From: Flavobacterium sp. WC2421
Lineage (GTDB): Bacteria > Bacteroidota > Bacteroidia > Flavobacteriales > Flavobacteriaceae
Reading direction: 5' to 3'
NCBI RefSeq assembly: GCF_040822115.1
Contig: NZ_CP162004.1
Coordinates: 1,116,001 to 1,180,000, forward strand
DNA: 64,000 bases
Program-made: the position numbers and the translations under genes
Shown: positions 1 through 64,000 of the stretch, piece by piece
How the letters are laid out: the number at the start of each line of letters is the position of its first letter
Numbering within the stretch: position 1 is the stretch's first letter
The notes under the pieces: generated by a model
What the model was told of the DNA's origin: nothing
Seen by the model: the letters and a program-made list of their open reading frames with translations, nothing else
Databases searched by the model: none

Positions 1-1
1 T

Positions 2-130
2 AAGTGGATTAAAGGGCATAATAATCATCCTCAGAATGAAAGATGTGATGAACTTGCTGTTATGGCTTCCGTGCAAAAAGAGGTTTCGGTTGATACTTTT
101 TATGAGAAAGAAGAAGGTAAAGTTTTATGA
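2..130 (+). CDS. rnhA: Ribonuclease HI, C-terminal fragment (5' end outside window)
   Basis: Frame open from base 2 to a TGA at 128-130, giving the last 42 residues of a protein. It contains KGHNNHPQNERCDELA, which matches the conserved C-terminal block of RNase HI that supplies a catalytic His and the last metal-binding Asp. The enzyme cleaves the RNA strand of RNA-DNA hybrids in the cytoplasm. Only the tail is visible, so length and start cannot be judged. The PfkB gene starts 75 bases further on behind its own promoter, so the two are probably separate transcription units. Confidence 0.85.
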   Translation, partial: KWIKGHNNHPQNERCDELAVMASVQKEVSVDTFYEKEEGKVL

Positions 131-150
131 AAATTTTGCGAGTTTCAACC

Positions 151-182
151 TTTGCAACTCTGAAACTTATAAACTATCTTTG
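151..182 (+). promoter_or_regulatory. Bacteroidota-type promoter for the PfkB kinase gene
   Basis: TTTG at 151-154, a 20-base spacer, then TATCTTTG at 175-182. This matches the -33/-7 consensus TTTG and TAnnTTTG recognised by the primary sigma factor of Bacteroidota. The start codon at 206 leaves a leader of roughly 15-20 bases. Confidence 0.75.
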
Positions 183-205
183 CGCCTTAATTCGAAATTC
201 ATAAA

Positions 206-1129
206 ATGAACAAATTATTGATTGTTGGAACTGTTGCTTTCGACGCTATTGAAACTCCTTTTGGTAAAACAGATAAAATTTTAGGTGGAGCTGGAACTTA
301 TATTGGTCTATCGGCTGCTTTTTTTAATTTACAATCTGCCATAGTTTCTGTGGTTGGGGATGATTTTCCACAAGAATATTTAGATTTATTGACCGAAAGA
401 AATATTGATATTTCTGGTCTTGAAGTAGTTAAGGGAGGTAAGACATTCTTTTGGAGTGGGCGCTACCATAACGATTTGAATTCTAGAGATACTTTAGATA
501 CGCAGTTAAATGTATTGGCTGATTTTCAACCCAAAGTACCTGAAAATTATAAAAATGCTGATGTAGTAATGCTTGGAAATTTACATCCGTTAGTACAAAG
601 TAGTGTTTTGGACCAAATGGAAACCAAGCCTAAGTTAGTTGTTTTAGATACAATGAATTTTTGGATGGATTGTGCATTACCTGAATTGCTTGATGTGATA
701 AAACGCGTTGATGTGATTACGATTAATGATGAAGAAGCAAGACAACTTTCTGGAGAATATTCTTTAGTTAAGGCTGCAGCCAAAATTCAAGCAATGGGAC
801 CAAAGTATGTTGTAATTAAAAAAGGGGAGCATGGTGCATTATTATTTCATGATAAACAAGTTTTCTTTGCGCCCGCCTTGCCATTAGAAGAAGTATTTGA
901 CCCTACAGGAGCAGGGGATACATTTGCAGGTGGATTTGCAGGGTTTATTACTCAAAGTGAAAATGTATCTTTTGAGAATATGAAAAATGCCATTATCTAT
1001 GGATCTAATTTAGCTTCTTTCTGTGTGGAGAAATTTGGTACAGAGCGAATGGTTGATTTAGATAAAAATGAAGTGATTTCAAGATTGAAACAATTTAAAT
1101 CGTTAACACAATTTGATATAGAATTATAA
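206..1129 (+). CDS. PfkB-family (ribokinase-like) sugar or nucleoside kinase
   Basis: A 307-residue cytosolic kinase of the ribokinase/PfkB fold. The N-terminal GGAGTYIGLSAAF region (about 27-40) is the substrate and lid segment; DPTGAGDTFAGGF at 232-244 is the PfkB signature 2, with D238 as the expected catalytic base. Full length for the family. It transfers phosphate from ATP to a hydroxyl of a sugar, nucleoside or related compound; the sequence does not tell which. The neighbour downstream is a PurF-type enzyme, so a purine-related substrate is possible, but a terminator at 1136-1160 separates them. ATG at 206 is chosen because a good promoter ends 24 bases upstream. Confidence 0.85.
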   Translation: MNKLLIVGTVAFDAIETPFGKTDKILGGAGTYIGLSAAFFNLQSAIVSVVGDDFPQEYLDLLTERNIDISGLEVVKGGKTFFWSGRYHNDLNSRDTLDTQLNVLADFQPKVPENYKNADVVMLGNLHPLVQSSVLDQMETKPKLVVLDTMNFWMDCALPELLDVIKRVDVITINDEEARQLSGEYSLVKAAAKIQAMGPKYVVIKKGEHGALLFHDKQVFFAPALPLEEVFDPTGAGDTFAGGFAGFITQSENVSFENMKNAIIYGSNLASFCVEKFGTERMVDLDKNEVISRLKQFKSLTQFDIEL

Positions 1130-1135
1130 CATTCA

Positions 1136-1160
1136 AACCTCGGAAACGGGGTTTTTTTGT
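1136..1160 (+). terminator. Rho-independent terminator after the PfkB kinase gene
   Basis: Stem AACCTCG/CGGGGTT closed by a GAAA tetraloop, followed by seven T residues. Confidence 0.85.
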
Positions 1161-1327
1161 TCAAAATAAAAAGTAAGGATTATCCAGTTAAAAGAAGTTT
1201 TTCTTAAGCTAGGTTAAGAGACGGAGAACAAAAAAAGTCGGAATTTTGTAATTTCAAAACATAAAATATTAAAGATTACGAAAGTGAGTTTAATAGTATA
1301 AAAATAAACACAACAAACAACTACACA

Positions 1328-3226
1328 ATGAGCGATGCTTTACAACACGAATGTGGAATAGCCTTAGTTAGACTACTTAAACCGCTTGAATTTTACAAAG
1401 AAAAATATGGTACTGCTTTTTACGGAATACAAAAAATGTATCTCCTTATGGAAAAGCAGCACAATCGAGGTCAAGATGGTGCTGGTTTTGCAAGCATAAA
1501 AATGGATGTTAATCCAGGGGAGCGTTACATTAGCCGCGTACGATCCAATAATGCGCAACCAATCCAAGACGTCTTTGCTCAAATAAATGATAGAATAAAT
1601 GAGGAGATGTCTTCTCATCCTGAATATGCTGATAACGTAGCGCTTCAAAAAGAAAACATTCCCTATTTGGGGGAATTGTTTTTAGGACATGTTCGTTATG
1701 GAACTTTTGGAAAAAACAGTATTGAAAGTGTACATCCTTTTTTACGTCAAAGTAATTGGATGCATCGAAATTTAATTTTGGCAGGAAACTTTAACATGAC
1801 TAATGTTAAGGAGCTTTTTGAGAACTTAGTTGAATTAGGGCAACATCCAAAAGAAATGGCGGATACGGTTACAATTATGGAAAAAATCGGTCATTTTCTA
1901 GATAAGGAAGTGATGCAATTGTATCAAGATTGTAAAGAAGAAGGTTTGTCAAAAAGAGAAGCGTCACCTGTAATTGCAGAGCGATTAGATATCGCTAAAA
2001 TTTTAAGACGTTCCTCTAAAAACTTAGATGGAGGATATGCTATGGCAGGACTTTTAGGACATGGTGACTCATTTGTGTTTAGAGACCCTGCAGGAATTCG
2101 TCCAGCTTATTTTTATCAAGATGACGAAGTTGTTGTTGTCGCTTCTGAAAGACCGGTTATACAAACCGTTTTTAATGTTCCTTTCGAAAAAGTGCAAGAA
2201 ATTGAGCCTGGAAATGCATTAATAATCAAGAAAAACGGTACTGTTACAATGGAAGAAATTCTAGTTCCAACAGTAAAAAAAGCATGCTCATTTGAAAGAA
2301 TTTATTTTTCTAGAGGAAGTGATGCCGAAATATACCAAGAAAGAAAAAACTTAGGGAGATTGATATTGCCTGCTGTTCTTGAAGCTATTGATGAGGATAC
2401 TGACAACACAGTTTTCTCCTATATTCCAAATACGGCCGAGACTTCGTTCTATGGTTTAGTGGAAGCGGCTCAGGATTTCTTGAATCAACGTAAGAATAAT
2501 TTTATTTTAGAAAATAGAAATACACTAACTAAAGAGACTTTACAAGAGCTTCTTAAAGTAAAAATCCGCACAGAAAAAGTAGCTATTAAAGATGCAAAAC
2601 TTAGAACTTTTATCACTGAAGATAGTAGTCGTGATGATTTAGTGGCACATGTATATGATGTTACTTATGGTGTTATTAAGCCAACTGATAATTTAGTTAT
2701 TATTGATGACAGTATTGTAAGGGGAACTACATTGAAAATGAGTATCATAAAAATGATGGATCGTTTAAATCCAAAGAGGATTGTTGTAGTTTCATCGGCA
2801 CCTCAGATTCGTTTTCCTGATTGTTATGGAATTGACATGGCTAAATTAGAAGGATTAGTTGCCTTTAAAGCAGCTTTGGAGTTATTGAAAGAAAGAAACT
2901 TATATCATATTGTTGATGAAGTATATGCTAAATGTAAAGCGCAAGAAAACTTTGTAGACACTGAGGTTGTGAATTATGTAACTGAGATTTATGCACCTTT
3001 TCAGCCACAAGAAGTTTCAGATAAAATTTCAGAGATGTTAAGCTCACCTGAAATCAAAGCTGAAGTTAAAATTATTTTTCAAACAGTTGAAGATTTACAT
3101 ATAGCATGTCCTAAAAATTTAGGGGATTGGTATTTTACAGGGGATTATCCAACTCCTGGAGGGAATAGAGTAGTAAATAGGGCATTTATGAATTTTTACG
3201 AAGGAAAAGATGCAAGAGCATATTAA
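1328..3226 (+). CDS. Amidophosphoribosyltransferase-like protein (long PurF type)
   Basis: A 632-residue protein with PurF architecture. Residues 9-13 (CGIAL) form the N-terminal nucleophile of a class II glutamine amidotransferase after an 8-residue leader, followed by QHNRGQDGAG and GHVRYGTFG substrate motifs. VIIDDSIVRGTT at about 455-466 is the PRPP-binding loop of the phosphoribosyltransferase domain. PurF makes 5-phosphoribosylamine, the first step of purine synthesis. This protein is over 100 residues longer than E. coli PurF, with extra sequence between the two domains and at the C-terminus, and no other purine gene is adjacent. It may be the paralogue that many Bacteroidota carry next to a standard PurF, so the gene symbol is withheld. 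It ends at a clear terminator. Confidence 0.85.
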   Translation: MSDALQHECGIALVRLLKPLEFYKEKYGTAFYGIQKMYLLMEKQHNRGQDGAGFASIKMDVNPGERYISRVRSNNAQPIQDVFAQINDRINEEMSSHPEYADNVALQKENIPYLGELFLGHVRYGTFGKNSIESVHPFLRQSNWMHRNLILAGNFNMTNVKELFENLVELGQHPKEMADTVTIMEKIGHFLDKEVMQLYQDCKEEGLSKREASPVIAERLDIAKILRRSSKNLDGGYAMAGLLGHGDSFVFRDPAGIRPAYFYQDDEVVVVASERPVIQTVFNVPFEKVQEIEPGNALIIKKNGTVTMEEILVPTVKKACSFERIYFSRGSDAEIYQERKNLGRLILPAVLEAIDEDTDNTVFSYIPNTAETSFYGLVEAAQDFLNQRKNNFILENRNTLTKETLQELLKVKIRTEKVAIKDAKLRTFITEDSSRDDLVAHVYDVTYGVIKPTDNLVIIDDSIVRGTTLKMSIIKMMDRLNPKRIVVVSSAPQIRFPDCYGIDMAKLEGLVAFKAALELLKERNLYHIVDEVYAKCKAQENFVDTEVVNYVTEIYAPFQPQEVSDKISEMLSSPEIKAEVKIIFQTVEDLHIACPKNLGDWYFTGDYPTPGGNRVVNRAFMNFYEGKDARAY

Positions 3227-3355
3227 GAATTGTTAAAACAGGTAATTTATCGGTTTTATGAGTTGTTTGTCTTAAATATTTGGATTGATGAAGCAACTAG
3301 TATAAATTTGAATCACCATAACATTAGTAGGTTAAGTTTATGGTAGATTTGGGGC

Positions 3356-3385
3356 AAAAAAGGTGGAAGGAATTCCACCTTTTTT
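3356..3385 (+). terminator. Terminator of the PurF-like gene
   Basis: Perfect 13-bp arms AAAAAAGGTGGAA and TTCCACCTTTTTT around a GGAA loop; T-run built into the 3' arm. Confidence 0.9.
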
Positions 3386-3448
3386 ATTGGATTAAAGTTT
3401 CTGAAAAAGAAAAACAGAAAAAAGAAGAAAGAGAATCGGACATAGAAT

Positions 3449-3486
3449 AAAGACGAGTAAGCTAATTAGTTTGTTCGTCTTTTTTT
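3449..3486 (+). terminator. Second terminator-like hairpin in the 3227-3607 gap
   Basis: Arms AAAGACGA and TCGTCTTT around an 18-base loop that contains AGCTAATTAG, then a T-run. It lies about 65 bases beyond the first terminator. No gene was seen between them, so it is either a back-up terminator or the end of a small RNA. The rest of this 381-base gap holds only the two hairpins and the sodA terminator. Confidence 0.6.
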
Positions 3487-3532
3487 ATTGGAATAAAGTT
3501 CTTCAATAACGAGAAAAAAGTGGGTTTAGAGC

Positions 3533-3571
3533 AAAAAAAATAGACAAACAACTTTCTAGTCATTTGTCTAT
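3533..3571 (-). terminator. Terminator of sodA
   Basis: ATAGACAAA at 3540-3548 pairs with TTTGTCTAT at 3563-3571; on the minus strand the hairpin is followed by a run of eight T residues. It lies about 35 bases past the sodA stop. Confidence 0.8.
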
Positions 3572-3607
3572 TCTTGATACTATTTATTTTATGTTCTTGT
3601 GAAAAAA

Positions 3608-4216
3608 CTATTTTTCAGAAGCATATCTTCTTGAAACTTCAGTCCAATTGATAACATTGAAAAAAGCTTCAATATAATCAGGTCTTCTGTTTTGGTAATG
3701 TAAATAATAAGCATGTTCCCAGACATCCATTCCTAAAATTGGTGTTCCTCCACAACCAATTCCTGGCATTAAAGGATTGTCTTGATTAGGAGTTCCGCAA
3801 ACATCTAACTTACCTCCTTTATGAACACATAACCAAGCCCATCCTGAACCAAATTGTGTTGCGCCTGCTTTGCTGAATTTAGCTTTAAATTCCTCAAAAG
3901 ATCCAAAAGCAGCTTCAATTGCAGCAAGTAAATCTCCTGTTGGAAGTCCACCGCCATTTGGTGACATTACAGTCCAGAACAAGTTATGATTATAAAATCC
4001 TCCACCGTTATTACGTACAGCAGCGTTTTTCATATCAAGATTAATTAGAATGTTATCGATTGTTTTACCTTCCATATCTGTACCTGCTATAGCAGCATTA
4101 AGGTTGGTCGTATATGCGTTATGATGCTTTGAATGGTGGATTTCCATAGTGCGTGCATCAATATTAGGTTCTAATGCATCGTATGCATAAGGTAACTGAG
4201 GTAATTCAAAAGCCAT
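3608..4216 (-). CDS. sodA: Superoxide dismutase [Fe/Mn]
   Basis: A 202-residue cytosolic Fe/Mn superoxide dismutase that turns superoxide into hydrogen peroxide and oxygen. Conserved features: [12 protein letters not shown] near residues 24-35 with the first His ligands, [13 protein letters not shown] in the middle, and the C-terminal metal site [19 protein letters not shown] holding Asp and His ligands. An in-frame ATG lies 36 bases further upstream, but the family begins at [17 protein letters not shown], so 4216 is preferred. A CAAATTTA (TAnnTTTG on the minus strand) at 4250-4257 supports this start. The gene is single and ends in a terminator. The metal (Fe, Mn or either) cannot be fixed by eye. 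Confidence 0.95.
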
Positions 4217-4249
4217 GATATATTTGTTTAATGATTTATAAAATTTATT

Positions 4250-4257
4250 CAAATTTA
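4250..4257 (-). promoter_or_regulatory. -7 promoter element of sodA
   Basis: TAAATTTG on the minus strand fits TAnnTTTG. No convincing -33 TTTG at the usual spacing was seen. It lies 33 bases upstream of the chosen ATG. Confidence 0.5.
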
Positions 4258-4405
4258 AACATTTAACTTTGGAATTGGAAATTCTATTTAGTTATAATTT
4301 CATTAAAAAAATCTATTACCAAGAAGATATGTGTTTTTTTTGTGTTTATTTTTCCTAAGAAAATGGATATTATTTAAATACATTAGTTGGGTATTTGATT
4401 CGATT

Positions 4406-5089
4406 TTAAGATTGTGCCATTGCTATGCAAACAATACTGATTTTTGCACCAGGAATTTTCAGCAATGCACGTGAACATGCTTCAAGTGTTGCGCCAGTTG
4501 TTATAACATCATCTATTAGTATAAAATGCTTGTTATGATATTTTTCTATAGTTGATACATCAAATACAGATTCAATTCCTTCTGTTCTACCTAGAAGGTT
4601 TTTCTTGGATTGTGTTTTGGAATAGACTTTTCGAATTAAAATGGAGTCGTTATACGCTATATTTAGTTCGTTAGATAATGCTAGCCCAAAAGTGGTGACT
4701 TGATTATAGCCTCTTTCACGAAGCTTCTTTTTATGTAACGGAACTGGAATAATTATATCTGCAGTTTGTAGGATAGTAATCTTTTTTAAATCATCGGCAT
4801 ACCAATTCCCTAATACAGTACCTATTTCTTCTTGTCCTTTGTATTTTAATTTATGAATTATTTCTTGTACGATTCCTTTTTTATGAAAATAGAGATGAGC
4901 CGACGCATATTCAATCGGAATTCTACCATAGAATTTTTTAAAAGCTTCATTTTCGGGGTTCAAATGATGGTTTGTTAAAGGGATATGATGTCTACAAAGG
5001 GTACAAATTGTATTTTCATTGGCAACTAATAAAGAATCACAACCAGCACACGCCTTAGGAAAGAATAGGTTTATAATGTTTTTGAACAT
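4406..5089 (-). CDS. comF: ComF-family phosphoribosyltransferase-like protein
   Basis: A 227-residue protein with the ComF layout. An N-terminal zinc-ribbon-like Cys cluster (CAGCDSL near residue 14 and CTLC near 29) is followed by a phosphoribosyltransferase fold. HFILIDDVITTGATLEAC near 188-205 is the PRPP-binding loop, and RGYNQ near 125 is typical of ComF. In naturally competent bacteria ComF acts in the cytosol in DNA uptake or transformation; the exact reaction is unknown. Length is normal. It lies alone between sodA (same strand, about 190 bases away) and the divergent glyS gene. No promoter element with a good match was found upstream. Confidence 0.85.
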   Translation of the reverse strand: MFKNIINLFFPKACAGCDSLLVANENTICTLCRHHIPLTNHHLNPENEAFKKFYGRIPIEYASAHLYFHKKGIVQEIIHKLKYKGQEEIGTVLGNWYADDLKKITILQTADIIIPVPLHKKKLRERGYNQVTTFGLALSNELNIAYNDSILIRKVYSKTQSKKNLLGRTEGIESVFDVSTIEKYHNKHFILIDDVITTGATLEACSRALLKIPGAKISIVCIAMAQS

Positions 5090-5171
5090 ACAAATAGTAA
5101 TTTATTTATAAAAATATGAAAATCAATGCTTCAATCTTCATCAATTTTCTTTTTTTTAAGTTGACTTTTTA

Positions 5172-5179
5172 TATTTTTG
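5172..5179 (+). promoter_or_regulatory. -7 promoter element of glyS, adjacent to the start codon
   Basis: TATTTTTG ends only 7 bases before the ATG of glyS. With the usual Bacteroidota spacing, transcription would begin at or within a base or two of the A of the start codon. Confidence 0.6.
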
Positions 5180-5186
5180 CATTACT

Positions 5187-6728
5187 ATGGCAAAACAAGA
5201 AGATATATTTAAGAATGTAATTTCGCATGCAAAAGAATACGGATTTATTTTTCCGTCTAGCGAAATATACGATGGTTTAAGTGCAGTTTATGATTATGCA
5301 CAAAACGGAGTGGAATTAAAAAAGAACATACGTGAATATTGGTGGAAATCAATGGTTCAGATGAATGATAACATTGTGGGATTAGATGCGTCAATATTAA
5401 TGCATCCAACGACATGGAAAGCATCAGGACACGTGGACGCTTTTAATGACCCATTAATTGATAATAAAGATTCAAAAAGAAGATATAGAGCTGATGTTTT
5501 AATTGAAGATTATGCTGAAAAGCTGAATGTAAAAGCAATTAAAGAAGTCGAAAAAGCAAAAGTTCGTTTTGGTGATGCATTCAATGAAGAAGAATTTGTA
5601 GGTACAAATCCGAGAGTTGTTGAATACAAAACTAAAGAGAGAGAAATTCTGGAACGATTGGGACGCTCTTTAGGAAATGAAGATCTAGAAGATGTGAAAG
5701 CTTTAATTGAAGAGTTAGAGATTGCATGTCCAGAATCAGGTTCTCGAAATTGGACCGAAGTGCGTCAGTTTAATTTGATGTTTGGTACTAAATTAGGCGC
5801 ATCAGCAGATACAGCTATGGACTTGTATTTACGTCCAGAAACGGCTCAAGGTATTTTTGTGAATTTCTTGAATGTTCAAAAATCAGGTAGAATGAAAGTT
5901 CCTTTTGGAATTGCACAAACTGGAAAGGCATTTAGAAATGAAATTGTTGCTAGACAATTTATTTTCCGCATGCGTGAATTTGAACAAATGGAAATGCAAT
6001 TCTTTGTGCGCCCTGGAGACGAAATGCAGCATTATGAGTTTTGGAAAGATGCGCGTTTAAAATGGCATTTGTCTTTAGGTTTAGGAAAAGAAAATTATCG
6101 TTTTCATGATCATGAAAAATTAGCTCATTATGCAAATGCAGCGGCTGATATCGAATTTAATTTTCCTTTTGGTTTCAAAGAATTAGAAGGAATTCATTCT
6201 CGTACCGACTTCGACTTAAAAGCACACGAACAATTCTCAGGTAGAAAATTACAGTATTTTGATGCTGAATTGAATAAAAACTACGTCCCTTATGTGGTGG
6301 AAACCTCGGTGGGATTGGATAGAATGTTTTTAGCGGTTTTTGCAACTTCATTAAAAGAAGAAGTTTTAGAGGATGGATCAACTAGAACGGTCTTGAAATT
6401 ACCATCTGTTTTAGCGCCTACAAAAGCAGCGGTTTTACCTTTAGTTAAAAAAGATGGCTTGCCAGAAATTGCTCATAAAATTATAGATGATCTAAAGTGG
6501 GATTTCCAAGTAACTTATGATGAAAAAGATGCAGTAGGTCGTCGTTATAGAAGACAAGATGCATTAGGTACGCCATTTTGTATTACTGTTGATCACCAGA
6601 CAATCGAAGATGAAACGGTAACGATTCGTCATAGAGACACCATGAAACAAGATCGTGTTAAAATATCGGATTTGAAAGGAATCATTGAAAATGAAGTTTC
6701 GATGAAAAACTGGTTAATGAAGATATAG
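5187..6728 (+). CDS. glyS: Glycyl-tRNA synthetase (single-chain, alpha2 type)
   Basis: A 513-residue class II aminoacyl-tRNA synthetase that charges tRNA-Gly in the cytosol. Recognisable blocks: DIFKNVISHAKEYGFIFPSSEIY at the N-terminus, LYLRPETAQGIFVNF and GKAFRNEI (motif 2 area) near 210-250, ETSVGLDRMFLAVF (motif 3) near 372-385, and a C-terminal anticodon-binding domain with LKWDFQVTYDEKDAVGRRYRRQDALGTPF. It is the single-chain form rather than the alpha2beta2 enzyme of E. coli. Length is standard. The ATG at 5187 directly follows a -7 promoter element, suggesting a leaderless mRNA. It is monocistronic and ends at a strong terminator. Confidence 0.96.
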   Translation: MAKQEDIFKNVISHAKEYGFIFPSSEIYDGLSAVYDYAQNGVELKKNIREYWWKSMVQMNDNIVGLDASILMHPTTWKASGHVDAFNDPLIDNKDSKRRYRADVLIEDYAEKLNVKAIKEVEKAKVRFGDAFNEEEFVGTNPRVVEYKTKEREILERLGRSLGNEDLEDVKALIEELEIACPESGSRNWTEVRQFNLMFGTKLGASADTAMDLYLRPETAQGIFVNFLNVQKSGRMKVPFGIAQTGKAFRNEIVARQFIFRMREFEQMEMQFFVRPGDEMQHYEFWKDARLKWHLSLGLGKENYRFHDHEKLAHYANAAADIEFNFPFGFKELEGIHSRTDFDLKAHEQFSGRKLQYFDAELNKNYVPYVVETSVGLDRMFLAVFATSLKEEVLEDGSTRTVLKLPSVLAPTKAAVLPLVKKDGLPEIAHKIIDDLKWDFQVTYDEKDAVGRRYRRQDALGTPFCITVDHQTIEDETVTIRHRDTMKQDRVKISDLKGIIENEVSMKNWLMKI

Positions 6729-6746
6729 TGACACTAATTACAGCTG

Positions 6747-6784
6747 CATAAAAAAAGCTTTCCTATTGGGAAGCTTTTTTTATG
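6747..6784 (+). terminator. Terminator of glyS
   Basis: Arms of 17 bp (CATAAAAAAAGCTTTCC against GGGAAGCTTTTTTTATG) with one G-T pair and a short TATT loop. Confidence 0.9.
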
Positions 6785-7090
6785 CGTTATAAATAAAAAG
6801 TAAAAAAAGCCATTGTTTGTTTTCTTTCAATTCTACTGAATATGCTCTTTATCGGATTTATTTGCAGTTCATCAAAATGTATTAACATTTATTTAAAATA
6901 TGTTAACATTAGAGAGTTAAAATGCTGTAAACATGTATTTTTAAAATGTTAAATAACAATTTCTGAAGTAAAAATCGATAATTTTATTTAATATAGTTTC
7001 CCAAAACTACTATAATCAAGCTATTGTTTATGATGTATTCTCTACTATAGAGTGTGTGTTACTATGCCTATAATTTAGGAAAAGCTATAG
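6785..7090. other. AT-rich gene-free stretch upstream of the LytTR regulator
   Basis: No reading frame worth calling. It holds several copies of a TTAACAT/ATGTTAA core, including an inverted pair TTAACAT (6882-6888) and ATGTTAA (6900-6906) and a related ATGTTAAA near 6946. These may be binding sites for a regulator; LytTR proteins bind upstream AT-rich repeats, but no match to a defined consensus can be claimed. Confidence 0.35.
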
Positions 7091-7906
7091 ATGAACTATT
7101 CGTACATTATTATTGACGACAATCAAGAAAGTGTTTTGAAAACAAAAGCCATGGCTGATAGTTTTTCGGAGCTGGTTTTTGTAGCTACAGCTCATAACTA
7201 TGAAGATGGTCTAAATCTTATATTAGAAAACACGCCAGACTTAGTCTTTCTTGAAATAGACCCGGTAAATAAAAAAAGCAATTTATCCTTATTGCTTATT
7301 AATGAGTTGCACCGATACTTAAAAGTAATTCCAAAAATTATTGTTACCACTTCTAAAAAAGACTTTGCTTTTGAAGCAATACAATATGGCGTAACTGATT
7401 ATCTTTTAAAACCTTTAGCGCGTATTGATTTTGTGAAATTTATTTTAAAATTAAACAAATCAAATACTGAAGCTGAAGTTCAAATTTTGAAGCCAACAGT
7501 TTCTACTGAAGAGCGACCAACCGTTTTTGTTCAGCATGAATCGACTAGTAAGGAAGACCCTCTCATATTGTGTATTAAGTCTTATGGTGATTACAGGTAT
7601 ATTGATGCTAGAGATATTTGTTATTTACAAGCGGATAATAACTCTACTGATATACACTTAAATAACGGAGAGATGGTCACCGCTTTCAAAACGTTAAAGC
7701 ATTTTGAAGGGGTGTTAACCTATCCTTTTACAAGAATCCATAACAGTTATATTGTTAACAGCCACTACATTTCAAGGATACATACGGGTAATTCATTGTG
7801 TTATATTAAAAACACGACTACAAAACTTCCGTTTTCTAAAACATATAAGGTAAATATTGACCTTATTATCTCTGAAATTTCTAACGGGAATTACCTTGAA
7901 ATTTAA
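7091..7906 (+). CDS. LytTR-type response regulator with a substituted phospho-acceptor
   Basis: A 271-residue cytosolic DNA-binding regulator. Receiver domain about 1-115: acidic pair D9-D10, T86-T87, and K107 in DYLLKP. At the position where family members read FLDI, this protein has E55 (LVFLEIDP), so the normal phospho-acceptor Asp is replaced by Glu. After a linker, a LytTR DNA-binding domain covers about 165-262 (YIDARDICYLQADNNSTDIHL, then FTRIHNSYIVNSHYISRI). It directly precedes the repeat-peptide gene and the histidine kinase. Glu at that site often mimics a phosphorylated state, so it may be constitutively active or respond to something else. No partner kinase with the LytS fold is visible nearby. 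Confidence 0.85.
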   Translation: MNYSYIIIDDNQESVLKTKAMADSFSELVFVATAHNYEDGLNLILENTPDLVFLEIDPVNKKSNLSLLLINELHRYLKVIPKIIVTTSKKDFAFEAIQYGVTDYLLKPLARIDFVKFILKLNKSNTEAEVQILKPTVSTEERPTVFVQHESTSKEDPLILCIKSYGDYRYIDARDICYLQADNNSTDIHLNNGEMVTAFKTLKHFEGVLTYPFTRIHNSYIVNSHYISRIHTGNSLCYIKNTTTKLPFSKTYKVNIDLIISEISNGNYLEI

Positions 7907-8083
7907 AAAATAGTCATTCACCCTAATTTGACTATCATTCACTATCAGACGATAGCATTCTACCATTGAGACTCTTTTTTGTAAGAAAAAATGGGATGTC
8001 CTGTGTATTTTTACATCGTGATACTGCTGATATGCAGGTCATTAAACAAGTAAAAAATTTTAAAAACATAAAATCCCCAAATT

Positions 8084-8398
8084 ATGAAAAAATCAATCTT
8101 AACAATCGCTTTATTCTCTTTAGTAATGGTATTAACTTCATTTACTACACCAGAAACAAATAATGTAAACATCATAGGCGGAGGTTCTACTTCAGCAGGA
8201 AACGTAAAATTAGATATTATAGGCGGAGGTTCTACTTCAGCAGGAAACGTAAAATTAGATATTATAGGGGGAGGTTCTACTTCAGCAGGAAATGTAAAAT
8301 TAGATATTATAGGCGGAGGTTCTACTTCAGCAGGAAATGTAAAATTAGATATTATAGGCGGAGGTTCTACTTCAGCAGGAAATGTAAAATTAGATTAA
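8084..8398 (+). CDS. Small secreted protein with five identical 15-residue repeats
   Basis: A 104-residue protein I do not recognise. Residues 1-20 look like a Sec signal peptide (MKKSILTIALFSLVMVLTSF), followed by a short linker TTPETNNVN and then five exact copies of IIGGGSTSAGNVKLD (residues 30-104), ending directly at the stop. There is no Cys, no aromatic residue after the signal, and no anchor, so the product is probably exported and soluble or fibrous. It lies between a LytTR regulator and a TPR histidine kinase and ends in its own terminator (8427-8456), so it is expressed as a separate short mRNA. Possible roles, all inferred: processed signalling peptide, amyloid-like or beta-solenoid surface fibre, or adhesin fragment. 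Confidence 0.75.
   Translation: MKKSILTIALFSLVMVLTSFTTPETNNVNIIGGGSTSAGNVKLDIIGGGSTSAGNVKLDIIGGGSTSAGNVKLDIIGGGSTSAGNVKLDIIGGGSTSAGNVKLD
8171..8395 (+). repeat. Tandem repeat, 5 x 45 bp
   Basis: Units at 8171-8215, 8216-8260, 8261-8305, 8306-8350 and 8351-8395. They differ only by silent third-base changes: ATC/ATT in codon 1, GGC/GGG in one Gly codon of unit 3, and AAC/AAT in the Asn codon. Units 4 and 5 are identical in DNA. Confidence 0.97.
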
Positions 8399-8426
8399 AT
8401 TTAAATCTATATCAGAAAATATACTT

Positions 8427-8456
8427 AGGCTATCAATTATTTGATAGCCTTTTTTT
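8427..8456 (+). terminator. Terminator of the repeat-peptide gene
   Basis: Perfect 10-bp arms AGGCTATCAA/TTGATAGCCT, TTAT loop, then a T-run. It separates the peptide gene from the kinase gene. Confidence 0.9.
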
Positions 8457-8477
8457 ATGTTAATTGCTTTATTTTAC

Positions 8478-8485
8478 TATTTTTG
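8478..8485 (+). promoter_or_regulatory. -7 promoter element of the histidine kinase gene
   Basis: TATTTTTG, exact TAnnTTTG match, 20 bases upstream of the TTG chosen as start at 8506 and 14 bases downstream of the alternative TTG at 8464. The -33 half is weak. Confidence 0.5.
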
Positions 8486-8505
8486 ATGAAATTCTTATTC
8501 AACTT

Positions 8506-10557
8506 TTGAAAAATAAAGCACTCATATATCTTTTTTTATTTTTGTTCTTATTTTTTTTGGGTTGTTCCAAAAAGAAAAAAGAAAATACTCTAGTAACTTC
8601 ATCAGAGGATAGTCTATCCACTTATTTTTCATTAGCCAATGATTTTAGTATGGCCAAAGAGAAGAGGTTATTGTTTACTGAAAAAGCATTTAATATTGTT
8701 GTAAATCAAAAGGATGATTCTCTTAATAGAGTAAATTTATTTAAAGTTGCCAACCGATATTACAACATAAACAATTGGAAAGAATTTAATAAAACAGTCC
8801 ATTTGGTTTTAAAGCAATCAGAAAATGCTAAAGATACTCTACATTTAATTAAAGCTTATACCTATTTGGGAGATTATTATGATTCTCAAGCAATTTCTGA
8901 CAGTGCTTTTATGTTTTATTATAAAGCCGAAAAAATGTATGTTCAGCCTCGTGATAATTTGGTTTTAAGTAAAATACTAATCAATAAAGCGAACTTACAA
9001 TATAGGATAGGTGATTTTTTAGGTTCACAAAATTCAGTTTTTAATGTGTTGAGAAAAATTAAAGATGAAAAGCAAGTCAATAATATTTTGTATGATGCTT
9101 ATAATCTTTTGGGGCTTATCTACAATGAGCTTGGCGAATTTGATAATGCGATGATCTATTCCAATAAAGCATTAGCAATTAGTGAAGATCAGTCGATTCC
9201 CGGAGAATTTCAATCAAAAGCCAGTTCGTTAAATAATATTGGTTTTTTATATTTAAATTCTCAAAAATTTTTAATGGCGAAAAAATTTTTTCAAAATGGA
9301 TTAGAACAAAAAGACTTACTTAAGTTTAAACCTGCTTTATTTGCTGTTTTATCGGATAATTTAGCCTACTCTAAATTTAAACTTAACGAAACAGATAATC
9401 TTCCAGAATTATTTTATCAATCGTTGAAAATGAGAGAAAATCTAAAACTTACCTCTGGAATATTTATTAATAAAATACATTTGTCCGAATATTTTGCTTC
9501 TAAAATGGATACCGTTAGAGCAATAGAATATTCTAAAGAAGCACTTTTGTTAGCTCGTAGTACTAATGTTTCTCGTGATATATTAGTTGCTCTTAAACAA
9601 TTGTCCTTAATTGAGCCAGAAAAGTCATCCGTTTATTCTAAAGAATACATTCATATTAATGAAGAAATGCAAAAAGAAGAGCGCAGTATGGGAGATAAAT
9701 TTTCTCGTATTGAATATGAAACAGACAGGATTAAAGATGAAAACAGTAGTTTAGCCGATCAAAACAGGAATTTAGTTTATGTTTTTAGTTTCATCACCAT
9801 TTTAGGATTGTTTTTATATATCATCAAAGCGCAAAAAACCAAGAATAGAGAATTGTTGTACAAACAACAGCAACAAAAAGCAAATGAGGATATTTATAAC
9901 TTAATGATCTCGCAGCAAAATACGATTGAGACCAACAGGGTAAAAGAGAAAAAACGCGTTGCTCAAGAATTACATGATGGGGTTTTAGGGAGAATGTTTG
10001 GGGTGCGAATGAATTTAGATGGTCTAAATAGGTTTAATGATGATATGGCTATTGAACAAAGAATTAGTTATTTATCGGAATTAAAAAATATTGAGCAGGA
10101 TATTCGTGAAATTTCTCATGACTTAAATAGAGAAAAATCGGAATTAATTAATAACTTCGTAGCAATTGTTGATAATTTATTTGAAAAACAGCGTAATACT
10201 TTTAAGCCCAGATTGATTTCTAATATTGATAGAAACATTAAATGGGAATTATTAGTAAATGCTGTAAAAATCAATTTATATAGAATCATTCAGGAATCAC
10301 TTCAAAATATTAATAAATATGCCAACGCTGAAAATATTAATATTGAGCTGAGAAAACAAGGCGATAATTTAGTATTAACGGTAACAGATGATGGCATTGG
10401 ATTTAATGCCAGAGTTAAAAAAAAGGGAATTGGAATGCAAAATATGTTATCTCGAACTAAAGAATGTAATGGGATATTTAATGTAAAATCCAAAAAAGGA
10501 GAAGGCGTAATTATTACTGTTATAGTTCCATTAGAACAAATACAAATACCATCATAG
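8506..10557 (+). CDS. TPR-containing sensor histidine kinase (HisKA_3/NarX type), lipoprotein N-terminus
   Basis: A sensor kinase of about 683 residues. From the TTG at 8506 it begins with a textbook lipoprotein signal (KNKALIYLF... then FFLGC and a KKKK patch). The longer frame from TTG 8464 would start upstream of the promoter element and spoil the signal, so 8506 is preferred. TPR-like helical pairs fill about 40-390, a transmembrane helix (LVYVFSFITILGLFLYII) lies near 425-445, then a coiled coil and a HisKA_3 dimerisation domain with ELHDGVLGRMFG, H490 being the phospho-accepting His. The HATPase_c domain ends the protein (NINKYANAENI, DDGIGF, GIGMQNM, GEGVIITV). The response regulator gene starts 2 bases after its stop. 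TPRs in the periplasm may sense a peptide or protein ligand; that is inference. Confidence 0.88.
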   Translation: MKNKALIYLFLFLFLFFLGCSKKKKENTLVTSSEDSLSTYFSLANDFSMAKEKRLLFTEKAFNIVVNQKDDSLNRVNLFKVANRYYNINNWKEFNKTVHLVLKQSENAKDTLHLIKAYTYLGDYYDSQAISDSAFMFYYKAEKMYVQPRDNLVLSKILINKANLQYRIGDFLGSQNSVFNVLRKIKDEKQVNNILYDAYNLLGLIYNELGEFDNAMIYSNKALAISEDQSIPGEFQSKASSLNNIGFLYLNSQKFLMAKKFFQNGLEQKDLLKFKPALFAVLSDNLAYSKFKLNETDNLPELFYQSLKMRENLKLTSGIFINKIHLSEYFASKMDTVRAIEYSKEALLLARSTNVSRDILVALKQLSLIEPEKSSVYSKEYIHINEEMQKEERSMGDKFSRIEYETDRIKDENSSLADQNRNLVYVFSFITILGLFLYIIKAQKTKNRELLYKQQQQKANEDIYNLMISQQNTIETNRVKEKKRVAQELHDGVLGRMFGVRMNLDGLNRFNDDMAIEQRISYLSELKNIEQDIREISHDLNREKSELINNFVAIVDNLFEKQRNTFKPRLISNIDRNIKWELLVNAVKINLYRIIQESLQNINKYANAENINIELRKQGDNLVLTVTDDGIGFNARVKKKGIGMQNMLSRTKECNGIFNVKSKKGEGVIITVIVPLEQIQIPS

Positions 10558-10559
10558 AA

Positions 10560-11252
10560 ATGACAACCGAATCTACTTTAATGCTAAAAGTAAAAAAAAA
10601 CATATTAATAGTTGACGATCATCCGTTCATTATACAGGGATATAAAAATGCTATAACTAGGTATGATGCTGATAATTATGAGTTTTTTATAACAGAGGCA
10701 AAAGATTGTGAGTCAGCTTATCATGTTATTACTAATCCTGAATCGGCTATTTTTGATATCGCTTTTTTAGATATCAGTATGCCTTCGTATGAAGAACAAA
10801 ATCTTTATTCGGGTGAGGATTTGGCAAAATTGATTTTAGAGAACATGCCAAATTGTAAAATAATTTTGTTGACTATGTTTACTGAGTTTTTAAAAATTAA
10901 AACAATCATAAGTAATATAAATCCAAATGGGTTAGTAATTAAAAATGATTTAACCTTTGATGAACTTTTATTTGCTTTTGATAAAGTGATCAAAAATGAA
11001 TTTTATTACAGTAAATCTGTTTTAGAGATGTTAGAATCGCATGAAAATGACATCGAAATAGATTTATTTGATAAGCAAATTCTTTTCCATTTGTCAAAAG
11101 GAACTAAAGCAAAAGACATTCCTCAATACATTCCAATTTCGTTAAACGCAATTGAAGCGCGAAAATTAAATCTCAAGGAATTATTAAAAGTAACTGATGG
11201 AAGTGATATCGAATTGGTTCGGGAAGCTAGAAAAATCGGTTTGTTATTTTAA
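10560..11252 (+). CDS. Response regulator (receiver plus short LuxR-like C-terminal region)
   Basis: A 230-residue regulator, partner of the preceding kinase from which it is separated by 2 bases. Receiver domain: D19-D20 in ILIVDDHPF, phospho-acceptor D71 in AFLDISMP, T105 and K128. All catalytic residues are present. The C-terminal 65 residues (LFDKQILFHLSKGTKAKDIPQYIPISLNAIEARKLNLKELL) resemble the helix-turn-helix of NarL/LuxR regulators with the usual KEIA.. replaced by KDIPQYIP. An alternative start is M8. Output is probably transcriptional; targets unknown, the repeat-peptide gene next door being an obvious candidate. It ends at a bidirectional terminator shared with thiL. Confidence 0.87.
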   Translation: MTTESTLMLKVKKNILIVDDHPFIIQGYKNAITRYDADNYEFFITEAKDCESAYHVITNPESAIFDIAFLDISMPSYEEQNLYSGEDLAKLILENMPNCKIILLTMFTEFLKIKTIISNINPNGLVIKNDLTFDELLFAFDKVIKNEFYYSKSVLEMLESHENDIEIDLFDKQILFHLSKGTKAKDIPQYIPISLNAIEARKLNLKELLKVTDGSDIELVREARKIGLLF

Positions 11253-11267
11253 TATTGGAAATTACAT

Positions 11268-11304
11268 AAAAAAAAGCGACACCTAATGATGTCGCTTTTT
11301 TTTT
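11268..11304. terminator. Bidirectional terminator between the response regulator and thiL
   Basis: GCGACA at 11276-11281 pairs with TGTCGC at 11290-11295, flanked by an A-run on the left and a T-run on the right, so it works in both directions. Confidence 0.88.
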
Positions 11305-12349
11305 ATTCTTTTATAGCATCCCAACCTCTTGCCTTTAGAGGAATTCGAGTATTTGCTCGTGTCACTAAATGGATTCCTTCACTTTCTTGAACCATGTGTC
11401 CAATAATAGAGAAATTTGGATTTGCTTTTATTTTATTAAAATCTTCCATAGCAATAGTGAAAAGCAATTCATAATCCTCTCCACCATTTATGGCAACTGT
11501 GGTGCTGTCAATATTGAATTCTTCACAAACACTGATGAACTGTGGATCAAGAGGAAGTTTATCTTCATATAAATTACAACCCACTTTAGATTGTTTACAT
11601 AAATGCATAATTTCTGATGATAACCCATCAGAGATATCAATCATTGAAGTAGGTTTTATTTCTAAAGCATGTAATAAAGTTCTAATGTCTTTACGGGCTT
11701 CCGGTTTTAATTGACGCTCAATTATATAAGTATAAGAATCTAGATCTGGTTGTGAATTAGGATTTACTTGAAAAACTTGTTTCTCTCTCTCTAAAACTTG
11801 TAGTCCCATGTACGCAGCTCCAATATCACCAGACACAACTAGTAAATCGCTTTGTTTTGCTCCATTTCTATAAACAATTTCATCTTCATTGGCTTCGCCA
11901 ATAGCAGTTATGCTTATAATTAATCCTTTTTGAGAGGAAGTGGTGTCTCCACCAATCACATCTACTTTGTACTCAGCTGCTGCATGAGTAATCCCTTCAA
12001 ATAATTCTTCTAAAGCTTCTAATGGGAAACGATTAGAAACGGCAACAGAAACCGTGATTTGAGTTGCTTTTGCATTCATTGCACAGATATCCGAAATATT
12101 TACTACAACCGCTTTATATCCCAAGTGCTTCAAAGGCATGTAAGCCAAATCAAAATGTACGCCTTCTATTAATAAATCGGTAGAAATCACCACTTTTTTA
12201 TCCTTGAAATCAAGAACAGCAGCATCGTCACCAATTCCTTTTAGGGTGGATGCTTGGTTGATTTCAAAGTTTTTTGTTAAATGGTCTATCAATCCAAATT
12301 CTCCTAATTGAGCTATACTAGTACGTTGCGGGTTTTTATCTTCAATCAT
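11303..12349 (-). CDS. thiL: Thiamine-monophosphate kinase
   Basis: A 348-residue cytosolic kinase that phosphorylates thiamine monophosphate to the active cofactor thiamine diphosphate. Visible motifs: GEFGLIDHL near the N-terminus, GIGDDAAVLDF (metal and ATP binding), GGDTTSSQ, SMIDISDGLSSEIMHLC and GGEDYELLFT, all in family order. The ATG at 12349 is chosen over one 30 bases upstream because it fits the family N-terminus (MIEDKNPQRTSIAQLGEFG) and because the -7 element CAAAGGTA (minus-strand TACCTTTG) at 12369-12376 would overlap the longer form. The stop codon sits at the edge of the shared terminator. No thi-box riboswitch is seen upstream. Confidence 0.95.
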   Translation of the reverse strand: MIEDKNPQRTSIAQLGEFGLIDHLTKNFEINQASTLKGIGDDAAVLDFKDKKVVISTDLLIEGVHFDLAYMPLKHLGYKAVVVNISDICAMNAKATQITVSVAVSNRFPLEALEELFEGITHAAAEYKVDVIGGDTTSSQKGLIISITAIGEANEDEIVYRNGAKQSDLLVVSGDIGAAYMGLQVLEREKQVFQVNPNSQPDLDSYTYIIERQLKPEARKDIRTLLHALEIKPTSMIDISDGLSSEIMHLCKQSKVGCNLYEDKLPLDPQFISVCEEFNIDSTTVAINGGEDYELLFTIAMEDFNKIKANPNFSIIGHMVQESEGIHLVTRANTRIPLKARGWDAIKE

Positions 12350-12368
12350 TATCTTTATTTTAAAGATG

Positions 12369-12376
12369 CAAAGGTA
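12369..12376 (-). promoter_or_regulatory. -7 promoter element of thiL
   Basis: TACCTTTG on the minus strand, exact TAnnTTTG, 19 bases upstream of the ATG at 12349. Confidence 0.5.
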
Positions 12377-12480
12377 CAAAGTTGTAACCCTTTAATGAGA
12401 TAAAGTAGAAGAGATTTTAGAATTGCCTTTATGAATATAATTTTTTTTCGCATCTTTAAGAATAATTAAAAAAGTTTACA

Positions 12481-13413
12481 ATGAAATCATTTGATATAAT
12501 TACACTAACAGTAAACCCCGCTTTGGATAAAAGCGCTCATTTTTCGGGATTAGTTCCTGAACAAAAAATAAGATGTGAAGCACCCCTTTATGATGCAGGT
12601 GGAGGGGGAATAAACGTTTCTAAAGCGATATCTCGTTTAGAAGGGAGCTCTTTAGCGGTAATGGCTTCTGGCGGTCCGTCAGGCGAAATTATTAAAGAAA
12701 TTCTAAATAAAGAGTCAATTTCGTTTCGAGCTATTGAAACTAAAAATTGGACAAGAGAAAGTTTTGTTGCAGTTGATGATAATACCAATTCGCAATACCG
12801 TTTTAATTTTCCTGGAACTGCAGTTACGGAAACTGAAAAAAATGAAATTATCCAAGTTGTAGAAGGACTTGAGTTTAAATTTCTCGTTTTAAGTGGAAGT
12901 TTAAGGGAGGGGTTACCTATTGACTTTTACCAAAAAATGGCTGAAATCGCAAAAAAATCAAATTCAAAACTCATTGTTGATACCGCTGGCGAAGCTTTAG
13001 AAAAAGTATTAGAAACTGGCGCTTATTTAATTAAACCCAATGTAGGAGAATTAGCAAAATTGATAGGAGTGGAGCGTCTCGAAATGGAAGAAGTAAATGA
13101 AGCAGCAAAAAAAATCATTGCTAAAGGCGGTGCCGAAATTGTTGTGGTTTCCCTTGGTCCTCAGGGTGCAGTTTTAGTCACTAAAGATGTGTATGAATAT
13201 GTTCCCGCTCCTAATGTTGCTAAGAAAAGTACTGTTGGTGCTGGAGACAGTATGGTAGGAGGAATGGTTTGGGCATTGTCTCAAAATAAAAGCTTGAAAG
13301 AAGTAATTCGTTGGGGAGTAGCTTGCGGTTCAGCAGCAACAATGAACGAAGGAACACAGCTGTTTAAATTAGAAGATGCGAAACGATTGTTCGTATGGTT
13401 GCAGGATAAATAA
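12481..13413 (+). CDS. pfkB: 6-phosphofructokinase II (PfkB type)
   Basis: A 310-residue glycolytic kinase that makes fructose-1,6-bisphosphate from fructose-6-phosphate and ATP in the cytosol. It follows E. coli PfkB closely: TLTVNPALDKSA at the start, GGGGINVSKAI at 40-50, KNWTRESFVAV near 88-98, IVDTAGEAL near 165-173, VVVSLGPQGA at 221-230 and STVGAGDSMVGGM at 250-262 with D256 as catalytic base. Length is the same as the E. coli enzyme. A 1-phosphofructokinase or tagatose kinase would share the fold, but the NWTR and SLGPQGA segments favour PfkB. It is divergent from thiL and convergent with lepA, so probably monocistronic. Confidence 0.88.
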   Translation: MKSFDIITLTVNPALDKSAHFSGLVPEQKIRCEAPLYDAGGGGINVSKAISRLEGSSLAVMASGGPSGEIIKEILNKESISFRAIETKNWTRESFVAVDDNTNSQYRFNFPGTAVTETEKNEIIQVVEGLEFKFLVLSGSLREGLPIDFYQKMAEIAKKSNSKLIVDTAGEALEKVLETGAYLIKPNVGELAKLIGVERLEMEEVNEAAKKIIAKGGAEIVVVSLGPQGAVLVTKDVYEYVPAPNVAKKSTVGAGDSMVGGMVWALSQNKSLKEVIRWGVACGSAATMNEGTQLFKLEDAKRLFVWLQDK

Positions 13414-13421
13414 TGCTCTAT

Positions 13422-13456
13422 AAAAAACCCTGATAATTTTTACATCATCAGGGTTC
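13422..13456. terminator. Terminator between pfkB and lepA
   Basis: AACCCTGAT at 13426-13434 pairs with ATCAGGGTT at 13447-13455. The left arm is preceded by an A-run, giving a T-run on the minus strand, so it best serves lepA and may also stop pfkB. Confidence 0.75.
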
Positions 13457-13491
13457 ATTTATAATTTAAAATTCAGAATTTAAAATAATTT

Positions 13492-15288
13492 TTAATCATT
13501 CAATTTCAATACAGCCATAAACGCTTCTTGCGGAATCTCAACATTTCCTACCAATCGCATACGTTTTTTACCTTTCTTTTGTTTTTCAAGTAACTTACGT
13601 TTACGAGAAATATCTCCACCATAACATTTGGCAGTTACATCTTTACGCAAAGCTTTAATGGTTTCACGAGAAATTACTTTTACTCCAATAGCCGCTTGAA
13701 CAGGAATGTCAAACTGTTGACGCGGAATCAATTCTTTCAATTTCTCACACATCTTTTTACCAATAGAATAAGCATTATCAACGTGCATCAAGGAAGATAA
13801 AGCATCCACAATAGTAGCATTCAATAAAATATCTACTTTTACCAAGTTGGAAGTTCTCATTCCAATAGGTGTGTAATCAAATGAAGCATATCCTTTAGAA
13901 ACTGTTTTCAATCGGTCATAAAAATCAAATACAATCTCTGCTAATGGCATATCAAATGTCAACTCTACTCTTTCTGTAGTCAAATACGTTTGATTGGTAA
14001 TCAATCCGCGTTTTTCGATACACAAACTCATTACGTTACCTACATAATCCGCTTTAGTAATGATTGTAGCTTTGATAAAAGGCTCTTCAACATGGTCCAA
14101 GCGAGAAGGCTCAGGCAAGTCGGAAGGATTGTTTACAATAAGTACAGTTGTTGGATCTTTCTTAGTAAACGCATGGTACGAAACATTGGGAACAGTAGTG
14201 ATTACTGTCATGTTAAACTCACGTTCTAGACGTTCCTGGATAATTTCCATGTGCAACATTCCTAAGAATCCACAACGGAAACCAAAACCTAATGCCGCCG
14301 AACTTTCTGGCAAAAACACAAGTGAAGCATCATTCAACTGAAGTTTCTCCATTGAGTTTCTCAACTCCTCATAATCTTCCGTATCTACAGGGTAAATTCC
14401 AGCAAAAACCATTGGTTTAACATCCTCAAAACCAGTAATTATATTTGTTGTTGGATTTTTAGCATCCGTTAACGTATCTCCTACTTTTACTTCTTTCGCC
14501 TCTTTAATTCCAGAAATTAAATACCCAACATCACCGGCTGAAATCACTTGTTTTGGAACTTGGTTCAGTTTCAATGTTCCAATCTCATCTGCAAAATATT
14601 CATTGCCAGTAGCCATGAATTTAATTTTTTGACCTTTTTTTATTTGCCCATTTTTCACACGGAAAATAACTTCAATACCTCTAAAAGGATTGTAATGAGA
14701 GTCGAAAATCAATGCCTGTAATGGTTCGTCAACATTTCCTGATGGAGGTGGAATTTTCTCAATAATTGCAGCCAAAATATTTTCGACACCAAAACCTGTT
14801 TTTCCCGAAGCATGAATAATATCTTCCAATTTACATCCAAGTAAATCAATAATATCGTCACTTACCTCTTCTGGGTTCGCACTCGGTAAATCCACTTTAT
14901 TTAAAACTGGAATAATTTCCAAGTCATTCTCTAAAGCCAAATACAAATTTGAAATCGTTTGTGCTTGAATACTTTGTGCAGCATCAACAATCAAAAGCGC
15001 ACCTTCACAAGCAGCGATTGATCTCGAAACTTCATAAGAAAAATCGACGTGTCCCGGAGTATCAATCAAGTTCAAGATGTATTCTTGTCCTTTGTAGGTA
15101 TACTCCATTTGTATGGCGTGACTTTTTATGGTAATCCCGCGTTCGCGTTCCAAGTCCATGTTGTCAAGCAATTGTGCTTTTTCTTGACGAGCGGTTACTG
15201 TTTGTGTAGCACCAAGTAAACGGTCAGCAAGTGTACTTTTCCCGTGATCAATATGTGCAATAATGCAAAAATTCCTTATATGTTTCAT
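13492..15288 (-). CDS. lepA: Elongation factor 4 (LepA), ribosomal back-translocase
   Basis: A 598-residue translational GTPase. G-domain motifs: [15 protein letters not shown] (G1), [12 protein letters not shown] (G2), [15 protein letters not shown] (G3) and NKVDLPSA (G4). The middle contains the EF-G-like domains II, III and V, and the C-terminus carries the LepA-specific domain with [26 protein letters not shown]. LepA binds stalled or mistranslocated ribosomes in the cytosol and affects initiation and elongation. Length and start ([17 protein letters not shown]) are standard. Upstream lies repeat element A rather than a recognisable promoter. Nothing abnormal was seen. Confidence 0.98.
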
Positions 15289-15309
15289 CTTCTATTTATG
15301 TCAATTTTT

Positions 15310-15400
15310 TAGGGCGTGACCACAAGGGTCGGGTTATTCGTTTCAATCTTTTCCTTTAAAAAAAAGGAAAAGGATTTTCACTGCTACCCCTCACGCAAAA
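15310..15400 (+). repeat. Hairpin repeat element A (subtype 1)
   Basis: 5' arm GGTCGGGTTATTCG...CAATCTTTT, hairpin tip CTTTTCCTTT/AAAGGAAAAG (15348-15372), 3' arm AAAAGGATTTTCACTGCTAC then CCCTCACGC. Same arms as elements B, C and D with a different tip. It lies between divergent lepA and dus. Confidence 0.8.
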
Positions 15401-15531
15401 GCGTCGAACAACGACAATTAATCTGCAAATATACGCTAAAATCAATAGCTTCAAAGCCTAGAATTAGTAAACTAATAGGTTAAGTTAGAAGTCTTTTCGA
15501 TAACTACTTTCTGCGATTCATCTAAATGTTG

Positions 15532-15539
15532 TAATTTTG
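15532..15539 (+). promoter_or_regulatory. -7 promoter element of the dus gene
   Basis: TAATTTTG, exact TAnnTTTG, 17 bases upstream of the ATG at 15557. The -33 half is weak. Confidence 0.5.
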
Positions 15540-15556
15540 CACAAAATTAAACGAAG

Positions 15557-16549
15557 ATGATTAAGATTGGCAACATAGAATTACCAGATTTCCCTTTACT
15601 TCTCGCTCCTATGGAGGACGTGAGTGACCCACCTTATCGTAGGTTGTGTAAAATGCATGGTGCCGATTTGATGTACTCTGAGTTTATTTCTTCTGAAGGT
15701 TTAATTCGTGACGCAATCAAAAGCCGAATGAAATTAGACATCTTCGACTACGAACGCCCCGTTGGAATCCAGATTTTTGGAGGTGATGAGGAAGCGATGG
15801 CTTTGTCTTCTAAAATTGTTTCAACTGTAAATCCAGATCTAATTGATATCAATTATGGTTGTCCAGTTAAGAAAGTGGTTTGTAAAGGTGCAGGTGCCGG
15901 AGTCTTAAAAGATGTGGATTTGATGATACGCTTGACGAAAGCCGTTATTGACAGTACTCATTTACCAGTAACGGTAAAAACGCGTTTGGGTTGGGATGAC
16001 AATTCGATTAATATAGATGAGGTGGCAGAGCGTTTGCAAGATATTGGTGTTGCTGCTTTGAGTATTCACGCTAGAACTCGTGCCCAAATGTATAAAGGCC
16101 ATTCGGACTGGTCGCACATCGCCCGAGTAAAAAACAACCCTAGAATCACCATGCCTATTTTTGGTAACGGAGATATCGACAGTCCAGAAAAAGCATTGCA
16201 ATATAAAAATGAATACGGTATCGACGGAATCATGATTGGTCGTGCCGCGATTGGGTATCCTTGGATTTTCAACGAAATCAAACATTACTTCAAAACAGGG
16301 GAGCATTTAGCTAAACCTACAGTTGCTGATAGAGTAGAAGCCGTGCGCAATCACTTAACCTGGGCAATGGAATGGAAAGGAGAGCGATTGGGAATTGTTG
16401 AAACCCGTCCTCATTATACTAATTACTTTAAAGGAATTCACTCTTTTAAACCCTTCAAACAACAATTAGTTACACAAGATAATCCTGCCGAATTGTTTGC
16501 TATTTTAAATAACATAGAGCAAGCATATGCTGGTTATGAAGTGGTGTAG
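15557..16549 (+). CDS. dus: tRNA-dihydrouridine synthase (DusB-like)
   Basis: A 330-residue FMN enzyme that reduces uridines in the D-loop of tRNA. The TIM-barrel motifs are in order: LLAPMEDVSDPPYRRL near 15-30, IQIFGGDEEAM near 71-81, DINYGCPVKKVVCKGAGAGVL at 97-117 with the catalytic C102, VTVKTRLGWDD near 140, LSIHARTRAQMYKG near 170 and GNGDI and GIMIGRAAIGYPWIF further on. A C-terminal helical tRNA-binding part follows. Length fits the DusB/DusA range, and the sequence looks closest to DusB. It is monocistronic, with an own -7 element and a large hairpin after the stop. Confidence 0.94.
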   Translation: MIKIGNIELPDFPLLLAPMEDVSDPPYRRLCKMHGADLMYSEFISSEGLIRDAIKSRMKLDIFDYERPVGIQIFGGDEEAMALSSKIVSTVNPDLIDINYGCPVKKVVCKGAGAGVLKDVDLMIRLTKAVIDSTHLPVTVKTRLGWDDNSINIDEVAERLQDIGVAALSIHARTRAQMYKGHSDWSHIARVKNNPRITMPIFGNGDIDSPEKALQYKNEYGIDGIMIGRAAIGYPWIFNEIKHYFKTGEHLAKPTVADRVEAVRNHLTWAMEWKGERLGIVETRPHYTNYFKGIHSFKPFKQQLVTQDNPAELFAILNNIEQAYAGYEVV

Positions 16550-16576
16550 AAATTTTTGATAAAATAGTTAAACACG

Positions 16577-16622
16577 AATTCCACTAATTTACACAAATTG
16601 ATTTGTATAAATTAGTGGAATT
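16577..16622. terminator. Long bidirectional hairpin between dus and the FtsX-like gene
   Basis: 22-bp arms (16577-16598 and 16601-16622) with a single mismatch and a two-base gap, followed by T residues on the plus strand. It sits between converging genes and probably ends both. Confidence 0.8.
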
Positions 16623-16643
16623 TTTCTATTTACATCTGAAATC

Positions 16644-17843
16644 TTAATCCAATAACTTTTTACTTACTCGGCTACTAGCAATCAATGAAGCAATAAAGCC
16701 AAGCGTAACTATTGTCCCCATCACAATTAACACATTTTCAAGAGAGAAAATGACAGGATAAGCCAGTGTAGGAGTAATCATAACGAGTTGGAAGTGTTGT
16801 TGCAGTAAAACGATAATTATTCCTAAAACTAATCCGATTATTCCGCCAAAAACGCTCAATAAAGTACCTTGAAGTAAAAATATTTTTCTCAAATCTTTTA
16901 TTTCAGTTCCTAAATTAAAAAGGGTTTTCAAATTTCCTTTTTTGTCTAGAATCATCATAATCAATGCACCAATGAGGTTGAAAAGAGCTACCACTATTAC
17001 TAAAGTAAATATTAAATATACTGCGATATTCTCAGTGTTCAACATTTTATATAAGGATTCATTGAGTTGTGCTCGATTCTTTACAGTTATTTTATTGTTG
17101 AAAATAGATTGTAGTTTGTCTATAATCGCATTTTCATCGGCTCCAGTTTTTTCTTTAATTTCTATGCCAGAAATCTGATTGTTTTTGTATTCCAATAATT
17201 CTTGGGCTAGACCTAAATCAGAAAAAACATATTTAGAATCTAGATCTTCGCTGATAGCGTAAATGCCAATAGGGAAAACTTCACTTTTGTTAAAAGCTTG
17301 TTCCGCATTTTCAATTGTTCCTTTTCCAGGTTTTGGAACTAGAACTTCTAGGGTTTTGTTATAATCAAGCAAGCCCATCGAAAATTTTTGAGCAATGCCA
17401 TAACCTACCACTACTTGATTTGTATTAGGCTCAATCCATTGCCCATTGTAAAGTGTTTTTTTGATGTCGTTGACTTTACTAAAGTTTTGGTCGACGCCTT
17501 TCAAATAGGTTACTTCTTGCTTGTCATCAAAAACAAACAAAACGCGCTCTTCTATTATTTTAGAATAAGAAACAACGCCTTCTATTTTTTTGATTTGGTT
17601 TTCTTGTTCTGGAGTAACAAAAAATGATTTCCCTAAAGTGCTACTTATTTTTAAATCGGGATCAATATCATTGGTAAACGAAAGGCTAAAAACTTTCAGC
17701 CCACTAAAAACGGACAAAACCACAAACAAAGCCATTGCGCCAACAATAATTCCCATGCTGGCAATTCGATTGATGATATTGATAGCATTATTTTTACTAT
17801 TGCTAAGAATGTAGCGTTTGGCTATGTAAAGGGGAAAATTCAA
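16644..17843 (-). CDS. FtsX-like ABC permease, LolC/LolE type
   Basis: A 399-residue inner-membrane protein with the MacB/LolCE layout. An N-terminal cytoplasmic stretch (MNFPLYIAKRYILSNSKNNAINIINRIA) leads into transmembrane helix 1 (about 28-48), then a periplasmic domain to about 265, and three C-terminal helices (about 270-300, 318-350 and 365-390) forming the FtsX domain. Such permeases work with an ATPase in lipoprotein release to the outer membrane or in related transport. No ATPase gene is adjacent. The start lies 3 bases after the rbfA stop, so the two are co-transcribed; this rbfA-permease pair may simply be lineage gene order. Lipoprotein-releasing function is likely but inferred. 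Confidence 0.85.
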   Translation of the reverse strand: MNFPLYIAKRYILSNSKNNAINIINRIASMGIIVGAMALFVVLSVFSGLKVFSLSFTNDIDPDLKISSTLGKSFFVTPEQENQIKKIEGVVSYSKIIEERVLFVFDDKQEVTYLKGVDQNFSKVNDIKKTLYNGQWIEPNTNQVVVGYGIAQKFSMGLLDYNKTLEVLVPKPGKGTIENAEQAFNKSEVFPIGIYAISEDLDSKYVFSDLGLAQELLEYKNNQISGIEIKEKTGADENAIIDKLQSIFNNKITVKNRAQLNESLYKMLNTENIAVYLIFTLVIVVALFNLIGALIMMILDKKGNLKTLFNLGTEIKDLRKIFLLQGTLLSVFGGIIGLVLGIIIVLLQQHFQLVMITPTLAYPVIFSLENVLIVMGTIVTLGFIASLIASSRVSKKLLD

Positions 17844-17846
17844 ATT

Positions 17847-18239
17847 TTATTGGAATCTGCGTTTGTCCAAAAGATCTCTATTTTCTATAGGATTATCTCT
17901 ATTGGCTAACGCATTGTCAATTTTTTCAATGTAGTCTAAAGAGTCGTCAATAAAGAAAACCAAATTGGGAACTTTTCTTAATTGCAAACGCACTCGTTGC
18001 GATAAATCATGTTTTATGTTTTTAGCATTGGACTTAACCGCCTCTAAGATTTCTTTGGCTTTGTCCTGAGGGAAAACGCTTAAATGCACTGTAGCTACTG
18101 ATAAATCTGTAGTTACCGTAACCTTGGATACCGAAATGATTAAATTAGCTACTCCGTTTTTTCTCACTTCACCTTGGAGAATATCAACCAAATCTTTTTG
18201 GATAACCCCACCTATTTTTTTCTGTCTATTTGTTTCCAT
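17847..18239 (-). CDS. rbfA: Ribosome-binding factor A
   Basis: A 130-residue protein that binds the maturing 30S subunit and helps process the 5' end of 16S rRNA. The single KH-like domain is visible: METNRQKKIGGVIQKDLVDILQGEV at the start, VTVTTDLSVATVHLSVFP near 42-58, and LRLQLRKVPNLVFFIDDSLDY near 84-106. Length is normal. The ATG at 18239 lies only 4 bases after a -7 element (18244-18251), consistent with a leaderless or nearly leaderless mRNA. A 46-bp palindrome and hairpin element B lie directly upstream. The permease gene follows at 3 bases. Confidence 0.94.
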   Translation of the reverse strand: METNRQKKIGGVIQKDLVDILQGEVRKNGVANLIISVSKVTVTTDLSVATVHLSVFPQDKAKEILEAVKSNAKNIKHDLSQRVRLQLRKVPNLVFFIDDSLDYIEKIDNALANRDNPIENRDLLDKRRFQ

Positions 18240-18243
18240 GCTG

Positions 18244-18251
18244 CAAAAATA
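18244..18251 (-). promoter_or_regulatory. -7 promoter element of rbfA
   Basis: TATTTTTG on the minus strand, exact TAnnTTTG, ending 4 bases before the rbfA ATG. -33 half weak. Confidence 0.5.
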
Positions 18252-18252
18252 C

Positions 18253-18298
18253 TACTTTTAAGTTTTATCCCGAAGTTTCGGGACAAATTTTAAAAGTA
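18253..18298. repeat. 46-bp interrupted palindrome upstream of rbfA
   Basis: 23-bp arms centred between 18275 and 18276 with two mismatches and one G-T pair; core TCCCGAA/TTCGGGA and outer TACTTTTAA/TTAAAAGTA. It abuts the rbfA -7 element and hairpin element B. Confidence 0.75.
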
Positions 18299-18319
18299 AC
18301 CTAAAAATAGTTGTGTTTG

Positions 18320-18425
18320 TAGGAGCTATTTCCTGCTGTTCTTTGCAATCTTTTATAAAGCTGAAAGCATTCAAAAGGCTTCCAGCTTTATAAAAGGATT
18401 TCCACTTCTATCAGGGCCTAGGGGA
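18320..18425 (+). repeat. Hairpin repeat element B (subtype 2)
   Basis: 5' arm AGCTATTTCCTGCTGTTC then TTTGCAATCTTTT; hairpin tip 18350-18396 with a 19-bp stem (one mismatch) beginning CTTTTATAAAGCTG; 3' arm AAAAGGATTTCCACTTCTAT then CAGGGCCTAGG. Shares its outer ends with element D. Confidence 0.8.
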
Positions 18426-18484
18426 TTTGGGAAGAAAATAAATTTAGGTTTTTGAATGAAAATTTACGAGTTTCAAAAGCACTA

Positions 18485-18636
18485 TTAATCGTTAAACTTG
18501 AATAATTCGATTGTATTTATTTTCAAGGCTTTTGACATTATTCACAAGGTAGAAAGAGTTGCATTTGCTCTGCCAGCTTCTAATCTAGACCTATTACTTT
18601 TCTCAAAATTGCGTTTGCCAACTTGTATTTGTTTTG
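18485..18636 (-). pseudogene. Remnant of an XRE-family helix-turn-helix regulator
   Basis: Reading the minus strand down to a TAA at 18485-18487 gives NRSRLEAGRANATLSTL, a TGA at 18542-18544, then IMSKALKINTIELFKFND. This matches the second half of an XRE domain (recognition helix xxSRLExGxxNxTLxTL followed by xxxKALxIxxxELF). The reading frame has the in-frame stop and another stop just upstream, so only a decayed C-terminal half remains. It lies between the hairpin elements and the T9SS cargo gene, in the least conserved-looking part of the region. Confidence 0.6.
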
Positions 18637-18864
18637 ATTTTTCCAAATTTTAATTATCATTTACGACAAGTCAAAATTTGTTTTGTATCTGCTCATCGTA
18701 AATTTATTTGCCCAAATGAGGAAAACCGTAAAGTAATCGATTTTTTCTATGGTAGATTTGTGAGAGGATTAGAGTTATTAGATACCTTTGAGAAACGTTA
18801 CCTGAAAAAAGACTTGAAAACCTTTGATTTATTCAAGAAATGTAAGGAACGGTTAGTATTCTAA
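18634..18864 (+). other. Unassigned short reading frame, doubtful
   Basis: A possible 76-residue frame rich in Phe, Lys and Arg (for example KVIDFFYGRFVRGLELLD and YLKKDLKTFDLFKKC). I do not recognise it. It overlaps the end of the XRE remnant on the other strand and has no promoter or clear family motif. It could be another decayed gene fragment. The remainder of the 18240-18947 gap holds only the palindrome and element B. Confidence 0.2.
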
Positions 18865-18947
18865 CATTCGATAACGGTAAATTGTAGCGGGGAAAATTAG
18901 CCGAACAGATGCCCAAAAAGATAGTAGGCAGTCCAAAAATCAATGAA

Positions 18948-20522
18948 ATGAAAAAAATTATCTTTTTATGTTTTAGTGTAATATTCACTAATTTTACTTG
19001 GTCACAAATAACAGTAAACGCACCATCGAGTGTCGAAGTAGGTTTGAATAATCAATTTAGTTTTACTTTTATGCCTAAATCATCCGATTATCCTGCTGGT
19101 AGTAGCTCATATAAATTAACCTCTTGGTTTATTAATGACGGAAGTTCTAATATGAATAATTCTGGATATGGCTCGTATAGTAATAACTCACAATCTTTAA
19201 ACACTTACAGTATTGGCCAATCACAAAGTATAAATTTCCCAATTCGATGGGAAGATAATTCAAATTCTTTGACCTCCAACATTTCTATTGTTGCAAATGT
19301 TAGTTATTATGCAGTTGATGCTTTAGGCAATACTTATCCTACTGGAAGTAGAATTCATCCTTTGACCTACACCGTAAATATTAATCGAATTTTTGCACCA
19401 ACAATTTCTTCTCCGACGATTTTGGGTTGCTGTTCAAACAATGTTTCTATACAAGCTTCAAATTATGGAACTGCCAATAAATTTGTTTGGTTAATTTCAG
19501 GGGCTACTATAATTTCAGGTCAAGGTTCTCCGACAATTACAGTTAGCCCAGATCCATTACAAGCTCTTGTTACAGTAGATTGTGTTGTTTCGAGAAGTAA
19601 TGGAAGTATTATGTATCAAAAATCAAAATCCAATACAATCCCAAAAACAAATAGAACAGCCTCATTTACTCCAAATTATAGTACCACTCCACCCTATGAT
19701 TATATATGCAAAGGAAGTGGTGGGTTGCAAATGATTATTCCTACTCAATGCGGAATTTCAAGCATTAATTGGGTGGCTCCAAATTGTACTATCTCTGGTC
19801 AAAATACATTAACACCAACTATAACCCCTACTAGTGCGATTGCAACAGGGAGTTCAATAAATATTTATGCCGAAGTTTCTTTTATTGGTGGTTGTATAGC
19901 AACAACTCCTTCAATTTTATTTAAAATTTTAGACAGCACAACTGCTCCAACTCCTCAGGGTTATTTTACTGTAACATCTTCAAATGGTGGTTCAATATGT
20001 ACTGCGGAAATATTCGATTTGTCATTTGTAAGCACAAATGGCTTTAACAATGGAATAACTACTGTTTCTCCTGAATTTCTTTGGGGCCCAGGGGATGAAT
20101 TGCATTATAGAAATGGCAGACCTACAACGGTTACTGTATCTAATAAAAATCTGTGTACTGGTTTGTCAAGCAGTAAAACGTTTACTGTTTATCCTCCTGC
20201 TCCTTGTACTCCTAGTGCCAAATTATCCTCAAAAGGCAAGTCAGTAACAAGTGTTAAAGTTGAATCTACTGAGATTTTGGCTGCTACCTTACTTATAACC
20301 CCGAACCCAACAAACGGCAATATCAATGCTATGCTGCCTGATAACTATTCGGGTAATTATCAAATATTTGATATAAATGGGATTTTAGTGCAAGAAGCAA
20401 AATTTGACAATCAAACTGAATTACAAATTGAACTTTCACAAAAATTAAAATCAGGTATTTACGTTCTCAAAGTGATTACAGATACTAACATTTTTACAGG
20501 GAAAATCATTTTAAACAAATAA
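18948..20522 (+). CDS. Secreted protein with T9SS type A C-terminal sorting domain
   Basis: A 524-residue exported protein. The Sec signal is MKKIIFLCFSVIFTNFTWSQ, with cleavage expected after SQ; a start 39 bases upstream would put charged residues before it, so 18948 is preferred. The body is rich in Ser, Thr, Asn and Gly and has PKD/Ig-like beta features (SGATIISGQGSPTITV, VNWVAPNCTISG) with scattered Cys pairs. The last 75-80 residues (ILAATLLITPNPTNGNINAML ... GIYVLKVITDTNIFTGKIILNK) are a type A T9SS sorting domain, which directs passage through the type IX system and attachment or release at the cell surface. No catalytic domain recognised; perhaps adhesive. Monocistronic, strong terminator. 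Confidence 0.85.
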   Translation: MKKIIFLCFSVIFTNFTWSQITVNAPSSVEVGLNNQFSFTFMPKSSDYPAGSSSYKLTSWFINDGSSNMNNSGYGSYSNNSQSLNTYSIGQSQSINFPIRWEDNSNSLTSNISIVANVSYYAVDALGNTYPTGSRIHPLTYTVNINRIFAPTISSPTILGCCSNNVSIQASNYGTANKFVWLISGATIISGQGSPTITVSPDPLQALVTVDCVVSRSNGSIMYQKSKSNTIPKTNRTASFTPNYSTTPPYDYICKGSGGLQMIIPTQCGISSINWVAPNCTISGQNTLTPTITPTSAIATGSSINIYAEVSFIGGCIATTPSILFKILDSTTAPTPQGYFTVTSSNGGSICTAEIFDLSFVSTNGFNNGITTVSPEFLWGPGDELHYRNGRPTTVTVSNKNLCTGLSSSKTFTVYPPAPCTPSAKLSSKGKSVTSVKVESTEILAATLLITPNPTNGNINAMLPDNYSGNYQIFDINGILVQEAKFDNQTELQIELSQKLKSGIYVLKVITDTNIFTGKIILNK

Positions 20523-20530
20523 AATAACTT

Positions 20531-20569
20531 CAATTGCATTGTCTACAGGCAATGCAATTGTTTTTTTTT
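20531..20569 (+). terminator. Terminator of the T9SS cargo gene
   Basis: Perfect 11-bp arms CAATTGCATTG (20531-20541) and CAATGCAATTG (20550-20560), 8-base loop, then nine T residues. Confidence 0.93.
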
Positions 20570-20593
20570 ACAATAACTTAAATCAACAAAAAA

Positions 20594-21133
20594 ATGAAAA
20601 TCAATAAAATTTTATTCATCGCAACTTTATTAGTTGCAGTTGCTTCAAATGCTCAAATAAACAAAGGAAACTGGATGATGGGGGGTACTGCAGGATTGTC
20701 AAGCTCTAAATCAACAATTGGTGGAAGTACTACTGAATCTTCAACTTCTTTAGGAATTGCACCAAATATTGGATATTTTTTCATTGATAAACTAGCTATC
20801 GGCGCGGCTGGCCAATTCAGTTATATTTTTCCGAAAGGAGGTGACCACTCCATAAGTTCAAATAATATATCCCCATTTATTAGATATTACTTTTTAGGAA
20901 AAGAAAAGCAAATAAATATTTTTTCGGAAGTACGTTATGAAATTGTAAGATTACATCGTAGCAATTTTAAATCAGATACATTTTTAATTAAAGCGGGGAC
21001 TGTTTTCTTTGTGAATAGTAGTGTTGGTATTGAAGTTGCATTAAATTATTCAACTCAAAAACTTAATCCAAACATTGAAAATCGATCCATATATTTAAAT
21101 GTTGGTTTTCAAATACATTTAGAGAAAGAATGA
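20594..21133 (+). CDS. Small outer-membrane beta-barrel protein
   Basis: A 179-residue protein with a Sec signal MKINKILFIATLLVAVASNAQ and then alternating beta strands typical of an eight-stranded OmpW/OprF-like barrel (GNWMMGGTAGLSSSK, SLGIAPNIGYFFIDKLAIGAAGQFSY, ISPFIRYYFLG, NIFSEVRYEI, YLNVGFQIHLEKE). It ends with an aromatic-plus-charged strand as expected for a barrel. The specific role (porin, adhesin, structural) cannot be read. It lies downstream of the T9SS cargo gene but behind that gene's terminator. No hydrolase or binding motif seen. Confidence 0.75.
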   Translation: MKINKILFIATLLVAVASNAQINKGNWMMGGTAGLSSSKSTIGGSTTESSTSLGIAPNIGYFFIDKLAIGAAGQFSYIFPKGGDHSISSNNISPFIRYYFLGKEKQINIFSEVRYEIVRLHRSNFKSDTFLIKAGTVFFVNSSVGIEVALNYSTQKLNPNIENRSIYLNVGFQIHLEKE

Positions 21134-21504
21134 AATAATTAAAAACGTAAAACATAAATTTTTATTATTTGGAATAAGCTATGCAATAAAAAGATAAAAT
21201 TATCATCCTAATAAATAACCACAAAAGCATTTGGCAACAGCTACGTGTTATTTATGCGCGCAGCACCAACAATAAAAACTGGGTTAAACGAAACCGATTA
21301 CAAATCAGTAAAAATGATTAAAAGTTTAAGTTTTTTTGTTTTTTAAATTTGGTCTGACATTTCAATATTATAAAAAACCTTTGGCTAAGGCTAAGTCCAA
21401 AGGTTTTTTTGTTGAATTTATTGGCTTACATGATTAAGATTATAAAACAATAGAAAGTTATAAATCTTTGTATTACATTTAATGATGATTAAACAAAAAT
21501 CAAT
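21134..21504. other. Gene-free stretch before the AddA-like gene
   Basis: 371 bases, no convincing coding frame. Contains the hairpin at 21372-21409 and an imperfect -7-like sequence (AATCTTTG) near 21463. The segment around 21225-21310 has higher GC than its surroundings and might be a decayed gene end, but nothing can be identified. Confidence 0.4.
21372..21410 (+). terminator. Terminator-like hairpin in the gap before the AddA-like gene
   Basis: AAAAAACCTTTGG at 21372-21384 pairs with CCAAAGGTTTTTT at 21397-21409. It is about 240 bases past the barrel gene, so it may end a long 3' region or an unannotated small transcript. Confidence 0.75.
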
Positions 21505-24500
21505 ATGCAAAGACCTTCATTCTCCATATACGACGCATCGGCAGGTTCCGGAAAAACCTACGCACTTGTCAAAGAATATTTAAAAATAATTCTTGTTGCC
21601 AAAAAAAATGATGCCTATCGCAACATTCTCGCCATTACGTTTACCAACAAAGCGGTACACGAAATGAAAAGCCGAATCGTAGGCAGTCTTTCTGAATTTG
21701 CCAAAGAAGAACCAAGCAATAAAGCGCAAGATTTAATGCAGGATTTGGCAATTGATACGGAATTATCTATCATTGAAATCAAAACCAAATCACAGCAAAT
21801 CATCAAGCATATTATTCACAATTATGCCGCTTTTGATATTTCTACGATTGATAAATTTACGCACAAAGTGATTCGCGCTTTTGCACATGATTTGAATTTA
21901 CCTATGACGTTTGAAGTTACTTTGGATACCGAAAATCTGCTTGTAGAAGCTGTTGATGCCATCATCGCCCAAGCCGGAGAAGATGAAACATTAACTAAAT
22001 TGCTCATCGATTTCACGATGGAAAAAACCGATGATGACAAATCTTGGGATATTTCTCGTGAAATTCTCGAAACCGGTCGGTTGGTTTTAAACGAAAATAA
22101 TAGAAACGAAATCACGCATTTTCAAGATAAATCCATCACTGAATTTGTCGAAATAAAAAACAAACTGTCTGAAGCGTGCAAAGATTTAGAAAAGCAAACT
22201 ATTGTTTTTGCTGAAGAAGCATTGACCTTAATTGATAAAAACGGGATTGACACCAAATCCTTTTCTAGAGGCACTTTTCCAAATCACATTAATAGTATTC
22301 AGCAAGGGAAATTCAATCCTAAGAATAAAATGTTTCATGAGTTTGATGATATTGCAATCAATAAAACGGCAAAAGATCGTGCTTTAATAGAAAATCTAAT
22401 TCCAGAGTTAATCCAGATTCTAGCAACGATTTATACAAATTTCGAAAAAAGAGATTTTTACAAAGCCTTTCTTAAAAATATCACGCCACTTTCTTTATTG
22501 AACACGGTGAGTAATGAATTAGCCAAGATTCAGGAAGAACAAAATGTACTTTCCATCTCGGAATTTAATGCAATTATCCATCGGGAAATTCAAAACCAAC
22601 CTGCTCCTTTTATATATGAACGATTGGGAGAACGCTACCGTCATTTTTTCATTGATGAATTTCAGGATACTTCCGAAATGCAATGGCAGAACCTGATTCC
22701 ACTGATTGATAATGCACTTTCAGGTCAGGATGATTTTGGTGTAAAAGGAACTTTGATGATTGTGGGAGATCCAAAACAATCCATTTACAGATGGCGTGGC
22801 GGAAAAGCGGAACAATTTATTGAATTGAGTAAAGACCAAAATCCGTTCAATAATCCCGATAAAAGACTCGAACATTTAGATAAAAATTATCGGTCTTATT
22901 CTCAAGTAATTGATTTTAATAATGAATTCTTTAAGTTGATCTCTGGTGAATTTGAACATCCAGATTATAAAGATTTGTATGAAAACCATAGTCATCAAAA
23001 AACGAATAGTAAAACGGGTGGTTATGTTAATATTTCATTTATACCAAAAGTAGAAGCAACCGAAGAGGATGAGGAAGCGCTAGATAAAACAGAATTATAT
23101 GTTTTAGCGACTTTAAATACCATACAAAAAGTGTTACGTGAAGGTTTTGAGTATAAAGATATTGTGATTTTGACTCGCAAACGAGATCAAGGAATTGCGA
23201 TTGCTAATTATTTGACAGAGCAAAACATTCCGCTTTTGTCGTCAGAAACCTTGATGATTCAAAATGCAACTGAAGTGCGTTTGATAATTCATCTTTTAAA
23301 ATACTTAAAAAATAACGCTGACTTAGAGGCAAAAGCGTATTTTCTGCATTACATCGCAGAGCACGTTCAAGATAAATTAGCGGTTCATGATTTCATCGCC
23401 CAAGGTATGGAACAAAAAAACGAAGTGGATTTTGAGAATTGGCTCACGAGTTTTGATATCTCACTTTCGTTTCAAAACATTCGAAAAAAATCATTGTATG
23501 AGGCTGTAGAAATTGTGATTTCAAAATTTTTGTCGCCAGAACTCGCTAAAGGTGGCGGAGCGTATGTGCAGTATTTCCTTGATATCGTTTTAGAACGTGA
23601 TGTTCGTAATCAAGCAGGAATTACTGATTTCTTGAATTTCTGGGATAAGAACGCTGAGAAGTTTAGTATTCCGTCACCAGAGGGAAATAATGCGGTTCGT
23701 ATTATGACCATACATAAATCAAAAGGACTGGAATTTCCAGTAGTGATTATGCCTTTTGCTGAGGAAGATTATAGTAGGAAACCAAAAGATAAATTGTGGT
23801 TGGATGCTTCCGAAATGGATTTTGGTCTGCCTAAGGTTTTAATAGACAATAGTAGTGCTGTTGAAGGTTTTGGTGAAGAGGCAAAATCAGCTTATGATTT
23901 AAAAAAACAAGAAGAGCTATTAGATAATATCAATGTTTTATATGTGGCATTAACCCGTGCAGAAGAACAATTGTATATTATTTCAAATATGAACTTAACG
24001 AGTAAAGGAGAGGTGAAGACCAATAATATGTCAGCTTTCTTTATTAATTATTTGAATAGCAAAGATGGTTTTGAACCAGAGAAATTCGAATATGAATTTG
24101 GAAATTCGGCAAAATTATCATCAGCATCAAAACATGTGGATACTTCAAAAAAGATTGAAGTAGTAGCTGAGACGTTAGATGCAAAAAACATTAAGATTGC
24201 CCAACGAGAAGCATTAATGTGGGGGACGCATCAACAAGAGTCCATTGAGTATGGAAATGTCGTACACGAAATTTTATCATTTGTGAAAACTAAAGGAGAT
24301 ATCGTTTTGGCTGTCGAGAAAGCGATTGAAAACGGATTGATCAATTTTGGACAAAAAGAGTTGGTCTACCAAACCATCCAGGATATTGTTAATCATAGGG
24401 AATTGGAATTCTTTTTTGCTGAAGGGAATGTTATTTTGAACGAACAAACTATTATTCAAAAAGAAGGAAGTACAATAAAACCGGACCGTATGGTAGTGAA

Positions 24501-24666
24501 TAACAACAATGAAGTCTATTTATTAGATTATAAAACGGGGGGGCATAATGCAAAATATCAAAAGCAATTAGAAAATTATCAATATGCAATTGAGTTAATG
24601 GGTTATAAAGTCGTAAAAAAATCATTGATTTACATCGGAAAAGAAATCGATGTAGTAAATTTGTAG
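21505..24666 (+). CDS. UvrD-like helicase with C-terminal nuclease domain (AddA/RecB type)
   Basis: A 1053-residue superfamily 1 helicase-nuclease. Walker A is DASAGSGKTYAL at 9-20; ITFTNKAVHEMKSRI is motif Ia; FFIDEFQDTSEMQW near 385-398 is Walker B; VGDPKQSIYRWRGG motif III; IMTIHKSKGLEFPVVI motif V; NVLYVALTRAEEQLYI motif VI. Near the C-terminus LLDYKTGGH is the PD-(D/E)XK nuclease motif. AddA with AddB resects double-strand breaks to load RecA. The AddB-like partner is 2.9 kb downstream on the same strand, separated by kbl and ompA. Length is shorter than Firmicute AddA (about 1200). Start is placed at the only ATG preceding the Walker A. Confidence 0.9.
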   Translation: MQRPSFSIYDASAGSGKTYALVKEYLKIILVAKKNDAYRNILAITFTNKAVHEMKSRIVGSLSEFAKEEPSNKAQDLMQDLAIDTELSIIEIKTKSQQIIKHIIHNYAAFDISTIDKFTHKVIRAFAHDLNLPMTFEVTLDTENLLVEAVDAIIAQAGEDETLTKLLIDFTMEKTDDDKSWDISREILETGRLVLNENNRNEITHFQDKSITEFVEIKNKLSEACKDLEKQTIVFAEEALTLIDKNGIDTKSFSRGTFPNHINSIQQGKFNPKNKMFHEFDDIAINKTAKDRALIENLIPELIQILATIYTNFEKRDFYKAFLKNITPLSLLNTVSNELAKIQEEQNVLSISEFNAIIHREIQNQPAPFIYERLGERYRHFFIDEFQDTSEMQWQNLIPLIDNALSGQDDFGVKGTLMIVGDPKQSIYRWRGGKAEQFIELSKDQNPFNNPDKRLEHLDKNYRSYSQVIDFNNEFFKLISGEFEHPDYKDLYENHSHQKTNSKTGGYVNISFIPKVEATEEDEEALDKTELYVLATLNTIQKVLREGFEYKDIVILTRKRDQGIAIANYLTEQNIPLLSSETLMIQNATEVRLIIHLLKYLKNNADLEAKAYFLHYIAEHVQDKLAVHDFIAQGMEQKNEVDFENWLTSFDISLSFQNIRKKSLYEAVEIVISKFLSPELAKGGGAYVQYFLDIVLERDVRNQAGITDFLNFWDKNAEKFSIPSPEGNNAVRIMTIHKSKGLEFPVVIMPFAEEDYSRKPKDKLWLDASEMDFGLPKVLIDNSSAVEGFGEEAKSAYDLKKQEELLDNINVLYVALTRAEEQLYIISNMNLTSKGEVKTNNMSAFFINYLNSKDGFEPEKFEYEFGNSAKLSSASKHVDTSKKIEVVAETLDAKNIKIAQREALMWGTHQQESIEYGNVVHEILSFVKTKGDIVLAVEKAIENGLINFGQKELVYQTIQDIVNHRELEFFFAEGNVILNEQTIIQKEGSTIKPDRMVVNNNNEVYLLDYKTGGHNAKYQKQLENYQYAIELMGYKVVKKSLIYIGKEIDVVNL

Positions 24667-24714
24667 CTTAAAAATGAATTATTCGCAAAATCCAAACTTA
24701 TAAAAAGATAAAAA

Positions 24715-25908
24715 ATGTACGGAAAGATAAAAGAACATCTTCAAAACGAATTACAAACAATAGAAGATAACGGGATATTTAAAAAAGAAAGAATCATTAC
24801 TTCTCCACAAGGAGCAGAAATTACGATTTCTACAGGTGAAACAGTTTTAAATTTTTGTGCCAATAATTATTTAGGCTTGTCATCTCATCCAGAAGTGATA
24901 CAAGCTGCGAAAGATGCTATGGATACACATGGTTTCGGAATGTCATCTGTACGTTTTATTTGTGGGACACAAGATATTCACAAAACATTAGAAAGAAAAA
25001 TCTCGGAATTTTACGGTACAGAAGATACGATTTTGTATGCGGCTGCTTTTGATGCTAATGGTGGAGTTTTTGAACCTTTATTAGGAGAAGGAGACGCAAT
25101 AATCTCAGATAGTTTGAATCATGCTTCTATTATTGATGGAGTTCGTTTGTGTAAAGCATCGCGCTACCGTTATGAAAACAGTAACATGGAAGACCTAGAA
25201 CAACAATTAATCAAAGCAAATGAAGCGGGAAGTCGTTTTAAGATAATTGTAACTGATGGAGTTTTCTCAATGGATGGAGTTGTAGCGCCATTAGATAAAA
25301 TTTGTGACCTCGCTGATAAATATGATGCAATGGTAATGGTTGACGAATGTCATGCCGCTGGGTTTATAGGAGCAACTGGTAAAGGTACGCTTGAAGCAAA
25401 AGGAGTAATGGGAAGGGTAGATATTATAACAGGAACTCTCGGAAAAGCTTTAGGTGGAGCCATGGGAGGTTATACTACAGCTAAAAAAGAAATAATCGAA
25501 TTGTTGCGTCAGCGTTCAAGACCGTATTTGTTTTCTAATTCATTAGCTCCTGCAATTGTAGGGGCGTCAATTAAAGTTTTTGAGCTTTTAGAAAAAGACA
25601 CTAGTTTAAGAGATCAATTAGAATGGAATACGAATTACTTTAAAGCCGGAATGAAAAAAGCCGGATTTGACATTGTGGAAGGTGATTCGGCTATTGTACC
25701 AGTTATGTTATATGATGCTAAGTTGTCCCAGACCATGGCAGATGAATTATTGAAAAAAGGAATTTATGTAATTGGATTCTTTTTCCCTGTAGTTCCTAAG
25801 GATAAAGCAAGAATTCGTGTTCAGCTATCTGCAGCACATACAAAGGAACATTTAGATAAGGCGATTTCAGCTTTCATTGAGGTTGGACGTTTATTAGATG
25901 TTGTATAA
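24715..25908 (+). CDS. kbl: Glycine C-acetyltransferase (2-amino-3-ketobutyrate CoA ligase)
   Basis: A 397-residue PLP enzyme of the alpha-oxoamine synthase family that joins or splits glycine, acetyl-CoA and 2-amino-3-oxobutyrate in threonine breakdown. [16 protein letters not shown] at 46-61 and [11 protein letters not shown] near 209-219 are family marks, and [13 protein letters not shown] has the PLP lysine at K244, the same number as in E. coli Kbl. Length is identical to the E. coli enzyme. No threonine dehydrogenase gene is next to it. It lies 48 bases after the AddA-like gene and may share its transcript. Serine palmitoyltransferase and BioF are related, but the overall match is best to Kbl. 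Confidence 0.94.
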
Positions 25909-25972
25909 TTATTATTGAAAGTTATGAAATTGCCACTTTTTGTGATTTTAAAGGGTTTTTTTTAACATTTAG

Positions 25973-26004
25973 TTTTGTAATTAATAAATATCGCATTACT
26001 TTTG
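25973..26004 (+). promoter_or_regulatory. Promoter of ompA
   Basis: TTTTG at 25973-25977, 19-base spacer, TACTTTTG at 25997-26004. Good match to both halves; leader about 30 bases. Confidence 0.7.
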
Positions 26005-26041
26005 TTTGTAATTAACTAAATTGTAATTAAATAAATTAAGT

Positions 26042-27475
26042 ATGAAACATCTTAACAAAATTTTAGTTGCTGCAATGATGGTGATGGGGTTAAGCTCTCA
26101 CGCACAAGACAGTAACAACCCGTGGGCTATCTCTTTTGGAGTTAATGCCGTAGACACTAGAACAAGTGCTGGTGGTGGAAATGGATGGTTGGATCAACAT
26201 TTTTCTCAGCCATTTGCTGTTAAAGATAATTGGAATGTTCTTCCTTCTGTATCTTACATTGGTATATCTAAATACCTAGGAGATAATTTCTCTTTTGGTG
26301 TTCAAGGATCTGTGAATAAAATTGAAAAATATGTAAAATTTGATCCTACTGCAACAGGTCATGATTCTCGTGGAATGGTTGTTTCTAATCCTGGAGATTT
26401 AATGTATTATGGTATTGACGCAACGGTTAAATATAGCTTCATGAGCTTAATCAACTCTAAAGTTATCGATCCTTCGTTACACGTTGGTGGAGGTTATACT
26501 TTCTTTGGAGATAGTAGTTATGGTACTGTAAATCCAGGTGCTGGATTAACTTTATGGTTTACTGAAAACATAGGTTTGTCATTTGAAACAAGCTATAAAA
26601 AATCATTTGGTGATAGAGAAGATGCTTCAGGTACTCCTGATGCTCCATCTCACTTCCAACATACCGCTGGTCTTACTTTCAAATTTGGAGGAAAAGATAC
26701 TGACGGAGATGGAATTTACGACAAAGATGATGCTTGTCCAGAAGTTGCAGGTTTAAAACAATTCAACGGTTGTCCTGATACTGATGGAGACGGAATTATC
26801 GACGGAAATGATGCTTGTCCAGATGTATTTGGTTTAGCTGCATTAAACGGTTGTCCTGACACTGATGGAGATGGTATAGCTGATAAAGATGATGCTTGTC
26901 CAGATGTATTTGGTTTAGCTGCTTTAAAAGGATGTCCAGATGCTGATGGTGATGGAATTACTGATAAAGATGATAAATGTCCTACTGTTGCAGGTCCAAA
27001 AGAAAACGCAGGTTGTCCTTGGCCAGATACTGATGGAGATGGAGTATTAGACAAAGATGATAAATGTCCTACTGTAAAAGGAACTGTTGCTAACAAAGGT
27101 TGTCCTGAAGTTACTGCTGAAGTTATCAAACAATTAAACGAATATGGTAAAACAATTTTGTTTGATTCTGGAAAATCTACTTTCAAGAAACAATCTTATA
27201 CAGTTTTAGAATCTATTGCATCAATCTTAAAAGAATATCCTAATTCTAGATTTATGATTGAAGGTCATACTGATAGCGATGGTTCTAATGCTTTAAACCA
27301 AGATTTATCTCAAAATAGAGCTCATGCCGTTAAAAATTACTTAATTGAAAATGGTATTGCTGCAGATAGATTAGAGCACACAGGTTATGGTGAAACTAAA
27401 CCAATTGCTACTAATAAAACAGCAAAAGGAAAAGCTCAAAACAGAAGAGTTGAAGTTTCTTTAATTAAAGAATAA
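26042..27475 (+). CDS. OmpA-family outer-membrane protein with TSP3 repeats
   Basis: A 477-residue envelope protein. Signal peptide [23 protein letters not shown]-terminal beta-barrel (about 23-215) with barrel strands such as [15 protein letters not shown] and LTFKFGGK; five thrombospondin type 3 calcium-binding repeats (about 220-355) of the form DTDGDGIxDxxDxCPxxxG; C-terminal OmpA domain (about 365-477) with [23 protein letters not shown] and [12 protein letters not shown] that binds peptidoglycan. It anchors the outer membrane to the wall, with calcium stiffening the linker. The repeat region is also a DNA-level near-repeat. It has its own good promoter and a strong terminator. Confidence 0.93.
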
Positions 27476-27496
27476 TTTCTTCTAAAATAATTATAG

Positions 27497-27529
27497 AAAA
27501 CGCCTCGATTTATCGGGGCGTTTTTTTTA
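27497..27529 (+). terminator. Terminator of ompA
   Basis: AAAACGCCTCGAT pairs with ATCGGGGCGTTTT over about 13 bp, followed by a T-run. It separates ompA from the AddB-like gene 11 bases later. Confidence 0.9.
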
Positions 27530-27539
27530 TTTTTATGAA

Positions 27540-30305
27540 ATGATAAATACTTCTTTTTTAGATAAAATTGCACATGTTTTAATTCAAGATTACTCCGATA
27601 AATTATCGAATACAATAGTAGTCTTACCTAATAAAAGAGCCAAGATATTCTTAATCGAAGCCTTAAAAAAACAAGTAAGCTCTAATGTACTTTCTCCAGA
27701 GATTATTAGTATTGAGGATTTTATTCAAGATATTGCGGCTATTCGTACGGTAGATCCTATTGAATTATTGTTTGAATTCTATGAGGTTTATTTGTCAGTT
27801 ACCGAAAATTCAAGCCAACAGTCCTTTGAGTTATTTGCAAATTGGGCCAAAATGCTTTTGCAAGATTTCAATGAAATTGACCGTTATTTATTAGATCCTA
27901 CTCATGTTTTGTCTTACCTAAAAGACATTGAGGATATCAAAAAATGGGGAATAGAGGTAGAGAACAAAACCCAACTACTAGAGAACTACATTGACTTCTG
28001 GAAATTACTGCCCAATTACTACCAATCATTATATGCTCATTTGCTAAAAAAAGGGATAGGCTATCAAGGTTTAATTTACCGTCAAGCAGTAGAAAATCTT
28101 ATTCATTTTTCGAAAACAATCACCGATAAGCATTACGTTTTTGCAGGCTTTAATGCCTTAAATGCTTCTGAAGAAAAAATTATTCAACACCTTATTGCTG
28201 CTGATCAAGCTAAAATATATTGGGACGCAGATCAAACGTTTCTAAATGATCCCTATCATGATGCAGGGCTGTTTTTAAGACGATTTAAAGCGAACTGGAA
28301 ACACTATAAATCCAATCCTTTTGAATGGATTGTAAATGATTTTTCGGAAACAAAAAATATCCAAGTCATTGGCACACCAAAAACAATTGGTCAGGCCAAA
28401 ATTACTGGAAGTATAATTGAAAAAATCATCAACAAGAATCCTTCAGCTTCACTTGATAAAGTAGCAGTTGTTCTTGGTGAGGAAAATGTGTTAGTTCCCC
28501 TTTTGTATTCGCTACCCTCAACCGTTGGTGCTTTGAATATTACCATGGGGTATTCGAGTAAAAACAATCCAGCTCAAATTTTGATTGCAAAGCTTTTCAA
28601 GATGCACACCAATGCCCTGTCTCGTAATGCTAAAAATTATGTGTTGTATTACAAAGATGTCTTGGATATTTTGACACATCCATTAGTGGAACCCTATGCC
28701 AAAACATCAGGATTGGTTACTATCATCAATCAAAATAATTATACATTTATTACCCATCAAAAGGTGATGGAATTAAATCCTGAACCTACTGATTTGTTTC
28801 TACTATTATTTAAAAAATGGGAGCAAGGGTCAATTGCAGTTTTAGATACTATTTCCGGTTTATTACTGACCATTAAGAACAACTTGAGTAATGATAATGA
28901 AGAAGAAAAAATTACAAAAGCCTTTGTTTTTGCTATTTTTAAGGTCATTAATAAATTGATTAATTATTATTCACAACACGAACATATTGACAAGATAGAC
29001 ACTTTACATGCTATTTACAAACAAGTAATTGATTTGGCGGAGGTTTCATTTGAAGGCGAGCCACTCAATGGTTTACAAATCATGGGTGTCCTTGAAAGTC
29101 GGGTTTTGGATTTTGATACCGTAATTGTTACTTCTATGAATGAAGGGAAGTTTCCGGCAGGAAAATCACAGAATTCTTTTATTCCTTATGATGTGAAACG
29201 CGAATTGGGATTGCCTACTTTCAAAGAAAAAGATGCGATTTACACCTATCACTTTTATCATTTACTGCAACGTGCAAAAAACATCTATTTGCTGTATAAC
29301 ACCGAAAGTGAAGGACTGGATGCAGGTGAAAAAAGCCGATTTATTACACAGCTAGAAGTAGAGAAGCAACGCAATCATAATCTTACGCACGAAATATACA
29401 ATGCTGTGCTACCTGAAACGGCTTATACGCCAATGAAGATTCAAAAATCGGAAGCAGTGATGACGCGATTGAAGGAAATTGCCACTGTTGGTTTTTCACC
29501 TTCGGCATTGACAAGCTATATCAGGAATCCGATTCAGTTTTATTTTCAGAAGATTTTACGCATTCGCGAAGTCGAAGAAGTCGAAGAAAATATTGCGTTG
29601 AATACGTTAGGAACTATTATTCATGAAACATTAAAAGTCTTGTATGAGCCTTTTATTGGTAAATTCATAGCCGAACATGACATTCAAAATTGCTTTAAGC
29701 AAATAGATGCTGAAGTACTTATACAATTCAAGGCCGTATACAAACAAGGAGATATTAAAAAAGGGCGAAATCTACTCGCTTTTGAAGTAGCTAAACGCAA
29801 TGTGTCTAATTTCTTAAAAGTAGAATTAGTAAGTATCAAAGCAGGTGATGCGATCAAAATCATTGCCTTAGAACAAACTTTTGAACGGACGTTAACGCAC
29901 CCAAGCTTGCCTTTTCCTGTATTGATAAAAGGGAATGTCGATAGAATCGAAGAGCGTAACGGCACTATCCGAATTATCGATTATAAAACGGGTAAAGTAG
30001 AGAAGTCGAGTGTGACTTTGAAAACGTGGAAAGGACTAACTGAAGAAATTAAAAACGATAAGATCATTCAGGTTTTGGCCTATGCTTTCATGTATGATAA
30101 ACTAGCGGATTCAAAACCTATTGAAGCTGGGATAATTTCGTTTAAGAATTTAAAATCAGGATTTTTACCTTTTAATTTTAAAGAGGAAAAAGACAGTGAA
30201 TATGTGATAAACGATATTATTATGGCTAATTATTTAGAACAAATTGTGTTGCTTTTAAAGGAAATTTTGGATGAAAAAGTACCATTTGAGGAAAAAATAA
30301 TTTAG
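27540..30305 (+). CDS. PD-(D/E)XK nuclease family protein, AddB-like
   Basis: A 921-residue protein with AddB architecture: N-terminal inactivated helicase-like region (NTIVVLPNKRAKIFLIEAL in place of a Walker A), a middle region with GLQIMGVLESRVLDFDTVIVTSMNEG and FIPYDVKRELGLPTFKEKDA, and a C-terminal RecB-like nuclease with IRIIDYKTGKVE near 820-832. It should act with the AddA-like protein in end resection. Where classical AddB has iron-sulphur cysteines (CPFxYF), this protein reads SPSALTSYIRNPIQFYFQ with no Cys, so the cluster is probably absent. It begins 11 bases after the ompA terminator, so it must have a separate promoter or depend on read-through. ATG at 27540 is supported by the family-like start. 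Confidence 0.85.
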   Translation: MINTSFLDKIAHVLIQDYSDKLSNTIVVLPNKRAKIFLIEALKKQVSSNVLSPEIISIEDFIQDIAAIRTVDPIELLFEFYEVYLSVTENSSQQSFELFANWAKMLLQDFNEIDRYLLDPTHVLSYLKDIEDIKKWGIEVENKTQLLENYIDFWKLLPNYYQSLYAHLLKKGIGYQGLIYRQAVENLIHFSKTITDKHYVFAGFNALNASEEKIIQHLIAADQAKIYWDADQTFLNDPYHDAGLFLRRFKANWKHYKSNPFEWIVNDFSETKNIQVIGTPKTIGQAKITGSIIEKIINKNPSASLDKVAVVLGEENVLVPLLYSLPSTVGALNITMGYSSKNNPAQILIAKLFKMHTNALSRNAKNYVLYYKDVLDILTHPLVEPYAKTSGLVTIINQNNYTFITHQKVMELNPEPTDLFLLLFKKWEQGSIAVLDTISGLLLTIKNNLSNDNEEEKITKAFVFAIFKVINKLINYYSQHEHIDKIDTLHAIYKQVIDLAEVSFEGEPLNGLQIMGVLESRVLDFDTVIVTSMNEGKFPAGKSQNSFIPYDVKRELGLPTFKEKDAIYTYHFYHLLQRAKNIYLLYNTESEGLDAGEKSRFITQLEVEKQRNHNLTHEIYNAVLPETAYTPMKIQKSEAVMTRLKEIATVGFSPSALTSYIRNPIQFYFQKILRIREVEEVEENIALNTLGTIIHETLKVLYEPFIGKFIAEHDIQNCFKQIDAEVLIQFKAVYKQGDIKKGRNLLAFEVAKRNVSNFLKVELVSIKAGDAIKIIALEQTFERTLTHPSLPFPVLIKGNVDRIEERNGTIRIIDYKTGKVEKSSVTLKTWKGLTEEIKNDKIIQVLAYAFMYDKLADSKPIEAGIISFKNLKSGFLPFNFKEEKDSEYVINDIIMANYLEQIVLLLKEILDEKVPFEEKII

Positions 30306-30479
30306 TGAATTGTGAGACGTGAAATGTGAAAAGTTATAATTGAGAATCATATGCGTGATTTTTAATTAGCATTATTTTGTCATTGATATTCTAGAAATTT
30401 ATTTTCTTTACAAAAAAGAGCAACTATCAAAAAAGCACTCAATATATTTGAATTTTTTAAAAGTACTTTAGTCATTAAT

Positions 30480-30719
30480 TTGGCTTTTTGTGTTCTGCCA
30501 GTTCTTTACTTGGGGTTTTTTGCTTTCAAGTATACTTTTTTAACGGTTGGTTTTGCGGTTAGTTTATTAGCCAAGGAAATCAATACTAAAAACGAATATT
30601 TGTTTTATTACAACAATAATATTTCTAAAACAGAACTTTGGTTGTATGCTTGGTGTTGTAATTTTGTAGCTCTCATTTTTCTAAGTCTTACTATTAATTT
30701 TATCAGTTTACTATTTTGA
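30480..30719 (+). CDS. Small membrane protein coupled to an ABC ATPase
   Basis: At least 79 residues, with hydrophobic segments near 1-30 (LPVLYLGFFAFKYTFLTVGFAVSLLA) and 55-79 (WLYAWCCNFVALIFLSLTINFISLLF). No ATG is present; TTG at 30480 is the nearest classical start, but the frame is open back to about 30387 and reads RATIKKALNIFEFFKSTLVIN before it, which looks like genuine protein, so the true start is uncertain. Its TGA overlaps the TTG of the following ATPase gene (TTGA), showing translational coupling. It is probably the membrane part of a tiny ABC transporter, but only two helices are visible and no family is recognised. Confidence 0.55.
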   Translation: MAFCVLPVLYLGFFAFKYTFLTVGFAVSLLAKEINTKNEYLFYYNNNISKTELWLYAWCCNFVALIFLSLTINFISLLF

Positions 30720-31387
30720 AAAAACATGTACTTGAAATAGACAGCGTTCAGAAAAGGTTTGATAATAAATCCATTCTGTCGGATGTGTATTTAAAATGTG
30801 AAACGAATGATATCATCGGTTTATTAGGTCGAAATGGCTCTGGGAAATCTACATTACTGAAAATTATTTTCGGAATTGAGATTGCCGATTTCAAGTTTGT
30901 CCGAATTGATGGCGTCGTGAAAGATAAAACCAATGATTTGTTCCAGCAAATTAGTTACCTCTCTCAAGATAATTTTATTCCAAATCATTTTACCGTTAAC
31001 AAAGCAATTGCACTAACATTAGAAAAAAGCAAAATAAATGCCTTTAATGATGATGAAATAATTAAGACTTTCAAGGATAAAAAAATTAATCATCTTTCTG
31101 GAGGAGAGTTGCGCTATCTCGAAATTAAACTGATTCTTAACAATACTTCTCAGTTTGTTCTTTTAGACGAGCCTTATAACGGTTTGTCACCATTAATGAT
31201 TGAAAAAGTCAATCTTTTGTTACAAGAACATTCAACAAAGAAAGGAATTGTTATTACAGATCATAATTATGAAAATGTAATTGCTATTTCTACTAAATTG
31301 ATATTGATGAAAGAAGGAAAAGCCCATCATCTAACCAATAAAAATGAATTGATTGAAAAAGGATATTTAAGAACTGGAAATTTCTAA
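30716..31387 (+). CDS. ABC transporter ATP-binding protein
   Basis: A 223-residue single nucleotide-binding domain. Walker A GRNGSGKST at 38-46, signature LSGGE at 127-131, Walker B FVLLDE at 147-152, H-loop H183 in VITDHN. It uses ATP to drive transport across the inner membrane with a permease, here presumably the small protein encoded just upstream with which it overlaps. Start is TTG at 30716; no ATG occurs in frame before the Walker A. The stop overlaps, tail to tail, the stop of the hydrolase gene on the other strand (shared CTAA at 31384-31387). Substrate unknown. Confidence 0.85.
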   Translation: MKKHVLEIDSVQKRFDNKSILSDVYLKCETNDIIGLLGRNGSGKSTLLKIIFGIEIADFKFVRIDGVVKDKTNDLFQQISYLSQDNFIPNHFTVNKAIALTLEKSKINAFNDDEIIKTFKDKKINHLSGGELRYLEIKLILNNTSQFVLLDEPYNGLSPLMIEKVNLLLQEHSTKKGIVITDHNYENVIAISTKLILMKEGKAHHLTNKNELIEKGYLRTGNF

Positions 31388-32166
31388 ATTTTCTTAAAAA
31401 ATTGTAATAAAACGCCTGTCAGTTCTTCTTGGTTTTCAATATGTGACATGTGTCCGTCAGGAAAAGTAATTAATTCTACATTGGTATTTTCAACTTGAAC
31501 TTTGGTTTCTTCGTAGTCTAAAACAGGATCTTTTTCGCCTAAAATCAACATTTTTGGATAAGGAGTAAGATGCAGTAAAACTTCTCGGTCTTTGCGTATT
31601 TTCATGCCTTCTAGTGAAGCAACAATAGCTTGAAGCGGTGTTTTTAAAGCTTCTTTTTTTACAATTTCAATTTGGTCATTTAATCGCTCTCGATTGTTTT
31701 CACTGAATAAATTGGTTATCGCCATGCTTACAAATCCTTTGTAGCTTTGTTTAACAGCCTTAATTGCTCGATCTCGATTTGTTTTTCGTTCATCACTATC
31801 TGCTTTTGCAGTTGAATTCAGTAAAACTAAACCTTTTACGGCATCAGGATGCATTTCGGCGAAAGCTAGAGCAACATAACCGCCCATAGAATGCCCAACG
31901 AAAATCGCTTTACGAATGCGCAACTCTGCCAAGACCGCATGAACAGCATCTGCATTGTCTTCCATGCTTTGCACATAACCCAAACATTCTGTTTCGCCAT
32001 GACCCAATAAGTCAATCGTGATTACTCGATTTTTTTTAGTAAAAGGGGCGATGAGGTTGTTCCACATTTTTTGATTTTCTAAGAAACCATGTAGGAAAAC
32101 TATTGCGGTTCCTTTTCCGGTATCCGAGTAGGCAATACTTGTATTTTTGAATTGTATGTGATTCAC
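31384..32166 (-). CDS. Alpha/beta-fold hydrolase
   Basis: A 260-residue serine hydrolase of the alpha/beta fold. The oxyanion motif is HGFLEN at 26-31, the nucleophile elbow GHSMGG contains S93, an acid is likely in LGEKDPVLDYEE near 208-218, and the His lies in FPDGHMSHIEN near 237-247. Several families share this layout (esterases, haloalkane dehalogenase-like, MenH-like), and none can be chosen by eye. It is probably cytosolic as there is no signal peptide. Its -7 promoter element is at 32193-32200. It converges on the ABC ATPase gene with a 4-base overlap. No operon partner. Confidence 0.88.
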   Translation of the reverse strand: MNHIQFKNTSIAYSDTGKGTAIVFLHGFLENQKMWNNLIAPFTKKNRVITIDLLGHGETECLGYVQSMEDNADAVHAVLAELRIRKAIFVGHSMGGYVALAFAEMHPDAVKGLVLLNSTAKADSDERKTNRDRAIKAVKQSYKGFVSMAITNLFSENNRERLNDQIEIVKKEALKTPLQAIVASLEGMKIRKDREVLLHLTPYPKMLILGEKDPVLDYEETKVQVENTNVELITFPDGHMSHIENQEELTGVLLQFFKKI

Positions 32167-32192
32167 TTTTTACTTTCGTTTTTGAGCAGCTG

Positions 32193-32200
32193 CAAAATTA
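32193..32200 (-). promoter_or_regulatory. -7 promoter element of the hydrolase gene
   Basis: TAATTTTG on the minus strand, exact TAnnTTTG, 26 bases upstream of the ATG. Confidence 0.5.
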
Positions 32201-32420
32201 GTAATTTAATTATGTTTAAATCCTATAAGTTTTCAGGATAGTAGGGGGAAGATGGTTTTTTAAACGATATAAAGTATAGAAGTTCATGTAAGTTTTTAGT
32301 TTCTAATTCTAACAACTGTCGTTATTTTGTCATTTAGACGGAGGAGAAATCACATAATAGGAGAAACTAGTGAGATGGCTCCTACGTCTGTATGACATGT
32401 TTGAGGAATAGTGTTAGTTG

Positions 32421-33221
32421 TTAAAATCGATTATCACCATCCAATAGATTTCCTAAACCGCCTAGTAAGCTTCCTTCGTCACGGCTGTTTCCACCTGCTT
32501 TGGGTGCGGAGGCTATGATTCTATCGGCTAGTCGGCTGAAGGGTAATGATTGTACATAAACAGTTCCAGGACCTCGAAGTGTGGCGTAAAATAACCCTTC
32601 TCCTCCAAAAATGGAATTCTTGATGCCGCCTATGAACTCGATATCGTAATCGACATCTTTGGTGAATCCTACAATACAACCGGTGTCAACTTTAAGTACT
32701 TCGCCTGCTTTTAATTCTTTTTTGGCTAGCGTTCCTCCTGAATGTACAAATGCCATTCCGTCTCCTTCGATTTTTTGCATGATGAAACCTTCTCCACCAA
32801 AAAGGCCGCGACCTATTTTTTTAGAAAATTCGATACCAACAGAAACACCTTTAGCAGCGCATAAAAACGAACTTTTTTGGCAGATGAATTTTCCTTGAAA
32901 TTCGGTTAGATCAATTGGGAGGATTTTACCTGGGTATGGTGATGCAAAAGAGACTTTTCCTTTTCCGTGATGCTGATTGATAAAGGCTGTCATGAACATG
33001 CTTTCGCCTGTTAAGACTCTTTTTCCTGCACTTAAAAGCTTGTCAAAAATCCCTGATTGTTGATGTGATCCGTCGCCAAAAATGGTTTGCATCTGAATGT
33101 TATTGTCCATCATCATGAAACTGCCTGCCTCGGCAATGACAATTTCTTGTGGATCTAGTTCGATTTCTACATACTGCATTTCTTCCCCGAAAATCTGGTA
33201 ATCTATTTCGTGTGCTGTCAT
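32421..33221 (-). CDS. AIM24/TIGR00266-family protein
   Basis: A 266-residue protein of the AIM24 family, a double beta-helix-like fold of unknown biochemical role, found widely in bacteria and in yeast mitochondria. Recognisable parts: YQIFGEEMQYVEIELDPQEIVIAEAGSFMMMD at the start, GRGLFGGEGFIMQKIEGDGMAFVHSGGTL in the middle, LKVDTGCIVGF and GEGLFYATLRGPGTVYVQSLPFSRLADRI near the end. The C-terminal tail (GGNSRDEGSLLGGLGNLL) is Gly-rich and likely disordered. No signal peptide. Upstream are only the terminator of the peptidase gene and element E, so it is probably transcribed alone. The 254-base gap to the hydrolase gene holds nothing recognised. Confidence 0.85.
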   Translation of the reverse strand: MTAHEIDYQIFGEEMQYVEIELDPQEIVIAEAGSFMMMDNNIQMQTIFGDGSHQQSGIFDKLLSAGKRVLTGESMFMTAFINQHHGKGKVSFASPYPGKILPIDLTEFQGKFICQKSSFLCAAKGVSVGIEFSKKIGRGLFGGEGFIMQKIEGDGMAFVHSGGTLAKKELKAGEVLKVDTGCIVGFTKDVDYDIEFIGGIKNSIFGGEGLFYATLRGPGTVYVQSLPFSRLADRIIASAPKAGGNSRDEGSLLGGLGNLLDGDNRF

Positions 33222-33392
33222 AATTTTGATTGTATTGATTTTTAAAAGATGATTTATGTGTATGAACCATTAAGGAATTAAGGTTCATTGTATTTTATTC
33301 TTTTTATAAGACGTAAATGGAGTGATAAAGTTACATTTTTTGGTGATTTTAGAATTCTTGTTTTGGAAAATTTAACGTTGTTGTAATGCGCA

Positions 33393-33492
33393 AGGGATGG
33401 CAGCGGATAGCCCACAGTCCCGTTTTTTAGGGACGAGGACTAGAAGTGTACAGCCCGACCCTGCCGGAGTTTACGGAGGCGGGATGCGCCCA
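33393..33492 (-). repeat. Hairpin repeat element E (divergent, reverse orientation)
   Basis: On the plus strand it reads GCGCAAGGGATGGCAGCGGATAGC ... CAGCCCGACCCTGCCGGAG ... CGGAGGCGGGATGCGCCC, which corresponds to the reverse complement of the outer arms of elements A and C. The central AATCCTTTT/AAAAGATT part is replaced by other sequence containing GTCCC/GGGAC. Local GC is clearly higher than the flanks. Confidence 0.6.
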
Positions 33493-33552
33493 AGAAAAAT
33501 GTTTAATCGTTTATTTGTTTAATGGTTGTTTGTTTATTTGGGCTTTGAATAT

Positions 33553-33590
33553 AAAAAAACGGCTCACATTGCTGTGAACCGTCTTTTTTT
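33553..33590 (-). terminator. Terminator of the Xaa-Pro peptidase gene
   Basis: GGCTCACA at 33561-33568 pairs with TGTGAACC at 33573-33580 around TTGC, extended by AAAAAAC/GTCTTTTTT. It lies within 20-55 bases of the pepP stop on the minus strand. Confidence 0.85.
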
Positions 33591-33608
33591 TCTCTTGATT
33601 CTATTTTC

Positions 33609-34901
33609 TTACGAATGCATCAAACTTTCTATTTCGTCTGCCTCGATAGGAATGTTGCGCATTAAATTGAACGGCTCTCCTTTTTCTTGAATGACAACAT
33701 CGTCCTCAAGACGGATTCCAAAACCTTCGGCTGGGATATAAATTCCAGGCTCTACCGTGAAAACCATATTGGCTTGCATAGGTTCAGTCAAGATTCCGTA
33801 ATCATGCGTGTCTAGACCCATGTGGTGGGAAGTTCCGTGCATGAAATATTTTTTATAGGCAGGCCATTCTGGGTTTTCATTTTGCACATCGGCTTTATCT
33901 ATTAAACCCAAACCTAATAATTCTGAAGTCATTAATTTACCCACTTCAACATGGTATTGTTTCCACATTGTTCCTGGAACAAGCATTTTTGTCGCTTCGT
34001 TTTTAACGTTTAATACGGCATTGTAAACTGCTTTTTGTCGGTCAGAGAATTTCCCTGATACAGGAATCGTACGTGTCATATCACTAGAATAATTTGCATA
34101 TTCAGCTCCTACGTCTAGTAATATTAAATCACCCGCTTTACATTGTTGGTTGTTTTCGATATAATGTAACACATTTGCATTATTTCCTGAACCAATGATT
34201 GGCGTGTACGCAAAACCTTTGGAACGATTGTAGAGGAATTCATGAATAAATTCGGCTTCAATTTCGTATTCCATTACATTTGGTTTCACAAAAGAAAGGA
34301 TGCGTCTAAATCCTTTTTCGGTGATGTCACATGCTTTTTGAATAAGGTCTAGTTCTTCACTTTCTTTCACTGAACGGATGCGTTGCAGGATAGGATTGCT
34401 TTTAGCAACAGTGTGTGCAGGATATTTTTCTTTCCACCATTTTACAAAACGGGCCTCACGAGTTTCAGTTTCTACTGTCGCTCTATAGTGCTCGTTTGTA
34501 TTGATATAAATCGTATCAGAATGTGTCATTAATTCGAATAAAACTTTCTCGAATTCTTGTAACCAGTACACAGTTTTGATTCCAGAAACAGATAACGCGC
34601 GTTCTTTGGTTAGTTTCTCCCCTTCCCAAACGGCGATATGTTCGTTCGTCTCTTTTAAGAATAATATTTCTCTTTGATGCTCATAAGGAGCATCTGGAAA
34701 AAGTAATAAGATGCTTTCTTCTTGGTCAACGCCACTTAAATAAAAAATATCACGGTGTTGCGCAAATGGCATGGTGCTATCGGCACTTATAGGATAGATG
34801 TCATTTGAGTTGAAAACAGCAACACTTTTAGGCTTCATTTGAGCCATGAATTTGGCGCGATTTTTTATAAATAAGTCACGGTCAATTTGATGGTATTTCA
34901 T
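33609..34901 (-). CDS. pepP: Aminopeptidase P family protein (Xaa-Pro aminopeptidase)
   Basis: A 430-residue dimetal peptidase that removes the N-terminal residue from Xaa-Pro peptides in the cytosol. N-terminal creatinase-like domain (about 1-170), then the pita-bread catalytic domain with ligands in LLDVGAEYANYSSDMTRTIPVSG (two Asp), HGTSHHMGLDTHD (His), VFTVEPGIYIP (Glu) and GIRLEDDVVI (Glu). Length matches E. coli PepP (441). The -7 element CAAAAATA (minus-strand TATTTTTG) at 34931-34938 fits the ATG at 34901 with a leader of about 25 bases. Transcribed alone with its own terminator. Confidence 0.93.
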   Translation of the reverse strand: MKYHQIDRDLFIKNRAKFMAQMKPKSVAVFNSNDIYPISADSTMPFAQHRDIFYLSGVDQEESILLLFPDAPYEHQREILFLKETNEHIAVWEGEKLTKERALSVSGIKTVYWLQEFEKVLFELMTHSDTIYINTNEHYRATVETETREARFVKWWKEKYPAHTVAKSNPILQRIRSVKESEELDLIQKACDITEKGFRRILSFVKPNVMEYEIEAEFIHEFLYNRSKGFAYTPIIGSGNNANVLHYIENNQQCKAGDLILLDVGAEYANYSSDMTRTIPVSGKFSDRQKAVYNAVLNVKNEATKMLVPGTMWKQYHVEVGKLMTSELLGLGLIDKADVQNENPEWPAYKKYFMHGTSHHMGLDTHDYGILTEPMQANMVFTVEPGIYIPAEGFGIRLEDDVVIQEKGEPFNLMRNIPIEADEIESLMHS

Positions 34902-34930
34902 AACGATCTTGTTTTTTACTTTTATTTATT

Positions 34931-34938
34931 CAAAAATA
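34931..34938 (-). promoter_or_regulatory. -7 promoter element of pepP
   Basis: TATTTTTG on the minus strand, exact TAnnTTTG, 29 bases upstream of the ATG. Confidence 0.5.
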
Positions 34939-34991
34939 CTAAGTTTAAATTGTTTCTAGTTATGAATTCGATAATTTTAAGTAAAAAACAA

Positions 34992-35041
34992 CAAAAAACG
35001 CATTGGCTTAAAAAGAGTCTTTTTAAACCAATGCGTTTTGC
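34992..35041 (-). terminator. Terminator of the aceBA operon
   Basis: AACGCATTGG (34997-35006) pairs with CCAATGCGTT (35028-35037), extended by A- and T-runs outside and AAAAAGA/TCTTTTT inside. On the minus strand it follows the aceA stop by about 20 bases. Confidence 0.88.
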
Positions 35042-35061
35042 AATTGAATTAGTAAGTTGTT

Positions 35062-36345
35062 TTATTTAAACTGTGCCGTTTCTGTTGAGTCTTTCATCGC
35101 TGTTGTTGAAGATCTTCCAGTGGTAACGGTATTTTGTACGGCATCAAAATAGGATGTCCCTACAAAGCCTTGGTGTTTAACCGCTTTAAATCCGTGTTTT
35201 TGCAACGCAAATTCACGCTCTTGTAATTCAGAATATCCTGCCATTCCTCTTTCTTTATAGGCTTTTGACAATTCAAACATACTGGTGTTTAAAGCATGAA
35301 ATCCTGCCAAAGTGATGAATTGAAATTTGTATCCCATTGCAGCAAGGTCTTCTCTAAAGGTTTCCATCTCTGCAACGGAAAGTTTTGCAGCCCAGTTGAA
35401 TGAAGGCGAACAGTTGTAGGCTAACATTTTGCCTGGGAATTCTTTGTGAATGGCATCGGCAAATTGTTTTGCATAAGCTAAATCTGGGTTGCTCGTTTCC
35501 ATCCAAATCAAATCAGCGTAAGGCGCATAACTTAACCCTCTATCAATTCCTTGTTGTACACCACAGTTTACATGGAAAAAACCTTCGGATGTTTTTTCAC
35601 CTGTAATAAATTTTGCATCTCTTGGATCAATGTCGCTTGTTAATAGATTTGCCGCATCCGCATCAGTACGTGCTACAATTAATGTTGGTGTTCCCATAAC
35701 ATCCGTCGCTAAACGTGCAGCAACCAATTTGTTAATAGCCTCTTGGGTTGGAACTAATACTTTTCCGCCTAAATGACCGCATTTTTTAGCTGAACTTAAT
35801 TGATCTTCAAAGTGAACTCCTGCAGCTCCCGATTCAATCATGGATTTCATTAATTCGAATGCATTTAGGTTTCCACCAAAACCTGCTTCGGCATCCGCTA
35901 CAATTGGTACTAAATAATCTTTTTTATTTTCTTCTCCGTTTACAACCTGGATTTGGTCTGCACGTAATAGTGCATTGTTGATTCTTTTTACTACTAGCGG
36001 AACGCTATTAGCGGGATATAAAGATTGGTCAGGGTACATTTCACCGGCAACATTAGCATCAGCAGCTACTTGCCATCCGCTCAAATAAATAGCTTCTAAT
36101 CCAGCTTCTACTTCTTGAATGGCTTGATTTCCAGTTAAGGCACCTAATCCGGCTACAAAATCTTGAGCGTTTAGTTTTTTCCATAATTTCTCAGCACCCA
36201 TTCTTGCAATACTGTGTTCTATTTTATAAGAACCTTGCAAGTTGATTACTTCTTCAGCTGTGTATGGGCGCTCAATGCCTTTCCACCTTGGGTTAGTGAT
36301 CCAATCCGTAACTAATGCTTGAATTCTTTCTTCTCTAGTTTTCAT
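35062..36345 (-). CDS. aceA: Isocitrate lyase
   Basis: A 427-residue enzyme of the glyoxylate shunt that splits isocitrate into glyoxylate and succinate in the cytosol, allowing growth on acetate and fatty acids. The family signature [14 protein letters not shown] near 184-197 has the active-site Cys; substrate-binding segments [11 protein letters not shown] and [11 protein letters not shown] are also visible. Length is close to E. coli AceA (434). It is second in an aceB-aceA operon, 34 bases after aceB, and ends at a strong terminator. A regulator gene of the RamB/ScfR type is divergent from aceB. Confidence 0.97.
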
Positions 36346-36379
36346 AATTTCTTTTTTTTTGGTATTTTTTTTGGTTTGT

Positions 36380-37981
36380 TTATAAGTATTTGTAGCCTGG
36401 AATAGTTAGGAAGTCAATAAAATTTGGATTTACAACGAGCACATCTAACAATTGTTCGGCTAGTTTATATTCTCCATTTTCGTGGCTGTCTTCTCCAACT
36501 AGTTTTTTAATTTTTTCATATTCTTCCATAGCTAAACGATGGTAATAATTGTTGGTCAGTTTTTTGTTATTGTCCAAAGTGACTCCGTTTTGTAGCCACT
36601 GCCATAGTTGTGATCTTGAAATCTCGGCTGTTGCTGCGTCTTCCATCAAATGATGAATAGCGGCGGCACCTTGACCATGAAGCCAAGAAGCGATGTACAG
36701 AATAGAAACATTGATGTTTTTTCGAATGCCTTCTTCTGTAACGATTCCTTTTGGCACTTCTAATAAATCACTCTCTGTAATGTGTAAATCGGTTCTTTTT
36801 ACGTGAATCTGATTTTTTGTTGGCATTTCTCTGTCGAATACTTCCATGGCAAGCGGAATCAAATCTGGATGTGCTACCCATGTGCCATCATGCCCGTTTT
36901 TAACTTCTCTTTCTTTGTCGGCAATTACTTTATTGAAAGCAGTTGTGTTTGCTTCTGGATTGTTTTTTATCGGAATCTGCGCGGCCATTCCGCCAATTGC
37001 ATGAATGTTTCTTTTGTGGCAACGCTGAATTACCAGTTGCGAATACGCGCTCATAAACGGTGAGGTCATGGTTACTTGGTCTCTATTTGGAACAATATAA
37101 GCGGGGTTATTTCTTAGTTTTTTGATGTACGAAAAGATATAATCCCAACGTCCGCAATTCAATCCTACGATATGTTCTTTTAATTCGAATATGATTTCGT
37201 CAAGCTGAAAACTCGCTGTTATCGTTTCTACCAAGACCGTCACTTTGATCGTTCCTCTTTGCATACCTAGATAATCCTCGGTAAAATCAATTACTTCATT
37301 CCACCAGCGTGCTTCAAGATAATGTTCCAGTTTTGGAATGTAATAGTAAGGTGCTGAACCGTCTTTTAGCAATTGTTTGAAATTGTGAAAAGCATATAAT
37401 CCAAAGTCAACGAGTGAGCCCGATGTTTCTTGATCTTCAATTAAAATGTGTTTTTCTTGCAAATGCAAACCTCTTGGGCGGACCAGTAAAACGGCAGTCG
37501 TATCATTCAGTTGGTATTTTTTATTTTTTGAAACATCTTCCAGAACGATGGTTTTGTTTACAGCATCTATTAGATTTTGTTGTCCTAGCATTAGATTACT
37601 CCAAGTAGGCGAGGTGCTGTCTTCAAAATCGGCCATAAATGTTTTTGCACCGCTATTCAAAGCGTTAATAACCATTTTTCTATCGACTGGACCAGTAATT
37701 TCGACTCTACGGTCTAATAAATCGTCTGGTGTGGGAGCGGCTAGCCATTCATTTTCACGAATGTTTTTTGTTTCCAATGGAAAAGTTGGCAAGGCGCCTG
37801 CATCAAATAATAGTTGTTGTTTTTTGCGATCTTCTAATAATGCAATTCTTCGATTGTTGAATTGATGATGCAAATTAGTTAGATACTCCATCGCATCTTC
37901 AGTTAATACATCTGGGAATTGTTGATTGGCATTAGCCTTAATTCGCAATGTTTTTTCAATTGTGTGGGTTGATTGTTTCAT
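36380..37981 (-). CDS. aceB: Malate synthase A
   Basis: A 533-residue enzyme that condenses glyoxylate with acetyl-CoA to give malate, second step of the glyoxylate shunt. Family segments: [23 protein letters not shown] near 113-135, [57 protein letters not shown] near 248-290 and [15 protein letters not shown]. Length matches E. coli AceB (533). It is the first gene of the aceB-aceA operon. A weak -7 element (TAACATTG on the minus strand, 38002-38009) lies just before it, so the promoter would run into the 52-bp dyad shared with the divergent regulator, consistent with repression or activation by that regulator. Confidence 0.97.
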
Positions 37982-38011
37982 GGTTAATATGTTTTACATG
38001 ACAATGTTACG

Positions 38012-38063
38012 AAAAGTTTTTTACAAAACAAGCGAACGTACGCTAAAAATGTAAAAAACTTTT
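38012..38063. promoter_or_regulatory. Candidate operator between aceB and its divergent regulator
   Basis: A 52-bp dyad centred between 38037 and 38038. Outer arms AAAAGTTTTTTACA (38012-38025) and TGTAAAAAACTTTT (38050-38063) are perfect complements; the centre AGCGAACGTACGCT (38031-38044) is a palindrome with one mismatched pair. In addition TACGCTAAAAA (38039-38049) is repeated inverted as TTTTTAGCGTA (38079-38089), overlapping the regulator promoter. Confidence 0.75.
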
Positions 38064-38087
38064 TTTTGCTGTTTTTATTTTTTAGCG

Positions 38088-38095
38088 TATATTTG
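38088..38095 (+). promoter_or_regulatory. -7 promoter element of the RamB/ScfR-like gene
   Basis: TATATTTG, exact TAnnTTTG, ending 4 bases before the ATG at 38100. It overlaps the inverted half-site TTTTTAGCGTA, so binding there would block this promoter. Confidence 0.55.
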
Positions 38096-38099
38096 AAAT

Positions 38100-39581
38100 A
38101 TGAACATGGAAAAGGATTACATCAAGTTAATTTTTGGGTTGAAACTCAAGCAAGCACGCACGAATAAGAATTTGTCTCTATTTGGTTTAGCCAAAATCAC
38201 CGAGCTCTCTAAATCGTATTTGAATGAAATAGAGAAGGGGAAAAAATATCCCAAGACCGATAAGATTATTCTACTAGCTGAAAAGCTCGAGGTTTCTTAC
38301 GATCATATGGTGTCTTTGAAATTGGATAATAATTTGGCTCCTATTGGTGAGATTTTAAAATCGGGAATTTTAAAAGAGATACCGCTTGACATCTTCGGAA
38401 TCCAAGAAAATGATTTGATTGATATTATTGCAAATGCTCCAGCCAAAGTCAATGCGTTTATAAGTACGATTATTGAGATCGCGCAACACTACAATTTAAG
38501 TAGGGAAAGTTTTTTCTTGGCCGCCTTGAGATCTTATCAAGAAGCGCACAATAATTATTTTGAAGATTTAGAACAAAAGGTTTTGGATTTTTCCAAAGCG
38601 TTTCACATTGATATGAACAACAAAATTTCGTTAGATGAATTAACGGCAATTTTGAAAGAAGAATACGGCTATACGATTCAGGAACTTGTTTTTTCGGAGC
38701 AAGAAGAGTTGGGGGATTTGCGTTCGATTTATGTTCCCAAAAGCAAAACTTTATTGCTGTCACTTGAGATTGATGAACAGCAAAAAGCGTTTATTTTGGC
38801 AAAAGAAATTGCCTATAATTATTTAGAAATTCAAGATCGTTTGTATACGTTTAGTTGGATAAAGTTCGATAATTTTGATCAGGTTTTGAATAATTTTTAT
38901 GCCTCTTATTTTGCAGGCGCATTGTTGATTCCAAGAAAAAAACTTATAGGGGAGCTCAATATTTTTCTGTCTAAGAGTAATCCAACATCACAAGAAATGA
39001 TTGATTTGATGGGGCAATTTAATGTGTCGCCAGAATCTTTTTATCAAAGGTTAACAAACATTCTACCAAAGGATTTTCAGTTAAAAAACTTATTTTTCCT
39101 GCGTCTTTCTCATAAAATAGGAGCGGATACCTATCAGATAAAAAAAGAATTGCATATTACCAATCAGCAAGAGCCTCATGCTAATGAAATGAATGAGCAT
39201 TATTGCCGAAGATGGATTTCTGTAAAAACAATTGAAGCGGCTATTGCCGAAAAAAAGAGTCATTATTTTGGAGCTCAAATTTCCCGTTATGACAATAGTA
39301 GTAATGAGTATTTGGTTTTTTCATCAGCTACCGATGATCCGTTTAAGAAAGATTGTTTAAGAAGTATATCGGTTGGGATTTTAATAAGTCCTGCGATGAA
39401 AAAGAAATTCAAGTTTATCGATAATGAAAGTATTAAAAGACAAATTGTTGGTGTTACTTGTGAAACTTGTGCGGTTAAAAACTGCGAAGAACGCGCGTCA
39501 CCCCCCATTCAATTAGAGCAAAAAAAGCGGAATGAAAATACCGACTTAATTGTACAGCAGTATATGGCTAAATTTAGTTAG
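38100..39581 (+). CDS. RamB/ScfR-type XRE regulator, probable regulator of aceBA
   Basis: A 493-residue DNA-binding protein. XRE helix-turn-helix at about 8-66 (LKQARTNKNLSLFGLAKITELSKSYLNEIEKGKKYP); middle ImmA/IrrE-like domain in which the usual HExxH is degenerate (ILAKEIAYNYLE), so no protease activity is expected; C-terminal DUF2083-like part ending in a Cys cluster GVTCETCAVKNCEERASPP. This domain set is that of short-chain-fatty-acid regulators such as corynebacterial RamB, which controls aceA and aceB. The gene is divergent from aceBA across a 118-base gap filled by a dyad. Start could be ATG 38100 or ATG 38106; both are within a few bases of the expected transcription start. Ligand (perhaps acetyl- or propionyl-CoA) is inferred. 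Confidence 0.88.
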   Translation: MNMEKDYIKLIFGLKLKQARTNKNLSLFGLAKITELSKSYLNEIEKGKKYPKTDKIILLAEKLEVSYDHMVSLKLDNNLAPIGEILKSGILKEIPLDIFGIQENDLIDIIANAPAKVNAFISTIIEIAQHYNLSRESFFLAALRSYQEAHNNYFEDLEQKVLDFSKAFHIDMNNKISLDELTAILKEEYGYTIQELVFSEQEELGDLRSIYVPKSKTLLLSLEIDEQQKAFILAKEIAYNYLEIQDRLYTFSWIKFDNFDQVLNNFYASYFAGALLIPRKKLIGELNIFLSKSNPTSQEMIDLMGQFNVSPESFYQRLTNILPKDFQLKNLFFLRLSHKIGADTYQIKKELHITNQQEPHANEMNEHYCRRWISVKTIEAAIAEKKSHYFGAQISRYDNSSNEYLVFSSATDDPFKKDCLRSISVGILISPAMKKKFKFIDNESIKRQIVGVTCETCAVKNCEERASPPIQLEQKKRNENTDLIVQQYMAKFS

Positions 39582-39600
39582 TCAAAAATATTTTAATTAA

Positions 39601-39636
39601 AAAACCTCGATTGTAAACTAGTTGCAATCGAGGTTT
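39601..39636. terminator. Bidirectional terminator between the regulator and the HMG-CoA synthase gene
   Basis: Perfect 13-bp arms AAAACCTCGATTG (39601-39613) and CAATCGAGGTTTT (39624-39636). Confidence 0.9.
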
Positions 39637-39645
39637 TCCGTTGTA

Positions 39646-41007
39646 CTAATCTACCCATTTGTAATAACGAGCACCAAGAAGATTTGGAATTTTTTTTTCT
39701 ATTCGGTCTAAAACCCATTCATTTTTTGGTTCTTGAATACTAGCACTTTGTTCTTTTTTATGTAGTTTTTCATAAGTGTCAAAGTTTATTTCGTGACTCT
39801 GTGCTAACGTTTCAAAAAGCTTGCAATTTGCAATAGCGACTGTCCATTCTTGTTGAATTGTTCCTTCAAAAACTTTTGATTTTGAGCCACTACCATAAGC
39901 TAGGAAGCCAAATTTAGCACCATTTATTTCCTTCTCAGTATCCTGAAAATGTGCCAAAGTAGAAAGTAATCCCATAAAAATAGATCCTGTGTATAAGTTT
40001 CCAATTAATGACGAAGCCCGTTCAGCAGGTAGTAGTTTTTGGTTTACAAAATTCTTGTATTCCTCGGATTTGCTGGTTTCTTTTAGTTTGTTTTGGTACT
40101 CTTGAGCGTCTTCGTTTCCAGTGATCGTTTTGTTTTTAGCGTCTAAGGTGTAAATTTCAGATAACATGCGGCGTCCTTGAAAAGCATACGGTAAATGCAT
40201 GATAATACTTTTCCATGAATTGTAAATAGGATCCTCCGTTTGTTTTAATTTTTTGAAAGAAAAATAAGCGTCACGAGTCCGATCCATATAACATTGATTC
40301 GAATATTGTCCATCAAAAACAGGTTGCTCTTTGTGAATTTCTATTTCGGATTCTAGGTTATCAAACCAAGGTTCATTGGAGTTATTTCTGGTAATAGCTT
40401 CTTTAGAAATGGTTCTGTAGGGTTTAAAGAAGTCAAAAACGCCTTTGGTACTTGTTGCCCAGTTATTCTCAAAAGAAATAATTCTTGGATTCGACGCTAT
40501 CAAAATCGCAACTGCTCCAGCGCCTTGGGTGTATTCTCCAGTAGAATTCAAATCGTATTTAGCCAAATCTGTAGTGACAACTATGGCTTTCTTTGTTGGA
40601 TTTAGTTTTACAAAATCAATGCAGTTGTGCATCGCGTCTACGCCACCAATACAGGCAAAAGTAAAGTCAACTACATCACATTGAGATAAAGTATTTTCTC
40701 CAAATTTTTGTTCCATCAATGCTATCAAGAAAGAACTGATGGGTTTTGAGCTATCAATACTGCTTTCGGTACCTATATATATACGGGCAATTTCATTCAA
40801 GTTGATGTTGTTGTCTTGAATTAATTTAGTTAAGGCATTAGCTCCAAAAACTACAGTATCTTGATGAACATCTGCTAAAGTCATTTTCAATAATCCGAGG
40901 CCTTTTTCTAGTTTTTCGGGTTCAATATTTCGGGCTTTCGCCAAAGTGGTAATGGGTAAATGTATCTTGGCAACATCAAAAGATATGCTATCAATTCCTA
41001 CTTTCAT
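39646..41007 (-). CDS. Hydroxymethylglutaryl-CoA synthase family protein
   Basis: A 453-residue thiolase-fold condensing enzyme. FACIGGVDAMHNC at 117-129 places the nucleophile at C119, matching the HMG-CoA synthase position; IGTESSIDSSKP at 79-90, VVTTDLAKYDLNSTGEYTQGAGAVAILI near 142-170, SYGSGSxxxxF-like LAYGSGSKSKVFEG near 375-388 are further family marks. It joins acetyl-CoA and acetoacetyl-CoA to give HMG-CoA for mevalonate-dependent isoprenoids, or a related beta-branching step. Bacteroidota such as Flavobacterium use the mevalonate pathway, so a housekeeping role fits. It is alone on its strand, divergent from sdhCAB. No promoter element with a full match was found. Confidence 0.88.
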   Translation of the reverse strand: MKVGIDSISFDVAKIHLPITTLAKARNIEPEKLEKGLGLLKMTLADVHQDTVVFGANALTKLIQDNNINLNEIARIYIGTESSIDSSKPISSFLIALMEQKFGENTLSQCDVVDFTFACIGGVDAMHNCIDFVKLNPTKKAIVVTTDLAKYDLNSTGEYTQGAGAVAILIASNPRIISFENNWATSTKGVFDFFKPYRTISKEAITRNNSNEPWFDNLESEIEIHKEQPVFDGQYSNQCYMDRTRDAYFSFKKLKQTEDPIYNSWKSIIMHLPYAFQGRRMLSEIYTLDAKNKTITGNEDAQEYQNKLKETSKSEEYKNFVNQKLLPAERASSLIGNLYTGSIFMGLLSTLAHFQDTEKEINGAKFGFLAYGSGSKSKVFEGTIQQEWTVAIANCKLFETLAQSHEINFDTYEKLHKKEQSASIQEPKNEWVLDRIEKKIPNLLGARYYKWVD

Positions 41008-41313
41008 TTTGATTTTTTTTAACTTGTAAAGTTAAAATCACGCAGGCAGAATGCAATTTTTTAAATGCACAAAATGCCTCTTTTTTGTGTTTTTATTAAT
41101 TTAAAAGGAAAGGGCGGCTAAAATTATATGATTGATAATTATAACTCTTTATGGAGGGCCATTATTATTTATTTTACAAAACCATATTTAAGACTTTTTT
41201 GTCATTTGTTTAACTAACTTACCGTTGTATAAAGGGTTAGCGCTTATTTTTTAGGAATTCAATAGTTTTTTGGCTAAAACACTTTAAAATCATTATAAAT
41301 AACAACGAAAAGG
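41008..41313. other. Gene-free region upstream of sdhC
   Basis: About 300 bases with no coding frame. Contains a short inverted repeat TTAACTTGTAAAGTTAA near 41019-41035, just ahead of the HMG-CoA synthase gene, and otherwise AT-rich sequence. The sdh promoter follows. Confidence 0.4.
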
Positions 41314-41344
41314 TTGTAGTTCAAGTCTATTTGCTTTATTTTTG
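41314..41344 (+). promoter_or_regulatory. Promoter of the sdhCAB operon
   Basis: TTG at 41314-41316, 20-base spacer, TATTTTTG at 41337-41344. It overlaps the TTG that would start a longer SdhC, which argues for the ATG at 41378. Confidence 0.72.
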
Positions 41345-41377
41345 TCCTATTTTTCAAAACAAACTTATTCAAAACTT

Positions 41378-42043
41378 ATGGCACAATCTGCATTATTGAA
41401 GTCGTCAATAGCTAAAAAAGTGGCTATGGCGCTTTCAGGACTTTTTCTGATGTTGTTTCTAGCACAGCACTTCTTTATCAACATGACTTCGGTGTTTAGT
41501 CCCGACGTATTTAATTCTATATCTCATTTTATGGGGAATAATCCCTTGGTTCAATTTGTAATTCAACCCATCTTAATTGTAGGTGTTGTTTTTCATTTTA
41601 TTATGGGATTTGTTTTAGATTTTAAAAATAGAAGCGCAAGACCAATCGCTTATGCAAAAAACAACGGAGCTGCAAATTCTACTTGGGCATCAAGAAATAT
41701 GATTATTTCTGGTTCAGTAATTTTGGCGTTTTTAGGATTACATTTTTATGATTTCTGGGTTCCAGAAATGGTTTATAAATATGTAGCTTTTAATCCACTA
41801 GATGACACTAGATATTTTCATGAATTAGCAGAGAAGTTTGAAAGCCCAGTTCGTACCGCTTTGTACTGTATTTCATTTGTACTGTTGTCTTTACACTTAC
41901 AACATGGTTTCAGTTCTTCTTTTCAGTCGATAGGACAAAACAACAAATACACAAAAGGAATGAAAAATTTCGGATTAGGATTTGCTTATGTAGTTCCTTT
42001 CGGATTTATTTTAGTTGCTTTATTTCATCATTTCAATCATTAA
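41378..42043 (+). CDS. sdhC: Succinate dehydrogenase cytochrome b subunit
   Basis: A 221-residue membrane subunit that anchors SdhAB in the inner membrane and binds haem and quinone. Five hydrophobic helices can be seen (VAMALSGLFLMLFLAQHFFI, LVQFVIQPILIVGVVFHFIMGF, MIISGSVILAFLGLHFYDFW, ALYCISFVLLSLHLQHGF, GLGFAYVVPFGFILVALFHH), with His residues in several suited to haem binding. It is the single-chain anchor with five helices found in Bacteroidota and B. subtilis-type enzymes, not separate SdhC and SdhD. ATG 41378 is preferred to the TTG at 41342 that lies within the promoter. SdhA follows after 12 bases. Confidence 0.93.
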   Translation: MAQSALLKSSIAKKVAMALSGLFLMLFLAQHFFINMTSVFSPDVFNSISHFMGNNPLVQFVIQPILIVGVVFHFIMGFVLDFKNRSARPIAYAKNNGAANSTWASRNMIISGSVILAFLGLHFYDFWVPEMVYKYVAFNPLDDTRYFHELAEKFESPVRTALYCISFVLLSLHLQHGFSSSFQSIGQNNKYTKGMKNFGLGFAYVVPFGFILVALFHHFNH

Positions 42044-42055
42044 TATTAAATTATA

Positions 42056-44056
42056 ATGGCATTAGACTCAAAAATTCCAAGTGGTTCGATTTCGGATAAA
42101 TGGACAGATTATAAAGATCATATTAATTTAGTAAATCCTGCAAACAAGCGTAATTTAGATGTTATCGTTGTTGGAACAGGACTAGCTGGAGGTTCTGCTG
42201 CTGCAACATTAGCAGAATTAGGATATAACGTAAAAGCTTTTTGTTTTCAAGATTCACCTCGTCGTGCGCACTCTATTGCAGCACAAGGAGGAATCAACGC
42301 AGCGAAAAACTATAAAGGAGACGGAGATTCTGTTTTTAGATTGTTTTATGACACTGTAAAAGGAGGAGATTACCGTGCTCGTGAGGCAAACGTACACCGT
42401 TTGGCTGAAGTTTCTACTAATATTATTGACCAATGTGTGGCTCAAGGAGTTCCATTGGCACGTGAATATGGTGGATTGCTTGACAACCGTTCTTTTGGTG
42501 GAGCCTTAGTTTCTCGTACATTTTATGCACAAGGACAAACAGGACAACAATTATTATTAGGTGCTTATTCAGCAATGAACCGTCAAATCGGTCGTGGAAA
42601 AATAAAAATGCACAACCGTCACGAAATGCTAGATATAGTAATCGTAAACGGTAAAGCAAGAGGGATTATCGCTCGTAACTTGATTACAGGTGAAATCGAA
42701 AGACATTCTGCTCATGCAGTTGTTATTGCTTCTGGAGGATACGGAAACGTATTTTTCTTGTCAACAAATGCAATGGGGTCTAATGCTACTGCAGCTTGGA
42801 AAATCCATAAAAAAGGAGCGTACTTCGCAAACCCTTGTTACACACAAATTCACCCAACATGTATTCCAGTTTCTGGAGACCACCAATCAAAATTAACGTT
42901 GATGTCGGAGTCTTTGCGTAATGATGGACGTATCTGGGTTCCTGCAAAAATCGAAGATGCTAAAGCAATTCGTGAAGGAAAGAAGAAAGCCAAAGATTTA
43001 ACGGAGGCAGAAAGAGATTATTACTTAGAAAGAAGATATCCAGCATTTGGTAACTTAGTTCCTAGAGATGTTGCTTCTCGTGCAGCTAAAGAAAGATGTG
43101 ACGCAGGTTTTGGAGTAAACAAAACAGGTGAAGCGGTTTATTTAGATTTTGCAGCAGCAATTCAACGTTACGGAAAAGAGCAAACCTATGTAAAAGGACT
43201 TGATTCTAATGATAATGCGCTTGTAACTAAATTAGGTACTGAAGTTGTAAAAAGTAAATACGGGAATTTATTCCAAATGTATTATAAAATTGTAGATGAA
43301 GATCCTTATACTTCACCGATGATGATTTACCCAGCGGTACACTACACAATGGGTGGAACATGGGTTGATTATAACTTGATGACTACAATTCCAGGTTGTT
43401 TCTCTATTGGAGAATCAAACTTCTCAGATCACGGAGCGAACCGTTTAGGAGCTTCCGCTTTGATGCAAGGTTTAGCTGATGGATATTTTGTATTGCCTTA
43501 CACAATTGGTGATTACTTATCTCCAGATATTAAAATGGGACCGATCTCTACTGATTCTCCAGAATTTGAAGCTGCAGAAAAAGGGGTAAAAGACCAAATT
43601 GTGAAATTCATGAACAACAACGGAACACATTCTGTTGACTATTTCCACAGGAAATTAGGAAAAATTATGTGGGACAAAGTAGGGATGGCTCGTAATGCTC
43701 AAGGATTGAACGAAGCAATTACTGAAATTGCTGCTTTACGTGAAGAGTTTTACAAAGATGTTAAAGTACCAGGAACGGATAAAGGTTTCAACCAAGAACT
43801 AGAAAAAGCGACTCGTGTTGCTGATTTCCTTGAACTAGGTGAATTATTCGCAAAAGATGCATTACACCGTAACGAATCTTGTGGAGGTCACTTTAGAGAA
43901 GAGTATCAAACGGAAGATGGTGAAGCAAAACGTGATGACGAAAACTTCGCATACGTTGCTGCTTGGGAGTACAAAGGGAAACCAAGTGACGCTGTATTAC
44001 ATAAAGAAGATTTGGTATTTGATGCCGTTAAACTAGTTCAAAGAAATTACAAATAG
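42056..44056 (+). CDS. sdhA: Succinate dehydrogenase / fumarate reductase flavoprotein subunit
   Basis: A 666-residue FAD protein that oxidises succinate to fumarate in the citric acid cycle, at the cytoplasmic face of the inner membrane. [19 protein letters not shown] near 36-54 is the FAD dinucleotide motif, [14 protein letters not shown] near 72-85 contains the His that carries covalent [18 protein letters not shown] and the active-site region [15 protein letters not shown], and [42 protein letters not shown] follow. Length is the longer form typical of enzymes with a five-helix anchor. SdhB starts 92 bases later after a heptad-repeat spacer. Confidence 0.97.
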
Positions 44057-44148
44057 CAATTAGTCGAAAGGCAAAAGTCTTACAGTCAAATGACTCCATG
44101 TCAAGCGACTTTCGACTTTCGACTTTATGACTTTCAAACTAAAATAGT
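44057..44148 (+). repeat. Heptad-repeat spacer between sdhA and sdhB
   Basis: Contains GACTTTC GACTTTC GACTTTA TGACTTTC in tandem (about 44107-44137) and an upstream inverted counterpart GTCGAAAG (44064-44071), so a hairpin with CTTTCGAC can form inside the operon mRNA. Confidence 0.65.
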
Positions 44149-44895
44149 ATGAAACTTACATTAAAAATATGGCGTCAAAAAAACGCCCAAGATAAAGGAG
44201 CAATGGTTGATTATCAAATCGACGGAATTGAGCCAGATATGTCTTTCCTTGAAATGCTAGACGTTTTCAATGAAGATTTAATGAGTAAAGGGGGTGAGCC
44301 AGTTGCATTTGATCACGATTGTCGCGAAGGAATTTGCGGGATGTGTTCTTTGTATATCAACGGTGAAGCACACGGACCAGATAGAGGAGTAACCACTTGT
44401 CAATTGCACATGCGTATGTTCAAGGACGGTGATACTATTACTATTGAACCTTTCCGTGCAGCTGCTTTCCCAGTAGTAAAAGATTTAGTAGTTGACCGTA
44501 GCTCATTTGATAGAATCCAACATGCAGGAGGATTTATATCAGTGAATACTTCAGGAAACACTATCGATGCCAATACCATTCCAATCAACAAAGAGGATGC
44601 TGATAAAGCATTTGATGCTGCAGCTTGTATTGGTTGTGGAGCTTGTGTTGCGACTTGTAAAAACTCATCAGCAATGTTATTCGTAGCAGCCAAAGTTTCT
44701 CAATATGCGTTATTACCACAAGGGAAAATTGAAGCAGTTGATCGTGTATTAAACATGGTGCACCAAATGGATGCTGAAGGTTTTGGTAACTGTACAAACA
44801 CTGGAGCATGTGAGGTTGAATGTCCTAAAGGAATTTCTTTAGAGAACATCGCTCGTATGAACAGAGAGTACATGTCAGCAAGTTTAAAAGGATAA
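44149..44895 (+). CDS. sdhB: Succinate dehydrogenase iron-sulphur subunit
   Basis: A 248-residue electron-transfer subunit. N-terminal plant-type ferredoxin domain with the 2Fe-2S cysteines in [20 protein letters not shown] and the fourth in GVTTCQL; C-terminal domain with [17 protein letters not shown] (4Fe-4S) and [16 protein letters not shown] (3Fe-4S region). Passes electrons from SdhA FAD to menaquinone at SdhC. Length is normal. Last gene of sdhCAB; a REP-like hairpin and the operon terminator follow within 100 bases. Confidence 0.96.
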
Positions 44896-44913
44896 TAATC
44901 CAAAATATTCTTT

Positions 44914-44938
44914 GTCAGTTCGAGCGCAGTCGAGAACA
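44914..44938 (+). repeat. Short REP-like hairpin after sdhB
   Basis: GTCAGTTCGAGCGCAGTCGAGAACAC-type sequence: GTTCGA and TCGAGAAC pair around GCGCAG. Similar short units are widespread in Bacteroidota genomes as far as I recall. Confidence 0.5.
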
Positions 44939-44956
44939 CGCAAAGAATCTACATTT

Positions 44957-44990
44957 TAAAAAACGCATTCATTCATTTGGATGCGTTTTT
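44957..44990 (+). terminator. Terminator of sdhCAB
   Basis: AAAAAACGCAT (44958-44968) pairs with ATGCGTTTTT (44981-44990) around a 12-base loop; T-rich tail. Confidence 0.85.
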
Positions 44991-44997
44991 GTTTTTT

Positions 44998-45092
44998 GGG
45001 GTGTCCTCCGCAAAAGCTCCGGTCGGGCTATGCGTTGCAATCTTTTATTTCATTGCATTTCATAAAAGGATTTCCACTGCTATCCCTCACCC
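44998..45092 (+). repeat. Hairpin repeat element C (subtype 1)
   Basis: 5' arm CTCCGGTCGGGCTATGCG then TTGCAATCTTTT; short tip stem CTTTTAT/ATAAAAG (45042-45068); 3' arm AAAAGGATTTCCACTGCTAT then CCCTCACCC. Shares its ends with element A and, inverted, with E. The remainder of the 44896-45302 gap shows no gene. Confidence 0.8.
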
Positions 45093-45302
45093 GAGAAAGA
45101 ACAAAGAGGAGAGAAAAAACAATATACTTTATTAAAAATTCAGTACTCATTTGTAGTAAATTATTTGTTATATTTGATTGAGATGATATAACAAATAAGC
45201 AAACGAACCTTCGCTTATAAGATCTAAATTGGATGTAAAGGAGCAAGTTTGCAACTAGTATAAATAAGTTAGTTACTATTGCCAAAAAAACAAACTTCAA
45301 AA

Positions 45303-45992
45303 ATGGAACAATTTGATAACGAAGTTTTAAGCCTTTTAGAAGAATTAAAACAGAAACACGATATAAGATTCGAAACACACGACGAGAATTATTGTGGTGT
45401 TTCTCAACAAAACAATACAGCTACCGTTTTCTATAATCCAAAGCAGTTTAACAATGCATCAATAGCGCATGAACTTTTACATGTTTGGTTGAGCAAATTT
45501 GAATATCATGTTGGAAGTCATATCTATTTGATGTGTTTATCTGATCCGAAATTATCAAAAATCATGACGAAATTTTTGTGCGATTATATTGAAAACCTTT
45601 TCGATCATAATAAGATGTACCCAAAATATAAAGAAATGGGATATTCGGATGAAGATTTTATAGTAAATGGTTTAGAACAAAAATGTTCAATTTCTGATAT
45701 TAAACAACTTTCATTATCTTTTCTAAATGTTTATAACGCAAATTCGATTAATAGATTTATTGGATATTTGCTATCAATTTACGCCGACCATGTTTTTCAC
45801 GATTATCTTGAACATCTATCTTTGCTAAAAAATAAAAATGCTGAACTTTTTAAAATTGTAACCGTGTTTTGGAATCGTTGGCTGATTTTTGATGTTACAG
45901 TTATAGATCCAATTTTTAATTCGTCATATGAAATCTCAAATTCCTTTCTTGATGAAATGGAAACTTGGGTTGCAAATAAAAAGATAAAGTAA
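45303..45992 (+). CDS. Hypothetical protein with HExxH motif
   Basis: A 229-residue protein I cannot assign to a named family. HELLH at 56-60 (ASIAHELLHVWLSKF) is a zinc-metallopeptidase signature placed in a helix after a beta strand (TATVFYNP), as in minimal gluzincins and ImmA-like proteases. The rest is helical (SKIMTKFLCDYIENLFDHNKMY, LSLSFLNVYNANSINRFIGYLLSIYADHVF). No signal peptide, so cytosolic. The ATG at 45303 is preferred to the TTG 24 bases upstream. It is the first gene of a small accessory block between hairpin element C and a 71-bp repeat; its stop codon lies right at the repeat edge. Could be a protease, or part of a defence or toxin-immunity unit; speculative. Confidence 0.6.
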   Translation: MEQFDNEVLSLLEELKQKHDIRFETHDENYCGVSQQNNTATVFYNPKQFNNASIAHELLHVWLSKFEYHVGSHIYLMCLSDPKLSKIMTKFLCDYIENLFDHNKMYPKYKEMGYSDEDFIVNGLEQKCSISDIKQLSLSFLNVYNANSINRFIGYLLSIYADHVFHDYLEHLSLLKNKNAELFKIVTVFWNRWLIFDVTVIDPIFNSSYEISNSFLDEMETWVANKKIK

Positions 45993-45994
45993 AG

Positions 45995-46065
45995 GCAAAG
46001 CCTCCAGACTTTGCGCCTGTAACAATGAGAAGAAAACACAAGTCGGCGGACTAAAACAGCATAAT
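45995..46065 (+). repeat. 71-bp dispersed repeat, copy 1
   Basis: Begins GCAAAGCCTCC and ends ACTAAAACAGCATAAT. Aligns without gaps to copy 2 at 46591-46661 with 55 of 71 identical bases. Contains the hairpin GCAAAG/CTTTGC. It starts 3 bases after the HExxH gene stop. Confidence 0.8.
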
Positions 46066-46215
46066 TTTTTTTGATTAAATTTGGGTCTAAATTTCAGATT
46101 GAAGTTAGTATAGTGTATTTAAATACGGGTACAAAGTGGTGAGACTTTGCATAGTAAGAAAATATTGAAAAGTTAAATAAACGTGTGAAGCTAAATTAAA
46201 ACAACTATATAGAAA

Positions 46216-46494
46216 ATGAATCAGCAAAAAATTGAACAAGTTAAGAAGATATTAACGCACTGGAACCCTTTAGGAGACGCTAAACATAGGGTGACTGATT
46301 TAAATGACTATGAAACAGAAGTTGAAGATATTATTTTTGGACTTTCAATAGAATATGATTTTCCAGAAAAAGACATTACAATACAGCAGTTGTCTATAAT
46401 CACTAAAGAAGTTTTGAATCAAGCTTTTAATTTGTATTTAACCAACTCAGAATGTGATGCCTATTCTGAAAAAATATTAAAAATTCTTAAATAG
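46216..46494 (+). CDS. Small hypothetical protein, DUF1871-like
   Basis: A 92-residue acidic helical protein: QKIEQVKKILTHWNPLGDAKHRVTD, then YETEVEDIIFGLSIEYDF and a C-terminal helix ending YSEKILKILK. The start VKKILxxWxPLG and the YExEVxDI segment resemble the DUF1871 family of small proteins, some of which look like immunity factors; this is a resemblance only. No signal peptide or membrane helix. It lies between the two copies of the 71-bp repeat, like a single-gene cassette, and has no evident promoter. Confidence 0.6.
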   Translation: MNQQKIEQVKKILTHWNPLGDAKHRVTDLNDYETEVEDIIFGLSIEYDFPEKDITIQQLSIITKEVLNQAFNLYLTNSECDAYSEKILKILK

Positions 46495-46567
46495 AAATAA
46501 ATCGCATTTTCGTTTAGCCTTAAACACTCCTATTTTATAACTTAAAAAAAACCCGCTGTCCGAAGTG

Positions 46568-46661
46568 TTTAGTTTGTCGGTGCGTGCTGCGCAAAGTCTC
46601 CCAACTTTATGCCTACAACAAGGAGCAGGAAATACAAATCGACAAACTAAAATAGCATAAT
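46568..46661 (+). repeat. 71-bp dispersed repeat, copy 2, with extended stem
   Basis: The conserved part is 46591-46661. Here the element also has a left arm: TTTAGTTTGTCG (46568-46579) is a perfect complement of CGACAAACTAAA (46640-46651), giving a 12-bp closing stem around a 60-base loop. The left arm is missing in copy 1. Confidence 0.75.
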
Positions 46662-46683
46662 CTTTATTTAAACCCTTCTTTAC

Positions 46684-46734
46684 TATCCGTGTAAATCCGT
46701 TTAAATCCGCGTCATCTGCGTCATCTGCGTTCCA
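46684..46734 (+). repeat. Short tandem words upstream of the nitrilase gene
   Basis: AAATCCGTTT and AAATCCGCG, then GCGTCATCT GCGTCATCT GCGT in tandem. Non-coding, higher GC than flanks. The rest of the 46495-46801 gap is filled by repeat copy 2. Confidence 0.6.
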
Positions 46735-46801
46735 ATTTCACATGTCATAATTCACGATAAAACACCATCATCTGTATTTCATTTTTTAGTAACTTTATAA
46801 A

Positions 46802-47569
46802 ATGAAAGTAGTAGTAATACAGTCGGCCATAGTTTGGGAAAACCCAGATGCAAACAGAACTTATTTTGAAGAAAAAATCAATGCAATTGAGGATAGTATC
46901 AATCTCATTGTACTTCCTGAAATGTTTACAACCGGTTTTACGATGGAACCAGGCCAAGTGGCGGAGCCAATGAACGGCAAAACAGTGTTGTGGATGCAAG
47001 CTTTGGCGAAAGCCAAAAACTGCGCCATAACTGGAAGTGTTGTCATTGTAGAGAACTCAATTTTTTACAACCGCATGTTATTTGTATTTCCCTCTGGAGA
47101 AATACAGCATTATGACAAACGACATTTGTTTACACTCGCAGGGGAAGATAAAGTATACTCTAGAGGTGCTCAAAAATTGATTGTAGACTACCTAGGTTGG
47201 AAAATTTGTCCATTGGTATGTTATGACTTGCGATTCCCGGTTTTCTCTCGTAACGTAGAGGATTACGACCTATTGATTTATGTAGCAAGTTGGCCTAAAA
47301 CTAGGATTAAAGCTTGGGATACTTTACTTGCAGCACGTGCTATTGAGAATATGAGTTATACTATTGGTGTAAATAGAATAGGGAACGACAATAATGGGTA
47401 TGAATATGTAGGCCACTCACAAGCGCTAGATTACTTGGGAGAATCCTTGATTGAACCAATGGAACAGGAAGGTGTTTTTATAACCACTCTTGATAAACCT
47501 AAATTAATTGAAGTTCGTAAAAAGCTTAATTTTTTAAGTGATAAAGATAATTTTGAAATTATAAATTAA
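46802..47569 (+). CDS. Nitrilase-superfamily amidohydrolase (omega-amidase-like)
   Basis: A 255-residue cytosolic C-N hydrolase. Catalytic triad E40 (VLPEMF), K106 (YDKRHLF) and C140 (PLVCYDLRFPVF), plus GVNRIG and HSQALD segments typical of omega-amidase (Nit2, YafV). Such enzymes hydrolyse alpha-ketoglutaramate or alpha-ketosuccinamate, helping methionine salvage and transamination clean-up. Length matches E. coli YafV (256). It converges on the Ig-domain lipoprotein gene with overlapping stop codons (47566-47569). Exact substrate is inferred from overall similarity. Confidence 0.87.
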   Translation: MKVVVIQSAIVWENPDANRTYFEEKINAIEDSINLIVLPEMFTTGFTMEPGQVAEPMNGKTVLWMQALAKAKNCAITGSVVIVENSIFYNRMLFVFPSGEIQHYDKRHLFTLAGEDKVYSRGAQKLIVDYLGWKICPLVCYDLRFPVFSRNVEDYDLLIYVASWPKTRIKAWDTLLAARAIENMSYTIGVNRIGNDNNGYEYVGHSQALDYLGESLIEPMEQEGVFITTLDKPKLIEVRKKLNFLSDKDNFEIIN

Positions 47570-49230
47570 AAACTAGAATTTTTCTTGGGATCTATTTTCT
47601 TTTTTGGCTCAGGCGTATAAGGAAGGCTTACATCAAAAACTTGGTCTACATCCCAGTTGGCACGCACATCTATTTCTTTAGAAAAATAAACCACTTCTTC
47701 GGCGTATCTTTTTTCTAAATAATTACCAGCGTCATATTGTTTGTTTTTATTATCATCATAAATAATTCGAAGGGTAAATAATGCAGGGTCAAGTAAATTG
47801 AAGTCAACGACATTGTTTTTTTCAGAATATTCTGAAGCGATGACCTCTCCTTTTGCATTGGTAAGCTCCACTATTACTGGAAAATGCTTTACGTTTTGCA
47901 ATTGTATACGAAGATTACCATATTCGGCAGTATTCTTTGTAGTTAGATTGTAGGTTAAGCTATCATTAGTTTTTTCATAAAAATCAGTAAGCGCACCTGG
48001 TAAAAGTGAAATGGTGTATTTTTCAGCAGGAGATTTTTTAAAATCAAAATATAGTTTTTGATTAAAATCATCATATTCGGTTGTGAAGTCTATTGCTGTA
48101 GAATCTTTGGCAATCAGCTTAATTTTTGAATTGTCAAATTTAATAAGCGGTATTGAGCTTTCTAAAGTGAATCGGTCTCTAAAATTCAATATCCCATTCT
48201 GCAAGGCAGATATGTTTAAAGAATCCTTTTTCTGATCTTTAACTTTCAACATGAAATTTTCTTGGTATTTCCCTTTGGAAACAGATAAAGCCAAAGAGTC
48301 TGCTTTTATAGGTTTATACCATATTTGTAAAGAATCTTTTTTTGGCATTTGTGTAATGATGGTTGGAATCACATCAGAACCTTTTTTAAGCGTGATTTGA
48401 GGTTTTGAGTTCTTTAAGTTTTGTTTGCCATTATAACCGAGTAATAATCGATTACCAGAAGCTTGACTAGGTTTTAAAGCTTTATAATCTAGTGTTTCTT
48501 TGAAGAGCTCCAACTCAAAAATGGAGTCGTTTGGGATAGTAATATATTGTTTTCTAAATCCTATTTTATCTTCTTTAGGGTTGAATTTATTGTTACTATT
48601 TTTATCTTTTAGAGCTACTAATAGATATTTTCCCGCTTTTAAATTTTCTAATCGAAACGTTTTTAAGCTATCTAAAGTATTAGTAACATATCTTGGAGTG
48701 TCTTTGTAGACAACCGAATCTTTAAAGCTGTCATTTACTTCATACAACATGACAGAGACAAAAGACTCTACTTCTTTATCGTAAGCATCTTTTATTTTGC
48801 CGCCTATAGCTAGTGAATCAATAAAATCTCCTGTAGAGAAGACATATTTAAATTGATTGTAAGGGTTACCTTCGTTGTTGTCAGCAATACTTTGACCAAA
48901 ATTAAAACTGTAGGTGGTATTGGGTTGTAAGGTGTCTTTTATTTTTATGGTTAGAAACTTACTAGCAGTTGTAGGTAATATTAGAGGCTCCTGTTTCATA
49001 GGAGGTGAAATAATTAATTGCTTGTTTAGGTTTTTTAATTTTATGTTTTCGTCAAAAACTAATTTGATTTCATCGCCTTTAAAATTTGTGCTGAAGTTTT
49101 TTGGGAAGCTCATTGTTAAAACGGGAGCAATAGTGTCTTTAAGACCGCCTGTTATAGTTCCTCTTTTAGCACAATTGGCTAGTGATAATGCTAAAAGTAT
49201 AAATATAATGAGTGTGCTATTTTTCAACAT
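47566..49230 (-). CDS. Lipoprotein with N-terminal SbsA Ig-like domain
   Basis: A 554-residue lipoprotein. Signal MLKNSTLIIFILLALSLANC with C20 as lipid-modified Cys; 49230 is chosen since the longer frame (to 49263) would add a non-signal segment. Directly after comes a bacterial Ig-like (SbsA/Big_5) domain: GGLKDTIAPVLTMSFPKNFSTNFKGDEIKLVFDENI ... TYSFNFGQSIADNNEGNPYNQFKYVFSTG. A carboxypeptidase-regulatory-like beta sandwich follows (GKYLLVALKDKNSNNKFNPKEDKIGF), then more beta-rich sequence with a second such repeat near the end (LRIIYDDNKNKQYDAGNYLEKRYAEEVVYF). Probably sits on the outer membrane; role unknown. Typical of Bacteroidota. Confidence 0.85.
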   Translation of the reverse strand: MLKNSTLIIFILLALSLANCAKRGTITGGLKDTIAPVLTMSFPKNFSTNFKGDEIKLVFDENIKLKNLNKQLIISPPMKQEPLILPTTASKFLTIKIKDTLQPNTTYSFNFGQSIADNNEGNPYNQFKYVFSTGDFIDSLAIGGKIKDAYDKEVESFVSVMLYEVNDSFKDSVVYKDTPRYVTNTLDSLKTFRLENLKAGKYLLVALKDKNSNNKFNPKEDKIGFRKQYITIPNDSIFELELFKETLDYKALKPSQASGNRLLLGYNGKQNLKNSKPQITLKKGSDVIPTIITQMPKKDSLQIWYKPIKADSLALSVSKGKYQENFMLKVKDQKKDSLNISALQNGILNFRDRFTLESSIPLIKFDNSKIKLIAKDSTAIDFTTEYDDFNQKLYFDFKKSPAEKYTISLLPGALTDFYEKTNDSLTYNLTTKNTAEYGNLRIQLQNVKHFPVIVELTNAKGEVIASEYSEKNNVVDFNLLDPALFTLRIIYDDNKNKQYDAGNYLEKRYAEEVVYFSKEIDVRANWDVDQVFDVSLPYTPEPKKKIDPKKNSSF

Positions 49231-49401
49231 ATAGAATTTGAATTTGATAATACAAAATAACAATTATATTTACGGTAATTGAAATTTTTATAGATTTATT
49301 ATGATTGCCTAATTTGAATTGAAATAGAACGCTTTCATATGCTATAATGAAATAAGTTGTAGTTGTATTTTTGGGTAAAATTTTTTTGAGATTTTAATTA
49401 G

Positions 49402-49409
49402 TAAATTTG
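49402..49409 (+). promoter_or_regulatory. -7 promoter element of mce
   Basis: TAAATTTG, exact TAnnTTTG, 53 bases upstream of the ATG chosen for methylmalonyl-CoA epimerase. -33 not evident. Confidence 0.5.
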
Positions 49410-49462
49410 GAGTATTGTACAACAGGTTATACAAGATAAAGTTATTTAATAAAATTAGAGGA

Positions 49463-49864
49463 ATGAGAAAAATTGAACATATTGGAATTGCAGTTAAAGA
49501 TTTGGATGTATCTAATGCTTTATTCGAAAAATTATTTGGAGCTCCAGCTTATAAATCAGAAGAAGTGGCTAGTGAAGGTGTGATGACTTCTTTTTTTCAA
49601 AATGGCCCTAATAAAATCGAACTTCTTGCAGCTACAAACCCAGATAGTCCAATTGCTAAATTTCTTGAGAAAAAGGGAGAAGGCATTCATCATATTGCAT
49701 TTGATGTGGAAGATATCGTTCAGGAAATTGCCCGATTAAAAAAAGAAGGCTTTATAGTGTTGAATGATGTTCCAAAAAAGGGAGCAGATAATAAAATAGT
49801 AGCCTTTTTGCATCCAAAAAGCACAAATGGGGTGTTAATTGAGTTGTGTCAAGAAATAAAATAA
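49463..49864 (+). CDS. mce: Methylmalonyl-CoA epimerase
   Basis: A 133-residue vicinal-oxygen-chelate protein. RKIEHIGIAVKDLD at the start with the first His ligand, EGIHHIAFDVEDI in the middle with a second His, and GVLIELCQE at the C-terminus with the Glu ligand. It interconverts R- and S-methylmalonyl-CoA, linking propionyl-CoA and succinyl-CoA. The start at 49463 gives the family N-terminus; 16 codons of upstream frame (to 49415) are unlike the family. Length is standard. The mutase genes are not in this window. A tRNA gene follows after about 125 bases. Confidence 0.93.
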   Translation: MRKIEHIGIAVKDLDVSNALFEKLFGAPAYKSEEVASEGVMTSFFQNGPNKIELLAATNPDSPIAKFLEKKGEGIHHIAFDVEDIVQEIARLKKEGFIVLNDVPKKGADNKIVAFLHPKSTNGVLIELCQEIK

Positions 49865-49944
49865 TTTTAGAATTCTAATAATCAGTAGTTTTGAATTTTT
49901 ATGGTTTTATAATTGCAATTATCTAGAAAACTAAGTAAAAAATA

Positions 49945-49976
49945 TTTGGAGTAAAGAAAAAATAGTAGTAATATTG
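49945..49976 (+). promoter_or_regulatory. Promoter of the CAU tRNA gene
   Basis: TTTG at 49945-49948, exactly 20 bases, then TAATATTG at 49969-49976 (one mismatch from TAnnTTTG). The tRNA starts 13 bases later. Confidence 0.6.
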
Positions 49977-49989
49977 CAAACTCTAAACC

Positions 49990-50063
49990 GGTCCTATAGC
50001 TCAGCTGGTTAGAGCACCTGACTCATAATCAGGTGGTCCCTGGTTCGAGCCCAGGTGGGACCA
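49990..50063 (+). tRNA. tRNA with CAU anticodon (Met or Ile2)
   Basis: A 74-base cloverleaf: acceptor GGTCCTA/TGGGACC, D-arm with AGCTCAGCTGGTTAGAGC, anticodon stem CCTGA/TCAGG with loop CTCATAA (anticodon CAT at 50024-50026), T-arm CCTGG TTCGAGC CCAGG, discriminator A at 50063. CCA is not encoded. It is not an initiator (it has a full first acceptor pair and no GGG anticodon-stem run). CAU can mean elongator Met or, with lysidine at C34, Ile2; the sequence alone does not settle this. Confidence 0.95.
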
Positions 50064-50067
50064 CATT

Positions 50068-50102
50068 AACCCTTCAAAATTATTATTTTGAAGGGTTTTT
50101 TA
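50068..50102 (+). terminator. Terminator after the tRNA gene
   Basis: AACCCTTCAAAAT (50068-50080) pairs with ATTTTGAAGGGTT (50085-50097) around TATT, then a T-run. Confidence 0.92.
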
Positions 50103-50206
50103 ATATAGGCAAAAACCAGACTAGTTAAAATATCGTATCTTTATATGTTAAAGGAGATTGTATGTTATTTAAGGTTAAATAGATTTTTTTTTGTCAGCTA
50201 ATTTAC

Positions 50207-50214
50207 TATTTTTG
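50207..50214 (+). promoter_or_regulatory. -7 promoter element of the small proline-rich protein gene
   Basis: TATTTTTG, exact TAnnTTTG, ending 6 bases before the ATG at 50221. This points to a leaderless mRNA and rules out the longer frame from 50191, which would start upstream of the promoter. Confidence 0.6.
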
Positions 50215-50220
50215 AAGCCA

Positions 50221-50454
50221 ATGAAGATTGTGTCAAACAAATTTTATATTTTATTCATTTTCCTATTTTGGATTATGGACCTTACTGCTGGCAATGGTGC
50301 TGGTTCAGGTCCACCGTCTCCGACTGGAAAAAAACCACCACCTCCACCAGGGCTTCCAATAGACGATAATATTATAGTTTTATTTATTTTAGCGCTATTA
50401 TTTGGGATATATATTATTTATACAAATACGTTAAAAACGAAGACTTCAGTTTAA
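50221..50454 (+). CDS. Small exported membrane protein with PPPPPGLPID motif
   Basis: A 77-residue protein in three parts. Residues 1-23 form a signal peptide (MKIVSNKFYILFIFLFWIMD). A Gly- and Pro-rich linker follows, GNGAGSGPPSPTGKKPPPPP, then GLPIDDN and a hydrophobic helix (IIVLFILALLFGIYIIYT) with a short basic tail LKTKTSV. The order motif-helix-basic tail resembles C-terminal sorting signals in general layout. Similar small proteins with PPxPPGLPID occur, as far as I recall, in many Flavobacteriia, often of unknown function. It ends just before a 58-bp perfect palindrome shared with the nuo operon end. No function can be given. Confidence 0.75.
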   Translation: MKIVSNKFYILFIFLFWIMDLTAGNGAGSGPPSPTGKKPPPPPGLPIDDNIIVLFILALLFGIYIIYTNTLKTKTSV

Positions 50455-50466
50455 TAGAAGCTCTTG

Positions 50467-50524
50467 TAATTTCATACAAAAAGCCCCGTCAAAATATTTT
50501 GACGGGGCTTTTTGTATGAAATTA
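50467..50524. terminator. 58-bp perfect palindrome, bidirectional terminator
   Basis: Two 29-base arms, perfect complements with no spacer, centred between 50495 and 50496. The core GCCCCGTCAAAATATTTTGACGGGGC is GC-rich at both ends and flanked by AAAAA and TTTTT. It separates the converging small-protein gene (+) and nuoN (-). Confidence 0.92.
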
Positions 50525-50533
50525 ATTATGTTG

Positions 50534-51904
50534 TTATGCTAGTAAATCTAGTACTAATGAGGGAAATAAACCTAAAGCAATATTCAAAACAATTGCAATT
50601 ACCGCAACAGCATATATTACAACTGGCGTTCCTGTTCTTGTTTCATTAGCTTCTTTCGTATACATTGCAAGAATTAATTTAAAGTAGTATCCTACGCTTA
50701 TAATCGAATTTACTACAGCAACTATTACTAAAGCAATATAACCAGCTTGAATCGTTTGATTGAATAAAACCATTTTTGCAAAGAATCCAGCAAAAATTGG
50801 AATACCCGCCATCGATAACAAGGAGGCAGTTAGAATTGCGGCCAATAAGGGATTAGTTTTTCCTAATCCATGAAAATTGGTGATATCTTCATTTTCGGTA
50901 TTTTTACAAACATACAATATAACACTGAACGCTGCGATTCCTGCTAACGCATAAGCAGATGTATAATATAATAAGCTTCCTGCAGCATTTGTAGTGCTTA
51001 GTAAAGTCATCAACATAAATCCGGCATGTGAAATTCCAGAGAAAGCCAACATACGTTTTACATTTACTTGACGCAATGCCATAATATTACCAACTGTCAT
51101 GGAAGCCATAGAAATGATTACAATTACGATTTGGAATGAAGGAGACAAGTCTGCATTCATTACTGTTAGTAATTTAAATAAGGTAGCGATAGCAACAATT
51201 TTTGCCAATGTACTCATTAAAGCAGTCGTTAAAGCAGGTGAACCTTCGTATACGTCAGGAGCCCAAAAATGAAAGGGTACAGCAGCAATTTTGAAAAACA
51301 TTCCAATTGTTACTAATGCAATTCCAATAGGAAACCAAATTGGTAATTCAGCTGATCTTGACAATTCACTGATTTCAGTTACATCAAAAGTTCCCATAGC
51401 TCCGTAAATTAAACAAATACCGAACAAAATAATTCCTGAAGCAAAAGATCCCATTAAGAAATATTTCAATCCTGCTTCATTACTTTTGATACTTAATCTG
51501 TTGCTTGCAGCCAATATATAAAGAGCAATAGACAACACTTCTATTCCTAAAAAGAACATTGCTAAATTTCCAAATGAAACCATCGCTACAGTCCCTGCCA
51601 ATAAAAAAACTTTAATGGCGATAAAATCAGATATCTTAGTTTGGTGATTTTCATAAAATTTATGACTCAATGCTACTAAGAAAATCGTTAGTATGATAAA
51701 CAAACCAGTGAATGCTGTAGAAAACTTACTCACAATAATCATATTATTGTAATACGATTGTGGAGAATTAAATTCAGATATGTTCAGACCAAGAATGGCC
51801 AATAATCCAATAATTGTTATAGGAACAATGGCTTTTCTTAATTCGAAAATTTCAAATAAAAGGCATAAAACACCTAATCCTATTATAGCTATTAATGTAT
51901 TCAT
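50534..51904 (-). CDS. nuoN: NADH-quinone oxidoreductase subunit N
   Basis: A 456-residue antiporter-like membrane subunit of respiratory complex I. About 13-14 hydrophobic helices; the proton-channel segment VPFHFWAPDVYEGSPALTTALMSTLAKIVAI and the following KRMLAFSGISHAGFML carry the lysines and aromatic residues of NuoL/M/N proteins. It is the last gene of the nuoA-N operon on the minus strand; nuoM lies 13 bases upstream. Transcription stops at the 58-bp palindrome. Slightly shorter than E. coli NuoN (485), normal for Bacteroidota. Confidence 0.95.
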   Translation of the reverse strand: MNTLIAIIGLGVLCLLFEIFELRKAIVPITIIGLLAILGLNISEFNSPQSYYNNMIIVSKFSTAFTGLFIILTIFLVALSHKFYENHQTKISDFIAIKVFLLAGTVAMVSFGNLAMFFLGIEVLSIALYILAASNRLSIKSNEAGLKYFLMGSFASGIILFGICLIYGAMGTFDVTEISELSRSAELPIWFPIGIALVTIGMFFKIAAVPFHFWAPDVYEGSPALTTALMSTLAKIVAIATLFKLLTVMNADLSPSFQIVIVIISMASMTVGNIMALRQVNVKRMLAFSGISHAGFMLMTLLSTTNAAGSLLYYTSAYALAGIAAFSVILYVCKNTENEDITNFHGLGKTNPLLAAILTASLLSMAGIPIFAGFFAKMVLFNQTIQAGYIALVIVAVVNSIISVGYYFKLILAMYTKEANETRTGTPVVIYAVAVIAIVLNIALGLFPSLVLDLLA

Positions 51905-51917
51905 TTTTTTTATTTGA

Positions 51918-53360
51918 CTAGTTAATTCTATTAATTTGAGTTAAAATATTTTCCAAACTTGGAGTAATCAAGTCTGTAATTGGTTTTGGATACAATCCGA
52001 AAAAGAATAATACTGCAATGATAAGTACCAAAGCTAATCCTTCTTTTAAAGTTACATCAGCAAACACTTTTGTATTGGTTTCTCCTAACATTACTTGTTG
52101 GTACATTTTTAACATATAGTAAGCTCCTAGGATAATCGTTGTTCCGCCTAAAAGAGCAAACCAAACATTGATTTGAGATAAACTATATAAAACCGTAAAC
52201 TCACCCACAAAGTTGAAAGTAGTAGGCAAGGCAACTGATGCCAATACTAAAATCAAGAACATGGAAGCAAATTTTGGTGATTGTGTACGAATACCACCCA
52301 TTTCAGCAATGGTTCTCGTTTCATATCTTCTGAAGATTATTTCAGAGATAAAGAACAATCCAACTACTACAAATCCGTGCGCAATCATTTGTAAAACCGC
52401 ACCTCGTAATCCGTCAATAGTCAATGTATAGGTTCCTGCTGCAATTAGCCCTACGTGTGCTAACGAAGAGTAAGCCAATAATTTCTTTAGGTCTTTTTGT
52501 CTTAAAGCGACAATCGATCCGTAGATTACTCCAGCGATTCCTAGAGCGATAAAGATGTTCATGTATTCTTTGGCTGCAAGCGGAGCAATTGGCAACTGCC
52601 AACGAATCACACTATATAATCCCATTTTTAACATGATACCAGATAGTAACATCGTACCTACAGCGGGTGCTTTTTGGTACACATTCGCTTGCCAAGTATG
52701 GAAAGGAATAATTGGAATTTTAATAGCATACGCTAAAAAGAACGCCAAAAAGATCCATAATTGTTCTGCTGCGGATAAATTTAATTTATATAAATCTTCG
52801 ATTAAGAAACTTCCTGCTTTTTGATATAGATAAATAAAAGCAACAAGCATAAATAAAGAACCTGCTAAAGTGTAGATAAAGAATTTTACAACTGCTTTTT
52901 TACGCTCTTCAGCATCGCCATTACCCCAAATTAATGCGATAAAGTAGATCGGAATTAAAGATAATTCCCAGAAGATATAATATAAAAGTCCATCTGCTGC
53001 AAGGAAAGTTCCTACCATTGCAAATGACATAAATAAGATAAGAGCATAAAATGCTTTCGCATTTTTATATTCAGTACCAAATGAAGTGTAAATAATGATT
53101 GGTGTCAATGCTGTTGTCAATAAAAGCATGGCAATTGCTAATCCATCTGCCTTTAAAGCAAAAGAAACATTGGGTTGATTTATCCATTGGCATAAAAAGC
53201 TAATGTTTTCACCTAAATTATAATGGTTTAACAATACAATCGAACAGCCTAATGCTGCTATTCCAAAGAACAAAGCCACTTTTGAAGCTAGTTTATCACC
53301 AGCGATATAAGTTGCAAATGCGCCAACTAAAAGTATAATTAATATTAGAGATACATTCAT
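51918..53360 (-). CDS. nuoM: NADH-quinone oxidoreductase subunit M
   Basis: A 480-residue proton-pumping subunit of complex I. Visible are IFWELSLIPIYFIALIWG near 130-147 (conserved Glu), IPIIPFHTWQANVYQKAPAVGTMLLSGIMLKMGLYSVIRW near 215-255 and DLKKLLAYSSLAHVGLI near 290-306. 13-14 helices, full length. Start at ATG 53360 fits a first helix. Nine bases separate it from the nuoL stop, so it is translated from the same mRNA. Confidence 0.96.
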   Translation of the reverse strand: MNVSLILIILLVGAFATYIAGDKLASKVALFFGIAALGCSIVLLNHYNLGENISFLCQWINQPNVSFALKADGLAIAMLLLTTALTPIIIYTSFGTEYKNAKAFYALILFMSFAMVGTFLAADGLLYYIFWELSLIPIYFIALIWGNGDAEERKKAVVKFFIYTLAGSLFMLVAFIYLYQKAGSFLIEDLYKLNLSAAEQLWIFLAFFLAYAIKIPIIPFHTWQANVYQKAPAVGTMLLSGIMLKMGLYSVIRWQLPIAPLAAKEYMNIFIALGIAGVIYGSIVALRQKDLKKLLAYSSLAHVGLIAAGTYTLTIDGLRGAVLQMIAHGFVVVGLFFISEIIFRRYETRTIAEMGGIRTQSPKFASMFLILVLASVALPTTFNFVGEFTVLYSLSQINVWFALLGGTTIILGAYYMLKMYQQVMLGETNTKVFADVTLKEGLALVLIIAVLFFFGLYPKPITDLITPSLENILTQINRIN

Positions 53361-53369
53361 AGTATAAAA

Positions 53370-55253
53370 TTATTGAGCTAAAAATAAATAGGTTATGATG
53401 GCACAAATGCCTAATACAAAAACAAACAGATAACGTCCGATACTTCCGTTTTGTATTTTTTTACCTTGAAAACCTATTTCGTTGGTTACTTTTCCTAGAC
53501 CGAAAACTAAAGACGATAAAGTAGTTTCTACATTATCTCTAAAGAATTTTGATAAACCGTTTATTGATTTTACAAATATAGAATCATAGATTTCATCAAC
53601 ATAGTATTTATTATAAAGTACTTTGGCAAATCCAGTAATTTGTGAATCTTCTTCTGGAACGCTATTTTGTTTAATGTATTTGGCGTAAGCAATCCCTATT
53701 CCAACTAATCCACCAATCACAGCAATTAACATCAAAGTGTATTCTGTTGTTCCAAAATGGTGTTCTTCAGTAGCTACTTTTGTAAATAATGGAGCCAAGT
53801 ATTCGTTCAACCAGCTATTTGTAGGTAAACTAATTAATCCGCCTATAGTTGCTAAAATTGCTAGAACAATTAATGGGAACGTGATTAAAGAAGGACTTTC
53901 GTGTAAATGACTTTTTTGTTCAGCCGTACCTCTAAAATCATTAAAGAAAGTAAGGTATAATAAACGGAACATATAGAAAGCTGTCATTAAAGAAGCTAAT
54001 GAAGCGATGAACCACAGTATTTTGTTGTGCTCAAAAGCAACCATCAATATTTCATCTTTCGAGAAAAACCCTGAAAAAGGAGGGATTCCTGAGATGGCTA
54101 ATGAAGAGATTAAGAAAGTAATAAAAGTAATACCCATTACTTTTTTCAATCCACCCATTTTTCTCATGTCTTGTTCGCCATGTAACGCATGTATTACTGA
54201 ACCTGATCCAAGGAACAAACAAGCTTTAAAGAAAGCGTGAGTGATGACGTGGAATACAGCTACTTCGTAAGCTCCTAATCCTAATGCCAAGAACATTAAT
54301 CCTAATTGAGAAACGGTAGAGTAGGCCAGTACTTTTTTAATGTCTGTTTGAACCAAAGCAATAGTTGCAGCTACAAGAGAGGTAACGGCTCCTACAATGG
54401 CAATGATGTTTTGTACATCTGGAGCTAAATCGAAAACGAAATTCAATCTCGTAATCATAAATATACCTGCAGTTACCATCGTTGCAGCATGAATTAATGC
54501 TGATACTGGTGTAGGTCCTGCCATCGCATCTGGTAACCAAGTGTACAATGGAATTTGTGCTGATTTTCCACAAGCTCCTATGAACAATGCAAAAGCAGCG
54601 ATAGAAATCCAATACATATTAAGATCAGTAGCACCTGTAATTGCAGTTTTTAAAGTAGCATAATCTAAAGTAGAAAACATAGATCCAATAATGAATATCC
54701 CGATTAGTAATCCAAGATCTCCAATTCTATTCATGATGAATGCTTTCTTAGCAGCATCATTGAATTCTTGATTTTTATGCCAGAACCCGATAAGAAGGTA
54801 AGAACAAAGTCCAACTCCTTCCCAACCGATGAATAATACCAATAAATTGCTTCCAATTACCAAAGTAATCATGAAGAAGATAAATAAATTCAAATAAGCA
54901 AAATACTTGTGCATGTTCTCGTCATCATGCATATAGCTGATCGAGTACATATGAATCAATGAACCAATACCTGTTACAAAAAGTAACCATAAAATAGATA
55001 ATTGGTCTAAAAGAAAACCAAAGTCTACTTTGAAATTACTAATTTGAATCCAATCAAACAATTGAATCTGGATTGCTTGATGAGTTTGGCTAATCTGCAT
55101 GAAAAAGTACACAGAAGCTGCAAATGAAGTTGCGACAGTTAATGTCCCAAGAATTCCAGAAGCCGATTTACCGATGCTTTTTCCGAAGAAAACATTAAAT
55201 AAAAATCCTATAAAAGGAGCTAGTAATAAGAGTAAAGTTAAACTTGTATCCAT
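53370..55253 (-). CDS. nuoL: NADH-quinone oxidoreductase subunit L
   Basis: A 627-residue subunit, the distal proton pump with the long lateral helix. WEGVGLCSYLLIGFWHKNQEFNDAAKKAFIMNRIGDLGLL near 143-182, IPLYTWLPDAMAGPTPVSALIHAATMVTAGIFMI near 235-268 and DIKKVLAYSTVSQLGLM near 305-321 are diagnostic. Close to E. coli NuoL in length (613). Begins 6 bases after the nuoK stop. Confidence 0.97.
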   Translation of the reverse strand: MDTSLTLLLLLAPFIGFLFNVFFGKSIGKSASGILGTLTVATSFAASVYFFMQISQTHQAIQIQLFDWIQISNFKVDFGFLLDQLSILWLLFVTGIGSLIHMYSISYMHDDENMHKYFAYLNLFIFFMITLVIGSNLLVLFIGWEGVGLCSYLLIGFWHKNQEFNDAAKKAFIMNRIGDLGLLIGIFIIGSMFSTLDYATLKTAITGATDLNMYWISIAAFALFIGACGKSAQIPLYTWLPDAMAGPTPVSALIHAATMVTAGIFMITRLNFVFDLAPDVQNIIAIVGAVTSLVAATIALVQTDIKKVLAYSTVSQLGLMFLALGLGAYEVAVFHVITHAFFKACLFLGSGSVIHALHGEQDMRKMGGLKKVMGITFITFLISSLAISGIPPFSGFFSKDEILMVAFEHNKILWFIASLASLMTAFYMFRLLYLTFFNDFRGTAEQKSHLHESPSLITFPLIVLAILATIGGLISLPTNSWLNEYLAPLFTKVATEEHHFGTTEYTLMLIAVIGGLVGIGIAYAKYIKQNSVPEEDSQITGFAKVLYNKYYVDEIYDSIFVKSINGLSKFFRDNVETTLSSLVFGLGKVTNEIGFQGKKIQNGSIGRYLFVFVLGICAIITYLFLAQ

Positions 55254-55259
55254 TGAAAT

Positions 55260-55580
55260 TTATCCTTTTAAGTTTTTTAAATTATTGATGTCAATTGAAC
55301 CTAAATTTCTAAATATCGAAACTAGTATTGCTAATCCTACAGCAACCTCGGCAGCGGCCACGGCCATAGAGAAAAATACAAAAATTTGTCCTTGTGCATC
55401 TTGATGGTAAGTAGAAAAAGCAACAAACAAAAGATTGACAGCATTAAGCATAATTTCGATTGACATAAATACGATGATGGCATTACGTCTATATAATACT
55501 CCGAAAACTCCAATACTAAAAAGTATCACAGAAAGGAAGATATAGTTTTCGATGCCTATTTCATTTAAAATATTGTTCAT
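55260..55580 (-). CDS. nuoK: NADH-quinone oxidoreductase subunit K
   Basis: A 106-residue subunit with three helices ([62 protein letters not shown]). The buried Glu residues in [10 protein letters not shown] and [10 protein letters not shown] are those needed for proton transfer. The ATG at 55580 is chosen; the frame upstream (to 55625) overlaps nuoJ and is unlike the family. Starts one base after the nuoJ stop. Confidence 0.96.
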
Positions 55581-55581
55581 G

Positions 55582-56094
55582 TTATTTCTCTGTTTTTTCT
55601 TTTTTAGACAATAGAACCGTTCCAATCATTGCTACTAAAAGCAAGATAGAGGCAAATTCGAATGGAACCATGTACTCATTCAATAGTACTTTTCCTAAAA
55701 CTTTTATTGATTGGTAATCTTCACCAGTAAAGTCGTATTCACCAGTAATTGGTTTCGAGTTGATGAAAACAGCAAGTAGAACCAAGCAAATCAAACAAAA
55801 GGAAACAATAGCTCCTAAACGAGTGATTCTAGGTTTATGAACTTCATTTTCTTTATTCAAGTTCATTAACATGATCGTGAATAGAAACAAAATCATAATT
55901 GCTCCCGAGTATACTATGATATGAACTACTGCTAGAAACTGTGAGTTCAATAATAAATAATGTCCTGCAATCGAGAAAAAACAAACAACAAGATATAGCG
56001 CACTGTGAATTGGGTTTCTGCTAAAGATTGTCAAAAATGCAGTTGACAATGTGATGGCAGCTAAAACACAAAATATAATAAGTATAGTTGACAT
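55582..56094 (-). CDS. nuoJ: NADH-quinone oxidoreductase subunit J
   Basis: A 170-residue membrane subunit of complex I, five hydrophobic helices including [44 protein letters not shown] and [18 protein letters not shown]. The Y..GA.M.L segment is the conserved pi-bulge helix of NuoJ. Its ATG overlaps the nuoI stop by one base (TAATG on the minus strand), showing tight coupling. Confidence 0.95.
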
Positions 56095-56639
56095 TAGTTG
56101 GCGTTTTTAAGTTGTGCATTTTTCATTGCGATATCTAATGGCATAACCAATTTATCTTTTCCAAAAATAAAATCTTCTCTTTCATAACTGGAAGGAACCA
56201 ATACTTTTGAAGTAGTCAGGTAAATAGCGTCTTTTGGACAAGCTTCCTCACACAAACCACAAAAAATACAACGCAACATATTGATTTCATAAATCGAAGC
56301 ATATTTTTCTTCACGGTACAAATGTTTTTCTTCCGGCTTACGTTCTTCGGCTTTCATGGTAATTGCTTCCGCAGGGCATGATAAAGCGCATAATCCACAA
56401 GCAGTGCAGTTTTCTCTTCCTTGCTCATCGCGTTTCAACATGTGTTGACCACGGTAAACGGGACTCATTTCACGTACTTGTTCTGGATATTGAATCGTAA
56501 CTTTTCTTGTAAATAAATGCTTGATTGTAATCATCAAACCCTTGACAATTGCAACAATGTACATTCTTTCCAAAAAACTCATCTCTTTATTAGAGACTTG
56601 CTTTTTTCTTCCCGATAAGGATATGGCTTCTATTGACAT
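56094..56639 (-). CDS. nuoI: NADH-quinone oxidoreductase subunit I
   Basis: A 181-residue peripheral-arm subunit that holds two 4Fe-4S clusters. CTACGLCALSCPAEAI near 82-97 and CIFCGLCEEACPKDAI near 126-141 are the two cluster motifs. It passes electrons toward NuoB. A basic N-terminus (SLSGRKKQVSNKEM) and a short amphipathic region precede. Unlike the tightly packed rest of the operon it is separated from nuoH by 137 bases that contain hairpin element D. Confidence 0.96.
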   Translation of the reverse strand: MSIEAISLSGRKKQVSNKEMSFLERMYIVAIVKGLMITIKHLFTRKVTIQYPEQVREMSPVYRGQHMLKRDEQGRENCTACGLCALSCPAEAITMKAEERKPEEKHLYREEKYASIYEINMLRCIFCGLCEEACPKDAIYLTTSKVLVPSSYEREDFIFGKDKLVMPLDIAMKNAQLKNAN

Positions 56640-56654
56640 TTTTTTATTTTTTAT

Positions 56655-56765
56655 TTAAAGCTTCTTCCTGCTATTCGTTTCAATCTTTTATCCTGAACTT
56701 GTTTCAGGATCCTGAAACAAGTTCAGGATAAAAGGATTTCCACTGCTATCAGGGCTAGGCGTTTT
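56655..56765 (+). repeat. Hairpin repeat element D (subtype 2), inside the nuo operon
   Basis: 5' arm AGCTTCTTCCTGCTATTCG then TTTCAATCTTTT; 3' arm AAAAGGATTTCCACTGCTAT then CAGGGCTAGGC. The tip is a 50-bp perfect palindrome, 56685-56734, built around CCTGAACTTGTTTCAG and its complement. Lies between nuoI and nuoH. Confidence 0.85.
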
Positions 56766-56776
56766 TTTGATGCTAT

Positions 56777-57832
56777 TTAAAATCCGAAATAAATGGCGAT
56801 TTGATCTCTCAAAATCACAATTCCAGTGATTATAATATTGATGATTGATAACGGAATTAATACTCTCCAACCTAAATGCATCAATTGATCGTATCTAAAT
56901 CTTGGAATAGTCCATCTTACCCACATGTAAAAGAAGATGAAGAAACATATTTTTCCAAATAAAACTCCAATTCCTATTACGTTAGCAATATTCACTCCCC
57001 AGTGTTCTACTGCCCAAGCCATTCCTGGATAGTTGTAAGCTCCAAAGAACAAAACAGCTATAATGGTAGAAGAAATAAACATATTTGCATATTCAGCAAA
57101 TAGGTAGAATCCCATTTTCATAGAGGAATATTCCGTATGGTATCCACCAATCAATTCACTTTCGCATTCCGCTAAGTCAAATGGTGTTCTATTTGTTTCA
57201 GCAAAAGCACAAATTAAGAATATGAAAAATGATAATGGTTGGTAAAATACATTCCAGTGCATTCCGGGTTGTTGCGCAGCAATTTCTCTCAAACTCAATG
57301 TTCCTGTCATCATCAACAAAGCAATAATAGACAATCCCATAGCAACTTCATAAGAAATCATTTGTGATGCAGCACGAACCGCTCCCATCAAAGAGAATTT
57401 ATTATTAGATGCCCATCCACCAATCATGATTCCGTAAACTCCCACTGACATTACACCAAATACATATAATAAGGCTACATCAATATCAGTCGCTTGTAAA
57501 ATAATGTCTCTACCAAAAAGGTGAAACTTATCTCCCCAAGGAATTACTGCGCTGGTCATCAAAGCAGTACTCATAGCAATTGCTGGCCCTACGAAGAATA
57601 AAAATCTATTTTTTGTGTCAGGTTCAAATTCTTCTTTCGAGAATAATTTTAAACCATCAGCTAACGGTTGAAGAATTCCACCTTTACCAGCTCTATTTGG
57701 TCCAATTCTATCTTGAAGCCAAGCTGCTACTTTACGTTCAGCAAGCGTAGAATACATCGCCATTACCATTGTAATTGCAAAAACAACTAAGATGATGACA
57801 CTTTTTTCTATAATTATAGTACTATCGATCAT
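56777..57832 (-). CDS. nuoH: NADH-quinone oxidoreductase subunit H
   Basis: A 351-residue membrane subunit that forms the quinone chamber with NuoB and NuoD. [22 protein letters not shown] near 27-48, [31 protein letters not shown] near 210-242 (acidic loop with conserved Glu) and [24 protein letters not shown] near 308-332 are diagnostic. Eight helices; normal length. Begins 3 bases after the nuoG stop. Downstream is the gap with element D. Confidence 0.97.
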   Translation of the reverse strand: [351 protein letters not shown]

Positions 57833-57835
57833 AGG

Positions 57836-58885
57836 TTAAAGATTTCCGTGATTAAATTTTTCTTGATCTTCTTTATCCAATGGGATAGCAGGCATGCTTA
57901 TCTTTTTACGATCTTGTTCTCTACCTTTTAGAATTCCTTCTTCGGTAGCAATCGTTACTGTGTCTAGTTTTTGTGTGTAATTGTTTTGATTGATAACCGA
58001 ATCTTTATCAAATTCTCTTGGTCCTTCAATAACCCAGTCCGCTGGATCTTTGTGGTCAAAACGACATTCATTACAAATGAATTCTTCTACTTCATGGTAC
58101 ACATCTTTACGACCTGTAACTCTTTGAATTTCGTCACCAAACATCCAAACCGTAGTTTTTCCACAACATCCTGGAGTAGTACACTCTCTGTGTGCATCGT
58201 AGGGTTTGTTGAACCAAACTCTTGATTTGAAACGGAATGTTTTGTCAGTTAATGCACCTACTGGACATACATCGATCATATTTCCAGAGAATTCATTGTC
58301 AATTGCTTTGGAAATACAAGTAGAAATATTCGAATGATCTCCTCTGTCCATAACTCCATGTACACGATTGTCTGTCAATTGATCAGCAACCATTACACAA
58401 CGGTAACAAAGGATACAACGGTTCATATGTAATTGAATATTTGGACCTATATTTTCTGGTTCGAATGTTCTTTTTTCTTCTATGAAACGGCTTTTTGATT
58501 TTCCGTGTTCAAAACTTAAATCTTGTAAATCGCATTCTCCCGCTTGGTCACAAACTGGACAATCTAAAGGGTGATTGATCAATAAAAATTCAGTTACAGA
58601 TTGTCTCGCTTCTCTTACTCTATCTGAAGATTTGCTGTTTACTTCCATACCATCCATGCATCCTGTTACACAAGAAGCCATCAATTTTGGCATAGGTCTT
58701 GGATCTGCTTCACTACCTTTAGCTACTTCCACTAAACAACAACGGCATTTTCCACCGCTTCCTTTTAGTTTAGAATAATAGCACATCGCTGGGGGAACAG
58801 ATTCACCACCAATCATACGTGCTGCTTGCAGGATAGTTGTTCCTGGTTCTACTTCTATGCTTTGACCGTCTATTGTTACTTTCAT
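57836..58885 (-). CDS. nuoG: NADH-quinone oxidoreductase subunit G, short form
   Basis: A 349-residue iron-sulphur subunit. N-terminal 2Fe-2S ferredoxin part (CYYSKLKGSGGKCRCCLVEVAKGS), then the DHPLDCPVCDQAGECDLQD segment with His/Cys ligands, and CILCYRCVMVADQL ... CPVGALTD for further 4Fe-4S clusters. After about 240 the protein has CTTPGCCGKTTVWMFGD and CNECRF and then ends. The large molybdopterin-oxidoreductase-like domain of E. coli NuoG (about 900 residues) is absent. The stop is followed normally by nuoH, so this is a lineage-specific short NuoG rather than a frameshift. Eighty-six bases with heptad repeats separate it from nuoF. Confidence 0.93.
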   Translation of the reverse strand: MKVTIDGQSIEVEPGTTILQAARMIGGESVPPAMCYYSKLKGSGGKCRCCLVEVAKGSEADPRPMPKLMASCVTGCMDGMEVNSKSSDRVREARQSVTEFLLINHPLDCPVCDQAGECDLQDLSFEHGKSKSRFIEEKRTFEPENIGPNIQLHMNRCILCYRCVMVADQLTDNRVHGVMDRGDHSNISTCISKAIDNEFSGNMIDVCPVGALTDKTFRFKSRVWFNKPYDAHRECTTPGCCGKTTVWMFGDEIQRVTGRKDVYHEVEEFICNECRFDHKDPADWVIEGPREFDKDSVINQNNYTQKLDTVTIATEEGILKGREQDRKKISMPAIPLDKEDQEKFNHGNL

Positions 58886-58971
58886 TTCTTACTTTTGTTT
58901 TTTTAGTTTAAAGTTTAAAGTTTCAGGTTGTTACACTTGAAACTAAAAAAAACTTGAAACTTGAAACTATT
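58886..58971 (-). repeat. Heptad-repeat spacer between nuoF and nuoG
   Basis: On the minus strand AGTTTCAAGTTTCAAG and AGTTTCAAG occur in near-tandem, then CTGAAACTTTAAACTTTAAACT as an inverted counterpart. Same design as the sdhA-sdhB spacer with a different heptad. Confidence 0.65.
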
Positions 58972-60339
58972 TTAAACTGTTTGTTTTGTTACTAAGTGCT
59001 TTACTTGAGCAAATGGTTCTTCTACAAAGTGATTTCTATTTTTTATTTTTTCTGGGAAACGAACATGGTATTCAAATTCATCTCTAAAATGACGAATAGC
59101 TGCTGCTACTGGCCATGAAGCAGCATCTCCAAGTGGGCAAATCGTGTTACCTTCAATTTTACTTTGAATACTCCAAAGCAAATCAATATCTTCTTCACGA
59201 CCTTGTCCGTTTTCAATACGCCACAATACTTTTTCTAACCAGCCTGTTCCTTCACGACAAGGGGAACATTGTCCACAGCTTTCATGGTGGTAAAAACGAG
59301 CAAAGTTCCAAGTGTTTCGTACAACACAAGAAGTGTCATTGTAAACGATAAATCCTCCAGAACCTAGCATTGATCCTGTTGCAAATCCTCCATCACTTAA
59401 AGACTCATACGTCATCAAACGATCATCACCGTTTGCTGTTTTATAAATTAAATCAGCAGGTAAAATGGGTACAGATGATCCTCCAGGTACTAAAGCTTTC
59501 AAAGGTCTATCAGAACTCATTCCGCCAAGATATTCGTCAGAATTCATAAATTCATAAACAGATAAGCCCAATTCAATTTCATAAACACCAGGGTTTTTTA
59601 CATGTCCTGAAGCAGAAATTAATTTAGTTCCAGTAGATCTTCCAATCCCTATTTTGGCATATTCATCACCTGAATTGTTTACAATCCATGGCACTGAAGC
59701 AATTGTTTCTACATTATTTACCACAGTAGGATTTGCCCACAATCCAGAAACTGCTGGAAATGGTGGCTTGATACGAGGATTTCCTCTTTTTCCTTCTAAT
59801 GATTCAATTAATGCAGTCTCTTCACCACAGATGTAAGCACCAGCCCCACAGTGAACGTAAAGTTCTAAGTCGTAACCTGTACCTAATATATTTTTTCCTA
59901 ACCAACCGGCTGCTTTCGCCTCGGCAATGGCTCTTTCTAATATTTTATAAACCCACATGTATTCTCCACGAATGTAGATATACGATAGGTTTGCACCCAA
60001 TGCAAAACTAGAAGTAATCATTCCTTCGATCAATAAATGAGGAATAAATTCCATCAAATAACGGTCTTTGAAAGTTCCTGGTTCTGATTCATCGGCATTA
60101 CAAACTAAATGTCTTGGTTTTCCTGATTTTTTATCAATAAAACTCCATTTCATTCCAGCAGGGAATCCAGCACCACCACGACCACGAAGTCCTGATTTTT
60201 TTACTTCTTCAACAACTTCGTCAGGAGTCATTGCTTTCATTGCTTTCTCTACAGATGCGTAGCCACCTTCTTTACGATATACTTCGTAAGTTTTGATTCC
60301 GGGAACGTTTATTTTATCTAATAATATTTTTTTTGACAT
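58972..60339 (-). CDS. nuoF: NADH-quinone oxidoreductase subunit F
   Basis: A 455-residue NADH-binding flavoprotein. SGLRGRGGAGFPAGMKWSF near 49-67 (FMN site), ICGEETALIESLEGKRGNPRIKPPFPAVSGLW near 169-200 (NADH region) and ESCGQCSPCREGTGW near 344-358 (N3 4Fe-4S cluster). Accepts a hydride from NADH and passes electrons to NuoE and NuoG. One base after the nuoE stop. Normal length. Confidence 0.98.
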   Translation of the reverse strand: MSKKILLDKINVPGIKTYEVYRKEGGYASVEKAMKAMTPDEVVEEVKKSGLRGRGGAGFPAGMKWSFIDKKSGKPRHLVCNADESEPGTFKDRYLMEFIPHLLIEGMITSSFALGANLSYIYIRGEYMWVYKILERAIAEAKAAGWLGKNILGTGYDLELYVHCGAGAYICGEETALIESLEGKRGNPRIKPPFPAVSGLWANPTVVNNVETIASVPWIVNNSGDEYAKIGIGRSTGTKLISASGHVKNPGVYEIELGLSVYEFMNSDEYLGGMSSDRPLKALVPGGSSVPILPADLIYKTANGDDRLMTYESLSDGGFATGSMLGSGGFIVYNDTSCVVRNTWNFARFYHHESCGQCSPCREGTGWLEKVLWRIENGQGREEDIDLLWSIQSKIEGNTICPLGDAASWPVAAAIRHFRDEFEYHVRFPEKIKNRNHFVEEPFAQVKHLVTKQTV

Positions 60340-60340
60340 C

Positions 60341-60871
60341 TTATTTATCGTGTAATATTATTTTATTATCTCTACAATCAGCGATTAACTGATCAATTTT
60401 GTCTTCGGTAAGGTTTTCTTTGTAAAAATCACCCAATTGCATCATTGGTGCGTATCCACAAGCACCTAGACATTCAACTCCTTTTACTTCAAATAGACCG
60501 TCAGCAGTGGTTTCACCTATTTTAACGCCCAATTTTTCACAAGTATAGTCCATCAAATCTTCAGTTCCTTTTAAACAACAAGGAGAAGTTTGACAAAATT
60601 CAAACATATATTTTCCAATAGGTTTTTGATTGTACATGGAGTAGAACGAAACTACTTCATAGACTTCAATTGGTAGAATTTGAATAATTTCAGCGACTTT
60701 GTCCATTAGTTCTGTGCTAAGCCAATTTTCATGAGCATCTTGCACTTCGTGTAGAACGGGTAATAAAGCTGATTTTCGTTTGTCTGCGGGATAATGACTA
60801 ATTAATTCATTGATGCGATTCATCAACTCGTCAGTCATATTTATTTCTTGTTTGTAAGGGGTACATTTCAT
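60341..60871 (-). CDS. nuoE: NADH-quinone oxidoreductase subunit E
   Basis: A 176-residue thioredoxin-like 2Fe-2S subunit. Cys ligands in FEFCQTSPCCLKGTEDL near 92-108 and VECLGACGYAPMMQLGD near 131-147. The start at 60871 gives MKCTPYKQEINMTDEL; ATG at 60838 (MTDEL) is possible, but the longer form fits what I recall of Flavobacterium relatives and still lies 3 bases from the nuoD stop. Confidence 0.94.
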   Translation of the reverse strand: MKCTPYKQEINMTDELMNRINELISHYPADKRKSALLPVLHEVQDAHENWLSTELMDKVAEIIQILPIEVYEVVSFYSMYNQKPIGKYMFEFCQTSPCCLKGTEDLMDYTCEKLGVKIGETTADGLFEVKGVECLGACGYAPMMQLGDFYKENLTEDKIDQLIADCRDNKIILHDK

Positions 60872-60874
60872 AAT

Positions 60875-62113
60875 TTATGCGTCTAATTCTCCTGCGATTA
60901 CATTTAAACTTGATAAAATAACAATCGCATCTGATAGTAATGAACCTTTTATCATATCTGGATAGGCTTGGTAATAAATAAAACAAGGTCTTCTAAAATG
61001 CAATCTATAAGGAGTACGACTTCCGTCTGTTACTAAATAAAAACCTAGTTCCCCATTTCCACCTTCAACAGGATGATATATTTCTGCCACTGGAATAGGA
61101 ACTTCTCCCATTACAATTTTGAAATGATAGATTAATGACTCCATATTAGTGTATACATCTTCTTTTGGAGGAAGATAATAGTCTGGAACATCTGCATGAA
61201 AATCATTTCCTTCTGGCATTTTTGCTAATGCTTGACGAATGATACTTAAGCTTTCCCAAACTTCGGCATTACGAACGCAAAAACGATCGTAAGTATCTCC
61301 TGATTTTCCAACAGGAATTACAAAGTCAAAATCTTCATAAGAGCTATATGGTTGTGCAACACGTACATCATAATCAACACCTGCAGCACGTAAGTTAGGA
61401 CCTGTGAAGCCATAAGCCATAGCTTGTTCAGCAGAAATTGCACCTACATTAACTGTTCTATCAATAAAAATCCTGTTTCTTTCGAATAGGTTTTCAAATT
61501 CTTTCCAAGCTGCTGGAAACTCTTCTAAAAAAACATCTAATTTTCTAAAAGCTTCTGGTGACCAATCTCTTTCGAAACCACCAATTCTTCCCATATTAGT
61601 TGTCAATCGAGCTCCACAAATTTCTTCGTAGATTTCGTATACTTTTTCTCTAAATTGAAATACATAAAGGAAACCAGTATAAGCTCCTGTATCTACTCCT
61701 AAAATAGAGTTGCAAATAATATGATCTGTAATTCTGGCTAACTCCATTACAATTACTCTTAAATATTGTGCACGCTTCGGTACTTCAATATCCAGTAGTT
61801 TTTCCAAAGTCATCCACCATCCCATATTGTTAATAGGAGACGAGCAATAATTCATTCGGTCTGTAAGTGGTGTAATTTGGTAAAAAGGACGGTTTTCAGC
61901 TATTTTTTCAAAAGCTCTATGAATATAACCAATAGTAGGTTCCGCTTCTAAAATTCGCTCCCCATCCATCAACAAAATGTTTTGAAAAATTCCGTGCGTA
62001 GCGGGGTGAGTAGGACCTAAATTTAGAATTGAAAGCTCGCTTCCATCTTCGTTTAGCTTCTCTTTTATTATTTTAGCATATCGATGCTCTGGTGGTAATA
62101 ATAGTTCTGACAT
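60875..62113 (-). CDS. nuoD: NADH-quinone oxidoreductase subunit D
   Basis: A 412-residue quinone-binding subunit, related to NiFe-hydrogenase large subunits. LGPTHPATHGIFQNILLMDGERILEAEPTIGYIHRAFEK near 32-70 carries the quinone-head His residues; GARLTTNMGRIGGFERD and FTGPNLRAAGVDYDVR are also diagnostic. NuoC is a separate gene, not fused as in E. coli. Thirty-two bases separate it from nuoC. Confidence 0.97.
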   Translation of the reverse strand: MSELLLPPEHRYAKIIKEKLNEDGSELSILNLGPTHPATHGIFQNILLMDGERILEAEPTIGYIHRAFEKIAENRPFYQITPLTDRMNYCSSPINNMGWWMTLEKLLDIEVPKRAQYLRVIVMELARITDHIICNSILGVDTGAYTGFLYVFQFREKVYEIYEEICGARLTTNMGRIGGFERDWSPEAFRKLDVFLEEFPAAWKEFENLFERNRIFIDRTVNVGAISAEQAMAYGFTGPNLRAAGVDYDVRVAQPYSSYEDFDFVIPVGKSGDTYDRFCVRNAEVWESLSIIRQALAKMPEGNDFHADVPDYYLPPKEDVYTNMESLIYHFKIVMGEVPIPVAEIYHPVEGGNGELGFYLVTDGSRTPYRLHFRRPCFIYYQAYPDMIKGSLLSDAIVILSSLNVIAGELDA

Positions 62114-62145
62114 TTATAGAATGTGAAAAATTATATATTCTGTTT

Positions 62146-62667
62146 TTAGCAATTGTCTATTGTTCTACCGAAAAAACGGTCGTCTTTATCGGTTCTTCCG
62201 CCGTCTTCCATTGGGAACTCTTTTCGCATTGGAAAAGAAATCATCTCATCCATATTTAAAATACGTTTCAATTGAGGGTGACCAATAAAGTTAACTCCAT
62301 AAAAATCATACGTTTCTCTTTCCATCCAATTGGAGCTTAAGAAAATGTTTGATATTGTTTTTATTTCTGGTTTTTCACCATTAATAAAGGCCTTAATTTT
62401 TATGCGTTTGTTTTCGTACCAATTGTGCATATGATATACAATTGCAAACTGTCTGTCTACTTCGTTATCTGGATAATGAATACCACATAAATCAGTTAAA
62501 AAGTGAAAACGCAATATAGGGTCATTTTTCAAAAAAAGGATCACTGCCGTTATTTTGTCGGAAGCTACTTCTAATGAAAACACATCTCTTTCTTGATTAA
62601 AATTGAAGACCGTAGCACCAAATGTCTCTGTCAATTTATCCTGAATTTCTATTGTTTCTAAAGCCAT
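62146..62667 (-). CDS. nuoC: NADH-quinone oxidoreductase subunit C
   Basis: A 173-residue hydrophilic subunit that binds NuoD and NuoI. FHFLTDLCGIHYPDNE near 54-69, and the signature SSNWMERETYDFYGVNFIGHPQLKRILN near 111-138 with ERETYD typical of the 30-kDa subunit family. Separate from NuoD. Four bases after nuoB. Confidence 0.96.
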   Translation of the reverse strand: MALETIEIQDKLTETFGATVFNFNQERDVFSLEVASDKITAVILFLKNDPILRFHFLTDLCGIHYPDNEVDRQFAIVYHMHNWYENKRIKIKAFINGEKPEIKTISNIFLSSNWMERETYDFYGVNFIGHPQLKRILNMDEMISFPMRKEFPMEDGGRTDKDDRFFGRTIDNC

Positions 62668-62671
62668 TTTG

Positions 62672-63220
62672 TTATTTGATATTATAAGAAGCCAATAATT
62701 CTTGGTATTCTGGAGAACTTCTTCTTCTTACAGATTCTGTTCTAACTAATTCTTGTAATTTCATTACTCCATCTACTATTTGCTCTGGTCTTGGCGGACA
62801 TCCAGGAACATATACATCTACAGGGATTACTTTGTCTATACCTTGTAATACAGAATACGTATCAAAAATTCCTCCTGAAGAAGCACAAGCACCAACAGCA
62901 ATTACCCAGCGAGGTTCTGCCATTTGCTCGTATACCTGACGTAAAATTGGAGCCATTTTTTTAGAAATAGTTCCCATTACCATTAACATATCTGCTTGAC
63001 GAGGAGAAAAACTAACGCGTTCAGATCCAAATCGTGCTAAATCATAATGTGATGCCATAGTAGCCATAAATTCAATTCCACAACATGAAGTTGCAAAAGG
63101 CAATGGCCAAAGTGAATTGGCGCGAGCCATTCCTACTACATCATTCAGTTTTGTAGCGAAGAATCCTTCTCCTACAACACCTTCTGGCGGGGCAACCATT
63201 TTTATATTCGAATCGCTCAT
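62672..63220 (-). CDS. nuoB: NADH-quinone oxidoreductase subunit B
   Basis: A 182-residue subunit that carries the terminal N2 cluster. Cys ligands: TSCCGIEF near 44-51, [16 protein letters not shown] near 108-123 and [14 protein letters not shown] near 138-151. Passes electrons to quinone at the NuoB-NuoD interface. Sixty-four bases after nuoA. Normal length. Confidence 0.97.
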
Positions 63221-63284
63221 TTTTTATTTTTTTGAATTATATATTAGAAATATAGAATTGAAATTCAATATTTAAAATTATTCT

Positions 63285-63650
63285 TTATTCCCAAACTAAC
63301 GCTTTCTTTTTGATGATATAGAAAAATCCAACCAATAGTAAAAGCATGAAAATTACCATTTTCACCATTCCTTCCATTCCTAGTTCTTTGAAGTTAATTG
63401 CCCATGGATACAGGAAAATTACTTCCACATCAAATAGAACAAATAATATCGCGACTAGAAAGTATTTAACAGAGAAAGGAATACGTGCATTACCAACGGA
63501 TTCAACGCCACATTCAAAGTTTTTGTCTTTGATTTCTGACTTTCTTTTTGGTCCTAATTTGCCAGAAACGATAATGGTTCCTACTACAAATCCTACAGCA
63601 AGTATAAACTGTATTAAAATGGGAATATAATTTAGTTGATCAGATTGCAT
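63285..63650 (-). CDS. nuoA: NADH-quinone oxidoreductase subunit A
   Basis: A 121-residue membrane subunit, three helices. KNFECGVESVGNARIPFSVKYFLVAILFVLFDVEVIFLYPWA near 43-84 holds the ECG loop near the quinone site and FDVEVIFLYPWA, both family marks. First gene of the nuoA-N operon; the promoter at 63682-63712 lies 31 bases upstream. Confidence 0.97.
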   Translation of the reverse strand: MQSDQLNYIPILIQFILAVGFVVGTIIVSGKLGPKRKSEIKDKNFECGVESVGNARIPFSVKYFLVAILFVLFDVEVIFLYPWAINFKELGMEGMVKMVIFMLLLLVGFFYIIKKKALVWE

Positions 63651-63681
63651 AATTATTATTTTTAGGTACTAAAATAAGTGA

Positions 63682-63712
63682 CAAAGATAGGTTTCAAGGA
63701 ATTAAAACACAA
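63682..63712 (-). promoter_or_regulatory. Promoter of the nuo operon
   Basis: On the minus strand TTG (63710-63712), 20-base spacer, TATCTTTG (63682-63689). Both halves fit the Bacteroidota consensus. Confidence 0.72.
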
Positions 63713-63803
63713 GTTAATGAATGAAATTAGTTTATTTGAAAATGTGTTTTTTAATTAATTTTTAATGATTATAAATAGTAGTGTATTTCGGTTTGAGTAT
63801 AAT

Positions 63804-63840
63804 CAAAAAAAAACGCTTCGAAATAAATCGAAACGTTTTT
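63804..63840 (-). terminator. Terminator of the cold-shock gene
   Basis: AAAAACGCTTCGA pairs with TCGAAACGTTTTT around AATAA; A-run on the left gives a T-run on the minus strand, 30 bases past the csp stop. Confidence 0.82.
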
Positions 63841-63869
63841 AAACATTCGTAGGCAAAAAATAATTTTTG

Positions 63870-64000
63870 CTTAGATAACTGCTACTTTCGCAGCAACTTT
63901 TCCTTTTCTTCCTTCTTCTTCTTCATAGCTAACTCTGTCACCTTCGCGTAATTCTTCCGCGTTGATTCCTGAAGCGTGAACAAAAATGTCTTTTCCTGTT
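63870..64000 (-). CDS. Cold-shock domain protein, C-terminal part (5' end outside window)
   Basis: Minus-strand frame open from base 64000 to a TAA at 63870-63872, giving 42 residues: TGKDIFVHASGINAEELREG, then DRVSYEEEEGRKGKVAAK and VAVI. This is the second half of a CspA-type cold-shock domain (RNP2 motif DIFVHASGI, then VxYExExGxKGxxAxxV). Such proteins bind single-stranded RNA and DNA and act as RNA chaperones. The first half and the promoter are beyond the window edge. Confidence 0.93.

What the first reader, a model, noticed from the sequence alone, without database searches (positions are those of the whole stretch)
7091..11252. Two-component locus built around a secreted identical-repeat peptide
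A LytTR regulator, a signal-peptide-bearing protein of five identical 15-residue repeats, a lipoprotein TPR histidine kinase and a response regulator lie head to tail. The peptide has its own terminator and so its own mRNA. I know of no described system of this form. Hypotheses: (1) the repeats are released as a pheromone-like peptide sensed by the periplasmic TPRs; (2) they form a beta-solenoid or amyloid-like fibre whose production is controlled by the two regulators. Both are inference from layout.
Basis: partly seen in the sequence, partly recalled or inferred. Interest (0 to 1): 0.75.

Follow-up and report, generated by a model that had tools for sequence, protein, structure and literature searches.

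The report
Flavobacterial repeat-peptide signal with TPR receptor
A Flavobacterium gene makes a small exported protein carrying five identical 15-residue peptides and sits beside a membrane sensor kinase; related bacteria keep the pair together but tend to change the peptide and the sensor's outer domain in step, as expected of an undescribed species-specific peptide signalling system.

Summary
Observation confirmed: 7091-11252 holds a LytTR protein, an exported 104-aa protein with five identical 15-aa repeats, a lipoprotein TPR histidine kinase and a response regulator. A small exported-peptide ORF lies just upstream of this kinase in 20 of 20 further Flavobacterium loci and 46 of 48 loci of other genera picked by the kinase alone, against 3 of 470 control ORFs. 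Within a protein, units stay nearly identical although silent sites differ by 35% (pN/pS 0.034); in 10 close-species pairs none shares the unit (0.31), though in a wider set 18 of 62 close pairs have near-identical units. Unit divergence tracks the kinase ectodomain, not the kinase domain (partial r 0.56, 49 independent pairs). The modelled ectodomain resembles LGN and the pheromone receptors NprR and Rap. Best reading: a peptide-signal precursor and its extracytoplasmic TPR receptor kinase. Single-unit members argue against a fibre. The LytTR receiver has Glu at the phospho-Asp site in 103 of 105 sequences, so it is probably not the kinase's target. Processing, release, binding and response are unshown; a cell-autonomous ligand remains possible. 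Ten searches of an open-licence paper library found no such system.

The parts
7091..7906 (+). LytTR-domain protein with a receiver-like N-terminal domain; Glu in place of the phospho-accepting Asp
   Evidence: Pfam PF04397 and PF00072; Glu in 103 of 105 aligned sequences, window included
7915..7964 (+). Promoter-region repeats CATTCAC / CATTCAC / CATTCTACC at 7915, 7936 and 7956 (period 20-21 bp); candidate LytTR binding site (inferred)
   Evidence: Conserved block in 87 aligned upstream regions; only exact match of the spaced pair in the 3.83 Mb genome. In a looser count 51 of 107 Flavobacterium promoters have a spaced pair, other genera 1 of 46
8006..8014 (+). TATTTTTAC, conserved TAGTTTTAC-like element, possible -7 element (inferred)
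   Evidence: High information content
8084..8398 (+). Peptide precursor gene, 104 aa: conserved leader plus five identical 15-aa units
8171..8395 (+). Five copies of IIGGGSTSAGNVKLD (residues 30-104); proposed signal peptide units
   Evidence: within-array conservation
8427..8450 (+). Intrinsic terminator hairpin between peptide and kinase genes (T-run follows)
   Evidence: hairpin of this kind in 102 of 105 loci
8506..10557 (+). Sensor kinase: lipobox Cys20, TPR ectodomain about 35-392, membrane segment about 422-440 (by eye), His490, HisKA_3/HATPase_c
10560..11252 (+). Response regulator (receiver Asp kept in 105 of 105 aligned sequences; C-terminus resembles NarL/LuxR-type regulators below model cut-offs)
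11268..11303 (.). Bidirectional terminator after the response regulator

Best explanation
The locus encodes a peptide signal and its receptor. The 104-aa precursor is exported (leader seen in the sequence only), its C-terminal units are cut out, probably at K/R-x-D boundaries (inferred), and the roughly 15-aa peptide binds the extracytoplasmic TPR superhelix of the adjacent lipoprotein kinase (inferred from fold, linkage and covariation). The kinase then signals to the adjacent response regulator (family knowledge: HisKA_3 kinase next to a receiver with intact Asp). Several identical units per precursor raise signal yield per transcript. The LytTR protein probably binds the repeats in the peptide promoter and sets peptide output, but by something other than kinase phosphorylation, since its receiver lacks the phospho-Asp. 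Because peptide and ectodomain tend to change together between close species, the most likely role is species- or strain-specific cell-to-cell signalling. Receptor-ligand pairing is the better supported part (about 0.75); release and intercellular action are the weaker part (about 0.55).
Confidence: 0.65

Rival explanations
1. Cell-autonomous ligand: the small protein stays in the periplasm or on the membrane and the kinase reads its amount or its degradation as a report on secretion, lipoprotein sorting or protease activity. Binding is as in the best explanation but nothing is exchanged between cells.
For: No exporter known; in many loci of other genera and in the second in-genome pair the partner has a lipobox by eye, compatible with membrane retention. 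The same linkage and covariation would result.
Against: Fast between-species change of the unit has no obvious reason in a housekeeping sensor; multiplication of identical units suits a diffusible signal better.
Confidence: 0.22
2. Extracellular fibre or adhesin (beta-solenoid or amyloid-like) whose production the kinase controls.
For: Gly/Ser/Asn-rich identical repeats in the window.
Against: 26 of 105 members have one recognisable unit; in some loci units are split by unrelated linkers; many partners in other genera are short with acidic or proline-rich tails; repeats modelled disordered, block means 48-62; no reason to covary with the sensor domain.
Confidence: 0.03
3. Antimicrobial peptide precursor with a sensing and immunity kinase, as in lantibiotic loci.
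For: Small exported, diversifying peptide beside a kinase; Pfam ComC hit just over cut-off in the window protein.
Against: ComC model hits only 2 of 20 family members; in the window nothing else lies between the glycine--tRNA ligase and thiamine-phosphate kinase genes, so no local transporter, immunity or modification gene; the rest of the genome was not searched for them.
Confidence: 0.05

Closest known systems
RRNPP/RRNPPA pheromone systems (Rap-Phr, NprR-NprX, PlcR-PapR, AimR)
   Same: TPR superhelix receptor next to a small secreted propeptide; in some subfamilies up to six copies of the mature peptide per propeptide (PMC9765709, passages); predicted fold of the ectodomain.
   Different: Those receptors are cytoplasmic and take re-imported peptide, in Firmicutes; here the TPR domain is predicted outside the cytoplasm and fused through a membrane segment to a histidine kinase in Bacteroidota.
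agr / ComCDE / Fsr peptide-kinase-LytTR systems
   Same: Propeptide gene, sensor kinase and a LytTR DNA-binding protein in one locus; peptide variants exist within a species (agr groups I-IV, PMC3673130, passages); co-diversification with the sensor is recalled.
   Different: Kinase is HisKA_3/DesK-like with TPR sensor, not a polytopic AgrC/ComD type; LytTR receiver lacks the phospho-Asp; no AgrB or double-glycine exporter beside it.
VbrK/VxrA kinases with TPR-like periplasmic domain
   Same: Extracytoplasmic TPR-like sensor on a kinase (PMC8534201, passages).
   Different: TPR-like plus PAS-like; no cognate peptide gene mentioned there; Vibrio.
Yeast alpha-factor precursor (recalled)
   Same: Several pheromone copies per secreted precursor.
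   Different: Eukaryotic processing and a GPCR receptor.

Membership tests
Orthodox two-component pair (HisKA_3 kinase + response regulator) | H-box His, ATPase domain, adjacent receiver with phospho-Asp | tested here: met
   HisKA_3 and HATPase_c above cut-off; His490 invariant in 90 rows; Asp in 105 of 105 downstream regulators
RRNPP(A) | TPR peptide-receptor fold | tested here: met
RRNPP(A) | Adjacent small secreted propeptide | tested here: met
RRNPP(A) | Cytoplasmic HTH or phosphatase effector acting on re-imported peptide | tested here: not met
   No HTH model hit in the receptor; lipobox, membrane segment and kinase domain instead; topology predicted, not measured
agr/com-type system | LytTR response regulator phosphorylated by the kinase | tested here: not met
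   Glu at the acceptor site in 103 of 105; phosphorylation itself not measured
agr/com-type system | Double-glycine leader (ComC family) with dedicated exporter | tested here: not met
   ComC model matches 2 of 20 members; no exporter between the flanking genes in the window; whole genome not searched for one
Peptide pheromone system in general | Peptide released and sensed by other cells | not testable with these tools
   needs supernatant transfer or mass spectrometry
Amyloid or solenoid repeat protein | Several stacked repeats required | tested here: not met
   26 of 105 with one recognisable unit; no strands predicted (low confidence)

The most novel reading that the evidence does not exclude
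Flavobacteriaceae carry a large, undescribed class of species-specific peptide signalling systems in which small exported or lipid-anchored precursors, often with several identical units, are read by extracytoplasmic Rap/NprR-like TPR receptors fused to histidine kinases. Peptide and sensor co-diversify like pherotypes, and one genome can hold more than one pair.
Probability: 0.55. Interest if true: 0.93.

Novelty: new variant of a known kind. Interest (0 to 1): 0.85.

Why it matters
If right, it gives Bacteroidota a peptide-based signalling language that my ten searches of an open-licence paper library did not find described, places an RRNPP-like TPR peptide receptor outside the cytoplasm on a kinase, and could assign a ligand to many orphan 'tetratricopeptide repeat-containing sensor histidine kinases' (2451 relatives at E 1e-30 or better among the candidates scored). 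The ligand can be read from the DNA next to the kinase, so the idea is testable with one synthetic 15-mer.

Tried and rejected
Fibre or amyloid reading: rejected (see rivals). Pfam ComC hit: not carried by the family, 2 of 20. Regulon search with the promoter repeats: no clear enrichment over the reversed-pattern control at two mismatches (forward 17, reverse 13, against 14 and 43). Phage-borne copies: none confirmed in viral contigs. Defence-system models: one weak receiver hit only. Spread outside Flavobacteriaceae: kinase in 26 of 247 Bacteroidota genomes, all 26 in that family, and 30 of 196 of the order, one outside the family. The peptide profile itself gives marginal hits outside the genus (four genomes in each, E 9e-5 to 7e-4); not followed up. 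Of the loci, 91 Flavobacterium loci were fetched by a peptide hit, so only the 20 picked by the kinase test linkage there; the 28 of other genera are the best-scoring and the 20 lower ones were chosen by me down the list, not at random. The first within-array estimate (pN/pS 0.063) picked copies partly by identity; one search repeats it with a cut rule independent of identity. Seven of 112 loci (L073, L077, L078, L085, L102, L110, L170) were dropped from the peptide statistics by my leader pattern or a contig end. The windows along the kinase domain are low partly by construction, because kinase-domain distance is the covariate. The residue ranges were chosen after seeing the ranking. Ten paper searches listed no such system: listings with starts of abstracts seen, passages read in eight papers, none in full; subscription papers and preprints are not held. 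Whether the LytTR/kinase genes mutated in a F. johnsoniae evolution experiment (PMC10197871, passages) are this locus was not tested.

Full report
What is in the window. The four genes lie head to tail at 7091-11252 as described, between genes for glycine--tRNA ligase and thiamine-phosphate kinase. The window belongs to a 3.83 Mb single-contig genome, position 1116001-1180000; the named relatives found are all Flavobacterium. The repeat protein has a conserved leader, MKKSILTIALFSLVMVLTSFTTPET, and five identical 15-residue units ending at the stop codon.

The peptide family. A single-sequence genome search found it in 134 of 299 Flavobacterium genomes. The unit differs between most species: 100 distinct strings among 105 loci, by an exact-string rule that also counts differences of phase or length. 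Recognisable copy number: 1 in 26, 2 in 20, 3 in 13, 4 in 34, 5 in 10, 6 in 2 of 105 loci (seven of 112 loci dropped). 84 of 105 end in K/R-D or K/R-x-D.

Linkage. Glycine--tRNA ligase - LytTR - peptide - kinase - response regulator - thiamine-phosphate kinase is the usual order in the genus, the peptide typically starting about 180 nt after LytTR and ending about 100 nt before the kinase. LytTR is within 1.8 kb upstream in 99 of 109 loci and a response regulator within 400 nt downstream in 105 of 109; in 28 loci of other genera the numbers are 15 and 28. Of 91 loci fetched by a peptide hit 89 hold the kinase; the other two end at a contig end. The kinase is in 263 of 299 Flavobacterium genomes, twice as many as the peptide hits; I took 20 kinase-positive, peptide-negative loci and all 20 had a small exported ORF in the slot. 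In the family, 121 of 199 genomes have the kinase, two of them Flavobacterium. An automatic detector found a small exported ORF 40-250 nt upstream of the kinase in 28 of 28 best-scoring and 18 of 20 lower-scoring loci of other genera, and upstream of 3 of 470 other ORFs of 200 aa or more in the same loci. Over all Flavobacterium loci it scores 107 of 109, but 89 of those were fetched through the peptide. The two misses (L078, L110) have the peptide before the first of two or more tandem kinases. Many partners outside the genus have a lipobox by eye; some carry tandem repeats (L204, L209, L210, L224).

A second pair. In the window's own genome the next TPR kinase (26% identical, 1942861-1944579) also has a small lipoprotein ORF 54 nt upstream, while three other related kinases with a locus in hand (L125, L126, L127) show none. 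Relatives of that kinase occur in 35 of 61 Flavobacterium genomes; of 30 loci 21 have such an ORF automatically, 4 more intact by eye (L266, L269, L276, L289), 2 show a tail out of frame (L264, L265) and 3 have none (L281, L283, L290).

Selection. Units cut only at K/R-x-D boundaries (41 arrays, 128 units): 118 of 147 within-protein pairs are identical in amino acids although silent sites differ at 0.353; pN/pS 0.034. Between species with kinase-domain distance under 0.12 (10 pairs) none share the unit and pN/pS is 0.314. In the wider set of 62 close pairs, 18 have near-identical units and 29 clearly different ones. So copies are kept alike within a cell and often, not always, change between close species.

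Covariation. Over 98 loci the unit distance correlates with ectodomain distance given kinase-domain distance at 0.316 (0 of 500 permutations), with the kinase domain given the ectodomain at 0.097. Given kinase domain and LytTR, the unit gives 0.312 with the ectodomain and the leader, as control, 0.089. Along the ectodomain, 30-residue windows give 0.06 to 0.33 (best 265-294); windows from 415 on give -0.18 to 0.14, partly by construction since the kinase domain is the covariate. In 49 phylogenetically independent pairs the partial correlation is 0.565 (0 of 5000), against -0.14 for the kinase domain and 0.04 for LytTR. Of the ten best ectodomain columns four lie in 226-245 or 262-282, against 12% of columns, ranges chosen after the fact.

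Regulation. Three CATTC repeats at 20-21 bp period precede the peptide gene; the block is conserved in the alignment and the exact spaced pair occurs once in the genome. That LytTR proteins bind direct repeats of about this spacing is recalled. A terminator-like hairpin follows the peptide gene in 102 of 105 loci. The LytTR receiver has Glu at the acceptor site in 103 of 105, the downstream regulator Asp in 105 of 105. I infer that the kinase acts on the downstream regulator and that LytTR drives the peptide promoter by another input.

Judgement. Peptide-receptor pairing is supported by several independent lines; processing, release, intercellular action and output are inference. No family name fits: it works like RRNPP and agr systems but fails a defining feature of each.

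Noticed in passing
window 15323-15401, 18325-18422, 45017-45101, 56660-56760 (- strand): Four Flavo-1 RNA (RF01705) matches above the gathering score.
   Followed up: no
window 26696-27106: Tandem repeats encoding DTDGDG-type units (calcium-binding, thrombospondin type 3-like by eye).
   Followed up: no
L099 and L292 (genome G157): Receptor kinase split: first 151 aa at the locus, residues 154-680 with the response regulator and thiamine-phosphate kinase about 611 kb away, other ORFs at both breaks; peptide gene kept.
   Followed up: partly
L175; L230: Two tandem precursor genes with different leaders share a C-terminal tail (L175 NASVGGNKKND); L230 shows a second copy of KKGVTPPTNG in the upstream DNA, read by eye.
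   Followed up: partly
L231 (genome G357): Five TPR kinase matches in tandem, the last cut by the end of the stretch, with no small exported ORF found upstream.
   Followed up: no
PMC10197871: Parallel mutations in F. johnsoniae LytTR and kinase genes FJOH_RS09515 and FJOH_RS09520 during coevolution (passages); relation to this locus unknown.
   Followed up: no
L200- and L268-type lipoproteins: NCBIfam PG1828 family lipoprotein model matches the leaders well below its cut-off.
   Followed up: no
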